Source: Acidovorax sp. sic0104 (GTDB lineage Bacteria; Pseudomonadota; Gammaproteobacteria; Burkholderiales; Burkholderiaceae_C). Taken from it: DNA of 64,000 bases. The notes below the pieces were generated by a model. The model was given only the letters and a program-made list of their open reading frames with translations, searched no databases and had not been told where the DNA came from. The stretch is taken from NCBI RefSeq assembly GCF_019219095.1, contig NZ_JAHUWH010000001.1, positions 434,001 through 498,000 on the forward strand, read 5' to 3'. Below are positions 1 through 64,000 of the stretch, in pieces. The translations under genes were made by a program, and so were the position numbers. The stretch's first letter is position 1; every line of letters begins with the position of its first letter.

Positions 1-958
1 GGGACATTCCGAAAGCGGAGGCGGGAAGCGGCGTTCCATCCGCGCGCGCCAGGCTGACGCTGTTGACTGTCATGTAGAACCTTCTGACTGGAACAACGAT
101 GGTGTCGCCGGGCTCCGGCCCAGGCCCGATCCGTTGACAGATGAAAACAAGCCGCCCGTCGCCCGTGAACGGCTCAGTGAAGATGAGTCGCCCGACCGTG
201 GCCGGGTCGTAGCAAGGCGGTTCAGGTGGATCGACTGGCAAAGCCGAGACACCAATCCGCGGACGCTGCCCCTCCTGCCAATGCGACCGCAGAGCCCGCC
301 GCATGTGAACGCCGTCCGACCAGCGGCTGCGCACCACGTGGCGCAGGGGAGCGCCGTTCTGCCAAGCCGAGACGACGGCGTTGCGCATGCGGGTCTGTTC
401 CTGCCAAGCAGACAGCACAGCGCCTCGGCGCAGCACACCCTCCTGCCAAACCGTGAGCGCAGCAGCCCGCACGCGCTCGCTCTCCTGCCAGCCGGTTTCC
501 AGCGCCTGGCGCAGTTGAGCGCCGTCCTGCCAATGCGAAATTGCGCCGGCACGCAGGCGATCGGCCTCCTGCCAGCCGAACTCCAGCCCGCTTGCGACGG
601 GTAGGCCCTGCTGCCATGTGACGTCCACCGCAGCGCGCATCGGCTCGCCCCTCTGCCACGCCACCGCGACACCGGCCGCAAGGGGTTGCGCCTCTTGCCA
701 TCGTGTTTGCAGCTCGGCGCGCATGCCCCGGCTAACGTTTGCATCCCACTCCAGCCCGATCGCGCCGTCCAGGCCGGGCAACTCGGCGTCAATGCCGAGT
801 CGTGTGCCAGCGCGCAGCGTGAGCGTGCCCAGGCCGGGCAGGTCGCCGTCGATGCTGAGCGTGACGTCGGGCACCACCTCGTCGCCGGCATCCCCGAAGA
901 CCAGGCGCCCCGTGCCGTCGTGCGGCTGGGTGAAGACAAGTTTGCCGTCGAACTCCAC
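1..958 (-). CDS. Phage tail-type protein with 14-residue Trp repeats (partial, runs off left edge)
   Basis: Unrecognised gene, open to the window's left edge (319 codons visible). I chose the GTG at 958 because it follows the stop of the upstream gene at 963 and a GGGG run lies about 6 bases before it. Residues 1-21 carry a G-K-L-V-F-T-Q-P ... G-R-L-V-F module; two copies of a D-x-(D/E)-L-P-G-L pattern follow at about 37-63. Residues 87-227 are ten exact 14-residue units, each beginning W-Q (W-S once), often with L/M/V-R at positions 7-8; an eleventh unit is partial. The G-R-L-x-F-T-x-P ... G-R-L-V-F module then reappears, so the protein is modular. Position in a minus-strand run with small tail-like genes and an adjacent integrase remnant suggests a phage tail or fibre component; that is inference. 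The real frame contains no stop through the left edge. Confidence 0.75.
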   Translation of the reverse strand, partial: MEFDGKLVFTQPHDGTGRLVFGDAGDEVVPDVTLSIDGDLPGLGTLTLRAGTRLGIDAELPGLDGAIGLEWDANVSRGMRAELQTRWQEAQPLAAGVAVAWQRGEPMRAAVDVTWQQGLPVASGLEFGWQEADRLRAGAISHWQDGAQLRQALETGWQESERVRAAALTVWQEGVLRRGAVLSAWQEQTRMRNAVVSAWQNGAPLRHVVRSRWSDGVHMRRALRSHWQEGQRPRIGVSALPVDPPEPPCYDPATVGRLIFTEPFTGDGRLVFICQRIGPGPEPGDTIVVPVRRFYMTVNSVSLARADGTPLPASAFGMS

Positions 959-962
959 ACGA

Positions 963-1346
963 TCACCCCAGCAAAGCAGGCGAGAGCAACGTCAAGACGC
1001 CGCCCGCATAGATGGTCAGGCCAGGCCCGGTGCCCAGTAGCTTGAATGGGCCCGGCCCGTCTTCCCCGGTGACTGCCGCCCCCCAGATGGGAACGCCTGA
1101 ACCGTTGCACCACTCGCCCCATGTGGGCGTGCCGGTCGCAACCACCAGGTCATTTGCAGCCGCTGGCAGCAACTGGATGCGCCCCTCGGCCGTGATCGTG
1201 CCGCAGGGCTTGGCGAAGGTGCGCATGGCAAGCAGGATGCCGCCCGCCTCGCTGTACAGCTTGAGGGTGGACTGGCCCGGCCCGGTGTCGGCCAGTGTGA
1301 TGCTCGCCTGATTTCGAGCGCCTCGATGCGCCGAGCTGATCGTCAT
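963..1346 (-). CDS. Small phage structural-type hypothetical protein
   Basis: 127 residues, not assigned to a family. The sequence is rich in Gly, Thr and Ala with a beta-strand character (alternating hydrophobic residues, many G-x-G-P turns) and has no signal peptide or transmembrane segment. It starts with an ATG overlapping the stop of the gene upstream by four bases (ATGA) and ends 4 bases before the GTG of the repeat protein, so all three are probably translated from one message. The compact operon and composition fit a tail or baseplate accessory protein of a prophage; function is inferred only from context. Confidence 0.65.
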   Translation of the reverse strand: MTISSAHRGARNQASITLADTGPGQSTLKLYSEAGGILLAMRTFAKPCGTITAEGRIQLLPAAANDLVVATGTPTWGEWCNGSGVPIWGAAVTGEDGPGPFKLLGTGPGLTIYAGGVLTLLSPALLG

Positions 1347-1573
1347 GCAGCCTCCGTTGCGCGCACCGGGCCTGCGCCCGTCGCTTTCTGATTGCGGGCG
1401 GTGTCGATGCCCACGGCGACGTACTCCTCGCCCAGCTCCAGGCCAGTGGCGGTGTAGTAGCCCTGTTGATCGCTCCAGCCTTCCCAGACCTTGCGCCCGT
1501 CAGTCAACCGCAGCAACCACACCCTGCCACCCCCGAACGGCGATTCAGGGCTGGACGGCGAGGACTTGAACAT
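1343..1573 (-). CDS. Small phage protein with carboxypeptidase-regulatory-like beta fold
   Basis: 76 residues from the ATG at 1573; an in-frame start at 1633 would add 20 residues but would run into DNA that encodes an integrase tail on the other strand, so I prefer 1573. The core pattern G-R-V-W-L-L-R-L-T-D-G ... G-W-S-D ... G-Y-Y-T-A-T-G-L resembles the small beta-sandwich inserts (carboxypeptidase regulatory-like) common in phage tail genes, where a parameter is formatted, changed and read out on strands. It overlaps the next gene by 4 bp. It is the first gene of the surviving phage block and lies about 40 bp from the integrase remnant, so its promoter or upstream operon may have been deleted. 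Confidence 0.55.
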   Translation of the reverse strand: MFKSSPSSPESPFGGGRVWLLRLTDGRKVWEGWSDQQGYYTATGLELGEEYVAVGIDTARNQKATGAGPVRATEAA

Positions 1574-1613
1574 CACGCGGTCGCTGATCACACCCGAAGT
1601 GGGGCGTATCTTG

Positions 1614-1814
1614 TGGCACAGCACCCGGAGCATGACCCAGCACTACAGCACGGCGCAGATCGTGGAGCTGCATGGGGCACTGGAAAAGATCACCGCCGAC
1701 AGCGGCGCGTGGAACAAATCGCTGGCCACGCTGCGGGCAGAGCACCAGGCACGCCTGGCCGGGGAACAAAGTCCCCCAAAAGTCCCCACACTGGCACTGG
1801 AGCGGGTCGCATGA
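1614..1814 (+). pseudogene. 3' remnant of a tyrosine recombinase (phage integrase)
   Basis: About 66 codons read in one frame from W-H-S-T-R-S-M-T-Q-H-Y-S to a TGA at 1812-1814. The H-S-T-R-S-M-T-Q-H-Y-S stretch matches the C-terminal catalytic block of tyrosine recombinases, where the His-Ser-x begins the H/W box and the Tyr of H-Y is the nucleophile; the following A-Q-I-V-E-L-x-x-A-L-E-K-I is the usual tail helix. The catalytic Arg boxes and everything N-terminal are missing: upstream in this frame the sequence stops looking like an integrase at about 1612 and becomes the antisense of a phage gene. The fragment points at the 3' end of tRNA-Arg 60 bp away, the usual arrangement for a tRNA-integrated element. 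I infer a deletion that joined the integrase end to tail genes. Confidence 0.7.
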
Positions 1815-1835
1815 GAACGCGATCCACAAAGGAAA

Positions 1836-1867
1836 AAGCCCTGTAACTTCAAGAAGTTACAGGGCTT
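1836..1867 (-). terminator. Intrinsic terminator after tRNA-Arg
   Basis: A perfect 14-bp inverted repeat (AAGCCCTGTAACTT) with a CAAG loop. On the minus strand the stem is followed by a short T run, so it should end the tRNA-Met/tRNA-Arg transcript just beyond the encoded CCA. It lies between the integrase remnant and the tRNA, so it may be inside the attachment region. Confidence 0.8.
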
Positions 1868-1873
1868 ACCTGT

Positions 1874-1950
1874 TGGTGCGGCTGGCAGGAATCGAACCCA
1901 CGACCCCTTGGTTCGTAGCCAAGTACTCTATCCAGCTGAGCTACAGCCGC
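1874..1950 (-). tRNA. tRNA-Arg (anticodon ACG)
   Basis: 77 nt including an encoded CCA. The 7-bp acceptor stem (GCGGCTG with CAGCCGC), discriminator A, D-arm (TAGCTCAG), anticodon stem CTTGG/CCAAG with loop CTACGAA, and T-arm GTGGG-TTCGATT-CCTGC are all visible. Its 3' end faces the integrase remnant, making it the probable attachment site of the phage element. Confidence 0.97.
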
Positions 1951-2168
1951 TAAGCTTTGAATTATAGCACGATTTTTTGGCGACCCTAGAAATCATGATT
2001 TTTTGTTGTTCCTTGCCGCTTCGCAGCAATCTCCAACTACTCAATTCAAACGCAAGCCGAGATTGTAATGCACTGCAGCAGCCCAAAAAACGAAACAGGC
2101 TGCCAGAGGACGAAAAATGACGTGGATCCTTTCAGATCGGACGCCATCTGCGCGCTGGTAAAGGATGG
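1951..2168. other. Intergenic spacer between two tRNA genes
   Basis: 218 bp with lower GC than the surroundings. No open reading frame of substance and no clear hairpin. It may carry the tRNA-Arg promoter on the minus strand or simply be spacer of a joint tRNA transcript; I see no convincing -35/-10 pair. Confidence 0.5.
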
Positions 2169-2245
2169 TGGTAGGGCGTGAGGGACTTGAACCCGCGACC
2201 AAAGGATTATGAGTCCTCTGCTCTAACCAACTGAGCTAACGCCCC
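2169..2245 (-). tRNA. tRNA with CAT anticodon (Met elongator or Ile2)
   Basis: 77 nt with encoded CCA. The anticodon loop CTCATAA gives CAT. The acceptor stem GGGGCGT pairs with ACGCCCT, with a G1-U72 wobble at the first pair. It is not the initiator (D-arm and stem differ and there are no three consecutive G-C pairs in the anticodon stem). The A-C-T-C-A-T-A-A-T core and T-T-G-G-T-C-G variable region resemble both elongator Met and lysidine-modified Ile2 tRNAs; sequence reading alone does not decide. Confidence 0.9.
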
Positions 2246-2300
2246 AATCCATGCTCCAGCGCAGTACATACAACGGGGGCAAGCGCCGTATTGTAGGGGC

Positions 2301-3308
2301 TTACTTGCGGTGGCTGAGCGCGTTGGAAACGAGCTTCGAGGTGATATCCACAATCTGGATCATGCGGTCGTACGGCATGCGCGTGGGGCCGATGACTCCC
2401 AGTGTGCCCACCACCTTGCCATCCACCTCGTAGGGGGAACTGACCACCGACAGCTCCTCGAAAGGCACCACCAGGCTTTCACCGCCGATGTAGATGCGCA
2501 CGCCCTCTGCCTGGCTGGAGATGTCCAGCAGCCGCAGTATCTGGGTCTTCTGCTCGAAGAGATCGAACGCACGTCGCAGATTCCCCATGTCGCTGGAGAA
2601 GTCGCTGACGGCCAGAAGGTTGCGCTCGCCGGATATCACCACCTCGTCCTGCGCAGCCGACAGGGCCTCCGACCCCACATTCACGGCCGCCTGCATGAGG
2701 GACGCGATCTCGCCACGCAGCGCATCCACTTCTGATTTCAACCGCTCGCGCACCTGCTCCATCGCAAGACCTGCGTAATGCGTATTCAGGAAATTCGAGG
2801 TCTCCAACAGCTGCGCCGCGGAGTAGTCCACTTCCGTGAAAATGACGCGGTTCTGCACGTCACCTTCCGGAGACACGATGATCACCAGGAACCGACGCTC
2901 CGACAGCTTCAAAAACTCGATGTGGCGAAAGACAGAAGTACGCCTTGGCGCCATGACCACGCCTACAAACTGCGACAGATTGGAGAGCAGCTGCGCTGCG
3001 TTGGCAATCACCTTCTGCGGTTGTTCAGGTGCCAGTTGCTGCGCGGGCATGAACGAGTCGCGCTGGACAGTGAGCATCGTGTCCACGAACAGCCGATAGC
3101 CGCGCGCAGTAGGTATGCGCCCTGCAGACGTGTGCGGACTGGCGATGAGACCCAGCTCCTCCAGGTCGGCCATCACGTTGCGGATCGTGGCGGGCGAGAG
3201 GTCCAGCCCGGATGCGCGCGACAAAGTCCTCGAGCCGACCGGTTGCCCGTCGGCTATGTAGCGCTCGACCAGCGCTTTGAGCAACAACTTGGCACGGTCA
3301 TCAAGCAT
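2301..3308 (-). CDS. hrcA: Heat-inducible transcription repressor HrcA
   Basis: 335 residues, the usual length for HrcA. It represses heat-shock chaperonin genes by binding CIRCE operators and needs GroEL to stay active. The N-terminal winged helix is recognisable (G-S-R-T-L at about 26-30, [16 protein letters not shown] at 38-53, then S-A-G-R-I-P-T), followed by the dimerisation and GAF-like region. It is divergent from nadK with only 28 bp between the starts, a hrcA-nadK arrangement common in betaproteobacteria. No CIRCE inverted repeat is visible in that short gap, so autoregulation through CIRCE is not supported here. Confidence 0.95.
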
Positions 3309-3336
3309 GGAATGATTTTAATGATGTAATTTCGCG

Positions 3337-4233
3337 ATGACGTCCAATTTCCGCCATGTCGCCCTCATCGGCAAGTACCAGGCTTCATCAGCGGGCTCTG
3401 CAGGCGATACCTCCCGCCAGGCTCTTGAAGACATCGCGCACTTTCTGGAGCGCCAGGGTTGCGAAGTGGCCCTGGAGGCCGAAACCGCCAGCAACATGGG
3501 CCTGGTCCATTACCCATCGCTGAATGTAGACCAGATAGGCACCCGGTGCGATCTCGGGCTGGTGGTGGGCGGCGACGGGACCATGCTGGGCATCGGCCGG
3601 AGACTGGCCCGTTTCGGCACGCCCCTGATCGGCATCAACCAGGGGCGCCTGGGCTTCATCACCGACATCCCTTTCGATGCTTACCAAGCCACACTGGCGC
3701 CGATGCTGCAGGGCGAGTACGAGGAAGACCTGCGACCACTCATGCACGCCACTGTCGTGCGCGATGAGCGCGTCGTGTTCGAGGCGCTCGCCATGAATGA
3801 CGTGGTCGTGAACCGGGGCGCGACGTCCGGCATGGTGGAGTTGCGCGTGGAGGTGGGTGGACGCTTCGTGGCCAACCAGCGCGCGGACGGCCTCATCATC
3901 GCCTCCCCCACTGGATCGACCGCGTATTCGCTCTCGGCCGGCGGTCCGATGCTCCACCCATCGATCCCCGGCTGGGTGCTCGTGCCCATCGCACCCCATA
4001 CGTTGTCAAACCGCCCCATCGTGCTGTCCGATGCCACCGAGGTGGCGGTCGAGGTGGTCAGCGGCAGGGACGTCAGCGCCAACTTCGACATGCAGTCGCT
4101 CGCTTCGCTGCTGCACGGCGACCGCATTCTGGTCAAGCGGTCAGAACACTGCGTGCGGTTTCTTCATCCTTTAGGCTGGAACTACTTCGCCACCCTGCGC
4201 AAGAAGCTGCGCTGGAACGAAGGGGGCTCCTGA
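3337..4233 (+). CDS. nadK: NAD kinase
   Basis: 298 residues. Phosphorylates NAD to NADP in the cytoplasm. The G-G-D-G-T-M-L motif that binds the phosphate donor is at about residue 80, followed by [12 protein letters not shown], the N-D-V-V-V segment, and the [15 protein letters not shown] signature. The start ATG at 3337 gives a full-length N-terminus. recN begins two bases after its stop, so nadK, recN and rapZ are probably one transcript driven from the short gap shared with hrcA. Confidence 0.96.
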
Positions 4234-4235
4234 CC

Positions 4236-5912
4236 ATGGCGCTCAGACGCATCACCCTGCGCGACTTCGTGATCGTGCAGTCGCTGGAGCTCGAGTTGAG
4301 CACCGGTTTCACGGTGTTGACCGGCGAGACGGGCGCGGGCAAGTCCATCCTCATCGACGCGCTGCAGCTCGTGCTGGGTTCGCGCGCGGATGCCGGCATG
4401 ATCCGGGAAGGGGCCTCCAAGACGGACCTGTGCGCCGAGTTCGACAGCCCCGTCCACATAGCCCCCTGGCTGGAAGACGCCGGTTTCGAGAACGACGGCC
4501 ACTTGCTCCTGCGCCGCACCATCGACACCCAGGGCAAGAGCCGCGCCTGGATCAACGGAACGCCGGCCACGGCGGCGCAGCTGCGCTCCCTCGGCGACCT
4601 GCTGCTGGACATCCATGGGCAGCATGCCTGGCAAAGCCTGACCCGGCCAGAGTCCGTGCGGGGCCTGCTCGACGCGTTCGCGGGCCTGAACAGCGCTGCA
4701 ACGTCGGCGCGCTGGACGCAATGGCGCGCCGACCAGAAGACACTGGAGCAGGCTCGCCAGGCGCAGGCCAATCTGCAGCAGGAACGCGAACGGTTGCAGT
4801 GGCAGATTGGTGAGGTGGACAAGCTGGGGCCTGCCGACGGCGAATGGGAAGAGCTGGAGGTTCAACACAAGCGCCTGTCGCACGCCCAGTCGTTGCTGGA
4901 CGGTGCGGAGGGTGCGCTGCATGCGCTGCAGGATGACGATGCCGGCGCCTTGGCTGGCATCGGCCGCGCGCATGCGCTGCTGCATGGCCAGGAACACATC
5001 GAACCCGAGTTCGCAAACCTGGCCGATATCCTGGCATCGAGCCTGGCCCAGGCGAGCGACGTGGCCCACTCGCTTCAGCTCTACCTGCGGCATGCCGAGA
5101 TCGACCCCCAGCGCCTGGCGGAACTCGACACGCGCATTTCGCAATGGATGACCTTGGCACGCCGGTACAAGCGCACGCCTGCCGAGCTTCCGGCCCTGCT
5201 GAAGGGGTGGAAGAGCGAGATGCTGCAACTGGATGCAGCCACCGATCTGGAGCGCCTGGAAGCAGCGGAGGCCGCAAGCGCCAAAGCCTACCAGGCTTCA
5301 GCCCGCGCCCTGTCTCTGGGACGGGACAAGGCGGCGCCCAAGCTGTCCTCGGCCATCACCCAGGCCATGCAGGGGCTGGGCATGGAAGGGGGCAAGTTCG
5401 AAGTCTCTGTCAGCAAGTCGGCAGAGCCGAGCTCCCACGGCATCGACGACGTGGTGTTTCTCGTGGCAGGGCATCCCGGGATGACGCCCAAGCCCATCGG
5501 CAAGGTGGCCTCGGGCGGAGAACTGTCGCGGATATCCCTGGCGATTTCGGTGACGACCAGCGAACTCGGATTGGCTCCCACACTGATTTTTGACGAAGTG
5601 GACTCGGGCGTGGGCGGCGCTGTGGCAGAGACGGTGGGCCGGCTTATGCAGCAGCTGGGCAGCGACCGCCAGGTGCTGGCCGTCACCCACCTGCCGCAAG
5701 TGGCCGCCTGTGCTCACCACCACCTCAAGGTGTCCAAGCGCAAGAGTCCGGAAGGGACCACAAGCTCGGTGAACGTGGTGCAGGGCACGCACCGCGTCGC
5801 AGAGATCGCGCGCATGCTCGGAGGCGAGAAGTCCACGGACGCGTCGCTCAACCACGCCCGCGAGATGCTGGACTTGGCAGGCTCTGCCGCACCGCAGGAA
5901 GGGGCCCGATGA
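4236..5912 (+). CDS. recN: DNA repair protein RecN
   Basis: 558 residues, normal for RecN, an SMC-like ATPase that handles double-strand break ends. Walker [15 protein letters not shown] is at about residue 29; the central third is a Gln/Glu/Arg-rich coiled coil; the signature S-G-G-E-L-S-R and Walker [13 protein letters not shown] lie in the C-terminal third. It starts 2 bp after nadK and overlaps rapZ by 4 bp (ATGA), so translation is likely coupled. Confidence 0.97.
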
Positions 5913-6775
5913 TGGCATTGGAGATCGTGCTGATCACCGGCATGTCAGGATCCGGCAAGTCCGTGGCCCTGCATGCACTGGAGGATGCCGGCTACTACTG
6001 CGTGGACAACCTGCCGCCCGAACTGCTCCCGGCATTCGTCGCACTGGAGCATCACCACCACGGCAACCGCCTGGCCATCGCCATGGATGTGCGCAGCGCC
6101 ACGTCGTTGCACCAGGTCCCACAGGAGCTGAAGCGACTTCGCAGCCAGGGGGTGTCGGTGCAGTCCATTTTTCTGGATGCAACCATCGACACCCTGGTGC
6201 GGCGCTTTTCGGAGACACGGCGGCGCCACCCCTTGTCCCACGCCGACCTGCAGCAGGGCCGCAGGGCGCTCGTGCAAATCATCGAAGTGGAGCGAGAGCT
6301 CCTGGCCGAGCTGCGCGATCAGTCGCACGTCATCGACACCAGCACCATCCGGTCTTCGCAGTTGCAAAGCTACGTCAAGAGCCTGTTGACGACGACGCGG
6401 GGCCAGCTGACCCTGGTCTTCCAGTCCTTCGCGTTCAAGCGCGGCATCCCCATGGACGCGGACTACGTGTTTGATGTGCGCATGCTGCCCAACCCACACT
6501 ACGAGCCTGCGCTGCGCGACCTGACCGGCCTGGATGAACCCGTGGCGCGTTTCCTGGCACAGCAGTCGGAGGTGCTGCTGATGCAGGAGCACATCGCGCA
6601 ATTCCTGGCGCATTGGCTGGAGTTCCTGGACCGCAACCATCGCAGCTACGTCACTGTGGCCATCGGCTGCACCGGTGGTCAGCACCGCTCAGTCTATCTG
6701 GTGGAACAGCTGTCCAAAGTGTTCAGTGACCGGTGGACCGCCTTGCGCAGGCACCGCGAACTGGATGGCCGCTGA
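5909..6775 (+). CDS. rapZ: RNase adapter protein RapZ (YvcJ-family nucleotide-binding protein)
   Basis: 288 residues. P-loop G-M-S-G-S-G-K-S at about residues 11-18 and the C-terminal [10 protein letters not shown] signature define the RapZ family. In enterobacteria RapZ guides RNase E to the small RNA GlmZ and so adjusts amino-sugar synthesis; whether the RNA partners exist in this lineage cannot be told here. The ATGATG at the start gives two possible initiators (5909 or 5912); the first overlaps the recN stop. Confidence 0.93.
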
Positions 6776-6805
6776 GCTCGCGGCAGCGCGAAACCTCTGC
6801 AGCAC

Positions 6806-7879
6806 TCACCACAGCGAGGCCTGGCTGGTGTCCAGCAGTTTTCGGATGGGTGCAGGAAGCCCTACCGCGCTCCACTGATCAGCGCCCAGCCACTCCCCAT
6901 CGTGCGCGGGACGGCTCGGAAGGGAGCCCGTCACCAGCACCGGGTGCAGATGCAGGTCGCGATGTGTCAGCACATGCACGAACGGCTGCAGTTCGTGGAT
7001 GGAGAGATCATCCACGTCGTCGGCCAGCGCCCGCACCGAGCAGTGCAACGAGGCACTGTCCTCGAACACCGGTACACAGTGCATGCCCGCCCAGATGCCT
7101 GTTGCAGGGCGTCTTTGGAGCCACACTTGCCCCTTGGCATTGCGAAGCACCAGCAGTTGCCAGGATTCCGAGCGGCGCGTCAGCTTGCGGGTCTTGACCG
7201 GGTAACGCTCGGGCTCGCCACCACGCAAGGCCACGCAGCTCGCATGCAACGGGCATTGCCCGCACAGCGGCGCCCTGGGCAGGCATATGGTGGCCCCCAG
7301 GTCCATCAACCCTTGCGTATAGCGGGGCATGGCACGCTGAAGATCGTGCTGAGGCAGCAGCGCCTGCGCATGGTCCCAGAGTGCGCGTTCGTTCCTGGCA
7401 GAAGCAAGATCAGCATCGAACCCCAATAGACGCGTCAAAACCCTGCGGACATTGGCATCCAGAATGGGAACACGCTCCGAAAAGCAGAACGCCGCGATGG
7501 CCCCGGCGGTCGATCGCCCGATACCAGGCAGGGTGGCCAGCACTTGCGCGCTGCGAGGAAACTCCCCACCGTGTTCGGCCACCACCTCCTGGGCGCAGCG
7601 GTGCAGGTTGCGGGCCCGGGTGTAGTAGCCCAGGCCGCTCCAAAGGCCCATGACCTCATCCTGCGGAGCGGCGGCCAGAGCCGCCACATTGGGGAACCGG
7701 GCCAGGAACCGCGCATAGTAGTCCAGCACCGTGCTGACCTGGGTCTGCTGCAGCATGATCTCCGACAGCCAGACCCGATAGGGGTCGCGCGTCTGCTGCC
7801 AGGGCAAGTGGTTGCGGCCACTTGCCGCCTGCCAAGCCACCACACGCTCGGCGACACCCACACCCGCAGCCTCGCTCAT
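6806..7879 (-). CDS. mutY: A/G-specific adenine glycosylase MutY
   Basis: 357 residues. Removes adenine mispaired with 8-oxoguanine. Visible: S-E-I-M-L-Q-Q-T-Q-V with the catalytic Glu near residue 43, helix-hairpin-helix L-P-G-I-G-R-S-T-A-G-A-I, the catalytic Asp in I-L-D-A-N-V-R-R-V, and the 4Fe-4S ligands in the exact C-x6-C-x2-C-x5-C spacing near residue 200. The C-terminal half is the Nudix-like 8-oxoG recognition domain. It starts on the stop of the dynamin gene (ATGA overlap), so the two are co-translated; mutM, the partner oxidised-guanine repair gene, lies just upstream in the same orientation. Confidence 0.97.
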   Translation of the reverse strand: MSEAAGVGVAERVVAWQAASGRNHLPWQQTRDPYRVWLSEIMLQQTQVSTVLDYYARFLARFPNVAALAAAPQDEVMGLWSGLGYYTRARNLHRCAQEVVAEHGGEFPRSAQVLATLPGIGRSTAGAIAAFCFSERVPILDANVRRVLTRLLGFDADLASARNERALWDHAQALLPQHDLQRAMPRYTQGLMDLGATICLPRAPLCGQCPLHASCVALRGGEPERYPVKTRKLTRRSESWQLLVLRNAKGQVWLQRRPATGIWAGMHCVPVFEDSASLHCSVRALADDVDDLSIHELQPFVHVLTHRDLHLHPVLVTGSLPSRPAHDGEWLGADQWSAVGLPAPIRKLLDTSQASLW

Positions 7880-9837
7880 GCCGGCAGGAGTTGCTTGTCC
7901 GCACCGGTGGCGTCGAGGCTGGGGGGCGCGACCAGCTTGGAGGTCAGTTCGTGAAGCTTGCTTTCCAGCTGCCCCAGTTCTTCTTCACCTGCTTCGATCT
8001 CGGAAATCCGCTCGACCAGCCCGCTGGCGGCTTGCTGAATGCGGTCCACCGCCTCCATGCGACGCGCAAAGCTGCGTCGGCGTTCCCGCAGCTGCGCATC
8101 CAGCTGCGCGGTGGCAGACTTGCTCCACAGCTCCAGGTCGTTGGCAGCGGATTCGTAGACCGTACGCAGGCGCATCGCCAGCGCACGCACCAGGCGCTCC
8201 GCAAACTCGGGTTGCGCCAACTTCAGGGCGTTGCCCATGCCCAGGTACTGCAGATGGCTTTGCTCGATCTGGTGTAGGTCGTGCGTGAAGTGTTCCAGTT
8301 GCGGCGGAGACGGGACCTGCAGGGAAAATCCGAACTCGGCATTCAACTGGCGGAAAGTGCCGCCCAGCATCGCCTGGATTTCAGTCCCCGATGCCTGCGC
8401 CTTGTCCAGGGTGCCGCGCAGTTTGTCGAACGTCTGGACGTAGATTTTCTTGACGCCCAGCTTGAGCCCCTTTTGCTGCAGGGTCTGCGCCAGTTCGGAC
8501 AACTCCGCCTTGAGGGACTTCGCGCCAAGCTGCTGAAATACGTCACGCAACAGCTTGAGGTGCACTGCCCGAACGGCCTGGATCTTGGCGGTGCTCAGAT
8601 CGAACTCGCGCTGCTCCTGCTCGATCCGGTGGCGCATCGACTCGATCACCGAAGCGTTCTTGCCACGCAGGCTGCGCAGCTCCGCCATCTGGTCATCCAG
8701 ATCGCGGCGCCGGATGTTGATGACCCGCGACGTCTCGGTGCGCAGATTGGCCACGCCGTTGGCGACGGCCGCCCGCAAAATGCTTTGCCGCTGCCCCATG
8801 ATGCCCTTGGCCAGAGCCTCTTCCAGCACTGGCAGTCCGCTGGTCTCCAGCAGCAGGTCGTCCGCCGTGATCTTGGCGACAAGGCCTTTTTGAGCGGAGA
8901 CCGGCACCACTCTTTCCAGCGGCACGCCCAGCATTTCAGCGGACGTCTGGCATTGGCGCTCCATCTGGGCCTGCACCTGGTCGGCAGAATTGAGCGTGTC
9001 CCACAAGGTATCGATCTTGTTCAACACCACGAGGCGGGCATCCATGCTGTCCGGGGAAATGGCCAGGTGTTCCCGCCAGATCGACAGGTCTGACCGCGTC
9101 ACACCTGTGTCCGCGCTCAGGATGAACACCACCGCGTGCGCCTGGGGGATGAGGTTGACGGTCAGCTCGGGCTCGGCCCCCACAGCGTTTAGGCCCGGCG
9201 TGTCCAGGATGACCAGGCCTTGCTTGAGCAGTGGGTGCGGAATATTGATGATGGCGTGCCGCCACATCGGGACTTCCACCATGCCGTGGGAGTCGGGGAC
9301 GGGGTTTTCATCCGTCAGGTCGTCATGCCAGAAGCCCAGCGCGCGGGCATTGTCCAGACTGACCTTGCGCACCTCGGCCACCTTCTCCAGCGCTTTGGCA
9401 ATCTGGTCAGCATTGCCGACATCCAGCGGTATCTCGTGCCAGCGTTCCGTTTTTACCCGCCATTCCGCCAGGCTCTGCATCTGCAGCCGGGTTTCGATGG
9501 GAAGGAGCCGCAGGCTGGGCGCCACGCTGGCGTCATAGCCAAGCTCCGTGGGGCACATGGTGGTGCGCCCTGCACTCGCCGGCATGATGCGGCGCCCATA
9601 GCCGGCAAAGAAGATGGCGTTGATCAGCTCAGACTTGCCGCGCGAGAACTCCGCGACGAAAGCCACCATGACCTTGTCACTGCGAACCTGCTCTTCCAGC
9701 CGGTGCAGGCGCTCGCGCACTGCAGAATCCATGAGGTCATGCGAAGACATCCAGTCGCCCAGCCGCTTGAGCTGCTGGGCGAATTCACGTCTCCAGACGC
9801 CATGCTGGTCGAACTGTTCGTTGAATGAGGGTCCCAC
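7876..9837 (-). CDS. Dynamin-family GTPase
   Basis: 653 residues. The G1 loop reads V-A-E-F-S-R-G-K-S-E-L-I-N-A at about 61-74, where the first Gly of the classical GxxxxGKS/T is Ala; R-T-T-M-C-P-T follows as a G2-like segment; G3 is L-D-T-P-G-L-N near residue 213; G4 is L-N-K-I-D near 273. The second half is long helical sequence with charged coiled-coil stretches, as in bacterial dynamin-like proteins that remodel membranes or act in stress tolerance. No N-terminal signal and no obvious transmembrane helix, so membrane contact would be peripheral. Translationally coupled to mutY. The precise role is not known from sequence. Confidence 0.88.
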   Translation of the reverse strand: MGPSFNEQFDQHGVWRREFAQQLKRLGDWMSSHDLMDSAVRERLHRLEEQVRSDKVMVAFVAEFSRGKSELINAIFFAGYGRRIMPASAGRTTMCPTELGYDASVAPSLRLLPIETRLQMQSLAEWRVKTERWHEIPLDVGNADQIAKALEKVAEVRKVSLDNARALGFWHDDLTDENPVPDSHGMVEVPMWRHAIINIPHPLLKQGLVILDTPGLNAVGAEPELTVNLIPQAHAVVFILSADTGVTRSDLSIWREHLAISPDSMDARLVVLNKIDTLWDTLNSADQVQAQMERQCQTSAEMLGVPLERVVPVSAQKGLVAKITADDLLLETSGLPVLEEALAKGIMGQRQSILRAAVANGVANLRTETSRVINIRRRDLDDQMAELRSLRGKNASVIESMRHRIEQEQREFDLSTAKIQAVRAVHLKLLRDVFQQLGAKSLKAELSELAQTLQQKGLKLGVKKIYVQTFDKLRGTLDKAQASGTEIQAMLGGTFRQLNAEFGFSLQVPSPPQLEHFTHDLHQIEQSHLQYLGMGNALKLAQPEFAERLVRALAMRLRTVYESAANDLELWSKSATAQLDAQLRERRRSFARRMEAVDRIQQAASGLVERISEIEAGEEELGQLESKLHELTSKLVAPPSLDATGADKQLLPA

Positions 9838-9951
9838 TTTGCTCCCGGAGGTGTCTATATCTGTATATGGCCCGCAATTCAGGCATGCACAAAATATAGC
9901 ATTGACCGCCCACAGACTGTACTTGAACGCGCAGTTCGCACTTCTCCACGC

Positions 9952-10767
9952 TCAGGCGCGTTGGCATTGGGCGCAGAAGTAAGTGCTTCGCTGACCCTGC
10001 CGCAACAGCCTGATGGGTGCGCCACAGACGTGGCACGGCGCACCTTCTCGCCCATACACGTTGGCCTGAGTCTGGAAATGCCCCGCCATTCCGTCTGCGC
10101 TGGAGAAATCGCGCAATGTGCTGCCGCCCATTTCCACTGCTCTGGCCAATACACTGACGATGGCCTCGTGCAACTTGCGCGCACGGGCCGGCCCGATGCG
10201 CGACGCAGGCGCCGTGGGCCGGATGCCTGCCAGGAACAGCACTTCCGACGCATAGATGTTGCCCACCCCGACCACGAGCTTCCCCCCCAGCAGCAACTGC
10301 TTGATGGGCATGCGGCTTTTTTTCAGTCCGGCCTGGAAGGTCGCCAGGGAGAACGAGTGCGAGAGCGGCTCCATCCCCAGGCCGTCCAGCAGCCTGGACG
10401 CTACGGGATCATGCTCACCCTTGGTGTAGACCACCGCACCGAAGCGGCGCGGGTCATGCAGCCGCAGCGTTCCGCGGTTCGTTGCCATATCGAAGTGGTC
10501 ATGCACACCCGGTACCGGCAAACCGTGGCTGAAGCGCAGGCTGCCAGACATGCCCAGGTGCAACAGCAGCAGCCCCTGGCTGGTGTCGGCCAGCAGGTAC
10601 TTGCCGCGCCGGCGCAGCCCGACGACCTCTTGCCCCACGAGCTCCTGCGGATCGCAACCCAGTGGCCAGCGCAGCGGTTTGCCCAGCGTGATGCCCTCGA
10701 TGTGCGCCCCAGTGATGGCATCAGCAAAACTGCGGCGCGTGACTTCCACTTCGGGTAACTCAGGCAT
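9952..10767 (-). CDS. mutM: Formamidopyrimidine-DNA glycosylase (Fpg/MutM)
   Basis: 271 residues from the ATG at 10767. A longer frame to 10854 exists, but the enzyme needs Pro as residue 2 for its Schiff-base chemistry, and M-P-E-L-P-E-V-E-V at 10767 fits exactly. It excises 8-oxoguanine and nicks the strand. Also visible: the R-R-G-K-Y-L-L lysine loop near residue 57, N-I-Y-A-S-E-V-L-F, and the C-terminal zinc finger C-x2-C-x16-C-x2-C. It is divergent from the TPR gene, and its partner mutY lies downstream beyond the dynamin gene. Confidence 0.97.
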
Positions 10768-10796
10768 ACAACGCGACCTGCATCGGGTTAACGGGC

Positions 10797-12575
10797 ATGG
10801 ATTATTATGACCCGATGGTGCTATTTCACAGTTTTCGGACCACAGCCCTGTCAACAGCGATCGCGATTGCGGCTTGCACGGCGTACGCGCAATCCCCCAG
10901 CGTTGAGGCGCCTGCAGCCCCTGCAGAAGAACCTGTGGTTTCCAACCCGGCGCTGGACGCGGAACTGTTCTACGAGATCCTGCTGGGGGAAGTCAGTGCG
11001 CGCACCGGGGACCCGGGTGCAGGCTACGCCTTCATGCTTGAAGCCGCTCGCCGCAGCGCCGACGGTCAGTTATACCAACGCGCCGCAGATATCGCTCTGC
11101 AGGCCCGTTCCGGTGACTATGCGCTTGCCGCTGCCCAGGCATGGAAAGAGGCGCTCCCTCAGTCCCGGGAAGCCAACCGGTATGTGCTTCAGATACTGGT
11201 GGCACTGAACCGTATCGGTGAAACCCCCGACCTCCTGCGCCAGGAGCTCGCCCAGTCCCCACCCCGCAGCAAGGCGGCCATGTTGTCCGCGCTGCCCCAG
11301 ATGTACGGACGCGCCAGTGACAAGGCCTTGGCCGCCAAGGTGGTCGAAAACGCACTTGCCAACGAATTGACCAACCCGGCGACCGGTCCCATCGCATGGG
11401 TGTCCCTGGGCCGGTTGCGCCTTGCCGCAGGCGACAAGGCGGGTGCTCTGGACGCCGCGCGAAAGGCCTTGGAGCTGGATGCAGGCAGCGAGGGCTCGGC
11501 ACAACTCGCGCTGCAGATGATGGACGACGGCACCCCTGAGGCGGAATCGCTGGTGGTGCAAGCGCTCTCCAAACAACCCGTGCCCGAATTGCGCATGGCC
11601 TATGCGCGCGTTCTGCTCGGCCAGCAGCGCTATGCCGACGCGGCCCGTCAACTGGAATCCGCCACCAAGGAAAAACCCGAACTCGTGGAAGCCTGGCTGG
11701 TGCTGGCCACGCTGCATTTGCAGGACAACAGACTGCCTGCGGCCGAGAAAGACCTCCAGCGCTACATGGAACTGTTGTCCGCATCGGAGGACCCGGACAT
11801 TCGCCAGCGCGGCATGACTCAGGCCTTTCTTCTCCACGCGCAGATTGCTGAGAAGAAGCAAGACTATGCTGCAGCGGAGGCGTGGCTCAAGCGCATCGAC
11901 AACGCCGACGAAGTCTTCAGCGCGCAAAGCCGCCGCGCTTCTCTGCTGGCCCGCCAGGGCAAGATCGCACAGGCGCGCGCCCTGCTGCGCAACCTGCCGG
12001 GCACCTCCGCCGACGACATGCGCATGAAGCTGCTTGCGGAAGTACAACTGCTGCGCGACCAACGGCTCTACCAGGACGCCTACAAGGTACAGACCGAACT
12101 GGTAGCACTGGCGCCCGACGACGTCGAGCTGGTGTACGACCAGGCCATGCTGGCCGAAAAAGCCGGCGATTTCGACACCATGGAGCGGCTGCTGCGCCAG
12201 GTGATCGCCCAAAAGCCGCAATACCACCACGCGTACAACGCCCTGGGCTACTCGATGGCGGAGCGTGGCCAGCGCCTGTCGGAAGCCAGGGAGCTCATCC
12301 TGAAGGCGCTCGAATTCGCGCCCTCCGACCCCTTCATCACCGACAGCCTGGCCTGGGTCGAATTCCGGCTGGGCAACAAGGCAGAAGCCCGCAAGCTCCT
12401 GGAGGTCGCTTACAAGGCCCGCCCCGACGTGGAAATCGGCGCACACCTGGGCGAGGTCCTCTGGAGCCTGGGAGACAAGGATGCGGCCCTGAAGGTCTGG
12501 AAGGAAAGCCAGCGCGTCAGCCCTGACAACGAGACGCTGAAGGACACGCTGGCACGCCTCGGGGTAAAACTTTGA
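10797..12575 (+). CDS. Exported tetratricopeptide repeat protein
   Basis: 592 residues. An N-terminal signal peptide ends near A-Y-A-Q (about residue 31), followed by a Pro/Ala-rich linker and then tandem TPR-like helix pairs to the C-terminus (repeated A-x-x-L-x-x-G patterns, for example near 240-300 and 440-560). An alternative ATG at 10815 would remove six residues. Proteins of this kind sit upstream of lolB and ispE in many betaproteobacteria. They are expected in the periplasm or attached to the outer membrane, probably as an assembly scaffold; no partner can be named. lolB starts on its stop codon. Confidence 0.85.
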
Positions 12576-13120
12576 CGCGGGGCTGGCACGGCGCCGTCGT
12601 GCGCACCCACGGCGCATTCAGAGGGTCGCACATCGTTGTCGGATGGCGCGTCATGCTGCTCATCTGCGCGATGTGGCTGACAGGTTGCGCGCAGCAGCCC
12701 CTTGCGCCCAAAAGCGCTGCCGATGACGACACCTGGAGCGGCCGCCTTGCACTTCAGGTCGAGGGGCAGGACTCACAGTCGTTCTCGGCCATGTTCGAGT
12801 TGCGTGGCAACCCAGGCCGCGGTGGCCTGGTATTGCTCAGCCCGCTGGGCAACCAACTGGCGCAGCTGGACTGGAAAGATGGCCACGCCCAACTGGTGAG
12901 CGCCCAGGAGAGCCGCACGTCCGACTCGCTCGACACGCTGCTGCAGGAAGTGACAGGCACCCGCATTCCGGTCACCGCGCTGTTCAGCTGGCTCAAGGGC
13001 ACCCCGGCCACGGCGCCCGGCTGGCGTGCCGACCTGGCAGGCGTGGCGCAAGGCCGACTGGTGGCGCACCGCGACGACCCGCAGCCGCAGGCCACGCTGC
13101 GGATTGCACTGACCCGCTAA
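12572..13120 (+). CDS. lolB: Outer-membrane lipoprotein LolB
   Basis: 182 residues from a TTG that overlaps the preceding stop (TTGA); an ATG at 12653 (M-L-L-I-C-A-M-W-L-T-G-C) would also give a proper lipoprotein signal. The lipobox L-T-G-C sits near residue 39. The mature part shows the LolB pattern G-R-L-A-L-Q-V, S-F-S-A-M-F-E-L-R-G-N, G-L-V-L-L-S-P-L-G and D-W-K-D-G. It accepts lipoproteins from LolA and inserts them into the outer membrane. Position between the TPR gene and ispE is the usual one for beta- and gammaproteobacteria. Confidence 0.88.
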   Translation: MTRGWHGAVVRTHGAFRGSHIVVGWRVMLLICAMWLTGCAQQPLAPKSAADDDTWSGRLALQVEGQDSQSFSAMFELRGNPGRGGLVLLSPLGNQLAQLDWKDGHAQLVSAQESRTSDSLDTLLQEVTGTRIPVTALFSWLKGTPATAPGWRADLAGVAQGRLVAHRDDPQPQATLRIALTR

Positions 13121-13150
13121 TCTCCCTGGCGTACGCGCCCTGCCCTGTCC

Positions 13151-14011
13151 ATGCAAGCAATCTACGACGTGCCGGCTCCGGCAAAGCTCAATCTTTTCCT
13201 GCACATCACCGGGCGGCGCGAGGACGGCTATCACCTGCTGCAATCGGTCTTCATGCTGGTGGATTGGTGCGACACCCTGCACTTCGAGTGCCGCGCCACC
13301 AGCGCCGACATCACGCGTGAAGACCTTGGCCCTGCGCTGCCCGATCTGGACCTGACCATCCGGGCGGCCCGTGCGCTCCAGTCGGCCACGGGCTGCACGC
13401 GGGGCGCGCATATCGCCGTGGACAAGAGCATCCCCGCGCAGGCAGGCATGGGTGGAGGCTCGTCCGATGCCGCCACCACGCTCCTCGCACTCAACCGGCT
13501 GTGGGGTCTGCACCTGCCACGCACCGCCCTCGAAAAGATCGGCCTGACACTGGGCGCCGACATTCCTTTTTTTTTACGCGGCCGCAACGCTTTTGTGGAA
13601 GGAATTGGTGAGACAATCACGCCGCTTGAGACAGCGCACCAACTGCCACCAGCACGCTTTGCGATCGTGAAGCCTGCAGCAGGCCTGGAGACAAAATTAA
13701 TTTTTTCGTCGCCAAGTTTGAAACGTGATTCAGATAGTGCTACAATCTTAGGCTTTGCTGCAGCACACTTTGACTTTGGTCGAAATGACTTGCAGCCAGT
13801 TGCCCAGGCACTTTGCCCCGAAGTCACCGAAGCCCTTGAATGGCTCAGGTCACGCGGATTGCAAGGCCGGATGACAGGCTCAGGCAGTGCGGTGTTTGCG
13901 CAAATGTCGCATGCAGTTGATCTGGATGGAGTCCCCCGGGGCTGGCAGGTCAAGGCATGTGACAATCTGATGATTCACCCTCTTGCGGGTTGGGCATCAG
14001 ACGAGAATTGA
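13151..14011 (+). CDS. ispE: 4-diphosphocytidyl-2-C-methyl-D-erythritol kinase (IspE)
   Basis: 286 residues. Fourth step of the MEP isoprenoid pathway, a GHMP kinase. The N-terminal P-A-P-A-K-L-N-L-F-L and the ATP loop P-A-Q-A-G-M-G-G-G-S-S-D-A-A are clear; the C-terminal T-G-S-G-S-A-V-F completes the fold. Two oddities: codons 139-142 include a run of nine T (13567-13575), unusual in this GC-rich context, and about 13690-13760 has markedly lower GC and contains a promoter (see separate entry). Downstream are tRNA-Gln and prs, a conserved order. Confidence 0.96.
   Translation: MQAIYDVPAPAKLNLFLHITGRREDGYHLLQSVFMLVDWCDTLHFECRATSADITREDLGPALPDLDLTIRAARALQSATGCTRGAHIAVDKSIPAQAGMGGGSSDAATTLLALNRLWGLHLPRTALEKIGLTLGADIPFFLRGRNAFVEGIGETITPLETAHQLPPARFAIVKPAAGLETKLIFSSPSLKRDSDSATILGFAAAHFDFGRNDLQPVAQALCPEVTEALEWLRSRGLQGRMTGSGSAVFAQMSHAVDLDGVPRGWQVKACDNLMIHPLAGWASDEN
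13718..13746 (+). promoter_or_regulatory. Strong sigma-70 promoter inside ispE
   Basis: TTGAAA (13718-13723), a 17-bp spacer and TACAAT (13741-13746) preceded by TGC, an extended -10. It lies in a short AT-rich patch of the ispE coding region and reads towards tRNA-Gln and prs, giving a transcript start near 13753. This is a five-of-six match at each box with ideal spacing. Confidence 0.75.
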
Positions 14012-14041
14012 GGTTGGTTGCCTTCGGCAATTGACCTGTGT

Positions 14042-14118
14042 AGGGGAGTCGCCAAGCTGGTTAAGGCACCGGATTTTGATTCCGGCATGCGAAGGTTCGA
14101 ATCCTTCTTCCCCTGCCA
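14042..14118 (+). tRNA. tRNA-Gln (anticodon TTG)
   Basis: 77 nt with encoded CCA and discriminator G, as in other bacterial tRNA-Gln. Acceptor AGGGGAG pairs with TTCCCCT (last pair G-T), anticodon stem CCGGA/TCCGG with loop TTTTGAT, T-arm GAAGG-TTCGAAT-CCTTC. Lies 30 bp after ispE and 48 bp before prs. Confidence 0.96.
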
Positions 14119-14166
14119 AATATCTTTCTCGCGTACGGGCATATTTTTCAGACTGCTGGGACTCTC

Positions 14167-15141
14167 ATGCAAGCCAACCACCCCGACTTCATGGTTTTCA
14201 CCGGCAATGCCAATCCTGGCATGGCAGCTGAAATCGCCCAGCATCTGGGCACCACCCTGGGCGCCGCCGACGTGGGCCGTTTCTCCGACGGTGAAGTCAC
14301 CGTCGAGATCAAGCAGAACGTGCGCGCCCGCGACGTGTTCGTGGTCCAGTCCACCTGCGCACCCACCAACGAAAACCTGATGGAACTGCTGATCATGGTG
14401 GATGCGCTCAAGCGTGCATCGGCCGAACGCATCAGCGCGGTGATTCCGTACTTCGGCTACGCCCGTCAGGACCGCCGCCCCCGCTCCAGCCGCGTTCCGA
14501 TCACTGCCAAGGTGGTGGCCAACATGCTGCAGACCGTGGGCGTGGCCCGCGTGCTCACCATGGACCTGCACGCCGACCAGATCCAGGGCTTTTTCGACAT
14601 TCCCGTGGACAACATCTATGCGTCCCCTGTTCTGCTGGGCGACCTGCGCCAGAAGAACTACGAGGACCTGATCGTCGTGTCCCCCGACGTGGGTGGCGTG
14701 GTGCGCGCCCGCGCACTGGCCAAGCAGCTCAACTGCGACCTGGCCATCATCGACAAGCGCCGCCCCAAGGCCAATGTGTCCGAAGTCATGCACGTGATCG
14801 GCGAGATCGAAGGCCGCAACTGCGTGATCATGGACGACATGATCGACACCGCCGGCACGCTGGTGAAGGCTGCCGAAGTGCTCAAGGAGCGCGGCGCCAA
14901 GAGCGTGTATGCCTATTGCACGCACCCCATTTTTTCGGGCCCTGCCATTGAACGCATCGCCAAGGGCTCGGCCCTGGATGAAGTGGTAGTGACCAACACC
15001 ATCCCCCTGAGCGACAACGCCAAGGGATGCACCAAGATTCGCCAGCTCTCCGTGGCCCCGCTGATCGCCGAGACGATCCAGCGCATTGCCAAGGGAGAGT
15101 CGGTGATGAGCCTGTTCTCGGACCAAGAAAACCTGTTCTGA
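14167..15141 (+). CDS. prs: Ribose-phosphate pyrophosphokinase
   Basis: 324 residues. Makes PRPP from ribose 5-phosphate and ATP for purine, pyrimidine, His, Trp and NAD synthesis. Motifs: F-S-D-G-E near residue 40, the flexible loop [10 protein letters not shown] near 100, V-V-S-P-D-V-G-G-V near 175 and the PRPP-binding [12 protein letters not shown] near 223. It probably shares the promoter in ispE with tRNA-Gln and is closed by a terminator about 40 bp downstream. Confidence 0.97.
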
Positions 15142-15180
15142 ACCAGCTCCTTCGGGAGCAAGGCAGCAGCAGCTCTGCAC

Positions 15181-15212
15181 ACAAGCCTCCCTTGGGAGGC
15201 TTGTTGTTTGTT
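15181..15212 (+). terminator. Intrinsic terminator after prs
   Basis: ACAAGCCTCC-CTTG-GGAGGCTTGT stem-loop followed by TGTTTGTT. Separates prs from rplY. Confidence 0.8.
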
Positions 15213-15304
15213 CGAGAACGGCATGCAGGTTTGCGGCATATGGCCACAAGCCTTTTTTCAACGGAGGATGACTGGTCGCGGTCGCCTCTTTTCAGGAGCT
15301 AACT

Positions 15305-15937
15305 ATGAACTTCGTCGCTTTTGAGCGCGCCAAGCAGGGTACGGGTGCGAGCCGCCGTCTCCGCATTTCGGGCAAGACCCCTGGCATCGTGTACGGCGGT
15401 GCCGCTGAACCCCAACTGATCGAGATCGACCACAACGCACTGTGGCACGCCCTCAAGAAGGAAGCATTCCACTCCAGCGTGCTGGACATGGAAGTGGCCG
15501 GCAAGACCGCCAAGGTCCTGCTGCGCGACGTGCAATACCACCCCTACAAGCAACTCGTGCTGCACATCGACTTCCAGCGCGTGGACGAGAAGACCAAGCT
15601 GCACATGAAGGTGCCACTGCACTTCAGCGGCGCTGAAGAGTCCAACGCCGTCAAGGTCGACAAGTGCATGGTCAACCCGATCGTGAACGAACTGGACGTG
15701 ACCTGCATGCCTTCGGACCTGCCAGAGTTCATCGCTGTGGACCTGTCCAAGCTGGAAAAGGGCTCTTCCCTGACCCTCAAGGACATCAAGCTGCCCAAGG
15801 GTGTGGCCGCCAAGATCCGTGGCAACCAGACCAACCCCGTGCTCGTCTCCGTGACGGCGCCCGTGGTCGAAGTCGAGACGCCTGCTGAAGCAGCTCCCGC
15901 AGCCGACGCCAAGGGCAAGGGCAAGGGCAAGAAGTAA
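15305..15937 (+). CDS. rplY: 50S ribosomal protein L25 (long CTC form)
   Basis: 210 residues: the 5S-rRNA-binding L25 domain (about 1-95) plus the C-terminal TL5/CTC domain, the long form found in most bacteria outside enterics. The start at 15305 is preceded by a good AGGAG. The C-terminus is a Lys-Gly tail from four near-identical AAGGGC-type codon pairs. Genomic order prs-rplY-pth is conserved across many phyla. Confidence 0.97.
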
Positions 15938-15985
15938 TTCTTCACCCTGGCAAGGCCCGCCTGTCTCGGCAGGCAGCCCCCACAC

Positions 15986-16017
15986 AAACGGCCCACTTGC
16001 GTGGGCCGTTTTGTTTT
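15986..16017 (+). terminator. Intrinsic terminator after rplY
   Basis: Perfect 11-bp stem AAACGGCCCAC/GTGGGCCGTTT with a TTGC loop, followed by TGTTTT. Predicts that pth has its own promoter in the following 140 bp. Confidence 0.9.
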
Positions 16018-16155
16018 GGAGCAAGGCACCACCGGCATCCACGGTTGCACGGCAGACACCCGCTACGCCTGCCGCACCTTCTGCACGCGTGCCATCCGCC
16101 CAGAGCCGCACAGCTCCACAAAAAAGACCCGTCCCACACCCGGATAATCCAGCAG

Positions 16156-16764
16156 ATGATCAAGCTGTTTGTAGGCCTTGGAAACCCGGGCCCCGACTAT
16201 GAAGCCACCCGCCACAACGCCGGCTTCTGGTGGATCGATGCGCTCGCGCGCGAACTCAAGGCCACCCTGGTGCCGGAGCGCAGCTACCACGGCCTCGTGG
16301 CACGCACCACGGTGCACGGCCAGAGCGTCTGGCTGCTCCAGCCCCAGACCTTCATGAACCTGTCGGGCAAGTCCGTGGCCTCGCTCGCCCGCTTCTTCAA
16401 GATCCTGCCCGAAGAGATCCTGGTGGTGCACGACGAACTCGACATCCCGCCCGGCCAGGTCAAGCTCAAGCGCGGCGGCAGCCACGCGGGCCACAACGGA
16501 CTGAGAGACATCCACGGCCAGTTGGGCTCGCCCGACTACTGGCGGCTGCGCATCGGCATCGGCCATCCGGGGGTGAAAAGCGAGGTGGCCAACTGGGTGC
16601 TCAAGAAGCCCGCCCCCGACCAGCGCGTGCTGATCGAGGACAGCATCATCCACTCGCTCAAGGCCTACCCGGCCATGCTGGCCGGCGAGATGGACAAGGC
16701 CACCCTGCTCATCCACACCACCAAGCCGCCCCGGCCCAAGCCTGCTCGGCCCGCCGACAGCTGA
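16156..16764 (+). CDS. pth: Peptidyl-tRNA hydrolase
   Basis: 202 residues from the ATG at 16156; the same frame is open back to 15997 but that stretch lies in the rplY terminator. Releases peptides from stalled peptidyl-tRNA. Signature V-G-L-G-N-P-G near residue 8, catalytic His in T-R-H-N-A-G-F at about 22, F-M-N-L-S-G, the H-D-E-L-D-I-P segment and [10 protein letters not shown]. The C-terminal ten residues are Pro/Lys/Arg-rich beyond the usual end. Confidence 0.96.
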
Positions 16765-16772
16765 TATACAAA

Positions 16773-16832
16773 GCCGTTCGCCCTGAGTGCCAAAGCGCCG
16801 CGCGAGGCTTCGACAGGCTCAGCCCGAACGGT
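16773..16832. repeat. REP-like palindrome, family C copy 1
   Basis: GGCTTCGACAGGCTCAGCCC with GAACGG to its right, and an imperfect inverted arm CCGTTCGCCCTGAG at 16775-16788, so the unit can fold as a hairpin. The right arm recurs at 25577 and (inverted) at 33089. Confidence 0.7.
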
Positions 16833-16957
16833 CTGGGTACTGAATGATTGAACGCAAACCCGAATGAGGGTGTGAACACCGGCAGGACCGGCGGCCGGGA
16901 GGCTTTCCGGCACCACTCGACCTGCAAGACCCTGTTGCGCGGCCGCTGGCCGCCAAC

Positions 16958-16999
16958 GCAATCGCAATCGCAATCGCAATCGCAATCGCAATCGCAATC
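16958..16999. repeat. Hexanucleotide microsatellite (GCAATC)7
   Basis: Seven perfect head-to-tail copies of GCAATC, intergenic, about 65 bp beyond the 3' end of the ferredoxin gene. A tract of this type is prone to slippage. Confidence 0.95.
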
Positions 17000-17003
17000 G
17001 CAG

Positions 17004-17063
17004 TATTTTTGATAGCTTCTGGCGCTTTATCGGCGAGCCGCAGAGGCCGAAAAGCCTTGAAAA
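17004..17063 (-). repeat. Dispersed hairpin repeat, family B copy 1
   Basis: Read on the minus strand it follows the ferredoxin stop: TTTTCAAGG, CGGCCTCTGCGGCT, AAGCGCCAGAAGCTATC. It shares the CT-x-CGCTT ... AGCGC-x-AGCAGCTAT layout with copies at 23333, 36340, 50712 and 60788. Confidence 0.65.
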
Positions 17064-17474
<411 letters not shown>

Positions 17475-17543
17475 TTATGCTGTGTATACACATTAATTTT
17501 TGACGCGCCTCCGCTGGCACCCACACCTCCACGCTTGTCTCCC

Positions 17544-18506
17544 ATGGGTTTGTTTTTTCTCAAGCGGTTCATCACGCTCCTGGCCACGCTGATAGGCGCT
17601 TCCGTCGTTGTCTTCCTGGTGCTGGAGATCCTGCCCGGCAACGCGGCGCAGATGCTCATGGGGCCAGACGCCTCCCCCGAGGCCGTGGCAGCCCTGGCCG
17701 CCAAGCTGGGCCTGGACCAGCCCGCCATGCAGCGCTACTGGGAGTGGGTCAGTGGCCTGGTGGTGGGCGACATGGGCAATAGCTATGCCTACAGCACCCC
17801 CGTGCTGGAGCTGGTGCTCGAACGCCTGGCCCTCACGGTGCCGCTGGCGCTGATGGCCATGGTGATCACCACGGTGCTGGCGCTCATTGCGGGCGTGTAT
17901 TCGGCCTCGCGCCACAACAAGATAGGCGACGTGGGCGTGATGGGCCTGGCGCAGATCGGTATCGCCATTCCCAACTTCTGGTTCGCCATCCTGTTGATCC
18001 TGCTGTTCTCGGTCAAGCTGCAGTGGTTCTCGGCCGGGGGGTTTCCGGGCTGGACCGAGGACGCCGGCGGCGGTCCGCTGGAGGCCTTGAAGGCGCTGCT
18101 GCTGCCCGCCATCGCGCTTGCCGTGGTGCAGGCCGCCATCCTGGCGCGCATCACGCGCTCGGCGGTGCTCGAAGTGCTGCGCGAGGACTTCGTGCGCACC
18201 GCGCGCGCCAAGGGGCTGTCGCAGCGCGCCGCGCTCTGGGGCCATGTGCTGCGCAACGCCATGATCCCGGTGATCACCGTCATGGGGCTGCAGTTCGCCA
18301 ACCTGCTGGCGGGCACCATCGTGGTGGAAAACGTGTTCTACCTGCCGGGCCTGGGCCGACTGATCTTTCAGTCCATCTCCAACCGCGACCTCATCGTGGT
18401 GCGCAATTGCGTGATGCTGCTCGCCGCCATGGTGGTCATCGTCAACTTCGTCGTGGACATCCTGTACGCCGTGATCGACCCGCGCGTGAAGGCCTCCGAC
18501 ATCTGA
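17544..18506 (+). CDS. Dipeptide/oligopeptide ABC transporter permease (DppB-like)
   Basis: 320 residues from the ATG at 17544 (M-G-L-F-F-L-K-R-F). Six predicted membrane helices, the first at about 8-30, and the DppB-type EAA loop around 210-240 (R-T-A-R-A-K-G-L-S, H-V-L-R-N-A-M-I-P). Pairs with the next gene to form the inner-membrane channel. The stop is 6 bp before the next ATG. The operon continues with two ATPases and a binding protein. Confidence 0.92.
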   Translation: MGLFFLKRFITLLATLIGASVVVFLVLEILPGNAAQMLMGPDASPEAVAALAAKLGLDQPAMQRYWEWVSGLVVGDMGNSYAYSTPVLELVLERLALTVPLALMAMVITTVLALIAGVYSASRHNKIGDVGVMGLAQIGIAIPNFWFAILLILLFSVKLQWFSAGGFPGWTEDAGGGPLEALKALLLPAIALAVVQAAILARITRSAVLEVLREDFVRTARAKGLSQRAALWGHVLRNAMIPVITVMGLQFANLLAGTIVVENVFYLPGLGRLIFQSISNRDLIVVRNCVMLLAAMVVIVNFVVDILYAVIDPRVKASDI

Positions 18507-18512
18507 TCCCCC

Positions 18513-19385
18513 ATGAGCGCCGCCACATCCATCCCCCCCCCCTCCGCTACTCCAGGCTGGCTGCACCGCGCGCTGCGCCACCGCAGCTTCGTCATCGGCG
18601 CCGTGCTGTCGCTGTTGCTGCTGGTAGCCGCCGCGCTGTCGCTGGTCTGGACGCCTTGGTCGCCGTATGAGATGGATCTGGCCTCCAAGCTCCAGCCGCC
18701 CACGCACAAGCACTGGCTGGGCACGGATGCCTTCGGGCGCGACGTGGCCTCGCTGCTGCTGGTGGGGGCGCGCAACTCCATCCTGGTGGGCGTGATCGCC
18801 GTGGGCATTGGCCTGACCATCGGCACGGCGCTGGGCCTGCTGGCCGCGGCCAGGCGCGGCTGGGTCGAAGAGCTCATCATGCGGCTGGCGGACTTCACCT
18901 TCGCCTTCCCGGCCATCCTGTCGGCCATCATGATGACGGCGGTGTTCGGCGCGGGCATCGTCAACTCCATCATCGCCATCGGCATCTTCAACATCCCGAC
19001 GTTCGCGCGGGTCACGCGCGCATCGGCCAATGCGGTGTGGTCGCGTGAGTACATCATGGCATCGCGCGCGTGCGGCAAGGGCAGCTGGCGCATCACCCTC
19101 GAGCATGTGCTGCCCAACATCCTGTCGGTGCTCATCGTGCAGGCCACCATCCAGTTCGCCATCGCCATCCTGGCCGAGGCCGCGCTGTCGTACCTGGGCC
19201 TGGGCACCCAGCCGCCCCAGCCCTCGTGGGGCCGCATGCTCAGCGAGGCCCAGACGCTCATGTTCCAGGCCCCGCTGCTGGCCGTGTGGCCCGGGGTGGC
19301 GATTGCTTTTGCCGTGCTGGGCCTGAATCTATTGGGCGACGGCCTGCGCGACCTGCTCGATCCTCGCCTTTCAAGGAAGAGATGA
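18513..19385 (+). CDS. Dipeptide/oligopeptide ABC transporter permease (DppC-like)
   Basis: 290 residues, second channel subunit with the N-terminal extension typical of DppC. The Y-E-M-D-L ... H-W-L-G-T-D-A-F-G-R-D segment near 50-75 and the EAA loop R-A-C-G-K-G-S-W-R near 185 are clear. Codons 7-10 contain a run of ten C (18533-18542), a slippage-prone tract that could switch the gene off by frameshift. A family A repeat follows its stop immediately, in the middle of the operon. Confidence 0.92.
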   Translation: MSAATSIPPPSATPGWLHRALRHRSFVIGAVLSLLLLVAAALSLVWTPWSPYEMDLASKLQPPTHKHWLGTDAFGRDVASLLLVGARNSILVGVIAVGIGLTIGTALGLLAAARRGWVEELIMRLADFTFAFPAILSAIMMTAVFGAGIVNSIIAIGIFNIPTFARVTRASANAVWSREYIMASRACGKGSWRITLEHVLPNILSVLIVQATIQFAIAILAEAALSYLGLGTQPPQPSWGRMLSEAQTLMFQAPLLAVWPGVAIAFAVLGLNLLGDGLRDLLDPRLSRKR

Positions 19386-19505
19386 CACCCCCTGAGTCGC
19401 TTCGCGCCTTCCCCCTCTCCTGCGGGAGGGGGACGCACCCGGTGCACGCAAGCAAAGCGCCGCATCCGCAGCCTGGCGGCCCTTGCACGGGTGCACTGGC
19501 CTGGC
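19386..19505 (+). repeat. 3'-anchored repeat, family A copy 1
   Basis: Begins directly after the TGA of the permease: CACCCCCTGAGTCGCTTCGC, then CCTTCCCCCTCTC/GGGAGGGGGA hairpin, then ACGCACCCGGTG ... GCACTGGCCTGGC. Same layout as six other copies in the window. It separates the permease genes from the ATPase genes and could end or attenuate transcription. Confidence 0.8.
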
Positions 19506-19582
19506 GCATGCCTGCTCAACGGCAGCGCCGGGTGCGATGGACAACTGATAAAAACCACTGCGACCGATGAAGACCCGCTGCC

Positions 19583-20620
19583 ATGCCTTTGCTTGAAGTC
19601 TCCAACCTCCGCATCCGACTGCAGACCCACCGGGGTCCGGCCGATGCCGTGCGCGGCGTGAGCTTTTCGCTGGCACGCGGCGAAACCCTGGGCCTGATCG
19701 GCGAGTCGGGCTGCGGCAAATCCATCACCGCCATGTCGCTCATGGGCCTGCTGCCCGACAGCGCGCAGGTCACGGGCAGCATCCGCTTCGACGGCGAAGA
19801 GCTGGTGGGCCGCACCGATGCCCAGATGTGCGCCATGCGCGGCAACCGCATCGGCATGGTGTTCCAGGAGCCCATGACGGCGCTGAACCCCGTGCACACC
19901 ATCGGTCGCCAGGTGGCCGAGCCGCTGCGCCTGCACCGCGGCATGGGCGCGGCCGATGCCCGCAAGGAAGCCATTTCGCTGCTGGACCGTGTGGGCATCC
20001 CCAACGCGGCGCAGCGCTTCGACGCCTACCCGCACCAGTTCTCGGGCGGGCAGCGCCAGCGCATCACCATCGCCATGGCCCTGGCCTGCGGGCCCGACCT
20101 GCTGATCGCCGACGAGCCCACCACGGCGCTCGATGTGACCATCCAGCAGCAGATCCTGGACCTCATCAGCGACCTGGTGGCCGAGCGCAACATGGCGCTG
20201 ATCCTCATCTCGCACGACCTGGGCGTGATCTCGCAGAACGTCGACCGCATGATGGTGATGTACGGCGGCAGCGTGGTCGAGAGCGGCTCCACGGCCTCCG
20301 TCTTCTCCGCGATGACCCACCCCTACACCCGAGGTCTGTTCGCTGCACGGCCCCACCTGGGCGCCGTGCATGCGCCCGGCCAGCGCCCTCGCCTGTCCAC
20401 CATTCCCGGCACGGTGCCCGAGCTCGTGGACCTGCCCGCCGGCTGCCCCTTCGCGGGCCGCTGCAGCTACACCATCGACGCCTGCCACCACGAGCAGCCT
20501 GCGGCCACGCTGGTGTCCACCGATGCCGATGGCGACCACGTGGTGCGCTGCATCCGCAGCGAAGCCGTTGCCGCGGCGCAGAGCGCCCAGGCGCCGAACG
20601 TGGTGGAGGTCGCAGCATGA
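19583..20620 (+). CDS. Dipeptide/oligopeptide ABC transporter ATPase (DppD-like)
   Basis: 345 residues. Walker A G-E-S-G-C-G-K-S near residue 40, Q-loop in M-V-F-Q-E-P, signature F-S-G-G-Q-R-Q-R near 153, Walker B L-L-I-A-D-E-P and H-loop I-S-H-D-L. The C-terminal oligopeptide/dipeptide domain has the [15 protein letters not shown] Cys-rich loop, which in DppD proteins can bind a 4Fe-4S cluster. Overlaps the next ATPase by 4 bp (ATGA). Confidence 0.94.
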
Positions 20621-21540
20621 ACCACGTCACCGCTCAAGCCGCAGAGACCACGGGGGGCGGCGCCACCGCGACGCCCGCCGAGGCGCTGCTGCAAGTCAAA
20701 GACCTCGTGCGCGAATACACGCTGCCGCGCGAACATCTGTTCCATCCGCCGGGCACGGTGAAGGCGCTCAACGGCGTGAGCTTTTCGGTCGCCCCCGGCC
20801 GCAGCCTGGGCATCGTGGGCGAATCGGGCTCGGGCAAGTCCACGCTCGCGCGCCTGGTGATGGCGCTGGACGCGCCCACCTCGGGCACGGTGCACCTGCT
20901 GGGCCGTGACCTGCACCGCCTGCCCGCCGCCGCGCTGCGCGAGGCCCGGCGCGACTTCCAGATGGTGTTCCAGGATCCCTACGGCTCGCTCGACCCGCGC
21001 CAGACGGTCGAGCGCATCGTGACCGAGCCACTGCAGGCGCAGGGCCTGACCACGCGCACGGAGCAGCGCGAGCAGGCCGCCCAGGTGCTGTCGCAGGTGG
21101 GCCTGCGCACCAACGACCTTGGCAAGTACCCGCACGAGTTCTCCGGCGGCCAGCGCCAGCGCATTGCCATCGCCCGCGCCCTCATCACGCGCCCGCGCCT
21201 CATCGTGGCGGACGAGCCCGTGAGCGCGCTGGACGTCTCCGTGCAGGCCCAGGTGCTGAACCTGATGCAGGACCTGCAGCAGGAGTTCGGCATCACCTAC
21301 ATGCTGATCAGCCACGACCTCGCGGTGGTCAACCACCTGTGCGACGAAGTGGTGGTGCTGTACCAGGGCCGCATCGTCGAGCGCGGCTCGCCGGCCGAAT
21401 TGTTCCGCAACGCACAGCACCCCTACACGCAGTCGCTGGTGGGCGCCGTGCCCCAGGTGCAGCCTGGCCGCGCCCGGGCGCGCCGCGCGGCTGCGGCCGC
21501 TGCTGCAGCAACGGCCGCTGCCACCACGAAAACCGCATAA
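20617..21540 (+). CDS. Dipeptide/oligopeptide ABC transporter ATPase (DppF-like)
   Basis: 307 residues from the ATG overlapping the previous stop. Walker A G-E-S-G-S-G-K-S, signature F-S-G-G-Q-R-Q-R, Walker B I-V-A-D-E-P-V-S-A-L-D and H-loop I-S-H-D-L are intact. It lacks the DppF-type Cys-rich tail and instead ends in about 25 residues of Arg/Ala/Thr low complexity. Together with the DppD-like subunit it would form the heterodimeric motor. Confidence 0.93.
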   Translation: MNHVTAQAAETTGGGATATPAEALLQVKDLVREYTLPREHLFHPPGTVKALNGVSFSVAPGRSLGIVGESGSGKSTLARLVMALDAPTSGTVHLLGRDLHRLPAAALREARRDFQMVFQDPYGSLDPRQTVERIVTEPLQAQGLTTRTEQREQAAQVLSQVGLRTNDLGKYPHEFSGGQRQRIAIARALITRPRLIVADEPVSALDVSVQAQVLNLMQDLQQEFGITYMLISHDLAVVNHLCDEVVVLYQGRIVERGSPAELFRNAQHPYTQSLVGAVPQVQPGRARARRAAAAAAAATAAATTKTA

Positions 21541-21647
21541 CCAAATGCGCGCGTGATGGTGTAAAACGCTTTTGTGTTCCCTGGTAACAATTTGCACCGG
21601 GGCTTTTGTCTGGTTGATGTCTGGTCTTTAGTCTGGAGTATCCGAAC

Positions 21648-23138
21648 ATGCTGAACCGCCGTACCGTCCTTGCCACTGGCGCCATCGCCGCCGTGCCCCT
21701 GTCCACCCCCCTCGGCGCGCTGGCGCAAGGCCGCAAAGATGCGGTGACGCTGGCCATGACGCTGGAGCCTCCAGGCCTGGACCCTACCGCCGGCGCTGCA
21801 TCCGCGATCGCCGAGATCGTCCAGTACAACATCTTCGAGACACTCACCAAGATCAACGCCGACGGCAGCGTCTCGCCCCTGCTGGCCGAGAGCTGGGAAG
21901 TCTCGCCCGACCTCAAGACCTACACCTTCAAGCTGCGCCGTGGCGTGAAGTTCCAGAACGGCGAGCCCTTCACGGCCGCCGCCGTGAAGTTCTCGTACGA
22001 CCGCGCGGGCGGCGAGAAAAGCACCAACAAGGACAAGCGCACGTTTGCCAACCTCACCACGCAGGTGGTGGACGACTTCACCGTCGTGGTGCTGAACAAG
22101 GACATCGACCCCGACCTGCTGTTCGTGCTGGGCCAGGCCACGTCCATCATCGTGGAGCCCAAGAGCGCCGACGGCAACGCCAACAAGCCCGTGGGCACCG
22201 GCCCCTACCAGCTCAACGCCTGGAACAAGGGTTCCTCCGTCGTGCTGACCGCGTGGGAAGGTTTCCGTGATGCCAAGGCGCTCAAGATCAAGCGCGCCAC
22301 CTTCCGCTTCATCTCCGACCCCGCCGCGCAAGTGGCCGCATTGCTGGCCGGCGACGTGGATGCCTTCCCCCGCGTCACGCCCCGCAGCGTGCCGCAGTTC
22401 AAGGGCAACCCGCGCTTCCAGGTGGTGGTCAGCGGCTCGCGCGCCAAGACCATCCTGGCCATCAACAACGGCAAGAAGCCGCTCGATGACGTGCGCGTGC
22501 GCCGCGCCATTGCCGCTGCCATCGACCGCAAGGCCGTGATCGAAGGCGCGGGCGACGGCTACGGCGCGCCCATCGGCAGCCACTACGTGCCCGGCGCTTT
22601 CGGCTATGTGGACACCACCGGCGTGAACCCCTACGACCCCGAGAAGGCCAAGAAGCTGCTGGCCGAAGCCGGCATCAAGACGCCGCTGGAGCTGACCCTG
22701 ACGCTGCCGCCCACCCCCTACGCACGGCAGGGTGGCGAAGTGGTGGCCGCCCAGCTGGCCAAGGTCGGCATCATCGCCAAGATCCAGAACGTGGAATGGG
22801 CGCAGTGGCTCAGCGGCACCTATGGCAGCAAGAACTACGACCTGACCATCATCAGCCACGTCGAGCCCTTCGACCTGGGCAACTTCGCCAAGCCCGACTA
22901 CTACTGGGCCTACAACTCGCCCAAGTTCAACGAGCTGTTCAACCAGATCAAGAACGCCGCCCGCCCCGCCGACCGCTCGCGCCTGCTGGGCGAAGCGCAG
23001 CGCCTGCTGGCGCAGGACTCGGTGCACGCCTTCCTGTACTCCAACCAATGGATCACGGTGGCCAACAAGAACCTCAAGGGGCTGTGGAAAGACATGCCCG
23101 TGTTCGTGAACGACATCTCGTCGCTCTCCTGGTCTTGA
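21648..23138 (+). CDS. Periplasmic peptide-binding protein of the ABC transporter (SBP family 5)
   Basis: 496 residues. The N-terminus M-L-N-R-R-T-V-L-A-T-G with a hydrophobic stretch to A-L-A-Q looks like a Sec or twin-arginine signal peptide. The mature protein shows the family 5 features P-x-x-L-D-P at 45-50, the L-A-E-S-W-E-V-S-P-D segment and F-Q-N-G-E-P-F-T-A. A good TGGAG ribosome site precedes the ATG. Likely ligands are dipeptides, oligopeptides or related amides; the amidase gene that follows hints at amide-bond substrates. A family A repeat starts 2 bp after the stop. Confidence 0.92.
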   Translation: MLNRRTVLATGAIAAVPLSTPLGALAQGRKDAVTLAMTLEPPGLDPTAGAASAIAEIVQYNIFETLTKINADGSVSPLLAESWEVSPDLKTYTFKLRRGVKFQNGEPFTAAAVKFSYDRAGGEKSTNKDKRTFANLTTQVVDDFTVVVLNKDIDPDLLFVLGQATSIIVEPKSADGNANKPVGTGPYQLNAWNKGSSVVLTAWEGFRDAKALKIKRATFRFISDPAAQVAALLAGDVDAFPRVTPRSVPQFKGNPRFQVVVSGSRAKTILAINNGKKPLDDVRVRRAIAAAIDRKAVIEGAGDGYGAPIGSHYVPGAFGYVDTTGVNPYDPEKAKKLLAEAGIKTPLELTLTLPPTPYARQGGEVVAAQLAKVGIIAKIQNVEWAQWLSGTYGSKNYDLTIISHVEPFDLGNFAKPDYYWAYNSPKFNELFNQIKNAARPADRSRLLGEAQRLLAQDSVHAFLYSNQWITVANKNLKGLWKDMPVFVNDISSLSWS

Positions 23139-23140
23139 GA

Positions 23141-23262
23141 TGAAGCACCCCCTGAGTCGCTTCGCGCCTTCCCCCTCTCTCGACTCGCTGCGCGAGTCGG
23201 GAGGGGGACGCCCCCGGTGCGGCGGGGCGGCCCTTGCACGGGGGCACTGGCCCTGGCCGCGC
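23141..23262 (+). repeat. 3'-anchored repeat, family A copy 2
   Basis: TGAAGCACCCCCTGAGTCGC, CGCGCCTTCCCCC, an inner CGACTCGCTGCGCGAGTCG palindrome, GGGAGGGGGACGC, then CCCTTGCACGGGGGCACTGG. Starts 2 bp after the binding-protein stop in the same direction. Confidence 0.8.
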
Positions 23263-23332
23263 CAGTTTTGTGGGCTGGGGGCGGCGCGCTGCGCAATGGA
23301 TCACTAAAACGAGTGGGAGTGAATTGCTCCCA

Positions 23333-23382
23333 AAACAATAGCTGCTAGCGCTTCACCAGCAAGCGGTAGCAGCCTTTTTTAC
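23333..23382 (-). repeat. Dispersed hairpin repeat, family B copy 2
   Basis: On the minus strand GGCTGCTACCGCTTGCTGGT then GAAGCGCTAGCAGCTATTG. The CTACCGCTT and AAGCGCTAG arms can pair. Lies just upstream of the amidase start. Confidence 0.7.
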
Positions 23383-23398
23383 TTGTAGAACTCCCGAC

Positions 23399-24802
23399 AT
23401 GACTGCCTTGCACGACCTGCCCGCCCACGAACTCCTGGCCGCCTACCGCCAGCGCACACTCTCTCCGGTGGAGGTCACGCAGGCCGTGCTGGCGCACATC
23501 GAGCGCTGGGAGCCCCACATCCAGGCCACCTACCTGCTGCGGCCCGAGGCCGCCCTGGCGCAGGCCCGTGCGTCGGAAGCCCGCTGGCACAAGGGCGAGC
23601 CCCTGGGCCTGCTGGACGGCGTGCCCAGCACCATCAAGGAAAACATCTCGACCGAGGGCGACCCTACGCCGCTGGGCACGGCTGCCGTGGACCTCGCGCC
23701 CGCAGCGGCCGATGCCCCGCCGGCCGCGCGCATGCGCGAGGCGGGTGCCGTCATCGTCGCCAAGACCACCATGCCCGACTACGGCATGCTGTCCTCCGGC
23801 CTGTCCACCTTCCACCCGCTCTCGCGCAACCCGTGGGATGTGAGCAAGGGCCCCGGGGGCTCCAGCGCGGGCGGCGGCGCGGCGGCTGCCGCAGGCTACG
23901 GCCCGCTGCACATCGGCACCGACATCGGTGGATCTTTGCGACTGCCTGCCAGCTGGTGCGGCATCTTCAGCTTGAAGCCCAGCCTGGGCCGCATCCCGAT
24001 CGATCCGCCCTACACCGGGCGTGCCGCCGGCCCCATGACGCGCACCGTGGCCGACGCCGCGCTCATGATGCAGGTGCTCAGCCAGCCCGATGCGCGCGAC
24101 AGCATGAGCCTGCCCGCGCAGGACATCGCCTGGAGCCAGTTCGACCAGGGCACCGAGCGCCTGCGCGGCCTGCGCATCGGCTTGCTGCTGGACGCCGGCT
24201 GCGGCCTGCCCGTGGAGCCTGAGGTCAAGGCCGCCATCGAGCATGCGGCGCGCCTGATGGAGGCCGCCGGCGCGACCATCGTGCCCATGTTGCCCTTCAT
24301 GACCCAGGCCATGCTCGACGGCATGGACCACTTCTGGCGCATGCGCTCGCACACCGACCTGCAGGCCCTGCCCGCTGCGCGCCGGGAGAAAGTGCTGCCC
24401 TACATCCGCACCTGGGCCGACAGCGCCGCAGGCATGAGCGGCACCGAGGTCTTCAACGCCAGCCACCAGTTCCATCTGACGCGCGTGGCAGCCGTCAAAG
24501 CCTGCAGCGCGTTCGACTACGTGATCTCTCCCGTGGCACCCAATGTCGCCTTCCAGGCGGAGCTGCCCTCTCCCACCAACGACCCGCTGCGCCCTCTGGA
24601 GCACATCGGCTTCACCGTGCCGTTCAACATGTCCGAGCAGCCCGCAGCGTCGGTCAACTGTGGCTACACCGATGCAGGCCTTCCCGTCGGCCTGCAGATC
24701 GCCGGCGCGCGTTTCGACGACCTGGGGGTGCTGCAGGTGGCCCGCGCCTTCGAGCTCATCCGCGATCCGCAAAAGCCTTGGCCACAGCCTCCCGTTGCGT
24801 GA
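23399..24802 (+). CDS. Amidase (amidase-signature family)
   Basis: 467 residues. Hydrolyses carboxylic amides by a Ser-cisSer-Lys triad: the Lys is in G-V-P-S-T-I-K-E-N near residue 81, the serines in G-G-S-S-A-G-G-G and G-T-D-I-G-G-S-L-R near 157-181. No signal peptide, so cytoplasmic. Many relatives are annotated GatA-like, but no gatB or gatC is adjacent, and the position after a peptide/amide uptake operon suggests catabolism of an imported amide. The exact substrate is unknown. The operon link is not certain because two repeats lie between it and the binding-protein gene. Confidence 0.9.
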   Translation: MTALHDLPAHELLAAYRQRTLSPVEVTQAVLAHIERWEPHIQATYLLRPEAALAQARASEARWHKGEPLGLLDGVPSTIKENISTEGDPTPLGTAAVDLAPAAADAPPAARMREAGAVIVAKTTMPDYGMLSSGLSTFHPLSRNPWDVSKGPGGSSAGGGAAAAAGYGPLHIGTDIGGSLRLPASWCGIFSLKPSLGRIPIDPPYTGRAAGPMTRTVADAALMMQVLSQPDARDSMSLPAQDIAWSQFDQGTERLRGLRIGLLLDAGCGLPVEPEVKAAIEHAARLMEAAGATIVPMLPFMTQAMLDGMDHFWRMRSHTDLQALPAARREKVLPYIRTWADSAAGMSGTEVFNASHQFHLTRVAAVKACSAFDYVISPVAPNVAFQAELPSPTNDPLRPLEHIGFTVPFNMSEQPAASVNCGYTDAGLPVGLQIAGARFDDLGVLQVARAFELIRDPQKPWPQPPVA

Positions 24803-24908
24803 GCATGGCGGTAGCAGCGCGGGGTTCGATGCACGGCGGTTGTTGATGTAACCTTGCGCAGTCCCGCCGGCCTTGCGCGGCCACCCCCACACCTGACCAC
24901 ACCACCGC

Positions 24909-25517
24909 ATGGACCTTCTCATCATGGCGATCCTGATTGCCACCGGCACCTTCATGCTCAACGCCAAGGAGCAGCGCAGGCGCATCGTGCTGCTGGGCAG
25001 CCACCTGGGCCACTACCAGATCGAAAAGCTGATGGAGGCCCTGACCGATGGCTACCTGCGTGCCCTGGGCGAGAGCACCGACGAGCGGCGCGACCAGATC
25101 TGGAGCCTGCTGAGCACCACCGAGCTGCAACTGAGCGAGCAGTTCAGCCGCTTCGCCGCCGACTTCGCCAAGGTGGGCGAGGAACAAACGCGGGTCAGCC
25201 GCCTGTCCATGGCTTTTCCCTTTGTCGAGAAGCTGCTGCCCGCGCTGACCTTCGACATGCGCAAGGCCCTGGCCATCCACGCACGCGGCATCGCGCACGT
25301 GGTGCAGAACACCGGCCACCTGTCGCCCAAGGACCGGGCCTACATGATGACGGCCGAGCTTTTCCTCATGCAGCACACCTGCCACTGGTTCTGCAAATCC
25401 AGGACCATTGCCACCGCCCGCATGCTGGCCCGCCACCAGACCCCGCACGAGCAGCTTGTCGCGTCCGTGTCGGCCGAGACGCGCAGCGCCTACAACACCC
25501 TGATCAAGGGCGGCTGA
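24909..25517 (+). CDS. Hypothetical protein with N-terminal membrane anchor
   Basis: 202 residues, not recognised. Residues 4-17 (L-I-M-A-I-L-I-A-T-G-T-F-M-L) form a short hydrophobic segment that could be a membrane anchor; the rest is soluble, mostly helical, with charged stretches (E-Q-R-R-R, D-E-R-R-D) and a histidine-rich centre. No catalytic signature seen. Starts 106 bp after the amidase gene with no repeat between. Codon use is typical of neighbours, so it is probably a lineage-specific resident gene. Confidence 0.75.
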   Translation: MDLLIMAILIATGTFMLNAKEQRRRIVLLGSHLGHYQIEKLMEALTDGYLRALGESTDERRDQIWSLLSTTELQLSEQFSRFAADFAKVGEEQTRVSRLSMAFPFVEKLLPALTFDMRKALAIHARGIAHVVQNTGHLSPKDRAYMMTAELFLMQHTCHWFCKSRTIATARMLARHQTPHEQLVASVSAETRSAYNTLIKGG

Positions 25518-25576
25518 TGCCAATGCGCCCCCACCCATGCAACCCGCCCGCGCTGAGCCTGCCGCAGCGCAGTGCA

Positions 25577-25603
25577 GGGCTTCGACAGGCTCAGCCCGAA
25601 CGG
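25577..25603 (+). repeat. REP-like palindrome, family C copy 2
   Basis: GGGCTTCGACAGGCTCAGCC followed by CGAACGG, matching the copy at 16806-16831. It lies just upstream of the next gene and argues against that gene starting earlier. Confidence 0.7.
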
Positions 25604-25653
25604 TGAGCGGTGATGGGATGCGCATCCGAGCAATGGACCGCCACAATGCCTCC

Positions 25654-27012
25654 ATGCAGCACACCCCATTGACCGACAGCCTGGGCAACCCGGTCACTCT
25701 GCGCAACGCCGCGAGCGCAGCAGCGCTGAACGACTTCGTGGAAGGCTTCATCGCCTGCGAAGCCCGCGCCGTGAACGTGCTGGGTGCGGCGCACGACACC
25801 AGCGCCATCGTGCAGGCCAGTTGCGCCGCGCTGCACATGTTTGCGGAGTCGGCCGACGCACCCAGCAATGCACGCCCCTTCATCGACCAGGCCCTTGCCA
25901 GCGCGCCACAGGCCAGCGAGCGCGAGCAGCGCTTCGTCGCCGCCGTCGCCGCCTGGGTGGACGGCGACCTGCCCCGCGCCATCGCCCTGCACGAAGAACA
26001 GGCCCGGCTGCACCCGCGCGACCTCGCATCGCTCAAGCTCGGCCAGTACCACTTGTTCAACCGCGGCGACTCGCCCGGCATGCTGCGCCTGGCGCTGCAG
26101 GCCCTGCCCGCCGCTGCCGACGTGCCCTACCTGCACGGCATGCTCGCCTTTGGCTGGGAGCAATGCCACCTGCTGGCCCAGGCCGAAGCCGCCGCACGCC
26201 ACGCCGTCCACCTGTGCCGCAAGGAGCCCTGGGCCCACCACGCGCTGGCCCACGTGATGCTGACCCAGGGGCGCATCGCCGAAGGCTCGGATTTCCTCGC
26301 CAGCGTGAGCGACACCTGGACGGACCTGAACTCCTTCATGGTGACCCACAACTGGTGGCACCAGGCGCTCTTCCTGCTGGAGCAGGACCGCCACGCCGAC
26401 GTGCTGGCGCTCTACGATCAGCAGGTCTGGGGCGTGGTCAAGGAATACACGCAGGACCAGATCAACGCCGTCTCGCTGCTGGCGCGGCTGGAACTGGCGG
26501 GCGTCAACGTGGGCGCCGCCCGCTGGGCCGATGTGGCCGACCACCTTGCGCTGCGCCTGTCCGACCACGTGCTGCCCTTCCTCGACCTGCAGTACCTCTA
26601 CGGCCTGGCGCGCGCGGACCGCACCGAGCCCGCGCTCACCCTGCTGCGCAACATCCAGGCCCACGCCGCCACCCGCACGGAAGCGCACGAGCGCACGGTG
26701 TGGCAGCAGGTGTGCGTACCCGCCGCGCAGGGCCTGCTCGCACACGCGCAAGGAGACTGGGCCACGGCTGCGCAGCAACTGGGGCTCGCACTGCCAAGGC
26801 TCATCGAGATCGGCGGCAGCCACGCGCAGCGCGACCTGTTCCACCAGATCTGGCTGGATGCACTGCAGCGCAACGGGCAGTGGGCGGCGGTGCAGAACCT
26901 GCTGCAGCCGATGGTGAATGCGCAGCCCGAGTCGGTGCGGCTGGCGCGGCAGGCGGGGGTGGTGAATGGGGTGCTGGGGTTGCCGGCCCTCCGCACGGTG
27001 GAGCATGCCTGA
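25654..27012 (+). CDS. Tetratricopeptide repeat protein related to TTC38
   Basis: 452 residues from the ATG at 25654; in-frame ATGs at 25618 and 25633 and an open frame to 25537 exist, but the latter reads through a REP element, and no choice has a strong ribosome site. The pattern W-A-H-H-A-L-A-H-V near residue 195 and H-N-W-W-H-Q-A-L-F near 230 is characteristic of the TTC38-like family of helical repeat proteins. No signal peptide, so cytoplasmic. Function unknown; members are thought to be protein-interaction scaffolds. It overlaps the next gene's likely start by 8 bp. Confidence 0.8.
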   Translation: MQHTPLTDSLGNPVTLRNAASAAALNDFVEGFIACEARAVNVLGAAHDTSAIVQASCAALHMFAESADAPSNARPFIDQALASAPQASEREQRFVAAVAAWVDGDLPRAIALHEEQARLHPRDLASLKLGQYHLFNRGDSPGMLRLALQALPAAADVPYLHGMLAFGWEQCHLLAQAEAAARHAVHLCRKEPWAHHALAHVMLTQGRIAEGSDFLASVSDTWTDLNSFMVTHNWWHQALFLLEQDRHADVLALYDQQVWGVVKEYTQDQINAVSLLARLELAGVNVGAARWADVADHLALRLSDHVLPFLDLQYLYGLARADRTEPALTLLRNIQAHAATRTEAHERTVWQQVCVPAAQGLLAHAQGDWATAAQQLGLALPRLIEIGGSHAQRDLFHQIWLDALQRNGQWAAVQNLLQPMVNAQPESVRLARQAGVVNGVLGLPALRTVEHA

Positions 27013-27700
27013 GGCCCTGCCGCCATCGATGGCGGACGGTGACAACCCGGGGCGAATCAAGATTCGCAGCGAGGTCGCCAAATTTCGCGCGTGGGCGCAA
27101 CAGTATCCGGCCGAGGATCGTTACGGCGAGTGGGAATGCGGCTACGAGGAGTGGGCCGAGCTCCACCGCTCCTTTGTCGACTGTCTGGACACGATGCTGC
27201 CTGCCGCAGACCTGTGTTGTGAGGTCGCGGACGACCTCGTCTATGCCATAGCCCGGGACAACGAAATCAGCTACCTCGCATCGCAGCTTGGTCAGCGGCC
27301 ACTGCTGCTGTCGAAGCTGCTCCCATCCATCCTGGCCTGCGAGGAACCGGACGCCCGGTGGCAGACGGCGGCCCAACTCGGCAAGCATGTGCTCCCGTTT
27401 GCCACCGCCGAAAGTGCATTGCTCCAGTTGGTGGAAGACCAGGACGAATACGTGCGCCGCATCGCATTGCAAGCCCTGGGACGCATCGGCTCGCCGCATG
27501 CAGAACGGCTGTGCAGCCGGGCGTGGGAGTCCGGGCATGAATACCAGCGCATCATGGCGCTGTGGGTGCTCCTGACCATTGAATCGCGCCAACTTGGTCG
27601 CTACCTCGCGCTGGCGAAAGAAGACGGCCGCAAATACCTGTGCATGAACGCGGCCCGCATCGAAAGCGGGGACAGCCGGCCGGACTGGCTGGCTGACTGA
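27005..27700 (+). CDS. HEAT-repeat-like hypothetical protein
   Basis: 231 residues from the ATG at 27005 (another at 27029). The segment Y-V-R-R-I-A-L-Q-A-L-G-R-I-G-S near residue 148 is a HEAT repeat, and flanking helices (D-A-R-W-Q-T-A-A-Q-L-G, Y-Q-R-I-M-A-L-W-V-L) fit the same solenoid. N-terminal third is acidic and Tyr/Trp-rich (R-Y-G-E-W-E-C-G-Y-E-E-W). GC content is somewhat lower than its neighbours. Overlaps the TTC38-like gene, so the two may act together; role unknown. Confidence 0.7.
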   Translation: MPEALPPSMADGDNPGRIKIRSEVAKFRAWAQQYPAEDRYGEWECGYEEWAELHRSFVDCLDTMLPAADLCCEVADDLVYAIARDNEISYLASQLGQRPLLLSKLLPSILACEEPDARWQTAAQLGKHVLPFATAESALLQLVEDQDEYVRRIALQALGRIGSPHAERLCSRAWESGHEYQRIMALWVLLTIESRQLGRYLALAKEDGRKYLCMNAARIESGDSRPDWLAD

Positions 27701-27782
27701 CTGAACAACTTCCGTCCGCGGCAAATCCGCAGCACGCTGGCCGAAGCGAGCCAGCCCGCAGGCTCAGCGCACGCCCGCTTCT

Positions 27783-28454
27783 CTACCGCACCACCAGCTT
27801 CTTCTGGTCATACACCGGCTGCGCAGGCAAGTCCGCCAGGTGCCGCACGTCCGCCCAGTCCAGCACCTCCACCGCATCCCCGTCCACCCGCACGCGGTTG
27901 AGCCCGGCGTTGGGGATGTCGCTCTGGCGCGGGCCGTCCAGGCCCGTGCCACGCGCGGTGCGCCAGATCATGTCGAGAACACCGCCGTGGGTCACAACCA
28001 TGACTTTGCGGCCCTGATACTGCTGCGCGATGCGGCGCACGGCGTCCATCACGCGGGTGTGGAACTGGCGAGTGGTCTCGCCGCCGGGCATGCCGTAGTC
28101 GGCCTCGAAGCGCAGCCACTGGTTCCACGCATCGGCGTGTTCGACCTTGATGTCGTCCACCCGCTTGCCGTCCACGATGCCAAAGCTCTGCTCGCGCAGG
28201 CTGCTGTCGGTGAGGGTGTCGATGCGCAACTGCGGAAACAGCGCCTGCAGGGTGGGAGCGGCGGTTTCCTGCGTGCGGATGAGGTCGCTGCAGACCAGGT
28301 GGTGGGCCACCATCTTTTCAGTGGCCAGGCGCTCAGCCAGGCGGCGCGCCTGCTCATGGCCGGTGGCGTTGAGGGGAACATCCACGTGGCCCTGGAAGCG
28401 CAGTTCGCGGTTCCAGTCGGTCTCTCCGTGGCGGATCAGGATCAGTTCGGTCAT
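27783..28454 (-). CDS. Histidine phosphatase family protein (phosphoglycerate-mutase-like)
   Basis: 223 residues from the ATG at 28454. The phosphohistidine motif L-I-R-H-G-E-T-D-W-N is at 5-14 and the second catalytic His in V-V-T-H-G-G-V-L-D near 158. Could be a cofactor-dependent mutase paralogue or a broad phosphatase such as the GpmB/CobC/PhoE group; length and the L-x-E-x-x-F-G element favour a phosphatase, but this cannot be settled by eye. Upstream (28455-28580) is AT-rich and probably holds its promoter. Confidence 0.85.
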   Translation of the reverse strand: MTELILIRHGETDWNRELRFQGHVDVPLNATGHEQARRLAERLATEKMVAHHLVCSDLIRTQETAAPTLQALFPQLRIDTLTDSSLREQSFGIVDGKRVDDIKVEHADAWNQWLRFEADYGMPGGETTRQFHTRVMDAVRRIAQQYQGRKVMVVTHGGVLDMIWRTARGTGLDGPRQSDIPNAGLNRVRVDGDAVEVLDWADVRHLADLPAQPVYDQKKLVVR

Positions 28455-28579
28455 GACACCATTATCGAATGTACACACAGCATCGCCGTCATTTTTTGCT
28501 CAAGCACATATGCAGCCTTCGTTGTTAGCTATGCTTTTCATAACAAAGTGTCACTGCCCGGCCCCAAGGTCTCAAGGCT

Positions 28580-28804
28580 TTACCGCATGGGGATGACCAG
28601 CACCTTGCGGCGTGGCTGGCAGCCTGGGCCCTCGTAGGCGGCGCTGTCGCGCTCCCAGCCCTGGCCGGGAGATGCTTGCGCGCACACCCGGGCGCCGTCC
28701 ACCAGGCTGCGCCAGTAGTACCAAGGTGCGGGGGCGGCCTGGGCCGGTGCGGCCAACAGGCCGGCAAGGAGCAACAGGGCGGGTAGCGAGTGGAAAACAG
28801 GCAT
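28580..28804 (-). CDS. Small secreted protein of unknown function
   Basis: 74 residues. A clean signal peptide (hydrophobic 8-19, cleavage after A-Q-A near residue 23) followed by about 50 mature residues with two cysteines (V-C-A-Q and G-P-G-C) that could form one disulfide in the periplasm. W-Y-Y-W and the C-terminal R-R-K-V-L-V-I are distinctive. Divergent from the heme oxygenase gene, so the 158-bp gap may hold promoters for both. Confidence 0.65.
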   Translation of the reverse strand: MPVFHSLPALLLLAGLLAAPAQAAPAPWYYWRSLVDGARVCAQASPGQGWERDSAAYEGPGCQPRRKVLVIPMR

Positions 28805-28962
28805 GCGAGGGGGCAGCGGCGGGTGTGTCTGCCCATCCTAAGCACGCCGCTGCAGGTTGATCCCCGGAAAAGCGGGGGCGCCGGGCGCTTGCGTGCCGCT
28901 GCGCAGCCATTCGCAGGGCGAATCATTAGAATCGTGGCCTGTGCAGCGCCGCCCCGTGGCCG

Positions 28963-29655
28963 ATGCGATCCGCGACCCAACCGGTACTCCTGTTCGTGCC
29001 CTCCAGCCCTCCAGTCTCCGAACTGCCGCCCACGGCCTGCGCGGACCCCTTGCAGGCACTGCGCACTGCCACTGCCGCACAACATGCCCAGTTGGATGCC
29101 CAACTGGCTATTTCCCGACCCGATGCATCGCTGGCAGACTACGTCGCCCATGTCCATGCGCTGGCCGCCTGGCTGCAAGCCCTGTGGCCTCATCTGCAGA
29201 TGCTGCAAGCGACGACCCCGGGATTTGACTTCACGCCACCGCAGCGGTTGGCGGCGCTGCAGGCCGATCTGCGCGAGCAGCCCCTTACTGCGGGTGGACC
29301 TGCGATCAGCTGGCCATTGCCCGGAGATGGCACCCTGCGCCTCGCCGCGCAGGCTCTGGCTGCCCACCCGGGACAGCTGCACGCAGTGTGCTGGGGGTTC
29401 GCCTACGTGGTCGAAGGCTCCCAGCTCGGCGGGCAGGTGCTGTACAGGCAGCTGGCGCAGCGGCTGGCGCCCCATCCGCTGCGCTACCTCCATGGCGACG
29501 GCGCCTCCACCGGAGCGCGCTGGAAGCTCTTCATCGCGTTGCTGCGCCAACACATCGCACCTCCCCCCGCTGTGGAGGCAGCGTGCCACGGCGCCCGGAC
29601 TGCCTTCGCAGCGCTGCAAAGCCATTTTCTGGAGCCCGAAGGAATGCAGGAATGA
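28963..29655 (+). CDS. bphO: Biliverdin-producing heme oxygenase (BphO)
   Basis: 230 residues. Opens heme to biliverdin IXalpha, the chromophore of the phytochrome encoded next. The proximal His candidate is in L-R-T-A-T-A-A-Q-H-A-Q-L near residue 41, and the distal Gly-rich helix is seen as Y-V-V-E-G-S-Q-L-G-G-Q-V-L near 148-160. The N-terminal 25 residues are Pro/Ser-rich and may be over-called; a downstream GTG is possible. Its TGA overlaps the ATG of bphP (ATGA), giving tightly coupled synthesis of chromophore and receptor. Confidence 0.9.
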   Translation: MRSATQPVLLFVPSSPPVSELPPTACADPLQALRTATAAQHAQLDAQLAISRPDASLADYVAHVHALAAWLQALWPHLQMLQATTPGFDFTPPQRLAALQADLREQPLTAGGPAISWPLPGDGTLRLAAQALAAHPGQLHAVCWGFAYVVEGSQLGGQVLYRQLAQRLAPHPLRYLHGDGASTGARWKLFIALLRQHIAPPPAVEAACHGARTAFAALQSHFLEPEGMQE

Positions 29656-31898
29656 ACGCGGAATCTGCGGCCAGCGGCGCCGGCGCCTCGCGCCCCACCC
29701 TGGAGAACTGTGACCGGGAGCCCATCCACATCCCAGGCGCCATTCAGTCCCACGGCGCCTTGCTCGCAGTCGATTCGGGGGGCACCGTGCGGCATGCCAG
29801 CGCCAATCTCGGCGCCATGCTCGGTGGCTCGGTCGCACCGGGCCAGACGCTGCGCGACACGCCCCTGGTGGCCAGCCACGGCCTGCTGCGAGAGCTGCTC
29901 GACGAAGGCCTGGCCACGCTGGCCGGCATGGGGGATCTGCCCATGCCCGCCGAACTGGAGGCCGGCGGCCGCAGCTTCGACGTGGTGCTGCACCAGTCGC
30001 AAGACCTTCTGGTGATGGAGTTCGAAGCGCGCCAGGAATCCACCGATGCGCTGGCCGGCTTTGCCATGCAGGCCCACCGCGCGATGGAAAAACTGCGCCG
30101 CCCGCGCCCGTCCATCAACGACCTGCTGCAACTGGCCACACAGGAGCTGCGGGCATTGACCGGATTCGACCGCGTGATGGCCTATCGCTTTCGCCCCGAC
30201 AGCAGCGGCGACGTGGTGGCCGAGTCGTGCGCGGACTTCCTGGATGCCTACCTGGGCCGGCGGTACCCCGCCAGCGACATTCCCGCGCAGGCCCGTGCGC
30301 TGTACGTGGCCAATACCCTGCGCCTCATCGCCGACGTGCGGGCTGCACCGGTGCCGCTGGTGCCGGCCGGCGGCGCGCCGCTGGACCTGAGCGCCAGCAT
30401 CCTGCGCAGCGTCTCGCCGATCCACATCGAATACCTGAGCAACATGGGCGTGGGCGCGTCCATGAGCATCTCCATCGTCATCAACAACCGGCTGTGGGGC
30501 CTGCTGGCCTGCCACCACATGGGCCCGCGCCAGGTACCCTACAGCGTGCGCATGGCCTGCGATGTGATGGCACAGATGCTGGGCGCCAACATCCAGGCGG
30601 CCCTGGCCCGCAAGGATGCCGCGCGCCAGCAAAAGGTGAGCGAGTTGCGCATGCGCGTCATGGAGCAGGTGCTGCTTTCAGACGACGAATTCTCGGCCCT
30701 GTGTTCCCACGCCGCGGCGCTGGCGCACTCCATGGGCGCGGACGCCGTGATCGTCTCCGAGCACAGCAAGCTGTGCACCGAAGGCGGCGTGACCGACGAC
30801 GCAGCCCGCGTACTGCTGCAGTGGCTGGATGGAACGCAAGGCGGCGGCTCGATCTACTCCACCCATTCCCTGCCGCTGGATGCGCCGGAAATCGGGCTGC
30901 AGCTGGCACCGTGGTGCGGCGCGCTGGCCCTGCCGCTGGACAGGAACCGCGGCAGTTGGCTGGTGTTCCTGCGCAAGGAGCAGATCGAAACCATCAACTG
31001 GGGCGGCAAGCCTGAAAAGGAAGTGCGCGCCGGCCCGCTCGGCCCACGCCTCACGCCGCGCGGCTCGTTCGAACTGTGGAAGGAGATCGTGCGATCCAAG
31101 TCCGAGCCCTGGGCTGCGGACGACCTGGACACGGCGGGCCAGTTGCTGGCCGAGCTGGTGCGCGCGCAGTCCGCCCGCCATGCCGAACTGAACGAAGCCC
31201 GGGCCCACCTGATGGCCGTGCTGGGCCACGACCTGCGCGACCCGCTGCACTCGATCAGCATGGCTGCGCGCGTGCTGGAGAAAAACAACGGCCTTGATGG
31301 CAACACCGGCAGGATCGGCCAGCGCATCCAGTCGTCCAGCAACCGCATGCAGCGCCTCGTAAGCCAGGTGATGGACATGTCCCGCCTGCAAAGCCGGCTG
31401 GGCCTGAACCTGCAGCTCAAGACCGTGGACCTGGTTCAGCTGCTCGCCGACCTGGTCGACGAGGCCCGCACCGCCCACCCGGGCACGCAGATCGAAAGCC
31501 GCTTGCCCGACCGCCTGCACGCGCAGGCCGACCCTGACCGCATCGCCCAGGTGGTCTCCAACCTCATCAGCAACGCCCGCCACCACGGCGATGCAGGCCA
31601 GCCCATCCAGGTGCACGCGCGCAGCACCGGACAAGGCCTGCTCATCGAGGTGCGCAACGTGGCGCCTCCCATCGACCCGGCGGTGTCGGCCAACCTGTTC
31701 ACGCCGTTCAAGTCCTCGTCGTTGGGGAACGAACGCAACCGCTCCGGCCTGGGCCTGGGGCTGTACATCGCCCACCAGATCGCGCAGGGCCATGGCGGTA
31801 CCATTGCCTACACACACCAGCCGCCGCACGTGGTGTTCACGGTACACCTGCCCCAGGCCGATGGCGGCGGCGCAGGCCCGGACAACGCCAGTTCGTAG
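29652..31898 (+). CDS. bphP: Bacteriophytochrome histidine kinase
   Basis: 748 residues: PAS (about 18-125), GAF (about 150-320), PHY (about 335-500), HisKA (about 515-580) and HATPase (about 620-735). Cys20 in L-E-N-C-D-R-E-P is placed where bacteriophytochromes bind biliverdin. GAF has P-A-S-D-I-P at 206-211 and Y-L-S-N-M-G-V-G-A-S-M-S near 261. The PHY tongue has the canonical P-R-G-S-F-E-L-W-K-E at 469-478. Phospho-acceptor His526 is in L-G-H-D-L-R-D-P-L-H; the N-box V-S-N-L-I-S-N-A-R-H-H-G is intact. The usual D-x-G-x-G reads N-V-A-P-P-I-D, a variant resembling other phytochrome kinases. Expected to report red/far-red light to the response regulator encoded next. Confidence 0.96.
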   Translation: MNAESAASGAGASRPTLENCDREPIHIPGAIQSHGALLAVDSGGTVRHASANLGAMLGGSVAPGQTLRDTPLVASHGLLRELLDEGLATLAGMGDLPMPAELEAGGRSFDVVLHQSQDLLVMEFEARQESTDALAGFAMQAHRAMEKLRRPRPSINDLLQLATQELRALTGFDRVMAYRFRPDSSGDVVAESCADFLDAYLGRRYPASDIPAQARALYVANTLRLIADVRAAPVPLVPAGGAPLDLSASILRSVSPIHIEYLSNMGVGASMSISIVINNRLWGLLACHHMGPRQVPYSVRMACDVMAQMLGANIQAALARKDAARQQKVSELRMRVMEQVLLSDDEFSALCSHAAALAHSMGADAVIVSEHSKLCTEGGVTDDAARVLLQWLDGTQGGGSIYSTHSLPLDAPEIGLQLAPWCGALALPLDRNRGSWLVFLRKEQIETINWGGKPEKEVRAGPLGPRLTPRGSFELWKEIVRSKSEPWAADDLDTAGQLLAELVRAQSARHAELNEARAHLMAVLGHDLRDPLHSISMAARVLEKNNGLDGNTGRIGQRIQSSSNRMQRLVSQVMDMSRLQSRLGLNLQLKTVDLVQLLADLVDEARTAHPGTQIESRLPDRLHAQADPDRIAQVVSNLISNARHHGDAGQPIQVHARSTGQGLLIEVRNVAPPIDPAVSANLFTPFKSSSLGNERNRSGLGLGLYIAHQIAQGHGGTIAYTHQPPHVVFTVHLPQADGGGAGPDNASS

Positions 31899-31918
31899 AG
31901 CACCAGACGACGACAGAC

Positions 31919-32311
31919 ATGCCACTCGATATCCTCCTCGTTGACGACAACCGGGATGCCACGGAGCTTCTGGAGGAACTGCTCTCCATGGAAGGCCATG
32001 CCATCCGCACCGCAGCCACGGCCCAAGAGGCACTGGCCCTGGCACGGGCCCAGCCCGCGCAGGTCCTGCTCGTGGACCAGAACCTGCCGGACATGCAGGG
32101 CTCGGACCTTGTGCCCTTGCTGCGTGCGGCGGTGGCGGCCCATGGTGCCGGCCCATGTTTCGCGATTGCCATCACCGGGATGGCGTCCGGCGTCAGCGTG
32201 GGCGCGGAAGTCGGGCAGTTCGACTACGTGCTGGGCAAGCCGCTCGACTTCGACGCGTTCGATGCCGTGCTGGCGAAGTGCGCTGCGGCGCTGCAACCGC
32301 CCACCTTGTGA
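31919..32311 (+). CDS. Single-domain response regulator of the phytochrome system
   Basis: 130 residues, a lone receiver with no output domain. Acidic pair D9/D10, phosphorylation site D53 in L-L-V-D-Q-N-L-P, Thr in A-I-T-G-M near 85, and Lys in G-K-P near 105 are all present. It starts 20 bp after bphP and overlaps the next gene by GTGA. Such stand-alone receivers pass phosphate onward or act by protein contact, so the next gene is a natural partner. Confidence 0.92.
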   Translation: MPLDILLVDDNRDATELLEELLSMEGHAIRTAATAQEALALARAQPAQVLLVDQNLPDMQGSDLVPLLRAAVAAHGAGPCFAIAITGMASGVSVGAEVGQFDYVLGKPLDFDAFDAVLAKCAAALQPPTL

Positions 32312-33063
32312 CCCGTCCCTTCGCCGAGCCTCTGAACCTACCGAACACCCCTGCCGCTTTGCCTTCCAAGAAACACCCCCCCACGGCACCGGACCCCACG
32401 CAGGGTCTGGTCGATGCCGGCCTGCAGCACGCCATCCTGATGCGCGCGATTCCCGTGCTGCGGCACGATGTCGCGGGCCCGTTGTCGGTGATGCGCATGG
32501 GCACCATGCTGCTCAAACGCCGCCTGGCCAAGGGCGACATGACGCCGGAGCAGGCGGTGGAGCGGGTGGAGCAGATCGAGGAGCAGCTCGGCGAGATAGC
32601 CCACCACATACGGCGGCTGCGGCTGTGGGATCTGCAGATCAACGACCGCCACACCGTGCGCGCCCTGGTGGCTGAAGCCGTGGAGCTGGCCCGCCCGGCG
32701 CTGATGGTGCGCGGCACCGAGATGGAGCCGCTGCCGCCGCAGGTGCCCGGCTGGAACGAAGAGATGCAGGTGCCGCACACGCTGTTGTACGTGGTGCTGG
32801 GCGCCATCTACCATCTGGCCGAGCACACCAGCCCCCTGCCAGCCCACATCCACATAGAACCCGCGGGCATGCTCGGTGTGCGGGTGCGGGCAAGCGGCAC
32901 GTCCACCGCGACGGCTCTGCTGGCCGACAACCCGGCGCAAGCGGGGCCGATGGCGCAGCCCCCTGCGATGGACATGGCCGCATTGCTGCAGCTGGCAAAG
33001 CCACTGAGCGTTGAGGTGCAGGCGGCGGGGTCCGAGATCACGGTCACACTGCCAAAGGCCTGA
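32308..33063 (+). CDS. Histidine-kinase-like protein with degenerate ATPase domain
   Basis: 251 residues from a GTG overlapping the receiver stop. An H-box-like L-R-H-D-V-A-G-P-L-S places His53 in a HisKA-type helix, followed by a coiled-coil hairpin (V-E-R-V-E-Q-I-E-E-Q-L). The second half has the outline of a HATPase domain, but the N-box region reads V-L-G-A-I-Y-H-L-A-E-H-T without the two Asn, and I find no D-x-G-x-G or G-x-G-x-G loop. This is the architecture of a phosphotransferase descended from a kinase. I infer a role in phosphate relay with the adjacent receiver; a catalytically dead sensor partner is an alternative. Confidence 0.75.
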   Translation: MTRPFAEPLNLPNTPAALPSKKHPPTAPDPTQGLVDAGLQHAILMRAIPVLRHDVAGPLSVMRMGTMLLKRRLAKGDMTPEQAVERVEQIEEQLGEIAHHIRRLRLWDLQINDRHTVRALVAEAVELARPALMVRGTEMEPLPPQVPGWNEEMQVPHTLLYVVLGAIYHLAEHTSPLPAHIHIEPAGMLGVRVRASGTSTATALLADNPAQAGPMAQPPAMDMAALLQLAKPLSVEVQAAGSEITVTLPKA

Positions 33064-33088
33064 GATAGGCCTTGCTGGGCCCGGACAA

Positions 33089-33116
33089 CCCGTTCGGGCT
33101 GAGCTTGTCGAAGCCT
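33089..33116 (-). repeat. REP-like palindrome, family C copy 3
   Basis: CCCGTTCGGGCTGAGCTTGT then CGAAGCCT, the inverse of the copies at 16806 and 25577 with a C/T change. Sits 26 bp after the kinase-like gene. Confidence 0.7.
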
Positions 33117-33149
33117 CGCGCGACCCCTCGACAATCCCGGCGCGAACTG

Positions 33150-34055
33150 TCAATCCTGCTTTTTCGAATGCCCATCGGACCGGGGCGCGCCTGCCGGCAC
33201 CGGCATGGGCGTCGTCACGATCCAGCCTTCCAGCGCATCAAGTCCCGGTGGCAGCCCGTACAGCCCGTCGCCCTCGGCATGGCGCTGCTGCGCCCAGGCG
33301 GCCTGCAGCAGGCACAGCACGGCGTCCAGGCTGTCGCCGCTCGCATCATCCACCAATGCGTCACGCTGCGCATGGCTGAGCTTCAGGCGCAGGCCCAGGC
33401 GGGTCTGGCCCATCTCCAGCGCGTTCACCAGGTCCTTGCGGGCGATCAGCCGGTCGGTCGTTTGCTTGGCACGGTCGTCGCTCTTGTAGCTGCGCCGCTG
33501 CAGCACCTCGCGCGCGAGCAGACCAGGGTAGGCCTCCAGCGCCACGCGGCCCGGATCGCCCGCATGCAGGCCGGGCAGATGCACGCCCGCATCGATCAGC
33601 AGCGGCACGCCCGCATGCAGCATGTAGGCCACGGGCGGGTTCACCCATTTCATCGACGGGCTCGAGCCCGCCGGCCCATCGGTGGCGCGGTGCGCGAACT
33701 TGCCGCCCACGGGGCGCGCGTCGCAGAACGCCGCAAACTCCGCGCGGATCTGCTCGCGGCTCAGGCTGCGGTAGTGCTGCATGCAGCCGGGCCAGTCTGT
33801 GGGCCAGCCCAGCGCCTGCACGAGCTCACGCGGCAGGCCGAAAGGCAGGTCGAACCCGCCCACCCAGCCCCCCTCCTCCCTAGGCGGCTGTGCCAGCCAT
33901 TGGCCGAAAGCCGCGAGCGTCTCGAAGCGCTCCAGCGCCTGCAACTGCACGCGCGCACCATGGCTGCGCCCCAGCGCCAGCACGATGGGTTTGCGGCGGC
34001 CGGGGCTGCTGGAGAAGTCGCAGCCGAGCAGCAGAGGGGCCGTAGGCTCCGCCAT
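33150..34055 (-). CDS. DUF429 domain protein
   Basis: 301 residues. The N-terminal G-C-D-F-S-S-S-P near residue 11 and D-L-P-F-G near 69, with A-L-E-A-Y-P-G near 173 and D-S-L-D-A-V-L-C-L near 243, match DUF429, a family with a predicted RNase H-like fold. No characterised activity is known for this group. Ends in a charged, probably unstructured tail. Transcribed with the transporter gene upstream (6-bp gap) and convergent with the phytochrome operon. Confidence 0.8.
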   Translation of the reverse strand: MAEPTAPLLLGCDFSSSPGRRKPIVLALGRSHGARVQLQALERFETLAAFGQWLAQPPREEGGWVGGFDLPFGLPRELVQALGWPTDWPGCMQHYRSLSREQIRAEFAAFCDARPVGGKFAHRATDGPAGSSPSMKWVNPPVAYMLHAGVPLLIDAGVHLPGLHAGDPGRVALEAYPGLLAREVLQRRSYKSDDRAKQTTDRLIARKDLVNALEMGQTRLGLRLKLSHAQRDALVDDASGDSLDAVLCLLQAAWAQQRHAEGDGLYGLPPGLDALEGWIVTTPMPVPAGAPRSDGHSKKQD

Positions 34056-34061
34056 GCCGTG

Positions 34062-34943
34062 CTAGCCCAGCGCCAGGGCCGTGACGCCCGCAGCGATGCA
34101 CAGAGCACCGCAGATGCGGGCGGCCCGGTCGCCCTCGCCCAGCAGGTGCCCGCCGATGAGCGCGGCGAACAGCATGGACACTTCGCGCGCTGGCGCCACG
34201 TGGGACATGGGCGCCTCGCGCATCGCATACAGCACCAGCACATAGGCCACGGGGCTCACCACCGCCACCAGCAGCGCAAAGCGCCACTGCGCCAGCCAGA
34301 GGGTGCGGGCGGTGGGCAGGTCACGCAGCACCACCGGCGCAAGCAGCGCCACGCGCACGAAGTTGCCCATGTAGTCCACAAGGATGGGTGACAGAAGCAG
34401 GATCTTGACGGCATAGCCATCCACCACCGTGTAGCTGGCAATGAATGCGCCTGTGAGCAGCCCGTAGGCAATGCCCTTGTGCACCCGCTCTCGCGCCGCA
34501 GGGTCGTGCGCCGCTCGCAGCAGGCCCGGACCGCCCGCGATGAGGAACACGCCGCCCACCACACCCACGATGCCCAAGGCGCCCAGCGCGGAGATGCGCT
34601 CGCCCAGCACGGTGATGGCCACCAGCGACGACAGCAGCGGCCCCGAGCCCCGCGCCAGCGGGTACACCACCGTCAGGTCGGCCACGCGGTAGCCCCGCAG
34701 CAAGATCACGAAATACGCCACATGCAGCAGCCCGCTGGCCGCCACGAAGCCCCATTCCACGGCGCCCCACAGCGGCACCGCGTCGCGCCCCAGGTACCAC
34801 CCGAGCGGCGCCCAGAACAGCATCATCAACACCGAGGTGAAGAACGCGAACCGCGAATCTCCCCCGGCCTTCTTGGCCACGATGTTCCAGCACGCGTGGA
34901 TGAGGCCGGCGAGGATGATGAGGGCGAAGGCAGTGAGCGTCAC
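34062..34943 (-). CDS. EamA/DMT-family inner-membrane transporter
   Basis: 293 residues with about ten hydrophobic helices arranged as two five-helix halves, as in drug/metabolite transporters. The P-L-A-R-G-S-G-P-L element near residue 96 and the late A-P-A-R-E-V-S-M-L near 255 mark the end of each EamA repeat. Substrate not predictable. The stop is 6 bp before the DUF429 start, so the two genes are likely co-transcribed. Confidence 0.88.
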   Translation of the reverse strand: MTLTAFALIILAGLIHACWNIVAKKAGGDSRFAFFTSVLMMLFWAPLGWYLGRDAVPLWGAVEWGFVAASGLLHVAYFVILLRGYRVADLTVVYPLARGSGPLLSSLVAITVLGERISALGALGIVGVVGGVFLIAGGPGLLRAAHDPAARERVHKGIAYGLLTGAFIASYTVVDGYAVKILLLSPILVDYMGNFVRVALLAPVVLRDLPTARTLWLAQWRFALLVAVVSPVAYVLVLYAMREAPMSHVAPAREVSMLFAALIGGHLLGEGDRAARICGALCIAAGVTALALG

Positions 34944-35149
34944 GAGTTACACATCCATTCAACGACAAAGGCCGCAGTGCATCGGCAACTGCGGCCCAAG
35001 GTATCTGGTCAGCAATAAATCAACAAAAAGTGGGAGTGATTGGCGTAGCGAGCGGCCTCAGCCTGGGTTGAGGAACGCAGCCGCACTCCCGTGCGGCGAG
35101 TACCGCAGACCCGGGATGTGGCCGCGCAGTAGCCAAGCACCCCAACTTT
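34944..35149. other. Structured intergenic region downstream of the BLUF gene
   Basis: 206 bp with no convincing gene. Two short hairpins are visible: CCGCACTCCCGTGCGG at 35082-35097 and a CCTCAGCCTGGGTTGAGG arm pair at 35056-35073. They lie directly after the BLUF stop on the minus strand and may end that transcript; no T-run follows. The right side near 34950-35030 probably holds the promoter of the transporter gene. Confidence 0.5.
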
Positions 35150-35572
35150 TCAGGCCCTGCCGATGATGGAGGCCGTGGCCATCAATTCTTCGAGCAGCGC
35201 AAACGACACCTTGCCCGACACCGCATACGGGTCCAGTTCGGGTTTCTCGGAGTACTTGAGCAAAATCGAATGGTTGATCTTGGACAGGTTGACCTGCCCC
35301 ATGGTCCAGCCGCCGAAGCGCCGCTCCGAGATCTCTTCGTAGTGCAGCAGCTCCACGTTCTTGTGGCGCGGGTCCTTCTGGATGTGGCCGTACAGGTCGC
35401 TCACTGCGGAGCGCCCGCCCTCGATGGCCTGCAGGAACACGCCGCCGCCGTAGCACAGCACGCCGGTGATGCCGCAGCCCGGGTTGTGCTGGCGCGATTG
35501 CGTGAGGATGGCTTCGATGGCGGCGGGAGATGTGTCCACAGCGCGGCTGGCGTAAAGCAGACGTACGAGCAT
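35150..35572 (-). CDS. Short BLUF-domain blue-light photoreceptor
   Basis: 140 residues from the ATG at 35572, a BLUF domain (about 1-95) plus a helical C-terminal cap. All flavin-pocket residues expected for photoactivity are present: Tyr7 (L-L-Y-A-S), Asn30 (R-Q-H-N-P), Gln48 (V-F-L-Q-A-I-E-G), Trp89 and Met91 (G-W-T-M-G). It binds FAD or FMN and has no fused effector, so it must signal through a partner protein. The ATG is 2 bp after the folE stop, so it is almost certainly co-transcribed with folE. Confidence 0.93.
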   Translation of the reverse strand: MLVRLLYASRAVDTSPAAIEAILTQSRQHNPGCGITGVLCYGGGVFLQAIEGGRSAVSDLYGHIQKDPRHKNVELLHYEEISERRFGGWTMGQVNLSKINHSILLKYSEKPELDPYAVSGKVSFALLEELMATASIIGRA

Positions 35573-35574
35573 GG

Positions 35575-36306
35575 TCAGTTCTTTCCGGGGATGAGGGACA
35601 GGAATTCGCGGCGCAGCGCCGGGTCCTTGAGGAACACGCCGCGCATCACTGAGTTGATCATCTTGCTGTCCATCTCGCGCACACCGCGCCAGGACATGCA
35701 GAAGTGACTGGCCTCCATCACGATGGCCAGGCCGTCGGGCTGGGTCTTCTCCATGATGAGGTCGGCGAGCTGCACCACGGCCTCCTCCTGGATCTGGGGC
35801 CGGCCCATGACCCAGTCCACCAGGCGCGCGTACTTGGACAGGCCGATCACGTTGGTGTGCTCGTTGGGCATGACACCGATCCAGATCTTGCCGATGACCG
35901 GGCAAAAGTGGTGGCTGCACGCACTGCGCACAGTGATGGGGCCGACGATCATCAGCTCGTTCAGGTGCTCGGCGTTGGGAAACTCGGTGATGGGCGGCTG
36001 CGCCACGTAGCGGCCCTTGAATACCTCGTTCAGGTACATCTTGGCCACGCGGCGAGCGGTGTTGTGGGTGTTGTGGTCGCCCTCGGTGTTGATCACCATG
36101 CTGTCGAGCACGCCCTGCATCTTGGCCTCGACCTCGTCGAGCAGCTTCTCGAGCTCGCCGGGCTCGATGAACTCGGCAATGTTGTCGTTGGCATGAAAGC
36201 GCTTGCGGGCAGCAGCAAGGCGCTCGCGGATCTTGACGGAGACGGGCGTGCCTTCGTCATCCTGCGGAATGGGCGTCGTCATATCGGCGGCTGAAGGACT
36301 GGACAT
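35575..36306 (-). CDS. folE: GTP cyclohydrolase I (type IA)
   Basis: 243 residues. Converts GTP to dihydroneopterin triphosphate, the first step to folate. Zinc ligands and active site: S-A-C-S-H-H-F-C-P near residue 124 and S-H-F-C-M-S-W-R-G-V near 200. The N-terminal 40 residues are an extension. nudB, which acts on the product, is about 4.3 kb away. The BLUF gene follows immediately in the same operon. Confidence 0.96.
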   Translation of the reverse strand: MSSPSAADMTTPIPQDDEGTPVSVKIRERLAAARKRFHANDNIAEFIEPGELEKLLDEVEAKMQGVLDSMVINTEGDHNTHNTARRVAKMYLNEVFKGRYVAQPPITEFPNAEHLNELMIVGPITVRSACSHHFCPVIGKIWIGVMPNEHTNVIGLSKYARLVDWVMGRPQIQEEAVVQLADLIMEKTQPDGLAIVMEASHFCMSWRGVREMDSKMINSVMRGVFLKDPALRREFLSLIPGKN

Positions 36307-36339
36307 GGCCAGAATCGTAACAGCGAATGCCAGGCCGCA

Positions 36340-36402
36340 GATTTCAAAGGTTTTTGGCCTCTACCGCTTGATGGACAAGCGCCAATAGCTATCAAATAGA
36401 TA
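36340..36402 (+). repeat. Dispersed hairpin repeat, family B copy 3
   Basis: AGATTTCAAAGGTTTTTGGC, CTCTACCGCTTGATGGACAA, GCGCCAATAGCTATC. Lies in the region upstream of folE and may overlap its promoter. Confidence 0.65.
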
Positions 36403-36471
36403 GCGATACGCAGCGAGGCGCACTGGCCCTGCCGCGCTTTTCCCGCAGCACTCCAAAACTGGCGTGCCACC

Positions 36472-36556
36472 AACGCCAGTGCACCCGTGGAACCGGCTCT
36501 GCCGGGCCACCGGGTGCGTCCCCCTCCGGGGGAAGCGGCGCAGCCGCTCAGGGGGG
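36472..36556 (-). repeat. 3'-anchored repeat, family A copy 3
   Basis: On the minus strand it begins right after the clsB TAG: CCCCCCTGAGCGGCTGCGCC, CTTCCCCCGGAGGGGGACG, then CACCCGGTGGCCC ... GCACTGGCG. Shorter inner region than copies 2 and 5. Confidence 0.75.
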
Positions 36557-37798
36557 CTAATAGTTTTTTCCGGTAATCCACAGCGCCAACCGCATCAGGC
36601 CGAACGCGATCCGGTCCAGCACGCGCTGGCGCAACGGGCGGCCCGCGTACCGCGCCGGGTCCATGCGGCGTCCTGCGTGCTGCATGGCGTCGACCAGGCG
36701 CTGGCGCAGGTCGGCGGCGAACGCGGCGTCTTCCACCACCACGTTGGCCTCGCGCGCCAGCAGCAGGCTCAGGGGGTCCAGGTTGGACGAGCCCACCGTG
36801 GCCCAGGGCCGCTCGCCCATCGCATCGACCACCGCCACCTTGGCATGCAGAAAGCTCGGCGCGTATTCATGGATTTCCACGCCCGCGTCCAGCAGCGCGC
36901 CATACACCGGGCGGGCCGCGTGGTACTGCATGAAGTATTCGTAGCGCCCCTGCAGCAGCAGCCGCACGCGCACGCCGCGGCGCGCCGCCATCACCAGCGC
37001 GCGGCGCAGCTTGCCGCCGGGCATGAAGTAGGCGTTGGCGATGATGACCTCGTGCCGAGCCGACCCGATGGCGCGGCGGTAGGCTTTTTCGATGCGGCTG
37101 CGATTGCGCACGTTGTCGCGCAGCAGCAGCGCGGCGCGCATGGGGGGCACCGCGCCGTCCGCCGCTTCGGCGGCATGCTTGGCTGCACTGGCTGCGCGCA
37201 GGGCCTGCAGCGCCTCGGGCAGGCGGCGCTCGCGGGCATCGCGCACGGCCTGCATGCGCCACCATAACTGGTCCATGGTCTCGCTGGCCGCCGTCACCAG
37301 GCTGCCGGTGGCCTGCACGGCAAAGTCAAAGCGCGGGGCATCCAGCCGGCCATGGTTCGGGTCGTGAAAATCGTCGAGCACGTTGATGCCACCGCAAAAC
37401 AGCGTGCAGCCGTCCACCACGCAGAGCTTGCGGTGCAGCCGGCGCCAGCGGTGCGGAAGCAGCAGGCCCAGGGGCCCGAGCGGCGAGTACACGCGGTACT
37501 GCACGCCAGCGTTCTCCATGCGCTCGGCCCACTCCGGCGGCAGCGCGCCCGTGCCCACGCCGTCCACCACCAGTTGCGTGCGCACGCCGCGCTGCGCAGC
37601 CCGCATGAGCGCCTGGGCCACATCGGCGCCCGCACCGGTGAAGTCGAAGATGTAGGTCTCGAACTGGATGTCCGACAGCGCGGCATCCATGGCCTGGACC
37701 AAAGCGGGAAATAGCTCCTCGGCACCCTGCAGCAGGCGCACGCGGTGATCGTCAGAAAATTCCGTTCTTCTAGCCCGAAACATCAACTTCTTGCTCAT
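36557..37798 (-). CDS. clsB: Cardiolipin synthase B
   Basis: 413 residues, phospholipase D superfamily. Two HKD motifs: H-R-K-L-C-V-V-D-G near residue 121 and H-A-K-V-A-V-V-D near 318, each followed by the G-S-S-N or G-G-I-N element. No N-terminal membrane helix, which fits ClsB rather than ClsA. It makes cardiolipin or phosphatidylglycerol at the inner membrane. Downstream of an EEP-family gene in the same direction, the order found in E. coli ybhP-clsB, here separated by a family A repeat. Confidence 0.92.
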   Translation of the reverse strand: MSKKLMFRARRTEFSDDHRVRLLQGAEELFPALVQAMDAALSDIQFETYIFDFTGAGADVAQALMRAAQRGVRTQLVVDGVGTGALPPEWAERMENAGVQYRVYSPLGPLGLLLPHRWRRLHRKLCVVDGCTLFCGGINVLDDFHDPNHGRLDAPRFDFAVQATGSLVTAASETMDQLWWRMQAVRDARERRLPEALQALRAASAAKHAAEAADGAVPPMRAALLLRDNVRNRSRIEKAYRRAIGSARHEVIIANAYFMPGGKLRRALVMAARRGVRVRLLLQGRYEYFMQYHAARPVYGALLDAGVEIHEYAPSFLHAKVAVVDAMGERPWATVGSSNLDPLSLLLAREANVVVEDAAFAADLRQRLVDAMQHAGRRMDPARYAGRPLRQRVLDRIAFGLMRLALWITGKNY

Positions 37799-37852
37799 CG
37801 CCCCCCCTTCCGTGCAACGGAACGCCAGCGATCGTGGAAAGTGGCGCGGCCC

Positions 37853-37940
37853 ACGCCAGTGGCTCCGTGGAACTGGCTTCGCCAGGCCAAGGGCGACGTC
37901 CCCCTGCGGGGAAAGGCGCGAAGCGACTCAAGGGGGGCTT
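37853..37940 (-). repeat. 3'-anchored repeat, family A copy 4
   Basis: Directly after the stop of the EEP-family gene on the minus strand: AAGCCCCCCTTGAGTCGCTT, CGCGCCTTTCCCCGCAGGGGG, ACGTCGCCCTTGGCC, then GCGAAGCCAGTTCCACGG. Lies between that gene and clsB. Confidence 0.75.
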
Positions 37941-38678
37941 TCACAGCCTGAATTCAGCGATGAGCGGCAGGTGGTCGGACATGCGCCACCAGATGCGCCC
38001 GCGCGGTACGTTCAGCGAAAGCGGGGTGAGCCCGCGCACGTACACGTGGTCCAGTTGGGCCAGCGGCAGTCGAGCAGGGTAGGTGAAGGCGCGCGGCGCG
38101 TCGAACTCGTACAGCGAGAACCCCGCCAGCATGCGCTTGATCTGCAGGCCCCAATCGTTGAAGTCGCCAGCCACCACCACCGGCGCGCCGGAGGGCACCT
38201 CGCGTTCGATGAAGCGCTGCAGCCGCTCGATCTGGCGGACGCGGCTGCCCGGAATGAGCCCCAGGTGCACGACGATCACATGGATGCGGCGCCCGTGCGC
38301 ATCCACCTCTACGTGCAGCAGGCCGCGCTGTTCGAAGCGGTGGTCGGAAATGTCCTCATGCTGGTGCCCGATCACGGGCCAGCGCGAAAGCAGGGCGTTG
38401 CCGTGTTCGCCATGCTTGGTGAAGGCGTTGGTGCGATAGACGGCCTCATAGCCTTCGGGAGCCAGGTATTCGGCCTGGGGCAGCTCGGGCCAGCGCTGGA
38501 AGTACGCGGCCTCTCGCCGGTGGAGCTTGCGCACTTCCTGCAGGCACACGATGTCGGCATCGAGTTGCTCCACCGCCAGTCCCAGGTTGTGGATCTCCAG
38601 CCGGCGCGTGGGGCCGACACCCTGCACACCCTTGTGAATGTTGTACGTGGCCACCCGCAGAATATCGTCGTGTTCCAT
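37941..38678 (-). CDS. Endonuclease/exonuclease/phosphatase family protein (YbhP-like)
   Basis: 245 residues from the ATG at 38678. EEP-fold motifs: T-Y-N-I-H-K-G near residue 12, C-L-Q-E-V-R-K near 46, G-D-F-N-D-W-G near 176 and S-D-H-L-P-L near 235, covering the metal ligands and catalytic His. No signal peptide. In E. coli the homologous neighbour of clsB is ybhP; a role in lipid or nucleic acid phosphodiester cleavage is possible but unproven. Confidence 0.88.
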   Translation of the reverse strand: MEHDDILRVATYNIHKGVQGVGPTRRLEIHNLGLAVEQLDADIVCLQEVRKLHRREAAYFQRWPELPQAEYLAPEGYEAVYRTNAFTKHGEHGNALLSRWPVIGHQHEDISDHRFEQRGLLHVEVDAHGRRIHVIVVHLGLIPGSRVRQIERLQRFIEREVPSGAPVVVAGDFNDWGLQIKRMLAGFSLYEFDAPRAFTYPARLPLAQLDHVYVRGLTPLSLNVPRGRIWWRMSDHLPLIAEFRL

Positions 38679-38794
38679 GGCCTGATTGTGTCGCAAGCCG
38701 CATACGCTGCGGGTTTGTCCGACACCATGCCGATGCCCCCCGTCTTACACTTGGTTGCATACAACTTCCCGCCACGTTAGATCGGTACACACCC

Positions 38795-40555
38795 TTGGCT
38801 ACCGAGAACGACCCCTCCGCCCCTGCCCCGGTCCTGGCGCTGATCGTCGACAGCAACGCCACCTCGCGCAGCATCCTGGTGGGCCAGTTGCGCGAGTACG
38901 GAGTGACCCGCATCGTGCAGTGCAGCCGCGTGCAGGACGCGCGCAGCCGGCTGGAACACACCGTGTTCGACTACGTGCTGTGCGACCAGTATTTCGGCGA
39001 GACAGGGTATTCGGGCCAGACCCTGCTGGACGATCTGCGGCGCGCGCAGCTGCTGCCGTTTTCCACCGTGTTCTTCATGGTTACCGCAGAGGCGTCCTAC
39101 GCGGCGGTGGCCGAGGCCGCGGAGTCTGCGCTCGACGGCTATCTGCTCAAGCCCTTCACCCCGAGCGCGCTCTTCGAGCGCCTGAGCCTGGCGCGCCTGC
39201 GCAAGGTGCATTTGAAGCCCATCTTCGACGCCATTGAGGCCGAGGATTTCGAAAGCGCAGCGCGCCTGTGCGTGGAGCGGTTCGAGGCGCGCAAGCCCTA
39301 CTGGCTGTATGCGGCGCGCATCGGCTCCGAACTGCTGCTGCGGCTGTCCCGCCACGACGAGGCGCGCACACTGTTCGAGGCCGTGATCGCCGCCCGCGCC
39401 CTGCCGTGGGCCAAGCTCGGCGTGGCACGCGCGCAGATCGAGTCGGGCCAGGCAGCGCGCGCCATCACCACCTTGCAGGAGCTCATCGGCGAGGACGCGT
39501 CCTTTGCCGATGCCTACGACGTACTGGGGCGCGCGCAGGTGGAGCTGGGCAACTTCGCGCAGGCCATAGAGACCTACCGCACGGCCAGCGGCCTCACGCC
39601 CGACTCCGTGGTGCGGCTGCAGAAGCTGGGGATGATGTCGTACTACATGGGCGACCGCGAGACCGCGACCAAGGTGCTGTCGCGGGCTGCCATCCTGGGC
39701 ATCGACTCCAAGCTGTTCGACTTCCAGTCACTGGTGCTGCTCACGTTCGCGTACTTCGCGGAGAACGACCGCAAGGGCATCGAGCGCTGCATGGCCGACT
39801 TTGCCCGCGTGCTGGAGCGCCACCCCTCCAGTGTGCGCCTGCAGCGCTTTGCCAGCGTATCGCGCGCACTGCAGCTCATCCAACAGCGCCAGTTCTCGCA
39901 GGCCGTGGAGTCGGTGCGCAGCATGGCACGAGAGATCACCTCCAGCAGCTTCGATTTCGAGGCGGCCTGCAACCTGGGCAGCCTGCTGGCCGTGCTGGCG
40001 GCCACGTCCATCGACCTGTCCGAAGGCGACAGCTGGGTGCGGGCGCTGGGCATGCGCTATGCCAACACGCGCGGGCTGACCGAGCTGCTGGCCAATGCCT
40101 GCAACCTGCACGCCCCCTACAGCGACGCCGTGCGCGACTGCCTGCTGCAGGTGAACAAGACCGCCGAGGCCGCCATGGCACAAAGCCTGGCGGGCGATCC
40201 GGCAGGCGCCGTGTCGCAGCTGATGCAGCACGCCGGGCAGACGCTCAACTCCAAGCTGCTGGACATGTCCCAGCAAGTGCTGCTGCGCCACCGCGCCCGC
40301 ATGGCCGAGCCCGACCCGCTGCAGGAGGCCATCGACGCGCTGCGCGCACGCGTGGGCTCCGCCCCGTCCCGCGCCACGCTGGGGCAGGACAGCGACCGCC
40401 GCCCCGGCGGCGTGGTGCTGCGCACGCGCGGCAACGCAGACGAGCCCTCGCGCATCGCCCCACCGCCGCGTGACAGCCTGACCTATGCGGTAGTGCCCGA
40501 AGATCCAGTGGATGTGGCAGACCCGGCGGACCCGCTGCGCCTGCGGCCTCCATGA
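38795..40555 (+). CDS. Response regulator receiver fused to TPR domain
   Basis: 586 residues from a TTG at 38795; no in-frame ATG gives a full receiver. Residues 12-130 are a receiver: D19 in L-I-V-D-S-N, phosphorylation Asp in Y-V-L-C-D-Q-Y near 63, M-V-T-A-E near 95 and K in L-L-K-P-F near 118. Residues 140-450 are TPR-like helical repeats. The last 80 residues are Pro/Arg/Asp-rich and probably disordered. There is no DNA-binding or enzymatic output, so it should act by phosphorylation-controlled protein binding. It is inserted, facing the other way, between the nudB and EEP/clsB genes; no kinase is adjacent. Confidence 0.88.
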   Translation: MATENDPSAPAPVLALIVDSNATSRSILVGQLREYGVTRIVQCSRVQDARSRLEHTVFDYVLCDQYFGETGYSGQTLLDDLRRAQLLPFSTVFFMVTAEASYAAVAEAAESALDGYLLKPFTPSALFERLSLARLRKVHLKPIFDAIEAEDFESAARLCVERFEARKPYWLYAARIGSELLLRLSRHDEARTLFEAVIAARALPWAKLGVARAQIESGQAARAITTLQELIGEDASFADAYDVLGRAQVELGNFAQAIETYRTASGLTPDSVVRLQKLGMMSYYMGDRETATKVLSRAAILGIDSKLFDFQSLVLLTFAYFAENDRKGIERCMADFARVLERHPSSVRLQRFASVSRALQLIQQRQFSQAVESVRSMAREITSSSFDFEAACNLGSLLAVLAATSIDLSEGDSWVRALGMRYANTRGLTELLANACNLHAPYSDAVRDCLLQVNKTAEAAMAQSLAGDPAGAVSQLMQHAGQTLNSKLLDMSQQVLLRHRARMAEPDPLQEAIDALRARVGSAPSRATLGQDSDRRPGGVVLRTRGNADEPSRIAPPPRDSLTYAVVPEDPVDVADPADPLRLRPP

Positions 40556-40587
40556 CCGTCCCCAGCCACTCTGCGAGCCGCGAGGGC

Positions 40588-41073
40588 CTACACAAAGCGC
40601 GGCAGCAGCAGGCAGGCTTCCGCGTTCGAGGAGGAAAAGCACCTGTCCGCCGCCTCGCGCCACGGCAGCCATTCAAAGGCCACGTGTTCGCGCGGACTGA
40701 GCGCTACCGGCGTGCCCTGCGGCACGCACAGCCCGAACACCCGCTCGCGGTTGAACACCACGCCCGGGGCATAGCGGTGGCGCCACTGCGGCCAGATGTC
40801 GTACACGTTCTCCAGATACCAGTCGCTCAGCACGCAGCCCGGTGCATTCACGTCCATGCCGGTCTCTTCCTGCACCTCGCGCGCCGCCGTGGCGTGCCAC
40901 GGTTCATCCAGGCTGTCCTTGCTGCCAGTGACGCACTGCCAGTGCTCGCCCCCATCGGCGCGGCGCATCAGCAGCACATCGAGTGCCGGCGTGTGGATCA
41001 CCACCAGAACAGATTCCGGGAGCTTGAAAGGGCGCAGTTCTGGCGACCCGTGTGGAGATGGCGGCGATGTCAT
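40588..41073 (-). CDS. nudB: Dihydroneopterin triphosphate diphosphatase
   Basis: 161 residues from the ATG at 41073; the open frame continues upstream but overlaps the lipoprotein gene in a shadow frame. Removes pyrophosphate from the FolE product in folate synthesis. Nudix box G-S-K-D-S-L-D-E ... R-E-V-Q-E-E-T-G near residues 49-71, with one residue more than the usual G-x5-E spacing by my count. H-R-Y-A-P-G-V-V and E-H-V-A-F-E-W-L-P fit NudB. Neighbourhood with aspS is typical for this enzyme. Confidence 0.88.
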   Translation of the reverse strand: MTSPPSPHGSPELRPFKLPESVLVVIHTPALDVLLMRRADGGEHWQCVTGSKDSLDEPWHATAAREVQEETGMDVNAPGCVLSDWYLENVYDIWPQWRHRYAPGVVFNRERVFGLCVPQGTPVALSPREHVAFEWLPWREAADRCFSSSNAEACLLLPRFV

Positions 41074-41096
41074 GGTCCGGCACACCAGCCGCCGCG

Positions 41097-41915
41097 CTAC
41101 GGCTTGCGCGTGGCCACCGGCGGCGGCAGTTCCTTGGCCTGCAGCAGTTGCACCTGGGTGACGAGCTTGTTGTGCGAGTCGAGGAAGGCGGCCGCGATCA
41201 CCTTGCCTTCGTTCGTGTTGCTCCAGCCCGCGCCGCCTGCGCCGCCCATGCGCCCCCACAGCAGGCCCGCCGCGCCCAGGTCGGTGGTGCGCGCGGCACC
41301 GGTCGCGGCGGCCACCTGCTCGGTGGTTTCGTTGTCGGTGAGCAGCAAGGCCGTCTGCGCCTCCTTGAATTTGACCTGCTCGGCCAGGCCCGCCAGCCCG
41401 GCGATGTCGCGCAGCACCGGAATCATGGCGATCACCCCCGCAATGCTGCGGCCCGCGTCCTGCTCGCTGAAGGTGAGACTGGGGGTCAGGGTGTATTGCG
41501 CCTCGTAGCCCTTGCCCTTGGCCACGGTGGAGTTCTGGCGCAGGACGCCGGCGTCCTTGAGCTCCTGCTCCTTGATGGTGCCGCGCAGCCCGGCTGCACG
41601 GTCCACCACCCGAAAACACCCGCTTTGCTGAGCGATCAGCCGGATGAGCGGCACGGGCGAAGCGGGCAGGTTGTAGCTGCTGGAGACGGTGTAGCCGTTC
41701 GGGTTCTCTGCCAGCGCCAGCGTGGCCACCGGCTGCGGACACGTGGTGAGAGATTTGTCGGCCCCCTGCGCGCCCGCGGGTCCTGCGGAGCCGGACACCA
41801 CCGAGCCACCCTCCCCCAGCTCGGTCTTCTTTTCGCCGCAGCCGGCGACCATCAGCGCTGCCAGGGCCATGCACAGACACAGGCTCGCAGGCGGAGTTTT
41901 CACGAAAGAACGCAT
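41097..41915 (-). CDS. Lipoprotein, CsgG/HfaB-like
   Basis: 272 residues from the ATG at 41915, which has GAGG seven bases upstream; another ATG at 41921 is too close to that site. The signal ends in the lipobox V-A-G-C (Cys26), so the protein is lipidated. The mature region (V-A-T-L-A-L-A-E-N, L-I-R-L-I-A-Q-Q-S-G-C-F-x-V-V-D-R) recalls the CsgG/HfaB/LpoB fold, in which an outer-membrane lipoprotein forms a secretion ring or activates other envelope proteins. No curli genes are nearby, so the export substrate is unknown. The family assignment is tentative. Confidence 0.72.
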   Translation of the reverse strand: MRSFVKTPPASLCLCMALAALMVAGCGEKKTELGEGGSVVSGSAGPAGAQGADKSLTTCPQPVATLALAENPNGYTVSSSYNLPASPVPLIRLIAQQSGCFRVVDRAAGLRGTIKEQELKDAGVLRQNSTVAKGKGYEAQYTLTPSLTFSEQDAGRSIAGVIAMIPVLRDIAGLAGLAEQVKFKEAQTALLLTDNETTEQVAAATGAARTTDLGAAGLLWGRMGGAGGAGWSNTNEGKVIAAAFLDSHNKLVTQVQLLQAKELPPPVATRKP

Positions 41916-41975
41916 GGGCATGCCTCGTAAGGGTTCGATGAGGGAGCGATGGATATGCGCGCTGGCTGGCACGAA

Positions 41976-42015
41976 TAAAAAAGCGGCACCGGCCTCAGGC
42001 CGCTGCCGCTTTTTG
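41976..42015 (-). terminator. Intrinsic terminator after aspS
   Basis: AAAAGCGGCA ... TGCCGCTTTT outer stem with an inner CGGCCTCAGGCCG hairpin; T runs flank both sides so it could work in both directions. It separates aspS from the lipoprotein gene. Confidence 0.8.
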
Positions 42016-42063
42016 TCAGTGCGCCCGGTCATGGAGGTGACAGGGGTGCGCCGTGCCGCCGGC

Positions 42064-43866
42064 TCAGGCCGCTTTGATGGCGTCCGGGTTGCGCAGGCGG
42101 ATGTGCAGCTCGCGCAGCTGCTTTTCGTCCACGGGCGAAGGCGCCTGGGTCAGCAGGTCCTGTGCGCGCTGCGTCTTGGGGAAGGCGATCACGTCGCGGA
42201 TCGACTCGGCGCCGGTCATCAGAGTGATCAAGCGGTCCAGGCCGAAGGCCAGGCCGCCGTGCGGGGGCGCGCCGTACTGCAGCGCGTCCAGCAGGTAGCC
42301 GAATTTCGCCTGCGCATCCTCGGCCGAGATCTTGAGCGCGGTGAACACCTTGCTCTGCACATCGGCGCGGTGGATACGGACCGAGCCGCCACCCAGCTCC
42401 CAGCCGTTGAGCACCATGTCGTAAGCCTTGGCCAGGCACTTGGCCGGGTCGGTGTCCATGAGGTCCTCGTGGCCATCCTTGGGGCTCGTGAAGGGGTGGT
42501 GCACGGCCGTCCAGCGGTCTTCTTCCTCGTCGTGCTCGAACATGGGGAAGTCCACCACCCACAGTGGCGCCCAGCGGTTCTCGAACAGGCCGTTCTTCTT
42601 GCCGAACTCGCTGTGGCCCACCTTCAGGCGCAGGGCGCCGATGGAGTCGTTGACGATCTTTTCCTTGTCTGCGCCGAAGAACAGCAGGTCGCCGTCCTGG
42701 GCGCCGGTGCGCTTGAGGATCTCTGCGATGGCCGCGTCGTGCAGGTTCTTGACGATGGGGGACTGCAGGCCCTCGCGACCGTTAGCCACTTCATTGACCT
42801 TGATCCAGGCCAGGCCCTTGGCGCCGTAGATCTTGACGAACTCGGTGTAGGCATCGATCTCGCCACGCGAGATCTGCGAGCCGCCCGGCACGCGCAGGGC
42901 CACCACGCGGCCACCCTTGGTGGTGGCGGGGGCGGAGAACACCTTGAAGTCCACGTCCTTCATGACTTCCGTCAGTTCGGTGAATTCCAGCTTCACACGC
43001 AGGTCGGGCTTGTCCGAGCCGAAGCGGAAAGCTGCCTCCTGGTACGTCATGATGGGGAACTCGCCCAGATCCACGCCCAGCTGGGTCTGGAACACCTCCG
43101 TGATCATGCGCTGGAAGATTGCGCGGATTTCCTCTTCGCCCAGGAACGAGGTTTCGCAGTCGATCTGCGTGAACTCGGGCTGGCGGTCAGCGCGCAGGTC
43201 TTCGTCTCGGAAGCATTTGGTGATCTGGTAGTAGCGGTCATAGCCGGCCACCATGAGCATCTGCTTGTACAGCTGGGGCGACTGGGGCAGAGCGAAGAAC
43301 TGGCCGTCGTGCACGCGGCTGGGCACGAGGTAGTCGCGCGCGCCTTCGGGCGTGCTCTTGCCCAGCATGGGCGTCTCGATGTCGATGAAGCCTTCCTTGT
43401 CCAGGAAGTTGCGCACCTGGATGGCAGTCTTGTAGCGCAGCATCATGTTGCGCTGCATGTGCGGGCGGCGCAGGTCCATCACGCGGTGGGTAAGGCGCGT
43501 GGTCTCCGACAGGTTCTCGTCGTCCATCTGGAAGGGCGGCGTGACCGAGGGGTTGAGCACATTCAGCTCGTGGCACAGCACTTCGATCTGGCCGCTCTTG
43601 AGCTTGTCGTTGGTGGTGCCGTCCGGACGGGGGCGCACCAGGCCCACGACCTGCACGCAGAACTCGTTGCGCACGCCTTCGGCGGTCTTGAACATCTCGG
43701 CGCGGTCCGGGTCGCAGACCACTTGCACGTAGCCTTCGCGGTCGCGCAGGTCGATGAAGATCACGCCGCCATGGTCGCGGCGACGGTTCACCCAGCCCGA
43801 CAGGGTGACGGTTTGGCCCATCAGGGCTTCGGTCACAAGACCGCAATAGTGGGAGCGCATGGCCAT
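42064..43866 (-). CDS. aspS: Aspartyl-tRNA synthetase
   Basis: 600 residues from the ATG at 43866 (M-A-M-R-S-H-Y-C-G). Class II enzyme with N-terminal OB fold ([12 protein letters not shown]), the bacterial GAD insert in the middle, and motif 3 near the end (G-L-D-R-L-I-T-L-M). Because genomes of this group often use GatCAB for Asn-tRNA, it may be non-discriminating; that cannot be read from this window. Upstream are DUF502 and fmdB, a conserved betaproteobacterial order. Confidence 0.97.
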
Positions 43867-43916
43867 GGCAGAACTTTCAACGCCTCGTGGGCGCATCGAT
43901 AAAAGATAGACGATTA

Positions 43917-44546
43917 CTACTGAAGCGAGGACGGGTGTGCGGCCGTGATGTCAGGCGGCGCAACGACTCCCATCGACACGATGTACTTGAGGGCAGCATC
44001 GACGCTCATCTCGAGCTCGACGCAATCGCTCTTGCGCACCATCACGAAGTAGCCGCCCGTGGGGTTGGGCGTGGTGGGCACGTAGACGCTGACGAATTCG
44101 TCGCGCAGGTAGGCCGCCACTTCGCCATTGGGCGCGCCGGTGACGAAGGCCACCGTCCAGACGCCCTCGCGAGGCCACTGCACCAGCACCGCCGTGCGAA
44201 AGGCGTTGCCGCTCTCCGAGAACAGCGTGTCCGACACCTGCTTGACGCTGGAGTAGATGGAGCGCACCACAGGAATGCGGTGCACCAGGGCATCGCCCCA
44301 CTGCACGAGCTTGCGCCCTGCAAAGTTGCTGGCCACTGCCCCCACCACCAGCAGGATCAGCAGCGTGAGCACCACCCCGAAGCCGGGGATATGAAAGCCC
44401 AGCACCTTGTCCGGATGCCATGCCACAGGCAGGATCTGCAAGGTCTGGTCGAGGGTGCTGACGATCCAGTGGAGCACCCACGCGGTGATGACACCTGGCA
44501 CGATCACCAGGAGCCCGGTCAGCAGCCATTTGCGCATAGCAGACAT
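43917..44546 (-). CDS. DUF502 family membrane protein
   Basis: 209 residues. Two transmembrane helices near the N-terminus (about 8-28 and 58-78) flank a loop with P-x-x-W-H-P, followed by the signature [14 protein letters not shown] near residue 91 and the soluble C-terminal part. This is the DUF502 pattern; no biochemical role is established. Sits between fmdB and aspS, 12 bp after fmdB. Confidence 0.9.
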
Positions 44547-44558
44547 GAATCGTCTCGA

Positions 44559-44912
44559 TCAGCTCGTGGAGGAGGTGGACGACGAAGAACTGCTGCCGGC
44601 GCTGGCCGTGCTGGGGGAAGCTGCTTCCTTCTTGGGTGCATCGCCAGTGCCGGTGGCGGACGCAGCGGCGGGTGCCGAGTCCGTCTTGGTATCGGTAGCG
44701 GGCGCGGAAGTGCCGCCGCCACCGCTGTTGCCGCCACGAAAATCCGTCACGTACCAGCCTGAGCCCTTGAGCTGAAACCCAGCGGCCGTCACCTGCTTGG
44801 AGAATGCCTCCGCGCCACAGGCGGGGCATACCGTGAGGGGAGCGTCGGAGATTTTTTGCAGCACATCCTTGGCATGGCCGCAGGAGCCGCATTTGTAGGC
44901 GTAAATAGGCAT
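44559..44912 (-). CDS. FmdB-family zinc-ribbon regulatory protein
   Basis: 117 residues. The first 45 residues carry the FmdB zinc ribbon: M-P-I-Y-A-Y-K-C-G-S-C-G-H then C-P-A-C-G-A near residue 33, giving two CxxC pairs. The remaining 60 residues are Gly/Ala/Ser/Thr low complexity ending in a Ser run, likely disordered. Family members are annotated as putative regulators without proven targets. First gene of the fmdB-DUF502-aspS group. Confidence 0.9.
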   Translation of the reverse strand: MPIYAYKCGSCGHAKDVLQKISDAPLTVCPACGAEAFSKQVTAAGFQLKGSGWYVTDFRGGNSGGGGTSAPATDTKTDSAPAAASATGTGDAPKKEAASPSTASAGSSSSSSTSSTS

Positions 44913-45030
44913 GTCAGCGTGTGGAGGGAAAGTGCAAAACCCTCAATTATAGGCGGCGGCATGCCCCTACCCTCCGCAGGCCGCGCGCAGCCCGGGCATG
45001 GGATGCACGCGCCCGCTTCCTGCGGGGCCG

Positions 45031-46476
45031 TCAGTCGGCGCCCACCAGCGGGTGGTGGGATGCGTGGCTGTTGCGGATGGCCTGGGGGGCCAGCGAACCC
45101 GCCAGCATGCCCACCAGCGCCGCCAGCAGCCCAGCCAGTTGCGCCGGGAACACGGCGCCCACCGGCGTGGCCAGGAACAGCAGCCAGGTGCCCAGGCCCA
45201 GCACGATGGCGGCAATGGCACCCTGCGTGGTCGCGCGCTTCCAGTACAGGCCGAAGACCAGTGGCACGAACGCGCCCACCAACGGCACCTGGTAGGCGCC
45301 CGACACCAGCTCATAGATCGACGTGCCCTGCATGTAGATGGCATAGGCCAGCACGCAGCCGCTGAACACCAGCGTGGTGATGCGCATGGTGAGCAGGCGC
45401 TCGCTGTCGGAGCTGTGGGGCTTGAACTGGCGCCAGATGTTCTCGGTGAAGGTCACGCTCGGGGCCAGCAGCGTGGCCGACGCAGTGGACTTGAGCGCCG
45501 ACAGCAGTGCGCCGAAGAACAGCACCTGCATGATGAACGGCATCTTGGCCATCACCAGCGTGGGCAGCACCTTCTGGGGGTCTTCCTTGAGCAGCGCCGC
45601 CGTCTCGCCGGGCATGATGATGAGCGCGCTGGCCACGAGGAACATGGGCACGAAGGCGAACAGGATGTAGCAGATGCCGCCGATGACCGGCCCGCGCGTG
45701 GCCGCCTGGACGTTGTTGGCCGACATCACGCGCTGGAACACGTCCTGCTGAGGGATGGAGCCGAACATCATCGTGATGCCAGCGGCGACGAAGAACACCA
45801 TGTCGTGGAACTTGGGCTCGGGCAGGAAGCGGAACAGTTCGCGGTTGGACGCGAACTCGATCACCTTGTCGGCCCCGCCGGCCATATTGCCCGCAAACAC
45901 CGCGATCACGGCCAGGCCGACCACCAGGATGATCATCTGGATGAAGTCCGTGACGGCCACCGACCACATGCCGCCAAAAAGCGTGTACGCCAGGATGGAC
46001 ACCACCCCGATGACCATGCCTACCGGGATGCTGATGGCATCGCCCGACAGCAGGTTGAACACCAGCCCCAGCGCCGTGACCTGCGCCGACACCCAGCCCA
46101 GGTAGCTGAGCATGATGATGAGCGAGCAGACTACCTCCACCGCGCGACCATAGCGCTCGCGGTAGTAGTCGCTGATGGTCAAGAGCGTCATGCGGTAGAG
46201 CTTGCCCGCGAAGAACAGCCCCACCAGGATCAGGCAGAAGCCCGCGCCGAAGGGGTCTTCCACCACGTTGCCAAGCCCGCCTTCGATGAACTTGGCCGGA
46301 ATGCCCAGCACCGTCTCCGAGCCGAACCACGTGGCGAACGTGGTGGTGATGATCATGTACAGCGGCAGGTGCCGCCCGGCAATGGCGAAGTCCGCCGAGT
46401 TGTTCACGCGCCGGGCGGCAAGCAGGCCGATGCCGATGGTGATCAGCAGGTAAACGATAACCAGGGTCAGCAGCAC
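45031..46476 (-). CDS. Sodium:solute symporter family protein
   Basis: 481 residues with about 13 hydrophobic helices. S-S-S family marks include the A-R-R-V-N-N-S-A-D-F-A-I-A-G-R segment at about 21-35, G-S-E-T-V-L-G-I-P near 53 and A-T-L-L-A-P-S-V near 330. Closest by eye to the acetate/pantothenate/proline type, but the substrate (organic acid, vitamin or amino acid) cannot be decided. Separated by 118 bp from fmdB and by 52 bp from ubiB. Confidence 0.88.
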   Translation of the reverse strand: MLLTLVIVYLLITIGIGLLAARRVNNSADFAIAGRHLPLYMIITTTFATWFGSETVLGIPAKFIEGGLGNVVEDPFGAGFCLILVGLFFAGKLYRMTLLTISDYYRERYGRAVEVVCSLIIMLSYLGWVSAQVTALGLVFNLLSGDAISIPVGMVIGVVSILAYTLFGGMWSVAVTDFIQMIILVVGLAVIAVFAGNMAGGADKVIEFASNRELFRFLPEPKFHDMVFFVAAGITMMFGSIPQQDVFQRVMSANNVQAATRGPVIGGICYILFAFVPMFLVASALIIMPGETAALLKEDPQKVLPTLVMAKMPFIMQVLFFGALLSALKSTASATLLAPSVTFTENIWRQFKPHSSDSERLLTMRITTLVFSGCVLAYAIYMQGTSIYELVSGAYQVPLVGAFVPLVFGLYWKRATTQGAIAAIVLGLGTWLLFLATPVGAVFPAQLAGLLAALVGMLAGSLAPQAIRNSHASHHPLVGAD

Positions 46477-46528
46477 GGCATGCTCCTCAATGTCGCGAAG
46501 GTGAAGAAAAAAGAACGGAAAACGGAAA

Positions 46529-48112
46529 CTAGAAAATACGGAACCGGTAAAGCACTTGCAACTGCTGTACCAGCACGAAGAACAGGAAGCCTGTGATGAA
46601 GCCCACGCCCACGTAGATCATCGCGTGCAGCAGCTTGTTGGTGCGTTTTTGCTCGGCCAGCAGTTCCAGCAGTTCGCGGCGGTGGTCCTGCGGCTTGTGG
46701 CGCAGGTAGTCATGCATCAGCCGGGGCAGTTCCGGCACCAGCTTGGCGTAGTGCGGTGCCTCGGCGCGCAGCTCGCGCCACAGGCGCTGCGGCCCCATCT
46801 GCTCGAGCATCCACTTCTCGAGGAAGGGCTTGGCGGTGCTCCACAGGTCCAGGTCCGGGTCCAGCTCGCGGCCCAGTCCCTCGATGTTGAGAAGGGTCTT
46901 TTGCAGCAGCACCAACTGGGGCTGGATTTCCACATGGAAGCGCCGGGAGGTCTGAAACAGGCGCATCAGCACCATGCCCAGCGAGATCTCCTTGAGCGGC
47001 CGGTCGAAGTACGGCTCGCACACAGCGCGGATGGCCGACTCCAGGTCGTTCACCCGTGTTTCAGGCGGCACCCAGCCGCTTTCGATGTGCAGCTCGGCCA
47101 CGCGCTTGTAATCGCGGCGAAAGAACGCCACGAAGTTCTGCGCCAGATATTCCTTGTCCGATTCGGTGAGCGTGCCGACGATGCCAAAGTCGAGCGAGAT
47201 GTAGCGGCCGAAGGTGGCGGGGTCCAGGCTGACCTGTATGTTGCCCGGGTGCATGTCGGCGTGGAAGAACCCGTCGCGGAACACCTGGGTGAAGAAGATG
47301 GTGACGCCGTCGCGCGCCAGCTTGGGGATGTCCACCCCTGCCTCGCGCAGCCGGTCCATCTGGCTGATGGGCACGCCGTTCATGCGCTGCATCACCATGA
47401 CCTCGGCATGGCAGAAGTCCCAGAAGATCTCGGGGATCAGCACCAGATCCAGGCCCTGCATGTTGCGGCGCAGCTGCGCCGCATTGGCGGCCTCGCGCAC
47501 CAGATCGAGCTCGTCGTGCAGGTAGTTGTCGAACTCGGCCACCACCTCGCGGGGCTTGAGGCGCTTGCCGTCGGCGGACAGTCCCTCGACCCAGCCGGCC
47601 ATCATGCGCATGAGGCTCAGATCCTTCTCGATCACCGGCAGCATGCCCGGGCGCAGCACCTTGACGGCGACCTCGCGCTCGATGCCGTGGCGGTCGCGCA
47701 GCGTGGCGAAATGCACCTGCGCGATCGACGCGCTGGCCACCGGCACGCGATCGAACGTGGTGAACACCTCGCCGATGGGACGGCGAAAGGCGCGCTCGAC
47801 GGTGGCAACGGCGATCTCGGGGTCGAAGGGGGGGACCCTGTCCTGCAGCCGGGCCAGCTCATCGGCCACGTCGGGGGGCAACAGGTCGCGCCGGGTGGAC
47901 AGCACCTGGCCGAACTTCACGAAGATGGGGCCGAGCTGCTCCAGCGCCTCTCGCAGGCGCTGGCCGCGCGGTGCATCGAGCTTGCGCCCCATCGACAGGA
48001 TGCGGGACGCAGCCCGCAGCCAGGGCTTCTGGAAGCTGTCGAGCAGCAGGCCGTCCAGACCGTAGCGGAACACCACCCACAGGATGGTGCCACCCCTCAG
48101 AAATTGTTTCAT
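46529..48112 (-). CDS. ubiB: Ubiquinone biosynthesis protein UbiB
   Basis: 527 residues, an atypical kinase-like ATPase required for ubiquinone synthesis. The KxGQ motif is in F-V-K-F-G-Q-V-L-S near residue 66; S-A-S-I-A-Q-V-H near 120 and V-A-V-K-V-L-R-P-G carry the Ala-rich loop and Lys of the family. A C-terminal hydrophobic pair ([14 protein letters not shown]) anchors it in the inner membrane. It overlaps ubiJ by 4 bp, so their synthesis is coupled. Confidence 0.96.
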
Positions 48113-48729
48113 GCGCCGGACCGGTCAGGGCTGCTGGCAGGCGCCTCGGGCGCTACAGGCTGCACGGGCGGCACCGGCACCACTGCGGTGCCAGAGGCCG
48201 AGGGCGCCACGCGCGAGCCCACGAACTGGCGCAGTGCCTGGGCTGCGCGCCGCGCGACCTGCGACACCGTGTGGGCTGGCGCATCGCCGATCACGCGGGC
48301 CAGGTCTTCCTCCACATCCCAGCGCACATGGTCGACCAGCCAGTTGATCTCGGCCGCGAGCTGCACGTCGCCTTCGATGCGGATGGTGGGCTTGTCGCCG
48401 CGCAGAGCGGTCTGGGCCAGCGCGAAGGGCGAGGTTTCGGTCACTTCGAGCCGCAGGTCGGGCACCGCGGCCTCGGGTGCCAGGTTGAACAGCCCTGCGG
48501 GCGTGATCACCAGGGCCATCGAATAGGCACGCCATTGCACGCGGGCGATGCGGCCTTTCTGGCGCACCAGGCGGTCGGTGGCCTCCTTCTCCTGCATCAG
48601 CACGTGGTTGAGGAACAGCACCACGCGCTGCTGAACCTCGTGGACCAGCCACTGCGGCGGCTGCGGGCCAGCGGCCACGCGCTCGAAAAGGCCGTTCAGA
48701 AATGGAAAAGGGGACTGTGGTGTTGCCAT
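48109..48729 (-). CDS. ubiJ: Ubiquinone biosynthesis accessory factor UbiJ
   Basis: 206 residues. An SCP2-like lipid-binding domain spans about 15-130, followed by the typical helical tail ([16 protein letters not shown] near 128-143). UbiJ with UbiK holds ubiquinone intermediates for the soluble Ubi complex. The last 35 residues are Pro/Ala-rich. Followed directly by ubiB. Confidence 0.9.
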
Positions 48730-48802
48730 AGTCCCCGATTATTCCCTGAACTGGCATGCGCCCCAAGCGCTGGTAAGCCCTTGGGAAGCATTGCCTTTTG
48801 TG

Positions 48803-49849
48803 TTACTGCAGGGCTTGCACGCCCGCCACCAGCCAGCCGCTGCCGCCGGACTTGGGCTTGGTCATGTTCCAGACCTCGCGGAACGGGCTCGGGCCGGCCG
48901 ACGGCTCCTCGCGGATCATGCCGGAGAACTCCACGCTGGCCATGTAGCCGTCGCCCAGGTCTTCGATGCCCAGCAGCTGGGCCTCGATCATGACCACGTC
49001 GGTATGGTTGGGCTGCACGCCACGGTGCGCTTCGCGCTCGGTCAGCTGGGTGCGGATCTCGTCAAGCATGCTGTCCGTCATCATGGAGCGCAGCGTGTTG
49101 ATGTCCGAGCGGTCCCAGGCGGCCTGCAGCGTGACGAAGTTGCGCTTGGCGGCCGACAGGAAGCCGTCGGTGTCGAAGTCAGACGGAACGCCCCAGTTCT
49201 GCGATCCCGACAGGCCCGAGCCGATGACCACGCCCGTGCCCGCACCGCCTTGCTGCGCGGCCCGCGAGGCGTCAAACGCCATGCTGCTGCGCTCCCAGGG
49301 GCGAGCGGATGCGTCGTTGCCCACGTTGTTGGGGCTGTACTGGGGCGGCACCTGCGCTGCGGAGGGGGTCGCCGCACCGGCGCCCGCGCCTGCGCCCTGG
49401 AAGGCAAACGGCGAACCGCCGGCTGCCGCGCCGCCATTGCTGGCACCGCCGCTGCGCGAACGCATCACCATCTTGAAGATCGCGAACGCGGCCACGGCCA
49501 GCAGCGCAATCATCAGGAAGTTGGCAAAGCCTGCGCCCATGCCCAGCGAGTGGGCAAGCCAGGCCAGGCCCAGGCCGGCGGCCAGGCCACCCAGCATGGC
49601 GCCCCATGGCTTCTTGGCCGGGGCCGCTGCGGCCGGCGCGGCGCCGGGAGCAGCAGGCTTGGCTGCCGCTGCGTTGGTCGCGTTCTGCGCCGGGGCGCCA
49701 GGGGTCGCGGGCGGCGTGGCCGACTCGCGCTGCGTCACATTGCTGGACTGCTTGCCCACCGACTTGCCGCCGCCCATACGCCGGGCGTCGGCGTCCGCGT
49801 GCGCAAACGCCAGCATCGCTACCAACACCACAGACCACAGTTTCATCAT
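48803..49849 (-). CDS. Exported Tim44-like domain protein
   Basis: 348 residues from the ATGATG at 49846-49849, which has GGAGA eight bases upstream. A signal peptide ends near A-H-A-D-A (about residue 19); a Pro/Ala-rich linker follows; then two hydrophobic stretches (about 79-96 and 104-121) and Gly/Ala-rich sequence. The C-terminal 130 residues form a Tim44-like domain (F-V-T-L-Q-A-A-W-D-R-S-D near 250). In mitochondria the domain tethers the import motor; bacterial members are of unknown function. It lies between ubiE and ubiJ. Confidence 0.87.
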   Translation of the reverse strand: MMKLWSVVLVAMLAFAHADADARRMGGGKSVGKQSSNVTQRESATPPATPGAPAQNATNAAAAKPAAPGAAPAAAAPAKKPWGAMLGGLAAGLGLAWLAHSLGMGAGFANFLMIALLAVAAFAIFKMVMRSRSGGASNGGAAAGGSPFAFQGAGAGAGAATPSAAQVPPQYSPNNVGNDASARPWERSSMAFDASRAAQQGGAGTGVVIGSGLSGSQNWGVPSDFDTDGFLSAAKRNFVTLQAAWDRSDINTLRSMMTDSMLDEIRTQLTEREAHRGVQPNHTDVVMIEAQLLGIEDLGDGYMASVEFSGMIREEPSAGPSPFREVWNMTKPKSGGSGWLVAGVQALQ

Positions 49850-49885
49850 GAGTTCTCCGTCTCCGTTAATCGCCGAGTGAACCAC

Positions 49886-50617
49886 TCAGCACTTGATTCC
49901 AACATGGAGGGCCACGATGCCCCCAGTCATGTTGTGATAGTCCACATGCCCAAAGCCATTTTTTTGCATGAGGCTTTTGAGTTCTTCCTGGCCCGGATGC
50001 ATGCGGATCGATTCGGCCAGGTAGCGGTAGCTGGCATCGTCGCCCGCCACCAGCTTGCCCAGCCGGGGCAACACCTTGAAGGAATACCAGTCGTAGGCTT
50101 TCTCGAGCGGCTTGGCCACCTTGGAGAATTCGAGCACCAGCAGCTTGCCGCCGGGCTTGAGCACGCGGCACATCTCGGCAATGGCCTTGTCCTTGTGCGT
50201 CATGTTGCGCAGGCCGAAGGCCACGCTCACCACGTCGAAATGCGCGTCGGGAAACGGCAGCGCCTCGGCGTCGCACACCATGGTGGGCAGCACCACACCC
50301 GCATCGATGAGGCGGTCGCGGCCCACGCGCAGCATGGCTTCATTGATGTCGGTGTGCACCACGCGGCCGGTGGCGCCCACCTTCTTCGAGAAAGCCAGCG
50401 CCAGGTCGCCCGTGCCGCCCGCGATGTCCAGCACCTGGCTGCCTTCGCGCAGGTTGGCAACCATCACGGTGTAGGCCTTCCAGGCGCGGTGCATGCCGGC
50501 GGACATGAGGTCGTTCATCACATCGTATTTGGATGCGACCGAGTCGAACACGCCGCGCACGTGGCGCGCCTTTTCCTGCTCGTCGACCGACTGAAAACCA
50601 AAATGCGTGGTGCTCAT
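49886..50617 (-). CDS. ubiE: Ubiquinone/menaquinone biosynthesis C-methyltransferase
   Basis: 243 residues from the ATG at 50617 (M-S-T-T-H-F-G-F-Q). SAM-binding motif [11 protein letters not shown] near residue 66; also V-A-F-G-L-R-N-M near 135 and the C-terminal G-G-I-V-A-L-H. Methylates the benzoquinone ring. It begins the ubi group, followed by the Tim44-like gene, ubiJ and ubiB. Confidence 0.96.
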
Positions 50618-50711
50618 AAGTTTCATGCTAGGCGCGCGAGCGCCACAGGTACAGCGACAACCCCGCACTGAAATGGGGCTTGTGTCGCAATTAGGACAAC
50701 GCCATCAAAGA

Positions 50712-50768
50712 GAAAACGGCCGCCAACGCTTGTCCATATTGCGCCAGCAGCTCCTTTTTCAATAGCAC
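50712..50768 (+). repeat. Dispersed hairpin repeat, family B copy 5
   Basis: AAAACGGCCGCCAACGCTTG, TCCATATTGCGCCAGCAGCT, CCTTTTTCAATAGCA. Diverged but with the same order of blocks as the copy at 60788. It lies between the DUF971 stop and the ubiE start. Confidence 0.55.
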
Positions 50769-50796
50769 ATTGGTCAACAGGGGCTTGTGCTGCCTG

Positions 50797-51219
50797 TCAA
50801 TGGCCTCCGCAGGCATGGCCACCTGCACCACCCTTGGGCACCATCGGCGCGTCGCGGTCCACGCCGGCTGCTGCCAGGCGCTCGGTGTACTGCGTCCACA
50901 GCGCGTCCTGCTTCAGGCCCAGCTCGTAGAGGTAGTCCCAGGTGAAGATGCCGCTGTCGTGGCCATCGGAAAACGTGGGCTTGACCGCGTAGTTGCCCAC
51001 GGGCTCCAGGTTGACCAGCGCCACGCCGCGCTTGCCGGTCTGCAGCACTTCTTGCCCCGGGCCGTGGCCCTGCACTTCGGCAGAGGGCGAATACACGCGC
51101 ATCAGCTCGAACGGAATGCGGAACGTGGCGCCGTCGGAAAACCCGACTTCGAGCACCCGCGAAGCCTCGTGCACCGTGATCGCCTGCGGCGTGGGCGCGC
51201 CCGCTTTCAAACCTGACAT
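50797..51219 (-). CDS. DUF971 domain protein
   Basis: 140 residues. The domain (about 13-95) begins L-E-V-G-F-S-D-G and includes F-E-L-M-R-V-Y-S-P-S-A-E and the closing I-F-T-W-D-Y-L-Y-E-L-G, matching DUF971, the small domain also found at the N-terminus of gamma-butyrobetaine hydroxylases. The C-terminus is Gly/His-rich (G-G-H-A-C-G-G-H) and could bind metal. In betaproteobacteria it sits upstream of ubiE; its function is not established. Confidence 0.88.
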   Translation of the reverse strand: MSGLKAGAPTPQAITVHEASRVLEVGFSDGATFRIPFELMRVYSPSAEVQGHGPGQEVLQTGKRGVALVNLEPVGNYAVKPTFSDGHDSGIFTWDYLYELGLKQDALWTQYTERLAAAGVDRDAPMVPKGGAGGHACGGH

Positions 51220-51307
51220 GGAACTCCCCCGTGAGAAAACTGTGATGGTGCGGATTGTGGTGTGCTGCGGCGGCGCACGCTGCGATCAGGGTCAACCACG
51301 GGCCGCG

Positions 51308-51739
51308 TCAAGGCAGCACGAGCAGGCCCAGCGACTGGCGCATGGCGTCTTCGACCTGTGGCAGGCGCTCCCGCACGCCGTCTTCCCGCTGCGCCGGGCT
51401 CGGCCGCTGCGCCGCCGCCCACACGGGCGAGGGAAAGTGGCTGTCCCAGTCAAACCGGGCGATCACGTGCCAGTGCAGGTGGGGCACCATGTTGCCCAGC
51501 GCCGCGATGTTGACCTTGGTGGGCGCAAGATGCTCGCGCAGCGCCTGCTCCACCCGCGTCACCGCCTCCATGCAGTGGTTGCGCTCGGCTGCCGACAGGT
51601 CCGAGAACTCGGCCACGTGCGCGTTCCACACCACGCGGTAGAACCCCGGAAAGCCCGCCTCGTTCGCGCGGATGACGCGCTGGCGTTCACCGCGCCAGAC
51701 CAGCGCGCCGCCGTCTTCGGCACACAGGGGGCAGCTCAT
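51308..51739 (-). CDS. HIT-family nucleotide hydrolase/transferase
   Basis: 143 residues from the ATG at 51739 (M-S-C-P-L-C-A-E-D). The histidine triad P-H-L-H-W-H-V-I lies near residue 93, and C-P-L-C at the start may bind zinc with the later His. Cytoplasmic. A HIT gene next to DUF971 and ubiE is a conserved betaproteobacterial neighbourhood. Substrate not known. Confidence 0.9.
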   Translation of the reverse strand: MSCPLCAEDGGALVWRGERQRVIRANEAGFPGFYRVVWNAHVAEFSDLSAAERNHCMEAVTRVEQALREHLAPTKVNIAALGNMVPHLHWHVIARFDWDSHFPSPVWAAAQRPSPAQREDGVRERLPQVEDAMRQSLGLLVLP

Positions 51740-51790
51740 TGGGAATCCCCCGCACTGCTTGCGAACACCCACCTGGTGTGAAACCGGCGC

Positions 51791-51899
51791 GCGCCAAGCC
51801 AGTGCACCCGTGGAACTGGCTTTGCCAGGCCACCGGGTGCGTTCCCCTCCCACGCAGCGAGAGAGGGGGAAGGCGCGAAGCGACTCAGGGGGTGCTTCA
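51791..51899 (-). repeat. 3'-anchored repeat, family A copy 5
   Basis: On the minus strand it starts 3 bp after the oxidase TAG: TGAAGCACCCCCTGAGTCGC, CGCGCCTTCCCCCTCTCTCG ... GGGAGGGGAACGC, ACCCGGTGGCCTGGC/GCCAGTTCCACGGGTGCACT. The last half is a clear palindrome. Confidence 0.8.
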
Positions 51900-51902
51900 T
51901 TT

Positions 51903-54900
51903 CTAGACCAGCACCCGCTCGATGCCGCCGCCGTTGGCGCGCTGCACGTACTCGGGCATCCAGTTCTCGCCCAGGATCTCGCGCGCCATCTCGACCACGA
52001 TGTAGTCGGCTTCGAGCAAGCCGTTCTGCAGGTCGTCCTGGTAGCGGTTCAGGCCCTGCAGGCAGCTGGGGCAGCTGGTGAGGATCTTCACGTTATCCTT
52101 CTCGGCCACAGCACCGCTTTCGCGCAGCCTGGCTTCGCCCTTTCTGATTTCCTCCTCCTTGCGAAAGCGCACCTGCGTGGACACGTCCGGCCGCGTCACG
52201 CCCAGCGTGCCCGACTCGCCGCAGCAGCGGTCGCTCTTCAAGACCTGCTCGCCCACCAGCGCCTTCACGGTCTTCATCGAGTCCTGCTGCTTCATGGGGT
52301 TGTGGCAGGGCTCGTGGTACAGGTAGGCGCCCTTGCCCTGCAGCGTGATGCCCTTCTCCAGCAGGTATTCGTGGATGTCGATGATGCGGCTGCCGGGGAA
52401 GATCTTGCCGAATTCATAACCCTGCAGCTGGTCGTAGCAGGTGCCGCAGCTGACGACCACGGTCTTGATGTCCAGGTAGTTCAGCGTGTTGGCCACGCGG
52501 TGGAAGAGCACGCGGTTGTCCGTGATCATCTTCTCGGCCTTGTCGAACTGGCCGCTGCCGCGCTGCGGGTAGCCGCAGCACAGGTAGCCCGGGGGCAGCA
52601 CCGTCTGCACACCTGCGTGCCAGAGCATGGCCTGGGTGGCCAGACCGACCTGCGAGAACAGCCGCTCCGACCCGCAGCCGGGGAAGTAGAACACCGCCTC
52701 CGTCTCGGCCGTGGTGGCGGCCGGGTTGCGGATGATGGGCACGTAGTCCTTGTCTTCGATGTCCAGCAGCGCGCGCGCCGTCTTCTTGGGCAGGCCGCCG
52801 GGCAGCTTCTTGTTGATGAAGTGGATCACCTGCTCCTTGACGGGCGCGGTGCCCACCGTGGCCGGCGGCTTGGCGGTCTGCTTGCGGGCCACCTTGCGCA
52901 GCAGGTCCACGGCCATGCGCTGGGCCTTGAAGCCCACGTCCACCATGGCGCTGCGCATGAACTTGATGGTGTCCGGGTTGGTGGCGTTGAGCATGGTCAT
53001 CGCCAGCTTGTTGCCGGGCCTAAAGCTCTTCTTGCCCATCTTGCGCAGCAGGTTGCGCATGTTCATGGTGACGTCGCCGAAGTCGATCTTCACCGGGCAG
53101 GGGCTCTCGCACTTGTGGCACACCGTGCAGTGGTCGGCCACGTCTTCAAATTCCTGCCAGTGCTTGATGGACACGCCGCGGCGCGTCTGCTCTTCGTACA
53201 GGAAGGCCTCGACCAGCAGCGAGGTGGCCAGGATCTTGTTGCGCGGGCTGTACAGCAGGTTGGCGCGCGGCACGTGCGTGGAGCAAACGGGCTTGCACTT
53301 GCCGCAGCGCAGGCAGTCCTTGACCGAATCGGCGATGGCGCCGATGTCGCTCTGCTGCATGATCAGCGACTCGTGACCCATGAGGCCGAAGCTCGGCGTG
53401 TAGGCGTTGGTCAGGTCGGCGTGGCGCACGGGGTTTGATGCCGAATCGGCCTCCAACGCCCTTCCAGAAAGCGCCGGTAGCTCCTGATTTCGTAGCAACT
53501 TGCCTTTGTTGAACCGGCCCTCCGGGTCCACCTTCTGCTTGTATTGCGCGAACGGGCGCAGTTCGTCGTCGGTCAGGAATTCGAGCTTGGTGATACCGAT
53601 GCCGTGCTCGCCCGAGATCACTCCATCCAGGCTGCGCGCCAGCACCATGATGCGCTCCACCGCCTCGTGCGCGGTCTGCAGCATCTCGTAGTCGTCGCTG
53701 TTGACCGGCAGGTTGGTGTGCACATTGCCGTCGCCGGCGTGCATGTGCAGGGCCACCCAGACACGGCCCTTGAGCACGCGCTGGTGGATGGCGGTCACTT
53801 CCTGAAGGATGGGCTTGAACGCCGCCCCGGTGAAGATGCCCGACAGCGGCGCCCGCAGCTGCGTCTTCCAGCTGGCGCGCAGGGTGTGGTCCTGCAGTTG
53901 CGGGAACAGCGCCTGCACATCGTGCAGCCAGCCTTGCCACAGCGCACGAACGTCCTGCACCAGGGCGATGGCCTGCGCCACGCGTTCCTGCAGCAGCTCG
54001 GGCGACGGGACCTCGTCGTCCGCGTCGTGCTTGCCCAGCGGCAGGTTGCCACGCTCGAAGAACTCGGTCAGCGCATCGCACAGCTTGAGCTTGTTGCGCA
54101 GGGAGAGTTCGATGTTGATGCGCTCGATGCCGTCGGTGTACTCGGCCATGCGGGGCAGCGGGATGACCACGTCTTCGTTGATCTTGAAGGCGTTGGTGTG
54201 GCGGCTGATGGCGGCCGTCTTCTTGCGGTCGGCCCAGAACTTCTTGCGCGCGTCGGCGCTGATGGCGATGAAGCCTTCGCCGCTGCGCGAGTTGGCGATG
54301 CGCACCACCTCGCTGGTCACGCGCGCCACCTCGTCGGCGTTGTCGCCCGCGATGTCCCCGATGAGCACCATCTTGGGCAGGCCGCCATTGCCCTTCTTGC
54401 TCTTGGTGGCGTAGCCCACGGCCTTCAGATACCGGTCGTCCAGGTGCTCCAGGCCGGCCAGCAGCACGCCACTGCGCTTTTGCTCGGCGAACATGTAGTC
54501 CTTGATCTCGACGATGCTGGGCACCGCGTCCTTGGCGTTGCCAAAGAACTCCATGCACACGGTGCGCGTGTGCTCGGGCATGCGGTGCACCACCCAGCGC
54601 GCGCTGGTGATCAGGCCGTCGCAGCCTTCCTTCTGGATACCGGGCAGGCCCGAGAGGAACTTGTCCGTCACGTCCTTGCCCAGGCCCTCCTTGCGGAAGG
54701 TCTTGCCCGGGATGGCCAGCGTCTCGGTGCGCACGGGCGTCTTGCCGTCGGCCTCGAAGTACTGCAGCTCGAAGGTGGCCGTCTCCACGTCGTGGATCTT
54801 GCCCATGTTGTGGTCCAGGCGGGTCACTTCCAGCCACTGGGCGTCGGGCGTGACCATGCGCCAGCTGGCCAGGTTGTCGAGTGCCGTGCCCCACAGCACG

Positions 54901-55817
54901 GCCTTCTTGCCGCCCGCGTTCATGGCGATATTGCCGCCGATGCAGCTGGCTTCGGCGCTGGTCGGGTCCACCGCGAAGACGAAGCCCGCGCGCTCGGCCG
55001 CGTCGGCCACCCGCTGGGTGACCACGCCGGCCTCGGTCCACACCGTGCCCACCTCGCTGTCCATGCCCGGCAGGCGGCGCATCTCCACCTCGGTCATGGC
55101 TTCGAGCTTTTCGGTGTTGATGACCGCGCTCTTCCAGGTCAGCGGAATCGCGCCGCCGGTGTAGCCGGTGCCGCCCCCACGCGGAATGATGGTCAGGCCC
55201 AGTTCGATGCAGCCCTTGACCAGGCCGGCCATCTCGGCCTCGGTGTCGGGCGTGAGCACCACGAACGGGTATTCGACGCGCCAGTCGGTGGCGTCGGTCA
55301 CATGGCTCACGCGCGAGAGACCGTCGAACTTGATGTTGTCCTTGGCCGTCAGGCGCCCCAGCGTCTTCTGGATCTGGCGGCGCAGCTGCGCGGCCTGCTC
55401 GAAGGTGGCGTTGAATTCGGCCACCGCACGGCGCGCGGCCACGACCAGCTCGCCCACCAGGCGGTCGCGCCCGGCGTCGTCGGCGGGGGTGCGGCGCTTG
55501 TCGACTTCGCCCAGGCGGTGCTGCAAGGCATCCACCAGAAGCTTGCGACGGGCCGGGTTGTCCAGCAGGTCGTCCTGCAGGTAGGGGTTGCGCTGCACGA
55601 CCCAGATATCGCCCAGCACCTCGTACAGCATGCGGGCGGAGCGCCCAGTGCGGCGCTCCTTGCGCAGCTGGTCCAGCACATCCCACGAGGCGGAGCCCAG
55701 CAGGCGGATCACGATCTCCCGGTCGGAGAACGAGGTGTAGTTATAGGGAATCTCGCGCAGACGGGCGGGCTCGGCGGCCTGCGCCTGCAAGGCAGCCAAC
55801 GCAATCGGAACATTCAT
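51903..55817 (-). CDS. Giant FAD-binding oxidase with Fe-S and CCG domains (DUF3683 type)
   Basis: 1304 residues joining four parts: an N-terminal DUF3683 (about 1-110); a PCMH-type FAD domain (V-V-L-T-P-D-T-E near 198, [10 protein letters not shown] near 225) with its C-terminal FAD-oxidase cap; a two-cluster ferredoxin segment with [11 protein letters not shown] near 832 and [12 protein letters not shown] near 895; and two CCG domains (Y-L-C-C-G-Y-P near 1085, C-C-G-E-S-G near 1200) as in heterodisulfide reductase or GlpC/LldE. It resembles a fusion of a D-2-hydroxyacid (D-lactate or glycolate) dehydrogenase with its electron-transfer subunits. No signal peptide, so likely peripheral on the inner membrane. 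Substrate unknown; serA lies just upstream. Confidence 0.9.
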
Positions 55818-55939
55818 GGGGGATCTACCTGGGGCGGGCGCACAGCGCCCATGAGCCTTGGGGGCGCGATTTTAAGCCACCGCCCTCTCCCCTGCCGGAC
55901 CGCAGCCCGCGGACCTGCAGCGGCAGGCCGTGCAAAGTG

Positions 55940-57169
55940 TCAGAACAATACGCGGCTGCGCAGCGTGCCCTCCACCTTGGCCAGCTTGTCCAGCGCCAGG
56001 TCTGACGAGGCTGCATCGATGTCGATCACCACGTAGCCGATCTTCTCGTTGGTCTGCAGGTACTGGGCAGAGATGTTGATCCTGTTGTCCGAGAAGATGC
56101 GATTGATCTCGGACAGCACGCCCGGCACATTGCGGTGGATGTGCAGCAGTCGGTGCTTGCCCGGGTGGGCGGGCAGCGCCACCTCGGGGAAGTTGACCGA
56201 CGACGTGCTGGTGCCGTTGTCGCTGTACTTCACCAGCTTCTCGGCCACTTCCAGGCCGATGTTGGCCTGGGCTTCCATCGTGGAGCCGCCCACGTGCGGG
56301 GTGAGGATCACGTTGTCCAGGCCCCGCAGGGGGGACTGGAACTCGTCCTTGTTGGTGCGCGGCTCGACCGGGAACACGTCGATGGCCGCGCCCAGCAGCT
56401 TCTTGGCCTTGAGCGCACCCGCCAGGGCGTCGATGTCCACCACCGTGCCACGGGCGGCATTGATCAGGATGGCGCCGGGCTTGAGGGCCGCGATTTCGGC
56501 CGGGCCGATCATGCCTTCGGTGGAGGGCAGCTCGGGCACGTGCAGGCTCACGATGTCGCTCTGGCCCAGCAGTTCGTGAAGGTGGTGCACCTGGCGGGCA
56601 TTGCCCAGCGGCAGCTTGTTGACCACGTCGAAGAAGGCCACGTGCATGCCCAGCGCCTCGGCCAGCACCGACAGCTGCGTGCCGATGGAGCCGTAGCCAA
56701 CGATGCCCAGGGTCTTGCCACGGATCTCGTACGCGTTGTCCGCCGACTTGAGCCAGCCGCCGCGGTGGGCCACGGCGTTCTTCTCGGGAATGCCGCGCAG
56801 GAGCAGGATGGCTTCTGCCAGCACGAGCTCGGCCACCGAGCGGGTGTTGGAGTACGGCGCGTTGAACACCGCTATGCCCCGCTCGCGCGCGGCGTCCAGG
56901 TCCACCTGGTTGGTGCCGATGCAAAAGCAGCCCACGGCCACCAGCTTCTGCGCGTGAGAGAACACCTCCTGCGTGAGCTGCGTGCGCGAGCGGATGCCCA
57001 GGAAGTGCACGTCGGCGATCTTGCGCTTGAGTTCTTCGTCGGGCAGCGCGCCGGACACGGTTTCGATCTGGGTGTAGCCCGCCGCACGGATCACATCCAC
57101 GGCGGAAGCGTGGATGCCCTCGAGCAGCAGGAATTTGATCTTGTTCTTGTCCAGCGAATTGGTAGCCAT
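55940..57169 (-). CDS. serA: D-3-phosphoglycerate dehydrogenase
   Basis: 409 residues from the ATG at 57169, the length of the E. coli-type enzyme. First step of serine synthesis. Rossmann motif G-I-V-G-Y-G-S-I-G near residue 157, catalytic Arg/Glu/His regions (N-A-A-R-G, H-V-G-G-S-T near 292), and a C-terminal ACT domain (H-R-N-V-P-G-V-L-S-E-I-N near 345) that senses serine. Divergent from ugpB with about 300 bp between starts. Confidence 0.96.
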   Translation of the reverse strand: MATNSLDKNKIKFLLLEGIHASAVDVIRAAGYTQIETVSGALPDEELKRKIADVHFLGIRSRTQLTQEVFSHAQKLVAVGCFCIGTNQVDLDAARERGIAVFNAPYSNTRSVAELVLAEAILLLRGIPEKNAVAHRGGWLKSADNAYEIRGKTLGIVGYGSIGTQLSVLAEALGMHVAFFDVVNKLPLGNARQVHHLHELLGQSDIVSLHVPELPSTEGMIGPAEIAALKPGAILINAARGTVVDIDALAGALKAKKLLGAAIDVFPVEPRTNKDEFQSPLRGLDNVILTPHVGGSTMEAQANIGLEVAEKLVKYSDNGTSTSSVNFPEVALPAHPGKHRLLHIHRNVPGVLSEINRIFSDNRINISAQYLQTNEKIGYVVIDIDAASSDLALDKLAKVEGTLRSRVLF

Positions 57170-57309
57170 GGCAATAGGAAGGATGGAGTGAAGAAGAAAG
57201 ATCCGGCGCGCTGACGGCGCGAACGAACCGGGCAAGCGGCAAAGCGCGTGCGGTCACCAGCATGGTGCATCGCACAAAACCTTGCAAGCCTCGGTAAATG
57301 CGTCGCACA

Positions 57310-57331
57310 TTGTCACAAAAAGGTCACAATC
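57310..57331 (+). promoter_or_regulatory. PHO box upstream of ugpB
   Basis: TTGTCAC-AAAA-AGGTCAC-AATC: two heptamers 11 bp apart with an A-rich spacer, the classical PhoB-binding arrangement. It lies 138 bp before the ugpB ATG. Known regulation of ugp operons by phosphate starvation supports it. Confidence 0.75.
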
Positions 57332-57468
57332 GCATCCCTTACGGGGAATCCCAAGGGGTTTCCCGGTTGTTGCACGCCCAAAGGGCATGCGACAACGACA
57401 TATCAATGACACACGGGCCGCCTAGCATTCGGCCCTTGTGTTTTTCGTCATTCTCAGAGGACATATTC

Positions 57469-58782
57469 ATGCAAACGAAGCATCTGGCGGTTTGTGCTGC
57501 CATCGCCATGTCGGCCTGTCTCCCCGCTCAAGCCCAGGCACCGGTCGAGATCCAGTGGTGGCACTCCATGAGCGCGGCGCTTGGCGACTGGGTCAATGAC
57601 CTGGCCAAGCAATACAACGCCAGCCAGACCAAGTACAAGGTGGTGCCCACCTACAAGGGCACGTATGACGAATCCATGACTGGCGCCATCGCCGCCTTCC
57701 GTGCCGGCAATGCGCCCCACATCATCCAGGTGTTCGAAGTGGGCACCGCCACCATGATGGCCAGCAAGGGCGCCATCGTGCCCGCAGCCAAGGTGCTCAA
57801 TGACGGCGGCTTCAAGTTCGACCCCACGCAGTACGTGTCGGCAGTGGCCGGCTACTACACGGCGCCCAACGGCCAGATGCTGAGCTACCCGCTCAACAGC
57901 TCCACCACCATCTTCTATTACAACAAGGACGCCTTCAAGAAGGCCGGCCTGGACCCTGAAAAGGCGCCCAAGACCTGGCCTGAGGTGTTCGCCGCCGCGA
58001 CCAAGCTCAAGGCCAGCGGCCACAGCTGCCCCTTCACCACCAGCTGGATCAGCTGGACGCAGCTCGAGAGCTTCTCGCTGTGGCACAACACGCTGTTCGC
58101 GTCCAAGAACAACGGCTTTGACGGCAACGATGCCAAGCTGGAAATCAACACCCCGCTGCACGTGCGCCACTTCGAGAACCTGGCCAAGGCCTCCAAGGAT
58201 GGCAGCTTTGTCTACAAGGGCCGCGGCAACGCGCCTGACGCATCGTTCCCCTCGGGCGAGTGCGCCATGATCACCGGCTCGTCGGGCCTGTATGCCCGCG
58301 TGGCCAAGGAAGCCAAGTTCGCCTACGGCATCTCGGCCCTGCCCTACTACGCGGATGTGAAGGGCGCCCCCCAGAACACCGCCATCGGTGGCGCCAGCCT
58401 CTGGATCATGTCCGGCAAGAAGGCCGAGGAATACAAGGGCGTCGCAGACTTCCTGAACTTCCTGAACGACACCAAAGTCCAGGCCGCCAGCCATCAACGC
58501 ACCGGCTACCTGCCCGTGACCACCGCCGCGTACAAGCTGACCGAGGCATCGGGCTTCTATGAAAAGAACCCCGGCACCGACGTGGCCGTGACGCAGATGA
58601 TCCGCAAGGCCACCGACAAGTCGCGCGGCATCCGCCTGGGCAACTTCGTGCAGATCCGCACCATCATCGACGAAGAAACCGAACAGATCTGGTCCGGCAA
58701 GAAGTCGCCCAAGGAAGCCCTGGACACCGCTGTGACCCGTGGCAACGAACAGCTGGCCCGCTTCGCACGCGCCAACAAGTAA
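57469..58782 (+). CDS. ugpB: sn-Glycerol-3-phosphate ABC transporter, periplasmic binding protein
   Basis: 437 residues from the ATG at 57469, preceded by AGAGG. The signal peptide ends at A-Q-A-Q-A (about residue 24); the mature start P-V-E-I-Q-W-W-H-S-M is typical of UgpB. Captures glycerol 3-phosphate or glycerophosphodiesters in the periplasm. First gene of a full ugpBAECQ set under the PHO box; a strong hairpin follows its stop and would raise its yield over the membrane parts. Confidence 0.95.
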   Translation: MQTKHLAVCAAIAMSACLPAQAQAPVEIQWWHSMSAALGDWVNDLAKQYNASQTKYKVVPTYKGTYDESMTGAIAAFRAGNAPHIIQVFEVGTATMMASKGAIVPAAKVLNDGGFKFDPTQYVSAVAGYYTAPNGQMLSYPLNSSTTIFYYNKDAFKKAGLDPEKAPKTWPEVFAAATKLKASGHSCPFTTSWISWTQLESFSLWHNTLFASKNNGFDGNDAKLEINTPLHVRHFENLAKASKDGSFVYKGRGNAPDASFPSGECAMITGSSGLYARVAKEAKFAYGISALPYYADVKGAPQNTAIGGASLWIMSGKKAEEYKGVADFLNFLNDTKVQAASHQRTGYLPVTTAAYKLTEASGFYEKNPGTDVAVTQMIRKATDKSRGIRLGNFVQIRTIIDEETEQIWSGKKSPKEALDTAVTRGNEQLARFARANK

Positions 58783-58838
58783 GTACGGTCCACCATCTGT
58801 CGGTGCCGCCCCTCCCGACAGAAGGGCGGCATCGAAAG

Positions 58839-58890
58839 CCCGCCGCCCCGTCAGCCAGCATGGTTCACGGGGCGGCGGGGTTTTCTTTTT
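58839..58890 (+). terminator. Strong terminator or attenuator between ugpB and ugpA
   Basis: Perfect 13-bp stem CCCGCCGCCCCGT/ACGGGGCGGCGGG, 15-base loop, then GTTTTCTTTTT. ugpA starts 13 bp later, so read-through must supply the rest of the operon unless another promoter exists. Confidence 0.85.
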
Positions 58891-58902
58891 GAGAGTCTGG
58901 AC

Positions 58903-59784
58903 ATGGAAAAACGCGTTCTCTTTCGCTCTGCGTGGCTGCCCTGGGTGCTGATAGCGCCCCAGTTGGTCATCATCAGCGTCTTCTTCTTCTGGCCCGCGGG
59001 CCAGGCCCTGGTGCAATCCTTTCAGATGCAGGACAGCTTCGGCCTGTCCAAGGAATGGGTGGGCCTCGACAACTTCAAGACCCTGTTCGAAGACCCGGGC
59101 TACCTGGCCTCGTTCAAGACAACGGCCTTCTTCTCGATCCTGGTGGCGGCGGTCGGCATCTGCCTGTCGCTGATGCTGGCCATCTTTGCCGATCGCATCA
59201 TCAAGGGCGCCATCGTCTACAAGACCGCGCTGCTGCTGCCCTACGCAGTGGCTCCGGCCGTGGCCGGTGTGCTGTGGATGTTCATGTTCTCGCCATCCCT
59301 CGGTGTGGTGGCCTACATGCTGCGCCAGTCGGGCTTCAACTGGAACCACATGCTCAACTCCGACCACGCGATGTCGCTGATCGTGATCGCAGCCGTGTGG
59401 AAGCAGATCTCCTACAACTTCCTGTTCTTCCTGGCAGGGTTGCAGTCCATCCCCAAATCGCTGATCGAGGCAGCCTCGATCGATGGCGCCGGCCCCTGGC
59501 GCCGGTTCTGGAGCATCCAGTTCCCGCTGCTCTCGCCCACCACCTTCTTCCTGTTGGTGATCAACGTGGTCTATGCCTTCTTCGACACCTTCGCCATCGT
59601 GGACTCCACCACGCAGGGCGGCCCGGGGCGCGACACCGCCATCCTGGTCTACAAGGTGTACCACGACGGCTTCAAGGCCATGGACATGGGCGGCTCGGCC
59701 GCGCAATCGGTCGTGCTGATGGCCATCGTGGTCGTGCTGACCGTCATCCAGTTCCGCTACGTCGAAAAGAAAGTGCAGTACTAG
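58903..59784 (+). CDS. ugpA: Glycerol-3-phosphate ABC transporter permease UgpA
   Basis: 293 residues, six predicted helices and the MalF-type EAA loop E-A-A-S-I-D-G-A-G-P near residue 188. Forms the channel with UgpE. The ATG at 58903 sits in the shadow of the hairpin after ugpB. A diverged family A repeat follows its TAG. Confidence 0.95.
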   Translation: MEKRVLFRSAWLPWVLIAPQLVIISVFFFWPAGQALVQSFQMQDSFGLSKEWVGLDNFKTLFEDPGYLASFKTTAFFSILVAAVGICLSLMLAIFADRIIKGAIVYKTALLLPYAVAPAVAGVLWMFMFSPSLGVVAYMLRQSGFNWNHMLNSDHAMSLIVIAAVWKQISYNFLFFLAGLQSIPKSLIEAASIDGAGPWRRFWSIQFPLLSPTTFFLLVINVVYAFFDTFAIVDSTTQGGPGRDTAILVYKVYHDGFKAMDMGGSAAQSVVLMAIVVVLTVIQFRYVEKKVQY

Positions 59785-59877
59785 ATGACTCCCCCCCGAA
59801 GCGCCTTTGGCGCCTCCCCCTCGAGGGGGCGCCTCCAGCGGCCCGGCAAAACCGGTTCCGCGGTGGCACGCGCGACA
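59785..59877 (+). repeat. 3'-anchored repeat, family A copy 6 (diverged)
   Basis: ATGACTCCCCCCCGAAGCGC, CTTTGGCGCCTCCCCCTCGA, GGGGGCGCCTCCAGCGGCCC, ending AACCGGTTCCGCGGTGGCAC. Starts on the ugpA stop; includes a run of seven C. Confidence 0.7.
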
Positions 59878-59933
59878 GCGCCCACTGATTCACGCATGTC
59901 TTCTTCATCGCCCTTCTCTCCTGGAGCCCTCGC

Positions 59934-60785
59934 ATGGTAGAGCGCAGTCCTTATCTCACCGCGTTCTCGCACCTCATCATGGTGCTGGGCGTGATCATCG
60001 TCGGCTTCCCGCTGTACCTGGCCTTCGTGGCCTCCACGCACACCGCGCAGGACATCGTGCAGGTGCCCATGCCCATGGTGCCCGGCAACAACTTCTGGCA
60101 GACCTACCACGACGCGCTGTTCGGCGGCGGCACAGGCGCTGGCTCCACCGCGCCGGTGGCGCGCATGATGTGGGTGAGCTTCGTCACCGCCATCGTCATC
60201 ACCGTGGGCAAGATCGCTATCTCGCTGCTGTCGGCGTTCGCCATCGTGTACTTCCGCTTCCCGTTCAAGGGCATCTGCTTCTGGCTGATCTTCATCACGC
60301 TGATGCTGCCCGTGGAAGTGCGGATCGGCCCTACCTACCAGGTGGTGTCGGACCTGGGCATGCTCAACAGTTATGCGGGCCTGACGGTGCCGCTGATCGC
60401 ATCGGCCACGGCCACGTTCCTGTTCCGCCAGTTCTTCCTCACCGTGCCCGACGAGCTGGTCGAAGCCGCACGTGTGGACGGCGCCGGACCCATGCGCTTC
60501 TTCAAGGACATTCTCGTGCCGCTGTCGCGCACGTCCATCGCCGCGCTGTTCGTGATCCAGTTCATCTACGGCTGGAACCAGTACCTGTGGCCGCTCCTGG
60601 TGACCACGTCCGAGGACATGTACCCAGTGGTCATCGGCATCAAGCGCATGCTGGCCGGTGGCGACGCGGGCAACGAATGGAACATCGTGATGGCAACGGC
60701 CCTCCTGGCCATGCTGCCGCCCGCCTTCGTGGTGGTGGTGATGCAGCGCTGGTTCGTCAAGGGCCTGGTGGACACCGAAAAGTAA
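59934..60785 (+). CDS. ugpE: Glycerol-3-phosphate ABC transporter permease UgpE
   Basis: 283 residues, the MalG-type partner permease with six helices and the EAA loop [10 protein letters not shown] near residue 180. The ATG at 59934 has GGAG about 8 bases upstream. Followed by a family B repeat and then ugpC. Confidence 0.95.
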
Positions 60786-60787
60786 AG

Positions 60788-60845
60788 AAAATCAGCCCCT
60801 ACCGCTTTATCCATCTGCGTTAGCAGCTACCAATTCAATAGCAAA
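60788..60845 (+). repeat. Dispersed hairpin repeat, family B copy 4
   Basis: AAATCAGCCCCTACCGCTTT, ATCCATCTGCGTTAGCAGCT, ACCAATTCAATAGCAAA. Fills nearly the entire gap between ugpE and ugpC, so it should be in the operon message. Confidence 0.7.
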
Positions 60846-61853
<1,008 letters not shown>

Positions 61854-61979
61854 CATTCCCCTGAGGCGCTTCGCGCCTTCCCCCTTCTCCCGGCTGCGCC
61901 GGAGAAGCGGGGAACAGGAACGCCACCCGCGGCCTGGCAGAGCCAGTTCCACGGTGGCACTGGCCTGGTTCGCGCCAGT
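61854..61979 (+). repeat. 3'-anchored repeat, family A copy 7
   Basis: Starts on the ugpC TGA: CATTCCCCTGAGGCGCTTCG, CGCCTTCCCCCTTCTCCCGG, CTGCGCCGGAGAAGCGGGGA, then GCCTGGCAGAGCCAGTTCCA and CGGTGGCACTGGCC. Confidence 0.8.
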
Positions 61980-62024
61980 TTCAAAGTGCGCGTGCAGCGC
62001 AACCGCACCAAGGAAGACACCACG

Positions 62025-62765
62025 ATGACCGCCCCCTGGCCCTATCCCCGCTGGATCGCCCACCGAGGCGCTGGCAAGCTGGCGCCCGAGAACACACTGG
62101 CCGCGTTCCGCCTGGGCGCGCAGCACGGCTATCGCATGTTCGAATGCGATGCCAAGCTCTCTGCCGACGGCGTGCCCTTCCTCATGCACGACGCCACGCT
62201 GCAGCGCACCACCAACGGCCACGGCACCGGCGGCGACCTGCCTTGGAGCGAGCTGGCCCAGCTCGACGCGGGCGGCTGGCACTCGCGGGCCCATGCGGGC
62301 GAGCCGCTGCCCACGCTGGAGAACCTCGCGCGCTATTGCATCGCCAACGGCTTCTTCCTCAACATCGAGATCAAGCCCACGCCGGGGCTCGAAGAAAAGA
62401 CCGGCCGGGTGGTGGGCGAGCTGTCGGCACGCCTGTGGCAGGGCCAGGCCGTGCCGCCGCTGTTCTCCTCGTTCAAGCCTGACGCGCTGGCCGGCGCCCG
62501 CGCCACCGCGCCGCACATCCCGCGCGCGCTGCTGATCGACGCACTGTGGGACGGCTGCCTCGATGCCGCCCGCGAGCTGGGCTGTGTGGCCATCGTGTGC
62601 AACCACGCGCTGTGGGACAGCGCCCTGGTCGCACAGGCCAAGGCTTCGGGCCTGCGCACGCTGAGCTACACCGTCAACGACGACTGGGCGGCACAGCGGC
62701 TCATCGACCTGGGCACCGACGGCATCATCACCGACCGGGTCGACCTGTTCAGCCCTGCGGGCTGA
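62025..62765 (+). CDS. ugpQ: Glycerophosphodiester phosphodiesterase UgpQ
   Basis: 246 residues from the ATG at 62025. GDPD fold: W-I-A-H-R-G-A-G near residue 10, A-P-E-N-T-L-A-A-F near 20, E-C-D-A-K-L-S-A-D-G near 40 and the second catalytic His in L-M-H-D-A-T-L near 55. No signal peptide, so it releases glycerol 3-phosphate from imported glycerophosphodiesters in the cytoplasm. Last gene of the ugp operon. Confidence 0.95.
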   Translation: MTAPWPYPRWIAHRGAGKLAPENTLAAFRLGAQHGYRMFECDAKLSADGVPFLMHDATLQRTTNGHGTGGDLPWSELAQLDAGGWHSRAHAGEPLPTLENLARYCIANGFFLNIEIKPTPGLEEKTGRVVGELSARLWQGQAVPPLFSSFKPDALAGARATAPHIPRALLIDALWDGCLDAARELGCVAIVCNHALWDSALVAQAKASGLRTLSYTVNDDWAAQRLIDLGTDGIITDRVDLFSPAG

Positions 62766-62831
62766 TCCACTCCCAGCCCGGGGCCGCCGGCTCGAACACT
62801 CTTTCACAAGGGTGGCGGCGGGCGCAGCACA

Positions 62832-64000
62832 ATGCTGCGCATGACACTGCATTGCATACGAGCCCGCCTGGCGGCCAGCGCAGCCTCCCTGGCCTTCGTG
62901 CTGGTGCTGGCCGCGCTGCCGGCGCCCCCCTCACACGCCCAGGGACGTGCCACGGCCCCAGCCGCTGCAGCCAGCAGCGCTGCCAGTGAAAAGCCCGAAC
63001 TTCCCAGTGTCGACTCGCTGCGCGACCGGCTGGAAGCCATCCCCGCCAAGATCGGTGAAGACGACGACTACCGCCAATGGCTCAGTGACATCGCGGCCAT
63101 CGGCACGGCGGCCACCCAGGTGGCGGCGCGCCGCGCCGAAGCACTGGCCGACGTCGATACGCGGCTCGCCGGCCTGGGCCCGGCACCGGACAAAGGGGCC
63201 ACGGCAGAAGCGCCCGACGTCGCGCAACAGCGCAGCGCGCTGGCCAAGGAGCGCAGCAGCATCGACGCCGAGCTCAAGCTCGCGCGCCTGATCGCGGTGG
63301 ATGCGGAGCAACGCGGCGCCGACATCATCCGCCAGCGCCGCGAACAGTTCCAGACCGCACTGACGACGCGCATCGACTCGCCCCTGACCAGCACTTTCTG
63401 GCGCAATGTGCGCAGCGCGTTTCCCGGCGACCTGGCGCGCCTGCAGTCACTGGGTGCCGAGTTGCAGGAGTCCGCAGCCCGGGCCTGGGAGCCCGCGCAC
63501 CGCACGGGATTCGTGGTCAGCCTGGCGATGGCCTTGTTCGTGGCTGTGGCCGGCACCTGGCTGGCAGAGCGCCTGCTGCTGCGCCTGGCCCCGGCGCGGC
63601 TGCCGCCCGGGAGGCTGCGCCGTTCGCTGCTGGCGTTTGCGTCCGTGCTGGTACACACCATGCTGCTGGCCCTCGCGGGCCAATTGGCCTGGGGCGGGCT
63701 CACTGTGGACGCAGTCCCAAGCCCGCGCCTGCAGGCCTTTGAGCGCGCCACGCTGCAACTGCTGGTGTTTGCCGCGTTCATGATCGCGCTGGGCCACGCC
63801 CTGATCTCGCGCAAGCGCAGCTCCTGGCGCCTTACCGCCCTGTCGGACGAACTGGCCACGCGCCTGGCCCCCTACCCCTGGTGGCTGGCCCTGACCACCG
63901 TGCTCGGGGGCCTGGTCATCGAAGTCAATCGCGTGGTGGGTGCCAGCCTCTCGGCCGAAGTGTCGGCGCACGCCGTGTCGGCCCTGCTGATGGCCCTGGT
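62832..64000 (+). CDS. DUF3772/MscS-type mechanosensitive channel protein (partial, runs off right edge)
   Basis: 389 codons visible, open to the window end. Start at the ATG 62832 (another at 62841). A signal peptide ends near S-H-A-Q (about residue 37), then an Ala-rich linker, a helical periplasmic region (about 55-190) with A-x-R-R-A-E-A-L and L-A-K-E-R-S-S-I-D-A-E-L, matching the DUF3772 domain, then hydrophobic helices from about 225. Proteins of this build have an MscS channel domain at the C-terminus, which would lie beyond the window. Role: release of solutes on osmotic downshock. Confidence 0.8.
   Translation, partial: MLRMTLHCIRARLAASAASLAFVLVLAALPAPPSHAQGRATAPAAAASSAASEKPELPSVDSLRDRLEAIPAKIGEDDDYRQWLSDIAAIGTAATQVAARRAEALADVDTRLAGLGPAPDKGATAEAPDVAQQRSALAKERSSIDAELKLARLIAVDAEQRGADIIRQRREQFQTALTTRIDSPLTSTFWRNVRSAFPGDLARLQSLGAELQESAARAWEPAHRTGFVVSLAMALFVAVAGTWLAERLLLRLAPARLPPGRLRRSLLAFASVLVHTMLLALAGQLAWGGLTVDAVPSPRLQAFERATLQLLVFAAFMIALGHALISRKRSSWRLTALSDELATRLAPYPWWLALTTVLGGLVIEVNRVVGASLSAEVSAHAVSALLMAL

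Follow-up and report, generated by a model that had tools for sequence, protein, structure and literature searches.

A fixed-length ladder of tryptophans at 14-residue spacing in the N-terminal arm of a prophage tail protein with a predicted hub domain

Tail hubs are among the best-studied parts of phages. Hubs of the gp27/Mu gp44 (gpP) type, to which VgrG, T5 pb3 and the lambda-type proteins belong, have a fold in common with the C-terminal ~335 residues of the family considered here. The phage records of that family, PHROG 6079, label its members as hypothetical or tail proteins and mention neither hub nor ladder. Electron microscopy shows one of these phages, Acidovorax phage ACF1, to be a siphophage (PMC8851203), and the homologous protein p48 of phage MuM16-1 was detected in virions by mass spectrometry (PMC8541194). 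Periodic Trp and Phe residues have been described in another kind of phage tail protein, the tape measure proteins of phages p2 and TP901-1 (PMC5099701), and in the open-access literature no account was found of Trp recurring every 14 residues in a tail protein.

The window, that is, the whole stretch of 64,000 nt analysed here (positions 434,001 to 498,000 of contig NZ_JAHUWH010000001.1 of Acidovorax sp. sic0104), begins inside a gene for such a protein. A minus-strand frame starting with the GTG at 958 is open to the window edge and belongs to a gene for 624 amino acids, which is complete in the wider contig (C11); residues 1–319 are encoded within the window (1..958, minus strand), and the remaining 917 bp lie to its left, with the stop at C11:433084. 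A profile search against phage proteins assigned the whole length of the product to PHROG 6079 ("tail protein"; E 6.6e-146; residues 7–622, profile positions 6–603 of 605), and PHROG 1887 matches its C-terminus; no model of Pfam or NCBIfam covers it. An earlier note, made from the letters of the window, had taken the protein to be of phage tail type, which profile, synteny and hub fold bear out, but had not recognised the family; this is now resolved as PHROG 6079, with a C-terminal half, outside the window, of the gp27/gp44 tail hub type. That note had also reckoned with a non-coding or frameshifted relic; the 624-codon frame is intact, although the surrounding prophage is a remnant.

Relatives are widespread. 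By tblastn, 33 phage records match, including Acidovorax phages ACF1 and ACPWH, Curvibacter phage PCA1, Stenotrophomonas phage S1 and phages of Pseudomonas, Shewanella, Vibrio and Psychrobacter. A match was also found in 36 of 301 genomes of the same bacterial family, and 45 of 398 genomes of a phylum-wide sample match the PHROG, many across the hub part only; close relatives occur in Ottowia, Variovorax and Xenophilus. In ACF1, PCA1, S1 and MuM16-1 the gene order is the same: a tape measure gene is followed by other tail genes, the hub gene and a gene of ~75 codons. At the window locus the tape measure gene has been lost.

The hub gene lies in a prophage remnant of 10.5 kb (window 1–1918 and C11:425365–434000, the latter corresponding to L003 9365–18000), which is flanked by two identical 46-bp attachment-site repeats from the 3′ part of tRNA-Arg (window 1873..1918, unstranded; other copy C11:425365–425410). 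It contains umuDC-like genes, an ATPase-like gene and genes for a D12 DNA methylase, a DUF1353 protein, an endolysin, a 74-aa protein, the hub, a 127-aa protein and the truncated product of an upstream tail gene; head, tape measure and complete integrase genes were not found in these 10.5 kb. The 127-aa tail protein is encoded directly upstream of the hub gene (963..1346, minus; phrog_3758, E 3.5e-4), in the same place as ACF1_65 and the “virion structural protein” of PCA1. A deletion has truncated the tail gene that comes next upstream, leaving its C-terminal end (1343..1600, minus), residues 12–96 of ORF 1343–1633 matching the C-terminus of relatives with up to 75%. At about position 1600 it is joined to the likely 3′ end of a tyrosine integrase gene (1599..1814, plus), proposed by eye from the motif HSTRSMTQHYS..., for which Pfam gave no match and the loci compared no homologue; ORF 1343–1633 is thus a chimeric frame of 96 aa, and the junction indicates a probable loss of the head, tube and tape measure genes by deletion. 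Elsewhere in the remnant, genes for a UmuD-like peptidase S24 and a UmuC-like polymerase stand side by side (L003 10421–12178, plus), and a 491-aa protein (L003 12316–13791, minus), which has no PHROG and resembles ORC-CDC6-like/AAA proteins weakly, at a score that does not reach the Pfam cutoff, adjoins a 256-aa protein with a long Ser/Pro tail; the two are possibly prophage cargo.

The hub fold was read from a model of a full-length homologue, L092, built with 68 relatives, to which the window protein aligns across the hub with few gaps. Residues 295–629 of L092 are mostly predicted with a pLDDT above 90, and by alignment the hub domain of the window protein begins at residue 288 (1..97, minus, continuing left of the window). 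Foldseek matched the L092 hub to 3d37 (E 4.9e-18), Mu gp44 (1wru, 6.0e-15) and T4 gp27 (1k28, 1.6e-12), and VIA-align matched it to the phage Milano hub 8fqc_C1 (Z 22.0, rmsd 3.5 over 298 aligned residues) and to Mu 9ki1_G (Z 20.3). At the level of sequence the likeness is faint: the family profile reached Mu gp44 (1wru) with an E value of 0.39, and single-sequence searches found no similarity to a solved hub. Because both structural comparisons place the L092 fold with gp27, Mu gp44, VgrG and siphophage hubs, the C-terminal half of the window protein can be assigned with confidence, by way of the model, as a predicted gp27/Mu gp44-type tail hub.

N-terminal to the hub lies an arm of ~290 residues, in which module A, two 20-residue repeats, eleven 14-residue units and module A′ follow each other. 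Module A (GKLVFTQPHDGTGRLVFGD, residues 5–23, 890..946, minus) has the pattern LxF..P....LVFG, in the window protein GKLVFTQP..GTGRLVFG (residues 5–22); in the family alignment F9 and F21 are invariant, L7 and G22 nearly so. The two repeats of 20–21 residues (DVTLSIDGDLPGLGTLTLRAG and TRLGIDAELPGLDGAIGLEW, residues 31–71, 746..868, minus) were seen in the translation and have similar counterparts in relatives. Module A′ (GRLIFTEPFTGDGRLVFIC, residues 256–274, 137..193, minus) reads GRLIFTEP..GDGRLVFI (residues 256–273), with L258, F260, L270, F272 and C274 nearly invariant. Modules of the A type also flank the ladder on both sides in S1, HS6, MuM16-1 and NVP2096O. In Vibrio phage 2.096.O, an 84-bp tandem repeat (L271 1919–2141) encodes copies of module A; since it is protein-coding, its annotation as “CRISPR spacers” looks like an artefact. 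No solved relative of the arm was found by sequence, nor any domain model, and the Pfam repeat models, including the YadA-type 14-residue head repeat, gave no match to residues 1–287 at E values up to 10, in a scan whose filters drop weak matches. One Pfam match, N36, covers 22 residues below its own cutoff and was judged spurious.

The eleven units (residues 87–240, 239..700, minus) each begin at a Trp, and these stand at residues 87, 101, 115, 129, 143, 157, 171, 185, 199, 213 and 227, giving ten exact 14-residue intervals; the first bases of their codons run from window position 700 down to 280. Ten of the dipeptides are W-Q and one, at 213, is W-S. A further Trp, Trp71, is off-phase, 16 residues before the first of the ladder. 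When the N-terminal 287 residues were shuffled 20,000 times, the longest exact-14 run of Trp obtained was 4. The unit profile is V/A/L, x, S/A, R, W/F/Y/H, Q, E/D, A/G, x, R/P, L/V, R, A, G/A, yet the units share merely 35% of their residues on average, so that what is kept is the spacing; their DNA is 51% identical on average, against 29% in shuffles, and TRF found no tandem array in it. Taken together, these values indicate an old repeat and not a fresh expansion. Two candidate copies outside this gene were rejected: a second ladder in the same genome, suggested by a DNA match on contig C55, was a chance match in an ordinary chromosomal region, and a stand-alone repeat protein (G677 C10) was the antisense of an unrelated protein with a perfect 14-residue repeat, DSGYFQTKQGRDVA. 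The unrelated protein with this repeat, in near-perfect form, lies at L272 3360–4055 (plus) and has 231 aa and a signal-like start; its antisense frame had falsely matched the hub family.

Length and phase of the ladder are kept among relatives. Measured from Trp71 to Pro233, or between their counterparts, the ladder region spans 160–168 residues in all 98 sequences compared (the window protein and 97 relatives) and 163–165 in 84 of them, which means that the number of units does not change. Pairs of aromatic residues in the same 98 sequences peak at lags of 14 (526), 28 (494) and 42 (357), while other lags give 10–135, the highest of these beside multiples of 14. Units of equal index are more alike between proteins (0.38–0.48) than units of unequal index (0.30–0.36), so the units are old and individual, with no ongoing exchange or multiplication. 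A 14/15-residue aromatic ladder recurs in phage S1 and further siphophages of Gammaproteobacteria; in 25 non-redundant proteins of the S1 clade, most Trp stand 14 or 15 residues apart (lag 14, 186 pairs; lag 15, 84; lag 29, 140). Taken singly, the proteins of S1 and Psychrobacter phage Y8A exceed all of 500 shuffles and Hali ties with the highest; matching shuffles per 1000 number 1 for NVP2096O_35, 13 for HS6 and 26 for MuM16-1. For UFOVP, Shewanella phage 1/44, AS1, PCA1 and several members from genomes, the individual ladder is not significant against shuffles; in these the length is kept and the aromatics are partly replaced.

The arm evolves faster than the hub, and its spacing and aromatic positions are constrained where the remainder is loose. 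Identity is 44% in the N-terminal region versus 85% in the hub, and the median dN/dS among close relatives is 0.31–0.36 versus 0.08–0.15 (pairs are not independent, and in the S1 clade, where dS is near saturation, the ratio is rough). Conservation of Trp across the aligned N-terminal positions is 88% in the S1 clade, against 5–68% for most other residues; for the PHROG 6079 clade the Trp value is 54%, as Tyr, Phe and His also occupy its place. Two relatives, L072 and L073, have a hub 66–69% identical to that of the window protein and a shorter arm of quite different sequence, a combination that points to arm and hub having been exchanged as domains. The earlier note had described W-Q at strict 14-residue spacing, with diverged DNA, flanking G-(K/R)-L-x-F-T-x-P ... 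G-R-L-V-F modules on both sides and selection acting on the protein. All of this agrees with the present results (for selection, the fixed length, the dN/dS of the N-terminal region and, in the S1 clade, Trp as the best-conserved residue of that region), except that the repeats it called exact are so in spacing and not in unit sequence. A breakdown of the spacing in close homologues was looked for and did not occur.

How the arm folds is less certain. The explanation that accounts best for the data, to which we give about an even chance, is a siphophage tail hub with an arm of fixed length that would be beta-structured and probably trimeric. Over the segment from −8 to +1 of the ladder Trp the hydrophobic moment is higher at 180 than at 100 degrees (0.56/0.30 in the window protein, 0.42/0.20 in the family, 0.51/0.14 in the S1 clade), although a lesser peak at 90 degrees remains (0.41 in the window protein). 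Such strand-like alternation is compatible with a trimeric beta-spiral or another trimeric shaft of ~15-residue units. Pro and Gly, present in most units of the relatives, likewise speak for strands joined by tight turns. The repetitive beta or helical shaft with a Trp stack that had first been guessed is thereby shifted toward beta, and the constant unit number is unlike the usual shaft of variable length.

The arm could instead be a long alpha helix, three of which would form a coiled coil at the hub. A unit of 14 residues equals two heptads and one of 15 a pentadecad, so that the ladder Trp would come back to the same core position at every fourth turn. The consensus WQEA suits a helix, and AlphaFold2 drew residues 90–212 of the window sequence as one helix, with a pLDDT of about 90 over 130–200, and a weak helix in the arm of L092 (pLDDT 50–69), though these models of the arm are too unreliable to serve in a fold search. 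We think a coiled coil of this kind unlikely, as the preference for alternation over a 100-degree period speaks against a helix, and so do Pro and Gly: the repeats of the window protein contain 4 Pro and 12 Gly, the family has on average 5.7 Pro and 10.4 Gly per 143 residues, with up to 18 Pro, Pro recurs at +5 (23%) and Gly at +9 (31%), and 93% of the S1-clade spacers contain one or the other. Similarly improbable seems a tether that is extended or for the most part disordered, where every Trp would be a short binding motif and dock into one of a series of similar sites on a second tail protein. It would explain the low pLDDT of the L092 arm, the low identity relative to the hub and the free divergence of positions other than Trp, but hydrophobic residues recur at −2, −4 and −8 as well, a feature that a bare motif could do without, and no partner with matching repeats was found. 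Regular repeats in a tail-tip protein recall a fibre shaft that gains and loses units; this has very little probability here and is contradicted by the constant distance between the anchors in all 98 sequences and by the greater likeness of units of equal index. That the ladder is accidental, or a relic left in a prophage gene under decay, as its place in a remnant without head or tape measure genes might suggest, is already refuted by the conservation of the spacing among relatives, intact phages included, by the shuffles and by the intact frame.

Under the preferred reading of a beta-structured arm, each unit would most likely be one amphipathic beta strand (L-x-A-x-V-x-S/A-x-W-Q) followed by a tight turn (E/D-A/G-x-P/R), and the ladder Trp would occupy a repeating core position. 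The C-terminal ~335 residues would form a trimeric ring closing the tail tube, as the T4 gp27/Mu gp44-like fold family suggests, and the three arms of one hub may pack into a beta-structured element of fixed length. By analogy the arm would be located at the tail tip; the position is an analogy because the hubs of JBD30 and T5 differ in domain layout. There it might organise or close the tip or bear its cell-facing surface, exposed positions varying while spacing and Trp stay fixed. Two A modules in each of three chains would, speculatively, give six equivalent contacts, suited to a threefold hub meeting a sixfold ring. Possible, but to be held tentatively, is the wider proposal that the arm is a new repeat architecture, a fixed-length trimeric Trp-laddered beta element on the hub N-terminus in siphophages of Comamonadaceae, Stenotrophomonas, Pseudomonas, Shewanella and Psychrobacter, which would keep the tip closed or rearrange on cell contact.

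The fixed Trp ladder is a real and conserved feature of a known kind of protein, in a form for which no description was found; the hub assignment is ordinary, the ladder is not. A widespread hub lineage carries this arm, which raises the structural question of what role eleven evenly spaced Trp have at the tail tip, and the assignment allows proteins labelled “hypothetical” or “tail” to be re-labelled as hubs.

Compared with known systems, the ladder differs from the aromatic repeats of the p2 and TP901-1 tape measure proteins in its period (14, not 11/18), its constant unit number and its place in a hub, and a tape measure assignment was rejected on the period and on the separate tape measure gene of relatives. 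The PHROG 6079 phages ACF1, ACPWH and PCA1 have the whole-length match, modules, arm length, gene neighbours and C-terminal hub in common with the window protein; the ladder of ACF1, however, mixes Trp and Tyr. Gp21 of Stenotrophomonas phage S1 and its relatives, with a PHROG 1887-like C-terminus, have the C-terminal hub, a 14/15-residue Trp ladder and the two flanking modules, but mix both spacings, contain more Pro and Gly and are about 28–31% identical to the window protein. None of the matched gp27/gp44-type chains covers the ladder arm, which the fold search hardly tested; several known hubs extend C-terminally, whereas the extension of the window protein is N-terminal.
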